Part shown: positions 1-21,874 of the stretch, one piece after another
Layout: each line of letters opens with the position of its first letter
Position numbering within the stretch: the stretch's first letter is position 1
Virus record (IMG/VR): IMGVR_UViG_3300006165_000050
Location: 1-21,874 of that record
DNA length: 21,874 nucleotides
Strand: one strand, 5' to 3'
Source of the DNA: a virus
Program-made: the position numbers and the translations under genes
Notes under the pieces: model-generated
Databases searched by the model: none
What the model was told of the DNA's origin: nothing
Seen by the model: the letters and a program-made list of their open reading frames with translations, nothing else

Positions 1-813
1 TTCTTCGTCTGTCATTGCAGATCCTACCATTGTCATAAGCTCTCCTGCTTGAGCACTAATTCGGCCTGCGCCACCAGGAAGGTCTGAAAAGTATTTCCAA
101 TTTGATGTTTCTTTGTTTGCTTGTGTATTCATCATACGCTCAAGAGCCTTTGCGTATCTTTTTGGAAACTTTGGATTGTTTGCTATACTTTCAGGTAATT
201 TATATGGAGGAGGAATAGAATTTGTTTTGTTTTTATTTGCAAAATCTACATCTCCTGTTGATGAAGTGTCTAATTCTTTATTAAATTCAGCAGTTTCTGA
301 TGGGTTACCTTTTAAAAGGGTCTTATCTTTTCCAGATATTTCTCTTTTTGGTTGTGTATTAGAATCTTTGGAAGAGTCTGTATTTGTTTCGCCATCTGGT
401 TTATTAGTCTTTTCAGAATCAAAATTCTTTCTTTCATAGTCTCCATCCTTTGCTGAAAGTGCTTGAGAATTTGTTTCTTCTTCTGATTCTCCATCACTAT
501 CCACAGCTACTAGTTTACCACTATCATTTTTATGTGTTATGAAGTCATCTTTTTCTTTACCGTAACCTTTTCCTTTCCATACAAGACCCATTTTCTCAGC
601 TTTTTCTTTTTCTTTATCATCTAAAGCTTGGGTATCTTGTTCTCCATCCTCTCTAAGTTGGCTAATGTATTCAGATATAAATTCTTCGTTATATTTTAAG
701 CTTCTAAGAGTATCTTCTAATACTTCTATATGGTCTCGGTTTTTAGGGTCTGGCATACCATCATTAACGCGCCAAGCCCAATCTACTATTAAATTATCTA
801 TAAATGTATTCAT
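1..813 (-). CDS. Acidic phage protein, 3' end cut off by window edge
   Basis: An uninterrupted frame of 271 codons runs from an ATG at 811-813 to the left edge without a stop, so the gene is partial. The start is supported by a GAGG ribosome binding site about 8 nt upstream. The N-terminus (about residues 1-55) is predicted helical, with a segment VLEDTLRSLKYNEEFISEYI. At 75-105 there is a Trp/Gly/Lys-rich stretch (MGLVWKGKGYGKEKDDF, then ITHKN). Residues 105-200 are strongly acidic and polar and probably disordered. The visible C-terminal part (225-271) becomes ordered again, with PKFPKRYAKALERMM and GGAGRISAQAGELMTM. The layout resembles virion-associated proteins of large marine phages, but I do not recognise a family. 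An enzymatic domain could follow beyond the edge. It is the last gene of the visible series, 34 bp after the polymerase gene. Confidence 0.8.
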   Translation of the reverse strand, partial: MNTFIDNLIVDWAWRVNDGMPDPKNRDHIEVLEDTLRSLKYNEEFISEYISQLREDGEQDTQALDDKEKEKAEKMGLVWKGKGYGKEKDDFITHKNDSGKLVAVDSDGESEEETNSQALSAKDGDYERKNFDSEKTNKPDGETNTDSSKDSNTQPKREISGKDKTLLKGNPSETAEFNKELDTSSTGDVDFANKNKTNSIPPPYKLPESIANNPKFPKRYAKALERMMNTQANKETSNWKYFSDLPGGAGRISAQAGELMTMVGSAMTDEE

Positions 814-826
814 AAACTACCTCAAT

Positions 827-837
827 CTATAAATATA
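827..837 (-). promoter_or_regulatory. Late-promoter-like AT motif before the left-edge gene
   Basis: On the coding strand the sequence is TATATTTATAG, ending 13 nt before the ATG at 813. It is one of seven intergenic copies of an ATATTTATA motif in this window. The plus strand reads CTATAAATA, the T4/cyanophage late promoter word, but pointing away from the gene. Promoter function is inferred from recurrence and position only. Confidence 0.4.
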
Positions 838-847
838 AGAAAAAGCA

Positions 848-2137
848 TTAAGAAACATCTTTTAGTTCACCATAATTTTGACCTTTACTAATGCGTGTTG
901 GATATTTCATAGCATTTTTTATTTGCAAAATTAAATCTTTTTCTTCTATTTCATTAAAATCAAAAGTAAAGCTATCGTATGTATATAATATAAACCTTGT
1001 TTTATATTTTTCTATAACATTAAAAACTCTTTGCATTGCTTCGGAGTTTAATTCTGTTTCAGCCGATTGAATATAATAATTAAATAGCTTTTGTGGCGTC
1101 ATTTCACCTATAACAGATTGATTTACTTTTCTCTTATATAAATATGTTTTAAAATGTTTTTTATGTTGCCAGGATTTCCAAAATTTAAAAATAAAATCAT
1201 TTACCTTACTAAAAAATGGAATTGTTAAAAATTCTTTAGGAATTCCACCATATAATATTTGAAAACTAATTTGTTTAGCTTCAGAATATTCTTCTTTGGT
1301 TAGTGTTTCTTTTGAAAAGTATTGCTTTCCTAAATACTCATGTACTGAAGTATGTGGAAAAGTATAATCTACCATATCTGCTATTATTCTTAAATGATAT
1401 GCGTCGTAGTCTAATTCTAATATCGATCCACCATCAAACCTACTAATATATTTATTTCTAGTACCATCACGTTTATTTAGTGCTGCGTAGTTTACTTTAT
1501 TAAAGGTATTACTTGGTCTCCCTGTTATTGTGTAAGGATTATACTTACAGTATTCTGTTCCATTTTTAGTATATAGTCCTGCTGATTCTATTCTTTTTAA
1601 GTTTAATTGGTAATCTTTCATACTCTTATACCCAGAACAAAAGTTTATATTTTTAGATGCAATTATATTTTTTATTTTTTCTTCTATATTTTGGCAATAT
1701 TGTATGTGTTTATATATTGGAATTATCTTATTTACATCAGTTCTATCCCAATACATTGAATATAGTTTTGTATGAGCAGTAGTAAATTCTTTAGGTATAA
1801 TTTTTCCAATATTATAGTACATTAGGGAATTACAACAATACACATTTTTGAGGTTTAATATCGATGGTAAATCTTTAATATCATAAACATATTTTTTATA
1901 ATTGGTATTTATTGCGCGGGATATTTCTACAAGGGTAAAGTTTTTCATAGATTCAATATGGTCTATGGAAATGTAATAATTATGCATATTATTTAACGTT
2001 GAAATATAAATTCCTATAATACTTTGCTGTTCTGGGTGATGTAGGTGATCGCTGGCTATGGGTATGACTATTAAATCTGATTCCTTGCAGTTTTGTGCAA
2101 AGTCATTAAAGTCTAGTGTAGTTTCTATAATTTTCAT
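848..2137 (-). CDS. Compact, divergent family A (Pol I-like) DNA polymerase
   Basis: The C-terminal two thirds carry the family A polymerase motifs in order: TGRPS (205-209), motif A DYDAYHLRI with D243, motif B K288-x3-F292-x3-Y296-G, the Q-containing helix near Q356, and motif C YDS with D388. Both metal-binding aspartates and the K/F/Y spacing of the O helix are kept. Differences from E. coli Pol I are His248 at the Glu710 position, Tyr284 at the Arg754 position, and YDS instead of HDE in motif C. At 429 aa it is much shorter than Klenow (about 605 aa). The first 150 residues sit where a 3'-5' exonuclease would be, but no DxE motif is visible, so proofreading is probably absent. No Shine-Dalgarno sequence precedes the ATG, which suggests weak translation. 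Its place between virion genes is unusual. A function in replication or gap repair is inferred. Confidence 0.85.
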   Translation of the reverse strand: MKIIETTLDFNDFAQNCKESDLIVIPIASDHLHHPEQQSIIGIYISTLNNMHNYYISIDHIESMKNFTLVEISRAINTNYKKYVYDIKDLPSILNLKNVYCCNSLMYYNIGKIIPKEFTTAHTKLYSMYWDRTDVNKIIPIYKHIQYCQNIEEKIKNIIASKNINFCSGYKSMKDYQLNLKRIESAGLYTKNGTEYCKYNPYTITGRPSNTFNKVNYAALNKRDGTRNKYISRFDGGSILELDYDAYHLRIIADMVDYTFPHTSVHEYLGKQYFSKETLTKEEYSEAKQISFQILYGGIPKEFLTIPFFSKVNDFIFKFWKSWQHKKHFKTYLYKRKVNQSVIGEMTPQKLFNYYIQSAETELNSEAMQRVFNVIEKYKTRFILYTYDSFTFDFNEIEEKDLILQIKNAMKYPTRISKGQNYGELKDVS

Positions 2138-2178
2138 TTATAATAATATAATAAAAATATATCAATTATAAAAATTAT

Positions 2179-3012
2179 TTAACCTTTTATTGCATTATAT
2201 TTGTTTTGTGGAGTTTGTAATATTCTTCGTTCTTCTGAAACAGGTTGAATAAAATCAGTTATTGGATATAACCTACCATGAGTTATTCCATCGTGGGTTT
2301 TACCAATCATTGCACCAAAATCTTTATGTACATGATATCGGCCTTCATATTGTTCGCCAAATTCATCTACCAATTGGGTACCATCTGAGGTTAGGTTTTC
2401 TTCTTCATCTGGCTGGGCGTACATTACTAAATCTACTAAAAATTTAGATAATCCTGGTAATGTTCCTTCAGCTATACCTATTGACCTTCTATTTGTGTCA
2501 ACTATCCCAAACTTATCTATTGCATTTTTTTTATATTTATCAAATAAGTATCCTCTTATTCTCCATTTTAAAAATACTGTTGAATATAATTTTGTATGTG
2601 GAGATTTTTTTTCTAGTATTAATTTATGTTGTTCTTCGTCTATTTCCATAAATTCACCACTTGGAAGATATTGTGAAAGATACATCATAAACCAACCTCT
2701 ATTTTCATCACTTTGGTTTATTGTTGGACCTGTTGATACTATTCCTGGCCAATCTTTAGCATAATCTCTACGTTTTAAACTATTATATGTAAACTTTTTA
2801 TTACTATTAGTAAATGGTATTAATTTTACTGGATATACGTTACCTTTTCTACCAACTGGCTTTTCTCCTTTATATGGTACCCCATGCACTGTGTGATATG
2901 GTCCTGTATATACGTTTGCTAAGTTATAGGTCGGGTCGGCAAATTCTCCTCCTTTGGTATATAAATTTAACTTAATACCTGGACCCTTTGTATATCTACC
3001 CTTTACTCTCAT
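2179..3012 (-). CDS. Phage structural protein with duplicated Y-G-YH-H...H..L.P motif
   Basis: This 277-aa protein starts immediately after the hub gene stop (TAAATG), so it is probably translated by coupling. There is no clear ribosome binding site. It holds two diverged copies of one motif. The C-terminal copy (222-251) reads YEGRYHVHKDFGAMIGKTH followed by H245 and LYPI. The N-terminal copy (about 34-67) reads VYTGPYHTVHG and ends in KLIPF. I associate this YxGxYHxH...GxMxGxxH pattern with structural proteins of large marine phages. Between the copies (100-200) is a mixed alpha/beta region containing LKWRIRGYLFDKY and a helix PGLSKFLVDLVMYA. Position after the hub gene suggests a baseplate or tail-tip component. 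The conserved histidines could bind a metal, but this is not shown. No catalytic motif was seen. Confidence 0.65.
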   Translation of the reverse strand: MRVKGRYTKGPGIKLNLYTKGGEFADPTYNLANVYTGPYHTVHGVPYKGEKPVGRKGNVYPVKLIPFTNSNKKFTYNSLKRRDYAKDWPGIVSTGPTINQSDENRGWFMMYLSQYLPSGEFMEIDEEQHKLILEKKSPHTKLYSTVFLKWRIRGYLFDKYKKNAIDKFGIVDTNRRSIGIAEGTLPGLSKFLVDLVMYAQPDEEENLTSDGTQLVDEFGEQYEGRYHVHKDFGAMIGKTHDGITHGRLYPITDFIQPVSEERRILQTPQNKYNAIKG

Positions 3013-6000
3013 TTAAAAATTTCCACCATTTCCATCACCCATTTCTGATTTGTTTCCAAGATCATCTACAATAGTATCTCGATGTTCCAATGAGCTCAAG
3101 TTAAATGTAACGTGTCCTCGAGGACCATACGCTATTTCACCTTCATCATTTTCTGCTACGCCACTCAGAAACATTTCATGTGTCATACCTTGATTCCAAC
3201 CAAATCCTTTACTTGCCCAACCATCTCCAGTCATCAAGTCTTTATTAAACCTTGTTGAACTATCCCTCCCCATCGCTCGAGTTCCACCATAATATCTACC
3301 ACCTGAGAAGTTTTGGCCTTTTGCAAATGAATCATAGTTTTTACGAACTTGCATTCTTATTGGGGAATGACTTCTATGAGCTAATGTGTACAAGAGGGCC
3401 TTCATTAATGAACCAACTGATTCATTATCTCCCTGTTTGGGCACTACATAGGAAAGTCTACTACTACCTTTACCGTCTCTTTTGCTCCATTTTGAAAATT
3501 CACTTGGACCACCATCACCTTCATTTGCTGGCTTGTTAACTTCAAATGGCTGATCATCTCTAAACCATGATATCATTTGAGATATCCAAAGACCACTGGA
3601 AAATCTACTACCAGGTTTTAATCCTTCTTCGTTTCTTGTATTTTGATTATATCCATAGCTACCATAACTCCCATATTTTCCTTGCTTTAATTTCTTTTTT
3701 ACTTTTTTAATATCATTCCGTGGCCTTGATGATACAATCATGGCTGCAGCATCATCAGCTGTAGCAGTCCTATTCAGAGTTGAAGCTGAGAAATTATTTG
3801 TTAAACCAAATAAATTTGATAATGTTTGACTACTATAAGGACGCATACTTTGGAAAGTTGGTTTTGATTTTCCATGTGTTCCTGACCCGTCAAAGCCATG
3901 CCATAAAAATAATTCAATGAAATAACAATGTTCAGGGTGAGCTCTGAATTCATAATACCAAACATCTTCAAAGAATGGGCCAGATTTATATTTTATATTA
4001 CCAGATGATATAACAGATCCTCTTTTTGGCCAATCATCACAATCTTCTTCAATCACAGTATCTTCAATTACAATGTCTGGAGGAGTTCCTGTTTTTTGTT
4101 CTACTATTTCTATTTTTCCTGGTTCAGGTATAGGATCTGGATCTTCACAGGCTGCAGGATCTACGTCAGTATTTTCTGGTGGTTTATCTTCTTCACAACA
4201 CTCTGGACTAAATTCTCCGTTTTCACATTGACAACCTTTTTTGGGAAGTTTATCTGTGTCAATAACTACATTAGAGATTATAGTAGTGTCATCGTCATCA
4301 TCACTTGATACTGGTTGGTCACAGCAATCTTGGTGGTAGCTACCGTCTTCACATGGACAATTTGCTTTTTGTATATCCATATTTGTTTCAATGATTAAAG
4401 GTTCCATTCCTAGCATAGGTAATTTTATTAATTCAAACTCATCATCTTCTGTTTTTCTATCATTTTTAGTGGTTGGGGGTATAAGCGGTATCAGATCAAA
4501 AATTACCGTTTCAGTAGTTGGCATTATTTCTGATGGAAGATTTCCTTGATTACTACCACAATTATTTATTCCCTTACCATCACAACTACCAGGACGCATC
4601 ACTGTTCTAATAGAAGTTGTCCAGTCGCCAGTAGTTATTTCATGGTCAATACCAACTATTTGAAAGGATGCGCCATGTTTTCCTGATGTATATCTATTAG
4701 GTATTTCTGTATCTGAAGTAAACCCTATATAATTTCCCCATCTAAGGCCAGACAAACCATCTATTACTAGTGATACTTTTAGTGGTACAGTTATTATTTC
4801 ATCTCCAGCAGTATATGGTATAACACCAACATCTGGACTTTCCTCTGCAGGTAGAGCTTGATCAGGCGAAGCCATGTTTAGCAACTTTCTCATAGCTGTT
4901 ACCATACCTTCTATACTGTCTTCGTTTACTTCATCTGCAATTTCAGAAGCACTTTTATAATATCCTGTCCATGCGTCTCTTAATGCATTAATATCTGTTG
5001 CAATTGTATCTGCACAACAATCTACACCTACTGTTTGTGCTTTAGAGTCTGGTAAAACTATACCATCCATAACTAAATCTTTGGTTTTATGATTAAATAA
5101 CCTATATTCATTTGAAGATGCCCCACCCATTGGTTGTCCAGTGTTAGTTTGTTGAGATTTATTACTACCATACATCATCATTGCAGCCATTTTGGAATCT
5201 ATATCAGTTTGCATATCTATATTTCTACATATTGATTTTCTACCAATACCTGGAAAGTGAAATCCTTTAACCTTTTTAGATTGTTTTACCATATTTCTAT
5301 CAATAACCCTAACTACTTGAGGATTATCAGGGTCTTCAACTAATACTAGGTCCCAAATATCTCCGCAAGCTGCTTGGGTACCTTCTAATATTTTATCCAT
5401 AAAGTCATCTAAAGATTTAGCTTCATTACATACCTCTTCTATAAAGGATACGTTTAATAATACGTTACTTAATAAGCCTTCACCAGAAGAACCTGCCCCG
5501 TTTCCAAGAGATTGGGATTCATACTTGTTGTCAAATGGTTTAAAGTCGTTTAAGGTTTCTGCTGTTGACCCATTTACGTTTGCTTCTCTTGCTGCTTTGT
5601 CCAAAGCTTCATCTTTTGCTTCATCTTGTGCTTTTTCTGCTTTCTTTTTAGCTTTACTATGGTTTCCTGTAAGGTTGGACATGGAGATAGAGCCAATTCT
5701 TGCCTTTACATATTCTCCGGCATATGCAACTACACCCTTTATAAATGCTCCAAATTTACCTATGGTTGTTATAGATGATGGATGAAGAACCCAATGTTCT
5801 TGCCTAGGTAATAATACCTTTGAAGGATCAGCTGATATTAGAAAAGGAGAATTTCTTACTACTGTACCTCTACTATCAAGAGCATATACTGCAGAATTGC
5901 TTCTTGGATGTTCATCCATTCCAGGTTTTGCAGCGTCATATGCTGGTTTAAACATTTGAGGATTAGAGGAGCTATTACCACTACAATTATCTACACCAGG

Positions 6001-7092
6001 GTTAGTTGTAGAGGTTTCCTTTTCTGCATTACTGGCGGCAGCTGTTTTTTCTACTATTGCCGAATATAATGGGGCTAGTTTCCTATTAACAACGTATTCT
6101 TCAAAATAATCCCAGCTGACGTAAAAGTCTAATTCTTCGTTAGACGGTTCTCCAAAAAAAGAACCTATCCATTCTATTGCACTTAATTCTTTATCAAAAA
6201 GAGCAGCCATTCCTATTGGTGCACCATTAGAGTTTCTAACTGCCTCTGAACTCTGATGAGTTACCCTTAACTTTTGCCTTAAAAAATATAAGGGTTGCTC
6301 CATGTTTGGCCTGTGGACTTTATCTTGTTCTGAATCTTCTTCATCTGGATCTTCATCACATCCACTGTGCATTGTTGCAGTTTCAGTTGGTGTAGAAAGA
6401 AAGGTTGTTCCTTTAGAAGTTAGTTCTACTGTACAATCAAATCCACCATTATCATTTATGCTCCAATTAAAATTACTGATTATTCCTCTAATTGCATCAT
6501 AACAAAAATTGTGAGCGGATTGCTTTGTTCTTACTTTACAAAGAAACTCTGAGTCTGTTTTAGATACATCTGTTAGACTTTTTCCTAGATTTGTGGTAAC
6601 TAGATCTCCAGTAGTATCTATATTCCAACCATATTCTATTAAGCCATGTTTTCCTAATGCAAATAATGAATATTGCATTGAATTTAAGGTTGTTTTATCC
6701 CAAATTGTTAAATTAATAGTTACCTTTTTAATACCGCCAAGTGTACCTTTTTCTTCAACTTTAACACTTGTAAGTCCAGGCCTTGGATTATTTCTGTTGC
6801 TACCAGCTGATTGGCCATCTTTAATATCCATATAGTTATTTGAATATGGGCCCATTCTAGTAGATTCATTGGTTTTATAAGATCTTTCTAAATTATCTAG
6901 GTTTCCGCCAAAAATTATGTGGGATTTCCTTAACGCTTCTGAATCTGTGTCGCCATGGTGTACACACGGAGAAAATCGAGCCCAAGGAATACGAGCATGA
7001 GTCCATGGACCATATCCATTTGGTATTATTTTAGCTCGCCTACACAATTCAGAGCGTACGCCATTAGCCATATTTGAACCCAATAAAGACAT
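3013..7092 (-). CDS. Large baseplate hub-like protein with C-terminal extension
   Basis: This is a 1359-aa protein whose start is supported by AAAGGAG 8 nt upstream. Three segments match the pattern I know from hub (gp27-like) proteins of large myoviruses. The first, about 105-165, has RPGLTSVKV, IKKVTINLTIWD and LIEYGWNID. The second, about 545-600, has LLNVSFIEEV and AACGDIWDL. The third, about 790-835, has VSLVIDGLSGLRWGNYIGF then FQIVGIDHE and WTTSIRTVMRP. The hub proper probably ends near residue 850. A linker then carries two Cys clusters (about 909-925 and 952-966), a run of five Asp and Pro/Glu-rich sequence. A C-terminal domain of about 340 residues (1020-1359) is not recognised. It includes a GSYGSYGYN stretch and a Gly/Asn-rich tail. 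The hub would sit at the centre of the baseplate under the tube. T4 gp27 is 391 aa, so this protein is very enlarged. Confidence 0.65.
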   Translation of the reverse strand: MSLLGSNMANGVRSELCRRAKIIPNGYGPWTHARIPWARFSPCVHHGDTDSEALRKSHIIFGGNLDNLERSYKTNESTRMGPYSNNYMDIKDGQSAGSNRNNPRPGLTSVKVEEKGTLGGIKKVTINLTIWDKTTLNSMQYSLFALGKHGLIEYGWNIDTTGDLVTTNLGKSLTDVSKTDSEFLCKVRTKQSAHNFCYDAIRGIISNFNWSINDNGGFDCTVELTSKGTTFLSTPTETATMHSGCDEDPDEEDSEQDKVHRPNMEQPLYFLRQKLRVTHQSSEAVRNSNGAPIGMAALFDKELSAIEWIGSFFGEPSNEELDFYVSWDYFEEYVVNRKLAPLYSAIVEKTAAASNAEKETSTTNPGVDNCSGNSSSNPQMFKPAYDAAKPGMDEHPRSNSAVYALDSRGTVVRNSPFLISADPSKVLLPRQEHWVLHPSSITTIGKFGAFIKGVVAYAGEYVKARIGSISMSNLTGNHSKAKKKAEKAQDEAKDEALDKAAREANVNGSTAETLNDFKPFDNKYESQSLGNGAGSSGEGLLSNVLLNVSFIEEVCNEAKSLDDFMDKILEGTQAACGDIWDLVLVEDPDNPQVVRVIDRNMVKQSKKVKGFHFPGIGRKSICRNIDMQTDIDSKMAAMMMYGSNKSQQTNTGQPMGGASSNEYRLFNHKTKDLVMDGIVLPDSKAQTVGVDCCADTIATDINALRDAWTGYYKSASEIADEVNEDSIEGMVTAMRKLLNMASPDQALPAEESPDVGVIPYTAGDEIITVPLKVSLVIDGLSGLRWGNYIGFTSDTEIPNRYTSGKHGASFQIVGIDHEITTGDWTTSIRTVMRPGSCDGKGINNCGSNQGNLPSEIMPTTETVIFDLIPLIPPTTKNDRKTEDDEFELIKLPMLGMEPLIIETNMDIQKANCPCEDGSYHQDCCDQPVSSDDDDDTTIISNVVIDTDKLPKKGCQCENGEFSPECCEEDKPPENTDVDPAACEDPDPIPEPGKIEIVEQKTGTPPDIVIEDTVIEEDCDDWPKRGSVISSGNIKYKSGPFFEDVWYYEFRAHPEHCYFIELFLWHGFDGSGTHGKSKPTFQSMRPYSSQTLSNLFGLTNNFSASTLNRTATADDAAAMIVSSRPRNDIKKVKKKLKQGKYGSYGSYGYNQNTRNEEGLKPGSRFSSGLWISQMISWFRDDQPFEVNKPANEGDGGPSEFSKWSKRDGKGSSRLSYVVPKQGDNESVGSLMKALLYTLAHRSHSPIRMQVRKNYDSFAKGQNFSGGRYYGGTRAMGRDSSTRFNKDLMTGDGWASKGFGWNQGMTHEMFLSGVAENDEGEIAYGPRGHVTFNLSSLEHRDTIVDDLGNKSEMGDGNGGNF

Positions 7093-7108
7093 TTAATTTC
7101 TCCTTTGC

Positions 7109-7118
7109 AATAAATATA
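7109..7118 (-). promoter_or_regulatory. Late-promoter-like AT motif before the hub gene
   Basis: Coding strand reads TATATTTATT, ending 16 nt before the hub ATG and directly before its ribosome binding site. This is the weakest of the seven copies, since its last bases differ from the TATA ending of the others. If it is a -10-type element, the transcript would start at or just before the AAAGGAG. Confidence 0.3.
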
Positions 7119-7132
7119 AAATTAGGTATATT

Positions 7133-7441
7133 TTATCTTCTATTTTGATTAAAATCTCTATAATTTTCAATTATTGAATTAATATCCATGGGTACCCTTA
7201 GTCTTGTTCCTGGAGGTACTGCAAATGTACCTTTTCCAAGATTATTTGCTGTTGCTAATATCCACCACAATGTAACGTCCTTATAAAATTCATGCGCCAA
7301 TAAATCTAACCTATCACCTGCTCTTGTACGTATAAATAAGTCACTATTTTCTCTTTCTATTTTTGGCACAAATGATGTTGCATGTTTAGTTGTTTCAGTT
7401 ACATTTTCTCGGATTACTTTTGATGTTATATATCTATTCAT
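7133..7441 (-). CDS. LysM-domain baseplate protein, gp53-like
   Basis: This small protein (102 aa) has a LysM-like domain at about 37-83: IRTRAGDRLDLLAHEFYKD, then WWILATANNL and VPPGTRLRVP. That is the usual pattern of a first strand with a Gly-Asp turn, a helix, a conserved WW-I-x-x-x-N helix and a closing P-P-G-x-x-L-x-V-P strand. T4 gp53, a baseplate wedge protein, contains a LysM fold, and small LysM proteins sit in the baseplate cluster of many myoviruses. The first 35 residues are polar and charged. The ATG lies 8 nt after the stop of the preceding gene with only a weak GAG upstream. A role in baseplate assembly rather than cell-wall lysis is inferred from the baseplate neighbours and the lack of any hydrolase domain. 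Confidence 0.7.
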   Translation of the reverse strand: MNRYITSKVIRENVTETTKHATSFVPKIERENSDLFIRTRAGDRLDLLAHEFYKDVTLWWILATANNLGKGTFAVPPGTRLRVPMDINSIIENYRDFNQNRR

Positions 7442-7449
7442 ATTATACT

Positions 7450-10400
7450 CTATTCAACAGGATTTGCTGCTTTAGCTTTACCAAAATTTTGGTTTATAGC
7501 ATTAAAATAATTACTATTCGTTCTAAATACTGCTAAATCATTAGCTTTTGGAGTATTTGTGTCTACTGAGTCAGGGTCAAGGAACGTTCCGTCTGCAGGA
7601 TTATAGTTTGGTGCTTCGTTAAACATTACTTTACAACCCATACTAACTTCTAAATACAATGGTAGTTGTCTTCCTGGATCTATATCCCATGGAGAACTAT
7701 CGGGTACAGATATATCAAAACTATCAACAACAACTGGTATATCTTTAAAATAATTACCTATTGTTAATTTAAGTAGTGGGCCAATTGGTAAATGAGTATT
7801 GGTAAATCCTGGAGAAATTAATTGCATTAACCTGTTTAATCTTATGTATTGGGCGTCTAGTTCTTGTCTAGTCATTGCATACATTTTAAAACTAAACTTA
7901 GTTGATCTGGATATTTTTTTAAATAAAAATGTTGGACTAGTTCTACCAATATAACCAACGTCTTCAAATTCTGGTGCTAAAGAGTCAGTAAAATCTGTTA
8001 GCATTGCTCTTAATTGTACAGTATGTTTTATTGGTTGTAATGTTTTAAATTGAAAAAGTATTAAATCTTCAAAAGGAACGGCGTTTTTGCCTGCATCTTC
8101 TGGAGTATTTAATGCATTGGCTGGAGCTGCAAATCCATTGGTATCTGTGACAACACTACTATCAGATAAACCTACAGTTTCAAAACCACCAGGTAAAGAA
8201 TATCTATCTGATATATTTTTTCCTTTTTTACCGTAATTTTCTCTAAACCTAGTAACCCTATCTTGTCCATTCCACTGGTCATTTGTTGGTGTTATTGAAG
8301 ATGCATTATTACCATCTAAATATGTTCTAAAGTCTACTATTGAAGTACCTGCTTGGTTTTCTTGGATTTCTTTTATTTTTCCATATGCTATAGTTTCGTA
8401 ATGGTGAGACATATTTGGTATTTCTAATGTCTTAGTATTATCTAGTAATACTGGTGGGGTTTGCTTGTATATTTTATCAATATCAGCTGATCTTTCAGAC
8501 TTGAAAGCTCCATCACTATTTTTATTGTCACTATATCTTAGGCCCTCTTTCGGTGTCCAACCATTATTTCCAAAGTTTGGATTATCTGCCCTAAAACCAG
8601 CTGCTTGATCGTCTATGGTTTCTTCTCTATTGCCCCAAGAGGTTGTTAAGGAAACAGACTGTCCATGTGTACCAGTGGTAGATGTATGTTGACCTACACC
8701 AAAACCGGCGTTAGATCTAAATATTCTTGTACGACCTATACCATAAACAGAATGAGGTCCAAGTAATCCTGATAGTACATCTATTTTTTCTCTACTAGGA
8801 GTAAGTTTTTGAAGTTGTTTTTTTGTCCATCTTCCTAATTTTGCAAATATTCCGTCGCCTCCTTCGCCATCAGTTTTGGGTTTTCCTGTATCCATAGTTG
8901 CTGGATCAAAATATCCAGAACCTAGTTCGTCTGCTAAGGCGTATAATCTGCTTTTACCACGTGTTATGCCTAGGCCATATACGGTACCTTTGGTATAATT
9001 ATCTCTGCCTATTTCGTTTACACCCTTTTCATAGTGGGTACCATCTCCTTCTAATGGTCCTAGGCCATGTCTTACTAAGTGTATTCCTGCAGCATTTGTT
9101 GCTACTTGAGCAACAGTTGATAAACCTAGTGGGTATATTCTAGTTCTAGATAATCCTAGTACAGTTGCACCCTGCCATTTTGGGTTAGTTAACTGCATTC
9201 CTATATTTTTAGCTATAAATATTAGTCCATTAGGACTTAACATATATTGGCCAATTCTATCAACATCTTTTAAGGCTCTATTTAATGAAGTACCTACTCC
9301 TCCACGAACCGCAGTGTCACCATGTACTGGTCCAGGACCGTCACTAAATAAACTCCAGTTTGAACCTATTTCTCTGGTTATATATGGTTGTTTTCCATAA
9401 TATCCCGAGTTGTGTGCTTCATCTTGTAGAGGTAGTGAATTATATAAATCTTGCACAGAAGTTTTAAATTGTCCCTGTAATTCTATTCCACTAGCAAATC
9501 TACTTTTTGCTCCAGTAAAGAATCCTTCTAACGATTGTCCTACACCATCCTTTGCACCAGGTGCAGTTGGTGGTTTAGTATTATTAATCATACCATAAAA
9601 TGTATCATTAAAAAGGTAACTTTGACGTGTAGATATAGCAGTTGGGTAAGTGTATACACTACCATCTATTCCTTTAAAATCTGTTTGAGATTGGTGAGTT
9701 TTATTTAATGTGAAGCCTAATGCTTTTTGGTTTCCTATTCCATCTACTGGTCCACTAAATTTATCGTTATATATTGATCTATTCCAGGCCCATATTTGTC
9801 CTCCACCATTGGCTTGAGTAGGAAAATTAAAGGTCATATTTCCAGGATCTCCTTTAACTCCTGTAAAGTCTGAAACTGATAGGTGATGTTTATTTGGTAT
9901 AAACCCTGCAGCATCAACATCACTAAAACCATTCCAAATACCTATAAGTCCTAATCCTTGATTTCCTGTATGGTTATATGAAAATGTACCGTTTCCTGGG
10001 CCACCTGATATTCCTACAAACTGGGTTGAATTCATATTTAAAGTAAACCCTAATGCATTTATATTTGGTATGCCGTCATGAAGGAATAATTTAGCTGTGC
10101 CATGATTTGGTGGAAGCATATTATTTGCTACTGATGGAGCAGTTCCTGGAGGATTACCCATGTTATTGGCTACACTTGGAGTTGTACCAGGAGGATTACT
10201 CATATTATTTATAACACTTATTCCCGCGTTTATTGGGGAAACCATATTATTTGATACACTTAAACCAGCATTTACTGGGGAAATCATATTATTTGATACA
10301 CCTAACCCGCTATTTGCTGGCGAAAGCATATTATTAGTAACTGTTGGTGTTAGAAATACAGGAGAAAATATAAATCCAGCTGGAGAAAACCCTATTTTAG

Positions 10401-10638
10401 GAGGACTAGCTGGTGCTGGAAATACGTCAGGTAATCCTATACCTGTAAATTCTGTTGGATCTTGTGCTTCTCTATTTGGTGTAAATCCAGTAGCATTTAT
10501 ATTTGATATTCCATCATGTATACCTAATAAGGCAGCTTGTTTTTGAGGCCCTTGCTGTATTGAGGTAGCAATTGTATGGCCTATTCCGCTACTTTTATAG
10601 AAAGATGCTAGATTTACAGTTTCAAATTTTTTCGCCAT
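7450..10638 (-). CDS. Baseplate tail-tube initiator (gp48/gp54-like) with repeat-rich N-terminal extension
   Basis: Only the C-terminal 200 residues (about 850-1030) look like a conserved phage domain. They hold FQFKTLQPIKHTVQLRAML, VGYIGRTSPTFLFKK, FSFKMYAMTRQELDAQYIRL, a loop with LISPGF, LKLTIGNYF, then SSPWDID and LPLYLEVSMGC. This pattern is typical of tube-like baseplate proteins that nucleate the tail tube, as T4 gp48 and gp54 do. The N-terminal 840 residues are Gly/Asn/Pro-rich and probably extended or fibrous. They hold six 14-residue repeats (100-183), four copies of a 25-28-residue unit (41-67, 187-210, 235-261, 298-324), and later G-[LI]-[SG]-x-[TR]-R repeats. It starts 1 nt after the tape measure stop with no clear ribosome binding site, so coupling is likely. 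T4 gp48 is 364 aa, about a third of this length. Assignment of the C-terminal domain is moderate. Confidence 0.6.
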   Translation of the reverse strand: MAKKFETVNLASFYKSSGIGHTIATSIQQGPQKQAALLGIHDGISNINATGFTPNREAQDPTEFTGIGLPDVFPAPASPPKIGFSPAGFIFSPVFLTPTVTNNMLSPANSGLGVSNNMISPVNAGLSVSNNMVSPINAGISVINNMSNPPGTTPSVANNMGNPPGTAPSVANNMLPPNHGTAKLFLHDGIPNINALGFTLNMNSTQFVGISGGPGNGTFSYNHTGNQGLGLIGIWNGFSDVDAAGFIPNKHHLSVSDFTGVKGDPGNMTFNFPTQANGGGQIWAWNRSIYNDKFSGPVDGIGNQKALGFTLNKTHQSQTDFKGIDGSVYTYPTAISTRQSYLFNDTFYGMINNTKPPTAPGAKDGVGQSLEGFFTGAKSRFASGIELQGQFKTSVQDLYNSLPLQDEAHNSGYYGKQPYITREIGSNWSLFSDGPGPVHGDTAVRGGVGTSLNRALKDVDRIGQYMLSPNGLIFIAKNIGMQLTNPKWQGATVLGLSRTRIYPLGLSTVAQVATNAAGIHLVRHGLGPLEGDGTHYEKGVNEIGRDNYTKGTVYGLGITRGKSRLYALADELGSGYFDPATMDTGKPKTDGEGGDGIFAKLGRWTKKQLQKLTPSREKIDVLSGLLGPHSVYGIGRTRIFRSNAGFGVGQHTSTTGTHGQSVSLTTSWGNREETIDDQAAGFRADNPNFGNNGWTPKEGLRYSDNKNSDGAFKSERSADIDKIYKQTPPVLLDNTKTLEIPNMSHHYETIAYGKIKEIQENQAGTSIVDFRTYLDGNNASSITPTNDQWNGQDRVTRFRENYGKKGKNISDRYSLPGGFETVGLSDSSVVTDTNGFAAPANALNTPEDAGKNAVPFEDLILFQFKTLQPIKHTVQLRAMLTDFTDSLAPEFEDVGYIGRTSPTFLFKKISRSTKFSFKMYAMTRQELDAQYIRLNRLMQLISPGFTNTHLPIGPLLKLTIGNYFKDIPVVVDSFDISVPDSSPWDIDPGRQLPLYLEVSMGCKVMFNEAPNYNPADGTFLDPDSVDTNTPKANDLAVFRTNSNYFNAINQNFGKAKAANPVE
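10115..10366 (-). repeat. Six tandem 42-bp (14-aa) repeats
   Basis: Six in-frame 42-bp units lie inside the gp48/gp54-like gene. Each encodes V-x-N-N-M-x-[SN]-P followed by a variable N-A-G-L-S or P-G-T-x-P-S tail, for example VSNNMISPVNAGLS. On the plus strand the units begin near 10115, 10157, 10199, 10241, 10283 and 10325, each with a recognisable CAT[AG]TTATT core. The units differ from each other at the DNA level, so this is an old expansion. Confidence 0.85.
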
Positions 10639-10639
10639 A

Positions 10640-13600
10640 TTATGTTCTCGTTAAACCTTTAGCCATATGCATTACTTCACCTACTTTTTTACCATCCATG
10701 TTTATTACGCCAGGTTGTTGTATCACAGCTATTAGTTGATCTAGTTTTGCTATTATTTCAGTATTTCCACCACTATCTTTTGTACCAGCTGATTCTTTTG
10801 AACTTGATTCTTCTCCTCCACCACTACCCATTATCGAACCTAATCCACCCATTGCTCCAACAAGTGTACCAAGTAATAATAGAGTTGGCATTAAAGGCAT
10901 AAGGGCATATAGTGCCGGTACCATAAGTAATAATCCACCAGCAAATGCGGCAAAGCCGGCACCCATTAAGAACATTCCTTGTCCAGCTGCTGAAAGAGCA
11001 ACTAAAGCTGGCGCCATTTCAGCAAGTAATGGAGCTAATTGGCCAAGAACTGGAATCATACCTGAAACTGATGATAACGCTAGCAATCCAAAGGCTAGTG
11101 GTATAAGACTTGCACCAAGTAGAGCAAGGCCAGGACCTATAAGAAGTAAATTTCCTCCTGCACCGGCTAATTCTGCTAGGGCTGGACCTAATACGGCCAT
11201 GTGTTCTCCTAATACACCTAATAAAGGTATAAATGAAGCGGTCATTGCTAGTGCTAATAACCCATAAGAAAAGGGTATTAAACCTAAGCCAATCATTGCT
11301 AATGCTGGTCCTATAGCTAGTAGTCCTGCACCTGCTCCAGCTAATTGAGATAATGCTGGGCCTAATACTGTTAGATGTTCACCTAATACACCCAATAAAG
11401 GTATAAATGAACCAGTCATTGCAAGTGCTAATAATCCGTAAGAAAAGGGTATTAAACCCAATCCAATTAATGCTAAAGCAGGACCGATTGCCAATAGTCC
11501 GCCGCCTACAGCACCTAGTGCAGCTAAATTTGGAGCCAATTGAACCATTAATTCAGAAAATGCAATTGCAGTTCCTATAACTGGCGCCATTAAAAACATT
11601 GCAGCTGCAAATCCTAGTGTTCCTAATCCTAACATTGTCATACCAAAACCTGCAAGTGCTAATAGTGGAGCAACCATTGCAAGTTGTACTATTCCACCCA
11701 TTGTTCCTTCAACATCTACACCCTTTAACATACCTAGTGCACTTGCAAATGGTATAATTGCTAATCCTAATCCTGCAATTGCCAATGCTCCTAGGGCAAA
11801 AGCAGCTGCACCAACTCCAGACATCATTATAGATCCAATAACTAAAGCAGCAGCTGAAAGTACTATTATTGCTCCTGCCATGGCTATTATAGATCCAGCA
11901 TCTACTCCAGCTAAAAGACTAAATGCAAATGCTGCCGGTATAAGTGCTATTCCAAGAATACCCATTGCTAATGCACCTTGAATAACTTGTGAAGACATAT
12001 TTCCTATTAAAGCGGCCGCCATACCTAATATAATTAGTATACCGGATCCCATTGCTACACTACCCCAATTTATATCGTCGCCAAACTGTTGAGCAGCTTT
12101 TGCAAATACAAACATTGCAGCAGCTATTATTAGCATTCCTGCAGCGGCTTTTAATGCGGATTTTACGTTAAACCCTTTTCCAGGAGTTCCTCCACCCTTT
12201 GATGGTTTACTTTGTTTTTGTTTTTCTTTGGTAATCATTTTTTCTATACCTAAGTTACCAGTTAATGCAGCTCCTTGAGATATTAACTGTACCAGTGCTG
12301 CAGCTCCAGCAACAATAGTTGCAGCAATTTGTGCATTTTCTGCAGTTAGTATTGAATCATTATCTTTTAATATTTCTCCTGTCTGGTTGTAATGTTCTTT
12401 TTGAGCAGCAGTAAGACTTTCTAGTTTATCTGCACTTTGTAGCATTTTTGCTAAATCAGTTCTAGTCATTCCTACAGATTGAGCATATGCCTCTTGTTCT
12501 AAACGATTCATACGGGAGAAGTCTTCATAACTACCCATTTGTTTAACTAATTCTTTAGTCATACCAATAAGGTCATTATTTAATGCTAATTCTCTAGCCT
12601 TATTTAGGTTCATTGATCTGCCCGTCATAACTTGAGCATTCATTTCTGCCTCTATTGACGACTCTATGTTTAATAGTCCATCAGCTATACTAGCAATTTC
12701 TGACATAGACATACCTAATTTTTTAGCGGCAATTGCCGTCATTGTCATGGTTTTAAAACCTTTTTTACCTGCTGCAGCGAATTCTCCATAGTTATCGGCC
12801 ATTTCTTGAACAACTACACCAGGCGCAACCTTATTTGCTTTTGCAAGAGCAACCGTTTGTTCCATCATTGCATCTGCGGCCTCTTGGCTATGGCCGTTCA
12901 TACCTGCTAGTATTTTATTTAATTTTGCTGCTTGTCCGACCGCTATACCATATCTTGTTGACATAAAGACAACTGAATCAGTAATTTTACCTTGAACCTT
13001 TTCAGTTGCATAACCTAGTTTAAGTAATTCTCCTTGTGCAGCTGTAACGTCTTTTACACTTACACCCATCATTGAATATTTGGCAGCTGTTACAGTTGCC
13101 GAGGCTTGTAGTTTTGCAGAATTAGCATAACCAATACCTGTTTCTTGAGCAAAGTCTCTAGCGGCTTTGGCCATTTCAAATAATTTATTAACTATAAATG
13201 CAAATGCCGCTTGGCCGTTTGTAAATATTCCTATATATTTTTGAGCACCTTTTTTCATATCACCAAGGACCCCTTCTTGAGCCTTTAAGGTATCATTTTG
13301 TGTCATTAACCTATCACGTACACTTTCACCAGTTATTAAGGTCTTGTCCAGTTCTTCATTAAGTTCTACAGCTTTGTCGACCTGCTCGGTCATCATGATC
13401 TTTATTTCTTCTTGTGTTTTTGCTTGCTGGGTTAAAAGGTCTGCTAGTTCTACACCAGAAACGCCCTTAGCTTCCATAGCTGCTATTTCTGCAGCATGCT
13501 CTTCGTTCATTGAAACAAGTAAGCTTTCTTGCTCAGCAAATAAGTCTCCTAATTGGATAGATCCGCTCTGGAGCTCTTTCATCATATTAGATTCTATGCT

Positions 13601-13840
13601 GGCCAGGCTGGTTAAGGCTTTTGCAGTACCTAATCTTCCAGCATCAGCTGTTTCTCTAGCTTTTGCTGCAATTGCTGCTGATTGGTCATAACCAGCAATT
13701 TCCTTTGAAAAGATTTTATTTGATTTCTTTTCTTTAGTGATGCTTTTTTCAATACCTGATATTTTTTGCAATAGTGCCAGCTGCTCTTTTTGAAGAGCTG
13801 TCATTTGTTTTTGGTTATCTAAGTCTTTTTTTGAAGCCAC
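10640..13840 (-). CDS. Tail tape measure protein
   Basis: This 1066-aa protein lies in the standard place, after the tail-assembly chaperone pair. Residues 1-200 are heptad-rich coiled coil (LQKEQLALLQKISGIEKSI). Residues 240-490 hold a conserved-looking block with MSMSEIASIADGLLNIESSI, MTGRSMNLNKARELALNN and a GMTRTDLAKML segment, a pattern I associate with tape measures of large myoviruses. After a Gly/Lys linker (about 545-555), residues 560-1000 form many hydrophobic helices, including three 58-residue tandem repeats. The tail end (1010-1066) is polar with a Ser/Gly linker. In tailed phages the tape measure fills the tube lumen, sets tail length and leaves on infection. The start codon is GTG at 13838-13840, 11 nt after the previous stop, with a weak GGA upstream. 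T4 gp29 is 590 aa, so a longer tail is expected. Confidence 0.92.
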   Translation of the reverse strand: MASKKDLDNQKQMTALQKEQLALLQKISGIEKSITKEKKSNKIFSKEIAGYDQSAAIAAKARETADAGRLGTAKALTSLASIESNMMKELQSGSIQLGDLFAEQESLLVSMNEEHAAEIAAMEAKGVSGVELADLLTQQAKTQEEIKIMMTEQVDKAVELNEELDKTLITGESVRDRLMTQNDTLKAQEGVLGDMKKGAQKYIGIFTNGQAAFAFIVNKLFEMAKAARDFAQETGIGYANSAKLQASATVTAAKYSMMGVSVKDVTAAQGELLKLGYATEKVQGKITDSVVFMSTRYGIAVGQAAKLNKILAGMNGHSQEAADAMMEQTVALAKANKVAPGVVVQEMADNYGEFAAAGKKGFKTMTMTAIAAKKLGMSMSEIASIADGLLNIESSIEAEMNAQVMTGRSMNLNKARELALNNDLIGMTKELVKQMGSYEDFSRMNRLEQEAYAQSVGMTRTDLAKMLQSADKLESLTAAQKEHYNQTGEILKDNDSILTAENAQIAATIVAGAAALVQLISQGAALTGNLGIEKMITKEKQKQSKPSKGGGTPGKGFNVKSALKAAAGMLIIAAAMFVFAKAAQQFGDDINWGSVAMGSGILIILGMAAALIGNMSSQVIQGALAMGILGIALIPAAFAFSLLAGVDAGSIIAMAGAIIVLSAAALVIGSIMMSGVGAAAFALGALAIAGLGLAIIPFASALGMLKGVDVEGTMGGIVQLAMVAPLLALAGFGMTMLGLGTLGFAAAMFLMAPVIGTAIAFSELMVQLAPNLAALGAVGGGLLAIGPALALIGLGLIPFSYGLLALAMTGSFIPLLGVLGEHLTVLGPALSQLAGAGAGLLAIGPALAMIGLGLIPFSYGLLALAMTASFIPLLGVLGEHMAVLGPALAELAGAGGNLLLIGPGLALLGASLIPLAFGLLALSSVSGMIPVLGQLAPLLAEMAPALVALSAAGQGMFLMGAGFAAFAGGLLLMVPALYALMPLMPTLLLLGTLVGAMGGLGSIMGSGGGEESSSKESAGTKDSGGNTEIIAKLDQLIAVIQQPGVINMDGKKVGEVMHMAKGLTRT
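10976..11497 (-). repeat. Three tandem 174-bp (58-aa) repeats in the tape measure
   Basis: The unit begins at LLAIGPALALIGLGLIPFSY and ends near QLAGAGAG. Unit 1 covers 11324-11497, unit 2 covers 11150-11323 and unit 3 (more diverged) covers 10976-11149. Units 1 and 2 remain clearly similar as DNA, for example the shared TAAAGGTATAAATGAA stretches 174 bp apart on the plus strand. Residues are almost all hydrophobic or small. Confidence 0.88.
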
Positions 13841-13851
13841 CTGTTATTTTC

Positions 13852-14085
13852 CTATATTCTATCTAGATTATCTTGGTAGTCGTATTTTTTCATCCTATCT
13901 TTAAGATCGGCTAATGCCCCTTGTAAAACCTTATCTTTAGCTAACTTTTTCATAGCTCGCTTTTCTAGGGCCACACCCATTTTTTTAGTTAACCATGATA
14001 TTAGGTCAACAGCAATGTTGTCTTCTTTAAGTGTTTGTTTAATTTCCTTTCGGACAGCCTTTCTTACCTGTTTTTCATTGGTCAT
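13852..14085 (-). CDS. Small basic helical protein between chaperone and tape measure
   Basis: A 77-aa protein beginning MTNEKQVRKAVRKEIKQTL. I chose the ATG at 14083-14085 because AAAGGAG sits 7 nt upstream of it. An in-frame ATG nine codons earlier would place that ribosome binding site inside the gene. The protein is highly charged, rich in Lys and Arg and predicted almost fully helical, with one more hydrophobic helix in the middle (NIAVDLISWLTKKMGVALE). There is no signal peptide or known motif. It lies between the gp51-like frame and the tape measure gene, so it may help tape measure folding or tail assembly. That is inferred only from position. I do not recognise the family. Confidence 0.75.
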   Translation of the reverse strand: MTNEKQVRKAVRKEIKQTLKEDNIAVDLISWLTKKMGVALEKRAMKKLAKDKVLQGALADLKDRMKKYDYQDNLDRI

Positions 14086-14092
14086 GCTTGAT

Positions 14093-14099
14093 CTCCTTT
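14093..14099 (-). promoter_or_regulatory. Ribosome binding site that fixes the start of the 77-aa gene
   Basis: AAAGGAG on the coding strand, 7 nt before ATG at 14085. It is one of the best Shine-Dalgarno matches in the window and shows that the upstream in-frame ATG at 14112 is not the real start. Confidence 0.8.
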
Positions 14100-14111
14100 G
14101 ATTTTGATTCA

Positions 14112-14123
14112 TATATAAATATC
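14112..14123 (-). promoter_or_regulatory. Late-promoter-like motif GATATTTATATA before the 77-aa/tape measure genes
   Basis: An exact copy of the 12-base intergenic motif on the coding strand, ending 26 nt before the 77-aa gene start and lying between the gp51-like stop and the next ribosome binding site. If it is a promoter it would drive the 77-aa, tape measure and gp48-like genes. Confidence 0.45.
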
Positions 14124-14138
14124 AAAGAAGTTTGCTTT

Positions 14139-14396
14139 TTATCTCCGTTTGGATCCTTTATTGGCCTTATCCATTTCTTCTTTTTCAGCTTTTTTGGCAT
14201 TAAGAAGTTTATCCCAATAAAATCGCCTAAGTGCTATTGGCATATCATATAGGTCAGACCATGTGAAACCCCCTTGGGAGTGATATGCCATCTCAAATAG
14301 CATGTTGTGCAGAATGGGCCTATATTCAGGCCCTAGGCCAAAAAAACTGAACGGACATTGGAAGAGTAATTTCTTGCTCATCTCCAGTTGATTCAC
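14139..14396 (-). CDS. gp51-like tail/baseplate assembly frame, probably made by frameshift from the gp26-like gene
   Basis: This open frame overlaps the end of the gp26-like gene by 71 nt in another frame. The meaningful part begins after the overlap: FGLGPEYRPILHNMLFEMAY, then GGFTWSDLYDMPIALRRFYW and a Lys/Glu-rich end. The G-F-[TS]-W-x-x-[LV]-Y-x-M-P-x-x-L-R-R-F-Y pattern is what I know from gp51-type hub-assembly proteins of T4 relatives. Independent initiation looks poor. The first candidate is GTG at 14396 with no ribosome binding site, and the next is ATG at 14381 with GGAG touching the start codon. A run of seven T followed by a hairpin in the overlap suggests a +1 or -2 ribosomal frameshift, which would join about 66 residues to the upstream protein. 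Order tube, frameshifted chaperone, tape measure matches the G/GT layout of phage lambda. Confidence 0.6.
   Translation of the reverse strand: MNQLEMSKKLLFQCPFSFFGLGPEYRPILHNMLFEMAYHSQGGFTWSDLYDMPIALRRFYWDKLLNAKKAEKEEMDKANKGSKRR
14316..14346 (-). promoter_or_regulatory. Candidate programmed frameshift site: seven T, spacer, hairpin
   Basis: Coding strand: CAG TTT TTT TGG in the gp26-like frame (T run at 14340-14346), a 6-nt spacer (14334-14339), then a perfect 6-bp stem GGGCCT/AGGCCC with a 6-nt loop (14316-14333). A competing stem, GGCCTA with TAGGCC, is also possible. The gp51-like frame is reached by +1 or -2 slippage of Phe-tRNA on the T run. A -1 slip reaches TAG after two codons. The GC-rich stem stands out in this AT-rich DNA. 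Confidence 0.6.
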
Positions 14397-15210
14397 TAAA
14401 ATAACTATATGTTAAGTCTATATCAGGAGAAATAGTTTCTATATGTTCTCTGAATGCTAAAGAATCTCTAGAAAGGAATTCATTTTCTACAAAATTTCTA
14501 ATTTTTATAGGATCATTGTCTCCATCTACAGATACTATCATTTTTTTAAGTCTAGTACTTAATTCTGGTCTTACACCAGCAAATCCACCTTTAAATGATT
14601 TTTTTTGCCTTTTTAACTCATCCTGTACAGATTGTTCGTCTCCATGGCAAAGTAATCTAAATTCAATAGTTCTTTTTGATGCAGGTAGCTGTAATGTAAA
14701 CTTATTTTCACCAGCCTCTAAACCTTCTATATTAAAATCTTTATATTCAAATTGAGTAAGATCTACTATTTCTTCTTGTTTATCTCCAGTATTTGGGTCT
14801 GTTAGTTCTACCTTATACTCTTTACCATAAGCAAGTATTCTAGCTGCAACCATTATTGCATTTTTATCACCTACCAATAAGTCATTATAATTTATTGGTG
14901 AAACTATTAATGAACGTAATAGTCTATCTATAACTGTTCCATTTTTTATTAAGTTTTGTGATGTAAGAATATCTTCTTCTTTTGCAGTCATATACTTTAC
15001 ATCTACTTTTCCTAATGCTAGTGCTGATCCTTGGGGATATAATATTCCCTTTGACGGTAACTCTATAGTTTCTGTTGGAAACTTATAATCTGATTCTTTT
15101 ATTTGTGGGTTTGATGCAGGTGTTTCACTGATTACTTTTTGCTTTAATTCATCATTACTTAATCTATCATTTCCTGGGTAATCTGAATCTACTACTTTTG
15201 ACTTTGCCAT
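14326..15210 (-). CDS. gp26-like tail/baseplate assembly protein (chaperone-type)
   Basis: This 294-aa protein begins MAKSKVVDSDYPGNDR. I place the start at 15208-15210 because AGGAG lies 7-8 nt upstream. An in-frame ATG 24 codons earlier lies in AT-rich leader sequence beside the terminator and lacks a binding site. Residues about 45-90 carry the hallmark of T4 gp26-family proteins: ETIELPSKGILYPQG, VDVKYMTAKEEDILTSQNLI and VIDRLLRSLI. The middle is a beta-rich domain (ITLPAS-like strands, FTLQLPASKRTIEFRLL). The C-terminal half is helical, with RLKKMIVSVDGD and SRDSLAFREHIE. It sits between the tube and tape measure genes, the usual place of tail-assembly chaperones, and its last codons contain the proposed frameshift site. 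The normal product would end VQFFWPRA. The shifted product would be about 356 aa. Confidence 0.75.
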   Translation of the reverse strand: MAKSKVVDSDYPGNDRLSNDELKQKVISETPASNPQIKESDYKFPTETIELPSKGILYPQGSALALGKVDVKYMTAKEEDILTSQNLIKNGTVIDRLLRSLIVSPINYNDLLVGDKNAIMVAARILAYGKEYKVELTDPNTGDKQEEIVDLTQFEYKDFNIEGLEAGENKFTLQLPASKRTIEFRLLCHGDEQSVQDELKRQKKSFKGGFAGVRPELSTRLKKMIVSVDGDNDPIKIRNFVENEFLSRDSLAFREHIETISPDIDLTYSYFSESTGDEQEITLPMSVQFFWPRA

Positions 15211-15247
15211 AACTTTTCTCCTATTTATTGTTTGTGTTTGTATAACA

Positions 15248-15259
15248 TATATAAATATA
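15248..15259 (-). promoter_or_regulatory. Late-promoter-like motif before the gp26-like gene
   Basis: Coding strand TATATTTATATA, one base different from the GATATTTATATA consensus, ending 37 nt before the gp26-like ATG. It lies just downstream of the terminator that follows the tube gene, the expected place for a new transcription start. Confidence 0.45.
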
Positions 15260-15280
15260 TATTCCCGTAAAAAAATGCAC

Positions 15281-15312
15281 AAAAAAAGACCCTAACATTT
15301 AGAAAGGGCCTT
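15281..15312 (-). terminator. Rho-independent terminator after the tail tube gene
   Basis: On the coding strand, AAGGCCCT (15305-15312) pairs with AGGGTCTT (15286-15293) across an 11-nt loop. This gives an 8-bp stem with one G-U pair and is followed by a T run that overlaps the stem end (15281-15287). It lies 21 nt after the tube stop codon. It is the only clear intrinsic terminator I see in the window. Confidence 0.8.
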
Positions 15313-15333
15313 ATTTTATAGTTTGTTATAGTA

Positions 15334-15825
15334 TTAGTATTGTAATATCCAGTAATCACATCTAATAGATACAGTTATTTCATTGACAGCTGCAGTTTGT
15401 GTCCAATCAATTGCTCCAAAATCTGCTCCTGTAATCATTGCACCTTTTCCTGTCCATTCTTCTACCTTATCACCTACAGGTCCAAGTACATTAATAGTTA
15501 TGTCTTTCTTATAGAAATCTGCATAACCATCTCTACCTGTTACTGATTCGTGGTGTAAACGTACCCATTCCATTACAGCTTGTGCACCTGATGGTACAAT
15601 TGGATCGTAAAGTACGATATCAATTGGATCCCATGTTGTTTTACCTTTAACATACCTTGAAACATTGATATGTTGTAATTCAACCTCTTCAGTCACTACC
15701 TTTGGTCTAGCTGCAGTCTTTATAAGGTATGCAGGTATTCCATCAATATAGAATATAAATCTGTTTTGTTGTTTAGGCTCAAAGGCCGTGAACATTATTT
15801 CACTTGGGTCTACTAAATTTGCCAT
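15334..15825 (-). CDS. gp19: Tail tube protein (gp19-like)
   Basis: This protein is 163 aa, the same length as T4 gp19. It begins MANLVDPSEIMFTAFEPKQQ, followed by NRFIFYIDGIPAYLIKTAARP, a segment typical of T4-type tube proteins in which the N-terminal strand leads into the tube barrel. Further support comes from VTEEVELQHINVSRYVKGK, WDPIDIVLYDPI, VMEWVRLHHE and ITINVLGPVGDKVEEW. The C-terminal strand ITVSIRCDYWILQY closes the barrel. Hexamers stack to form the inner channel of the tail. The start has GAGGAG 8 nt upstream. The gene follows the sheath gene by 53 bp, has its own copy of the AT motif directly before the ribosome binding site, and ends in a strong terminator. This is consistent with very high expression of the tube. 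Confidence 0.93.
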   Translation of the reverse strand: MANLVDPSEIMFTAFEPKQQNRFIFYIDGIPAYLIKTAARPKVVTEEVELQHINVSRYVKGKTTWDPIDIVLYDPIVPSGAQAVMEWVRLHHESVTGRDGYADFYKKDITINVLGPVGDKVEEWTGKGAMITGADFGAIDWTQTAAVNEITVSIRCDYWILQY

Positions 15826-15841
15826 TTATTTTTCTCCTCTA

Positions 15842-15853
15842 TATATAAATATC
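15842..15853 (-). promoter_or_regulatory. Late-promoter-like motif GATATTTATATA before the tail tube gene
   Basis: An exact copy of the 12-base motif, ending 16 nt before the tube ATG. The next bases are TAGAGGAG, so the ribosome binding site begins only 2-4 nt after the motif. A promoter here would give a leader of about 10-14 nt. Confidence 0.45.
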
Positions 15854-15878
15854 ATCATGTTATCTTATTTATTAAATT

Positions 15879-18761
15879 CTATTCTTCAAATGATGCACCA
15901 GTTCTCATAATGTTGAAGTCAATAATAATGAATTCTGCAGCTTTTGCAGGCTGTAGGAATATTTCACCTTTCATTTGATTTCTATCTACTACGTCTGGTG
16001 TATTATTTGTTTCGTCCATTACAACTTTAAATGCATATAAACCTTGTTGTTGTTGTACGGTTTCTAAATAAGGGTTAACAATATTTAAGAATCTATTTCT
16101 TGTTGCTGTTGTATTTTGTTCAAATACAAGGTATTTTGTAGAAGAAGCAATAAACTTCTTAAGTTTTATTAACAATCTTCTAACGTTAATTCTATCTAAT
16201 GCAGACGGTTTAGTTTGTAGGGTTTTTTGGCCCCAAATACATACACCAACAGCAGGGAATACAGCTATAGGATTAACTTTACCTTCGTATAAGTCATCTC
16301 TTTCGCCATGTGTTAATCTTGTATAAACATCACTTACACTTCCTAGGCTTCCTCTATTTAATCCTGCAGGAGCGAACCAAGGGAATGCAACTCTATCATT
16401 ATAAGCAATTACACCAGGTACTACTACCGATGGCGGAACCCATATAAATCTATTAACAGTTGCGTCTAATATTTTTACCCATGGATAATATTGAGCTGCA
16501 TAGTTTGTATCATAGTTGTCTGCTTGAGATATTGCGGCTGATACTGCATCTCCATTTAACGAGTTAACTCCATCAAATACAAAGAAACAATCACCTCTAT
16601 CTTCACATACATCAATCGCTTTAGTTACGATGTTTGAAGCGTTTTGTGAAAGTATACCTGGCATAACAATAAGATTAATATCTATTTCATCAGGATTAGA
16701 TATTGTATCTAATGCCTTTTTATATGCAGTATATCCACTTGTTGTTGTACTTGCAAAACTAAATCCAAAGCTATTTCCAGATGAAAGATCTGATCCAAGA
16801 TTAACAGGTGTTGCTGGATTAACTCCATCATATCCTCCTTGTAGAGCTAGTGTAAATCTTTTAGCATTTAATGCAGAACCAGTATTTACTGTTGCACTAT
16901 TATGTACACATTGTTCTAGTGTAAATGTTTTATTCCAACCTATATTAGCAGTATCACTTAAAGGAGCAAGATAGTATTTCATTCCATTATTAAGTATGTC
17001 TTCGTTAAAATTAAAACCAAAATATGTTTTAGTATCTGTTGTTAAACTTCTAGAAGTTACTAACGCTGCAGCAGGGTATGCACCATATGTTGCTGCTTGG
17101 AATGGAGATAAATAACCTTCATGTCCAAATGGTATTAATCCTGGAGAGTATATTGCATTTCTTACTCTTTCGTCTACTTCAACTCTAATGAATTTTGAAA
17201 GGTTTTCATAATCACCTTTAACTACAAGTTTACTATCTGCACCGACTGCTTGGTAATATTTGTATTTATCACCGATACGTCTTGCAATATAGTTAGGTGA
17301 ATTAGGATCTAAATTACAATTTGCATATGATTCTAAAGCAACTACCTTAGTATCTGTATCATCGAATTTTCTAACTGTTATTGTAAAGCTTCCATATTCT
17401 TGTCCACTAACACTACCAGCAGCTTTAATAGCTACTATACTTACTTTGGCCATTGTGTTTGTATTATTACCATGAGATAATGTATGTACTTTAAATAATG
17501 GTTCGTTTGTTGCACCTCCAATAGTTTGAGAAACAACCCAAGGTGTACTTGCAGCAGAATAAGATTTACCAGATGTAGCACTATTTGTTCCTGTACCTGT
17601 AGCAGTTGAAGCTGCATTAAAGTCTACATCTTGAAGTGAGTGACTTGCGATTGTGAAACCATATCCACCACCGTTATTATCAACGTTTCCACCATAAGAT
17701 TGAGAATTAAATATTGAATAAACGTATGCTGATTTAACATATGTTTCTGTTCCAGTACCTACACCTGGTACGTATGCACCTGCAGCGACTGGTAATTGGT
17801 CTTCAAAGTAATTTGCATTAGATTTATCAAACGACCAAGTTGCAGCTACTGCACTATTCCATGTAAATGTTGCAACTCCGTTACCAGTTAAGGCATTACT
17901 TAAGTCTCCACTTCCTGTATCGGCTACACCGTCTTGGAAAGCGTTATTATATCCTACACTTGTATATACTGCTGGAGCTACAATTGCAGAACCTGTTTTA
18001 ATTACAAAAGAGTTTGCTGCAATTCCTTTTGCTACAGCAGTTAATGCTAAATTGGATCCTGAAACCGATGCGGCTATTAATCCATTAAGTACTGGTACTA
18101 AGTTTATTTCTGTCTTTAATAATAATGTAGATGCGTCAGAATCAGATCCTGTAGGATAATAAAATATAGGATTATTATCTGGTGTTTGATTTACACTACT
18201 TTCTGCGATAAATCTATAATTTACTCCACCAGCATTAATTTGAAATTCTGCTCCATCGCTAAATACAGTATCTCCTAAACCGGTTGCCAATTGACTCATA
18301 GAAATAGATGCGGTTGCTTGTGCACCTCCACCGACAGTACCATATGCTACTGATGTACATTGTTGATCATCATCATCAGCAGATGCGTGTAATACGGCTA
18401 ATAAATGTTTAGAATTTCCATTTACTGCAGCAGATTGAGATGAAAATGTAGTTGAACCTGATGCATATAAAAATACCTGATTTGAGATATTGTATCCATC
18501 TAATCCAAGAATCCTAACAATAGTCACAGCTCCTGCGCTTCTAATATATTCTTTTACTGTATACGGTACATAAGTACCTGCTGTACTACTTCCAAACTGT
18601 AATTCAAAATCACCCATTGAGCGAATCACTGTAGGTTGGAATGCTGGACCTATTTCAGTCCTTCCAATTATTACAGCGCCTATTTCGCCAATACCTGCTG
18701 GTAAAAATGAAAGGTCGTTTTCTTGTGTAAAAACACCTGGGCTAACAATTCTTTCGGCCAT
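15879..18761 (-). CDS. gp18: Tail sheath protein (gp18-like) with large inserted region
   Basis: Both ends match contractile sheath proteins. The N-terminus reads MAERIVSPGVFTQENDLSFL, then IGAVIIGRTEIGPAFQPTVI and AGAVTIVRILGLDGY (to residue 90). The C-terminal core includes NPIAVFPAVGVCIWGQKTL, INVRRLLIKLKKFIASSTKY, FLNIVNPYLETVQQQQGLY and EIFLQPAKAAEFIIIDFNIM. These form the conserved sheath core and the arms that link neighbouring subunits. At 960 aa the protein is about 300 longer than T4 gp18 (659 aa). The excess lies roughly at 100-480 and is rich in Ala, Gly, Ser, Thr and Asn, with beta-strand patterns such as FQINAGGVNYRFI and SGSNLALTAVAKGI. It is probably a surface domain on the outside of the tail. 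The start has AGAGGAG 9 nt upstream. Together with the tube gene it forms the likely most highly expressed unit. Confidence 0.95.
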   Translation of the reverse strand: MAERIVSPGVFTQENDLSFLPAGIGEIGAVIIGRTEIGPAFQPTVIRSMGDFELQFGSSTAGTYVPYTVKEYIRSAGAVTIVRILGLDGYNISNQVFLYASGSTTFSSQSAAVNGNSKHLLAVLHASADDDDQQCTSVAYGTVGGGAQATASISMSQLATGLGDTVFSDGAEFQINAGGVNYRFIAESSVNQTPDNNPIFYYPTGSDSDASTLLLKTEINLVPVLNGLIAASVSGSNLALTAVAKGIAANSFVIKTGSAIVAPAVYTSVGYNNAFQDGVADTGSGDLSNALTGNGVATFTWNSAVAATWSFDKSNANYFEDQLPVAAGAYVPGVGTGTETYVKSAYVYSIFNSQSYGGNVDNNGGGYGFTIASHSLQDVDFNAASTATGTGTNSATSGKSYSAASTPWVVSQTIGGATNEPLFKVHTLSHGNNTNTMAKVSIVAIKAAGSVSGQEYGSFTITVRKFDDTDTKVVALESYANCNLDPNSPNYIARRIGDKYKYYQAVGADSKLVVKGDYENLSKFIRVEVDERVRNAIYSPGLIPFGHEGYLSPFQAATYGAYPAAALVTSRSLTTDTKTYFGFNFNEDILNNGMKYYLAPLSDTANIGWNKTFTLEQCVHNSATVNTGSALNAKRFTLALQGGYDGVNPATPVNLGSDLSSGNSFGFSFASTTTSGYTAYKKALDTISNPDEIDINLIVMPGILSQNASNIVTKAIDVCEDRGDCFFVFDGVNSLNGDAVSAAISQADNYDTNYAAQYYPWVKILDATVNRFIWVPPSVVVPGVIAYNDRVAFPWFAPAGLNRGSLGSVSDVYTRLTHGERDDLYEGKVNPIAVFPAVGVCIWGQKTLQTKPSALDRINVRRLLIKLKKFIASSTKYLVFEQNTTATRNRFLNIVNPYLETVQQQQGLYAFKVVMDETNNTPDVVDRNQMKGEIFLQPAKAAEFIIIDFNIMRTGASFEE

Positions 18762-18818
18762 TATTTTTTCTCCTCTTATTATATTCTTTATGTGAGATAG
18801 TAATCCTTTGTTTCTCTA

Positions 18819-18830
18819 TATATAAATATC
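18819..18830 (-). promoter_or_regulatory. Late-promoter-like motif GATATTTATATA before the sheath gene
   Basis: An exact copy of the 12-base motif, ending 57 nt before the sheath ATG, in the 86-bp gap between the coiled-coil gene and the sheath gene. This is the longest leader among the seven sites. Confidence 0.45.
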
Positions 18831-18847
18831 TAGTAAAAAGCCAAAGA

Positions 18848-19171
18848 TTATTCTACAGGAGTAAATATTCCTGTTTCTATATCTAATGTTCCTTTACCGT
18901 ATTTATTGCTTAGGTCTTCTGCGAATTTTATCTCTGTTGTTCTATTTTCATTAAACATATTTTCAAGACTTGCTTTTTCATCAGTTAAAGCCGTTAATTC
19001 AAAGTGAATTTGTCCCATTCTTAACGTGACTTGGTCATATGTTATTTTAATTGTAGATATTTTATTTATTTCTTCTTTAGTAAATTTTTTTGCAGTATCC
19101 TTAGCAGGTTCGGCCGCTTTTTCAGCCCTATGTGCTTGTAATTTATCTGCAATGTCTTGTTCTTTGTTCAT
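18848..19171 (-). CDS. Small coiled-coil protein upstream of the sheath gene
   Basis: A 107-aa protein. Residues 1-30 are polar and Ala/Lys-rich. Residues 30-90 form a long predicted helix or coiled coil (FTKEEINKISTIKITYDQVT, then IHFELTALTDEKASLENMF). It ends with LSNKYGKGTLDIETGIFTPVE. The KYG-x-G-[TS]-L-[DN]-x-x-[TS]-G-x-F-x-P ending is one I associate with small conserved proteins near head-tail genes of large phages. I do not know its function. A good AAGGAG lies 8 nt before the ATG and the gap to the gp15-like gene is 17 bp. In T4 the terminase genes 16 and 17 lie between genes 15 and 18. Here only this small gene occupies that place. A structural or assembly role is inferred. Confidence 0.75.
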   Translation of the reverse strand: MNKEQDIADKLQAHRAEKAAEPAKDTAKKFTKEEINKISTIKITYDQVTLRMGQIHFELTALTDEKASLENMFNENRTTEIKFAEDLSNKYGKGTLDIETGIFTPVE

Positions 19172-19188
19172 TTTATAACTCCTTTATT

Positions 19189-20049
19189 TTAGCAAGGTTC
19201 TTCAGGTGCAACACCTGAATTTCCTACGTTAATTTGATTACCACTATTTGGTAAATTATCCATATCAGTTACAACCGTTGCACCAATATTTATTTCTGCT
19301 ATTCCATAACTTGTATTATCAAAATTATCCATTTCTTTTTGTAAATTATTTGGTATAATATATCCAGATAAATTTAATGTAAAAGATGCCTTTGACATTC
19401 TATCGTTTCCTTGTTCTAGTTCATTTGATATATCAAAAGAGTCTAAGGTTGCCAGAAATTTAAAGAAATCTGGTTTACCCCAATATGAATTTGATGCATA
19501 ATTTATATCTTCAACTATTCTGTTTTGGTGTTCTATAAAGTCTGTCCAGACTATGCACTCGTATGATATATTAACATAATCAGGTATAATTACCCTATGA
19601 AACTCTCTAGAAGGTCTTCTACCAACCAATAAATCAAATCTATCATACCTATTTCTAGGATTGTATTGTTTTTCAAATGTTATATGTAGGTTTGGATTAT
19701 TTGCATCTAGATTTCTACTTAAATTTCTATTTTTTTCTACACTAGTTCTTCTGTACATTATTAATGGTAGTTGTATTTTCCCAGTTTCATCTCTAAATAC
19801 TCCAGATTTTTGTACAGACTTCCATCTTTCAGGTGAACCGTATATTAAAGGTACCTTTACCTCTGAATCTCCTTCGCCAACAGTTGGTTGGATTACGTTT
19901 TCAAAATAATAATATATTGCTTCGTCTATATCATATAAACCAACCTTAACATCTTTAAATGTATCACTTTTTCTAGCATGAATAGATCTATCACTAGGTA
20001 TTCTTTTACCACTTGAGTCAGTATAATCTGTATTTTGGTTAATAGCCAT
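19189..20049 (-). CDS. Tail terminator / sheath stabiliser (gp15-like)
   Basis: A 286-aa protein close to T4 gp15 in length (272 aa). The recognisable order is YDIDEAIYYYFENVIQPTV, VPLIYGSPERWKSVQKSG, the block LPLIMYRRTSVEKNRNLS, then VNISYECIVWTDFIEHQNRI, YASNSYWGKPDFFKF, DSFDIS, and GNDRMSKASFTLNLSGYIIP. This pattern fits the gp15 family, whose hexamer caps the tube and the last sheath disc and takes part in head joining. The last 40 residues are Asn/Gly-rich. The gene starts 5 bp after the stop of the gp14-like gene without an obvious ribosome binding site, so coupled translation is likely. Order with the two upstream neck genes matches T4 genes 13-14-15. Confidence 0.72.
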   Translation of the reverse strand: MAINQNTDYTDSSGKRIPSDRSIHARKSDTFKDVKVGLYDIDEAIYYYFENVIQPTVGEGDSEVKVPLIYGSPERWKSVQKSGVFRDETGKIQLPLIMYRRTSVEKNRNLSRNLDANNPNLHITFEKQYNPRNRYDRFDLLVGRRPSREFHRVIIPDYVNISYECIVWTDFIEHQNRIVEDINYASNSYWGKPDFFKFLATLDSFDISNELEQGNDRMSKASFTLNLSGYIIPNNLQKEMDNFDNTSYGIAEINIGATVVTDMDNLPNSGNQINVGNSGVAPEEPC

Positions 20050-20054
20050 ATGTT

Positions 20055-20606
20055 TTATTCGTTATACAAGCCATATTTAAAGCCTGCTCTTATATCGTCT
20101 AATTGTACTTTACTTTTTCTAGTTTGGTGTCCTGAACATATTATAGAAAAACTTGAACCAAATTCTTGTCTATCACCACTTATAAATCCTTTATCATTTT
20201 CTGGATCTTTACCGACTATAAATTGGTTTTCTACTACAGAGTCTAATTCCCAATAAATATTATTCCACCAGATTGTATCACCAACTTCAAGTACTACATT
20301 TGCTGATGGAGTGCCGATACTTCCAGCTGGTAATAAATCGTCTCGTAAAAATGAAAATTTGATTTGTTGATTTACATCCATACCAAATTCGCTTGATTCC
20401 CACTCTTGGTTTTCTGTTTCTACTAGACATGCAACTCTAACCCCAGGCTTATATACTTTATTTATTGATTCACCGTATATATTTGTATCAGAATCATAAA
20501 CTGCACTTTTAAATATGTCTACTTCTATATCTATGAGTTTATTTATTAGTTCCCTACTTAAGGTTCTAAATAAACTTATATCTCTCTGTCCACCAAATAA
20601 AGCCAT
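20055..20606 (-). CDS. Neck / head-completion protein (gp14-like)
   Basis: A 183-aa protein, shorter than T4 gp14 (256 aa). It has an N-terminal helix (LFRTLSRELINKLIDIEVDI), then NIYGES with a KVYKPGVRV strand. The middle contains QIKFSFLRDDLLP and LEVGDTIWWNNIYWELDSVV followed by ENQFIVGKDPEND, and the end has EFGSSFSIICSGHQTRKSKV. This order matches a neck-protein family I associate with large marine myoviruses, placed between gp13- and gp15-like genes. Such proteins extend the portal and gate the head before the tail docks. It starts 5 bp after the previous stop with only a weak AGGG upstream. The gp14 equivalence rests mainly on gene order. A head-closure ring protein is the alternative name for the same role. 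Confidence 0.62.
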   Translation of the reverse strand: MALFGGQRDISLFRTLSRELINKLIDIEVDIFKSAVYDSDTNIYGESINKVYKPGVRVACLVETENQEWESSEFGMDVNQQIKFSFLRDDLLPAGSIGTPSANVVLEVGDTIWWNNIYWELDSVVENQFIVGKDPENDKGFISGDRQEFGSSFSIICSGHQTRKSKVQLDDIRAGFKYGLYNE

Positions 20607-20611
20607 ATTTA

Positions 20612-21766
20612 TTACCCTATGTATATTCCGTATGGAATTTTATTCATTGTTTCACCCATAAACTCAGCTTCTTCTTTCTGTCTTTCTAAAAGATTTCTTC
20701 TAGATGAAGCTTCAAGGTCTTCTCTAAGTTGAGATATTAAATTTTCTTTTTCTACAGCTGCTTCAGATCTAAGCGTGTCTCCATCTACATTAACCTCAGC
20801 TCCTGGAATAGGTATAGAACTATACTTACTTCTAACATTACCTAATAATTCTTTTACTAGTGCTAATGCGTATTTTCTAATCCACTGTTTTCCTGGATGG
20901 TTAATACTAGAATAAACCATATCATTATATGTTGCATTTGAAAAATCAGTTATTGTATTTGCAACAGTACCGTTTTTGGTTGGATTATTTCTTTCCGTAG
21001 TTAATACATATTCTACCCAAATTTTATATGGGGTTTTTGGGTCTGGAAATATTCTTAATCTATTATTTCTTAGCTCAAAACTATATGCAGATTTTCTTAT
21101 TTGGTCATTAAATTCTATTGCTTGTACCCTTAATAAATCATCATACATTGGTAGCATTAAGAAATTTACAGCTGGACTATAGTTACCCATACCAAAACCT
21201 TCTAGTAGATGATCTGATCCCATTCCTGTTCCAACATATGGGTCAAAAAATCTAGTCATTGCTGGGGTACCTTGATAATATACTCTTTTTATTTCTATAT
21301 TATCTGTGGATGATCCTGCTTCTAGGTTAAGCATTGTATCTAGGTCATATGTTTGTTTTGAAGCTGATAATTGTAGAGATGCACTATAATGAGTTGTATC
21401 TCCTCCTACCGATGCTTCAGTTCCATATTTTTGAGCTAGTGTTATAAACCTGCCAAAATTTGGAGTTATTTCTTGGTGTGTAAGATTACTACCTGTTGAG
21501 GTTCCTTTTAGTGTAAGAAGATTTTCCTTTATATTGTAGTAGTTTACTTGGCTTCCGTATTCACTTACTGCCTCTTCAAAGCATGCATGGAAATTTTGGT
21601 CTTGCATTTCAATATCTACTATAGGATATCCTAACCTTCTTGCACACCAATCTGCAACCTTAGGTCCGTCAGATTGAAAATCAGTATCAGAATCATATAA
21701 ACCAAATGGGGTGTCACCACTTATTGCACCTGCTGATCCGTCGTATATTGTTATGTTTGTTGCCAT
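20612..21766 (-). CDS. Neck protein (gp13-like)
   Basis: This 384-aa protein is the first complete gene of the neck group. Recognisable segments are WCARRLGYPIVDIEMQDQNF, FEEAVSEYGSQVNYYNIKEN, ITLAQKYGTEA, TYDLDTMLNLEAG, GTGMGSDHLLEGFGMGNYSP, DQIRKSAYSFELRNNRLRIF, INHPGKQWIRKYALALVKEL and LGNVRSKYSSIPIPGAEVNV. The C-terminus is a charged helix (LREDLEASSRRNLLERQKEE) ending in IPYGIYIG. I know this layout from neck or head-tail connector proteins of T4-related marine phages. Such proteins bind the portal after DNA packaging. T4 gp13 is 309 aa. The start has GAGG 5-6 nt upstream and the AT motif lies 30 nt upstream. Next to gp14- and gp15-like genes the neck role is likely. Exact equivalence to gp13 is less sure. 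Confidence 0.65.
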   Translation of the reverse strand: MATNITIYDGSAGAISGDTPFGLYDSDTDFQSDGPKVADWCARRLGYPIVDIEMQDQNFHACFEEAVSEYGSQVNYYNIKENLLTLKGTSTGSNLTHQEITPNFGRFITLAQKYGTEASVGGDTTHYSASLQLSASKQTYDLDTMLNLEAGSSTDNIEIKRVYYQGTPAMTRFFDPYVGTGMGSDHLLEGFGMGNYSPAVNFLMLPMYDDLLRVQAIEFNDQIRKSAYSFELRNNRLRIFPDPKTPYKIWVEYVLTTERNNPTKNGTVANTITDFSNATYNDMVYSSINHPGKQWIRKYALALVKELLGNVRSKYSSIPIPGAEVNVDGDTLRSEAAVEKENLISQLREDLEASSRRNLLERQKEEAEFMGETMNKIPYGIYIG

Positions 21767-21796
21767 GTTTTCCTCAAAAAGTTACGATATTACTCG

Positions 21797-21808
21797 TATA
21801 TAAATATC
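21797..21808 (-). promoter_or_regulatory. Late-promoter-like motif GATATTTATATA before the neck operon
   Basis: An exact copy of the 12-base motif, ending 30 nt before the ATG of the gp13-like gene and lying in the 78-bp gap after the upstream gene. It would head the neck gene group (gp13-, gp14- and gp15-like and the coiled-coil gene). Confidence 0.45.
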
Positions 21809-21844
21809 AGGTTTAATGTTTAAATTTACAGTTTTTGTAATAGT

Positions 21845-21874
21845 TTACATACCCATTAGCATTTCAAATACTTC
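21845..21874 (-). CDS. C-terminal tip of an upstream gene
   Basis: The right edge reads, on the minus strand, codons for EVFEMLMGM followed by TAA at 21845-21847. Position, strand and the following promoter-like motif fit the end of a preceding virion gene. Nine residues are too few to name it, and a chance open frame cannot be excluded. Confidence 0.4.
   Translation of the reverse strand, partial: EVFEMLMGM

Follow-up and report, generated by a model that had tools for sequence, protein, structure and literature searches.

A putative +1 frameshift in the tail assembly chaperone gene of a T4-like virus and likely changes of frameshift direction among its relatives

Programmed frameshifting of the G/GT type is widespread in tail assembly chaperone genes and proceeds by -1, -2 or +1 slippage in different phages, with T4 as a stated exception (PMC5009743). 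In T4, gp26 and gp51 are listed as hub assembly chaperones, gp51 being required yet absent from the particle (PMC3004832), and the 'gp51' of cyanophages and KVP40 is known to match the C-terminus of T4 gp51 only (PMC3037559). According to two papers citing the study of Vladimirov et al. (2022), the latter identified the T4-like chaperones gp26 and gp51 as two forms; the same papers describe poly-T -1 signals and, for some T4-like phages, a short gene alongside a fused long one (PMC12846349, PMC10274946). Backward slips and the two-gene version are hence already known in T4-like phages. For forward slips, UUU_CGU in influenza A PA-X is a +1 site proven by mass spectrometry (PMC3498833), UUU_CGN is prevalent in amalgaviruses (PMC5052127), and TTT-CGC has been proposed as the slip site for halovirus tail chaperones (HF1; PMC7230728).

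Here we analyzed a 21,874-nt stretch of viral DNA (IMG/VR record IMGVR_UViG_3300006165_000050), referred to in its whole length as the window. Its chaperone gene very probably uses a programmed +1 frameshift yielding a short (294 aa) and a long (356 aa) G/GT-like tail assembly chaperone.

Layout of the chaperone locus

The gene of the short chaperone (TAC-N, gp26/PF12322 family) occupies positions 14326-15210 of the minus strand and encodes 294 aa, from ATG 15210 to the TGA at 14328-14326; an earlier sequence-only reading had assumed 318 aa from TTG 15282, which is corrected here. The product matches PF12322 (E 1.5e-8, above the curated cut-off) and phrog_150 (1.2e-10). As in loci of the G/GT type, the gene is located between a tail tube gene upstream (15334-15825, minus strand; phrog_4542, E 3.1e-24) and a tape-measure-like gene downstream (10640-13840, minus strand). 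The 1066-aa product of the latter had no family match in profile searches and is a probable tape measure protein by its size and position; a tape measure is annotated at the equivalent place in two relatives (L081 and L084). An AF2 model of the short form reached a pLDDT of 89, and a fold search with this model gave no significant match, including for the HK97 chaperone fold 2ob9_B (E 2.4, TM 0.48 by target length).

The zero frame of the minus strand ends with CAG TTT TTT TGG CCT AGG GCC TGA, in which seven Ts run from 14346 down to 14340. The overlapping frame is +1 (equivalent to -2) relative to the zero frame and is open through the T run and from 14339 to a stop at 14141-14139, whereby the C-terminal extension (TAC-C, 14139-14339, minus strand) comprises 66 codons and the stop. 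The -1 frame reads TTG GCC TAG from the run and stops after two codons. This geometry had been recognized in the sequence-only reading, as had the approximate length of the fusion: shifted-frame translation with a +1 slip gives an inferred long chaperone (TAC-NC, 14139-15210, minus strand) of 356 aa with the junction VQFF-GLGPEYR.

In the mechanism that we propose, most ribosomes would stay in frame through TTT TTT TGG and terminate a few codons on, yielding the 294-aa TAC-N. In a fraction of them, tRNA-Phe paired with the second UUU in the P site would slip by +1 base to the overlapping UUU; GGC (Gly) would be decoded next, and reading of 66 codons would yield the 356-aa TAC-NC. If the two forms act like lambda gpG/gpGT, the tape measure would be coated by the short form, and tail tube subunits would be recruited by the C-terminal domain of the long form.

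An 86-aa ORF with unassigned function (13852-14112, minus strand) separates the chaperone extension from the tape measure gene, and small ORFs are present at the same place in Microcystis phage Mel-JY01 and HTVC008M. Elsewhere in the window, the tail sheath protein (15879-18761, minus strand) is unusually long (960 aa), its recognised sheath domains being confined to the final ~280 residues, and a DNA polymerase family A region (848-2137, minus strand; 429 aa, PF00476 7.8e-10) follows the tail/baseplate genes directly downstream, on the strand that also carries these.

Slip site and downstream hairpin among relatives

We compared 197 distinct sites of the chaperone gene obtained by five scans of IMG/VR and GenBank phages, the site counts being those of sequences as found, irrespective of relatedness. 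Seven Ts followed by GG or AC were present in 165 of the 197 (TTTTTTTGG in 143, TTTTTTTAC in 22), and the remaining sites were TTTTTTCCC (n = 8), UUU_CGN or UUU_CAN (n = 14, Streptomyces phage BRock included), TTTCTTTGG (n = 5), TTCTTCTGG (n = 2) and three singletons. CUU_UGG occurs in five relatives, and most relatives devoid of the T7 run carry another slip signal matching the frame of their extension. The extension was in the +1 frame in the first 147 sites, with L080 and L107 as the only exceptions. The T run is not due to chance, T7 being conserved next to upstream synonymous codons that are free to vary (differences in mostly 40-75% of same-residue pairs). The zero variability seen at the two Phe codons in a variability scan is circular, as the loci had been chosen by that string.

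The base preceding the six-T run is a T in only 1 of 137 cases, and an Asn/Asp codon before the run is AAC/GAC 42 times versus AAT once, whereas the same genes use AAT/GAT in 70-76%. Because a T at this position would build the -1 heptamer U_UUU_UUU, -1 slippage is apparently avoided at the run in the +1 lineage. In the window itself, a canonical -1 X_XXY_YYZ heptamer is absent, a G preceding the run.

Single-protein searches with SP-15 and L083 returned no new relatives, and alignment queries did find some. Cultured relatives include Mel-JY01, Flavobacterium phage immuto, Bacillus phage SP-15 and RM378. In three jumbo phages (LR756511, Munch and XacN1; L197, L199 and L201), the PF12322-like gene ends without an obvious slip site and the frame open downstream seems to be -1; an upstream slip, another signal or separate initiation may operate in these.

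The stem GGGCCT/AGGCCC pointed out in the sequence-only reading is indeed found 6 nt past the T run (14316-14333, minus strand) as a hairpin of 6-7 bp, for which RNAfold gives a 7-bp stem with an AAUA loop at -12.1 kcal/mol and a z-score of only -1.1 versus shuffles. As folding z-scores are modest in general (about -1 to -2), the case for the hairpin is built on covariation and register counts and not on energy. Strong stems were present in ~34 of 147 loci, 4-6 nt past the run, compared with 2.5-4% in shuffles, and when 113 T7GG loci were scanned without selection, each of two overlapping registers was present at 19 loci, the median over all registers being 0. Among 18 sequences in the register of the window, largely chosen for their stem, 98.4% of cells were paired; in these stem-selected sequences, five of the seven pairs were changed on both sides, and the covariation score was reached by none of 500 shuffles. 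The residues encoded in the stem change along with it (GLGP..YRP, GLGL..YKP, GLAS..YRR), so that the RNA pairing, not the protein, seems to be kept. Since most relatives have no such stem, the hairpin is best described as a clade-limited accessory and not as a core signal, probably raising the efficiency of the slip in the clade of the window.

Direction of the slip in the lineage and in T4-like phages

The sequence-only reading had left the shift as either +1 or -2, and it is the relatives that refine this choice. In a sister clade (SP-15, Streptococcus phage GXN1 and several IMG/VR loci) and in BRock, UUU is kept and followed by C (CGU, CGA, CGC, CAU, CAC; 14 loci), UUU_CGN being present in the sister clade and absent from the slip site of the window, which has UUU_UGG instead. 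The codon before UUU_C drifts between TTT and TTC (TTC in L086, L089, L205, L211 and L213) and is CTG in BRock. With TTC or CTG first, a -2 slip would move tRNA-Phe onto UCU or UGU, while a +1 slip from UUU to UUC re-pairs perfectly; -2 is therefore excluded at these loci by simple re-pairing. Given a sister clade carrying UUU_CGN, a proven +1 site elsewhere (PMC3498833), and several members unable to re-pair at -2, we infer the direction to be +1, which is favoured over -2 for the whole lineage.

A -2 slip like that of phage Mu could also give the same fusion: tRNA-Phe would move back two bases in T7 and UUU would be reread, adding one extra Phe. This is the most serious of the alternatives, albeit an improbable one in view of the TTC TTT C and CTG TTT C relatives. 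Re-pairing at -2 is perfect inside the T7 clade, and the first Phe codon is invariably TTT in T7 loci, a constraint unneeded for a +1 slip at the second codon. The spacing of the hairpin likewise suits a backward shift, 3' hairpins at 6 nt being more typical of these, and the A-site codon UGG, which is neither a stop codon nor known as starved, speaks against +1. Furthermore, the sites of L084 (Listeria phage LIS04; TTTTTTAGT) and L083 (LR756508; TTTCTATTC) do not fit slippage on the second Phe codon; both would need, and would allow, a +1 slip on the first, and -2 is the better fit for L084. For Mel-JY01, the expected junction peptide is VNFFGLSNEYR under +1 and VNFFFGLSNEYR under -2.

With +1 as the preferred direction in the lineage of the window, the T4-like phages provide the other side of the comparison. 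Both T4 gp26 (8.8e-64) and T4 gp51 (3.9e-52) match PF12322, genes 26 and 51 being divergent in T4. A single PF12322 copy is present in each of P-SSM2, S-PM2, HTVC008M, Cr30, AS-yj, KVP40, phiM12, OLIVR5 and PhiW-14, and in these nine phages the gene end reads NNT TTT TT(C/T) near the stop, corresponding to a U_UUU_UUY heptamer, which occupies the codons used for the slip in the window lineage, with the extension in the -1 frame; RM378 has TCC TTT TTT TGG and a +1 extension. The extension of the window set is related to the -1 T4-like extension (hhalign P 9e-10), and the latter set to the C-terminus of T4 gp51 (P 1.4e-8); compared directly by hhalign, the window extension and T4 gp51 gave no significant match (0.5% probability), the link being made only via the -1 T4-like set. 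The 'gp51' ORF of P-SSM2 matches the end of phrog_150. The term gp51-like of the sequence-only reading holds for the C-terminal domain only, the downstream ORF being homologous to just the last ~50 residues of T4 gp51. From these matches, the T4 counterpart of the short form is gp26 and that of the long form is gp51 in its entirety, and ORFs annotated as 'gp51' or hypothetical protein would really be the tail end of a fusion. The window virus appears to belong to a distant T4-like lineage.

The tree splits the -1 from the +1 group with a support of 99, several branches being long. Nested in the +1 lineage, the clade of L080 and L107 (support 99) has lost T7 (TTC TTC TGG), and the preceding bases read A AAT TTC, the canonical -1 heptamer A_AAU_UUC. 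Their extension is in the -1 frame, is clearly the same domain (PEYKPIVHDAIFSLVYYSEGAFSFGDVYDMPIYLRKFYTDKL) and has no start before codon 36 (locus L080:2721-3700 for L080). Signal and frame have changed together in these two, indicating that this sublineage returned to -1. Overall, it is likely that the direction of the programmed frameshift changed at least twice in one homologous chaperone gene with the fusion kept, namely in the deep split between -1 (U_UUU_UUY, T4-like) and +1 (UUU_U or UUU_C, lineage of the window) and in the return to -1 (A_AAU_UUC, L080/L107), the slip signal being rebuilt for the new frame each time and the hairpin being recruited in parts of the +1 lineage.

The fused product and comparison with known systems

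Past the stop of the short gene, pN/pS among relatives was 0.19 in the +1 frame versus 1.74 and 1.20 in the other frames (226 pairs), which points to purifying selection on the extension in the +1 frame only. In 51 of 144 loci, the frame of the extension contains no ATG, GTG or TTG between the upstream stop and the 14th codon past the slip. A candidate start with a 4-nt Shine-Dalgarno core is present in 17 of 144 loci and missing in 127. In agreement with the sequence-only reading, neither candidate start of the downstream frame in the window, GTG 14396 and ATG 14381, has a properly spaced Shine-Dalgarno. With starts lacking at many loci and the Shine-Dalgarno mostly missing, independent initiation is unlikely. 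It is accordingly very doubtful that the extension is a separate gene, expressed without fusion from an internal start or by reinitiation after the stop of the short gene, even if the window has an in-frame GTG and ATG and several -1 T4-like phages have an ATG beside the stop and a separately annotated gp51: such a gene would leave the T7 conservation unexplained, frame and signal switched together in L080/L107, and T4 gp51 displays the fused form. Relatives without the run but with a good start and ribosome binding site were looked for and not found. Still less credible is RNA polymerase slippage, by which normal translation of an mRNA mixture would give the fusion; it draws on the homopolymer signal of the main group, but the run is fixed at seven bases, below the usual length range for such slippage, and the run is interrupted in relatives sharing this arrangement (TTTCTTTGG, TTCTTTCGT, CTGTTTCGC).

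Taken together, comparison among relatives shows that the fused reading is selected for and its frame signal conserved, and the proposal of a programmed +1/-2 shift in a PF12322 gene as G/GT equivalent is strongly supported. Along with published work, these results suggest that frameshifting occurs in most sampled lineages of the T4 protein family, the two-gene arrangement of T4 being the exception, and that the direction of the shift can change provided the fusion is made. UUU_U, UUU_C and CUU_U would constitute a natural series of bacterial +1 sites for studying forward ribosome slippage, including UUU_CGN, a motif described mainly in eukaryotic viruses.

The locus of the window shares with the G/GT type an overlapping out-of-frame extension and a conserved slip site. 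Lambda gpG/gpGT uses -1 (Xu, Hendrix, Duda 2004; PMC5009743), unlike the +1 of the window, and no sequence homology of the window chaperone to it was found in this analysis. The -2 type of phage Mu is permitted by the T7 of the window, but the relatives argue for +1. The RF2 (prfB) CUU_UGA +1 site has its P-site slip in common with the five CUU_UGG relatives, which are without its A-site stop. In the UUU_CGN systems (PA-X, amalgaviruses, HF1), tRNA-Phe shifts +1 from UUU, and the identical motif is found in the sister clade; the window differs by UUU_UGG after another UUU and by a downstream hairpin. The accessible literature contains no description of the +1 version, the slip-site series or the switches of direction, although the full text of Vladimirov et al. 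(2022) may mention +1; the +1 version and the switches are apparently new. That gp26 and gp51 are the G/GT equivalents of the lineage, as the sequence-only reading supposed, had already been published, going by the available account of that study (Vladimirov, Gautam, Davidson 2022, Virology 566:9-15), and the window shares with the T4-like gp26/gp51 described there the PF12322 family, the TAC-C domain and the proposed role. The papers citing it report poly-T -1 or two separate genes for T4-like phages, whereas the window has a +1 extension after T7GG, in a lineage that avoids completing a -1 heptamer with the base preceding the run.
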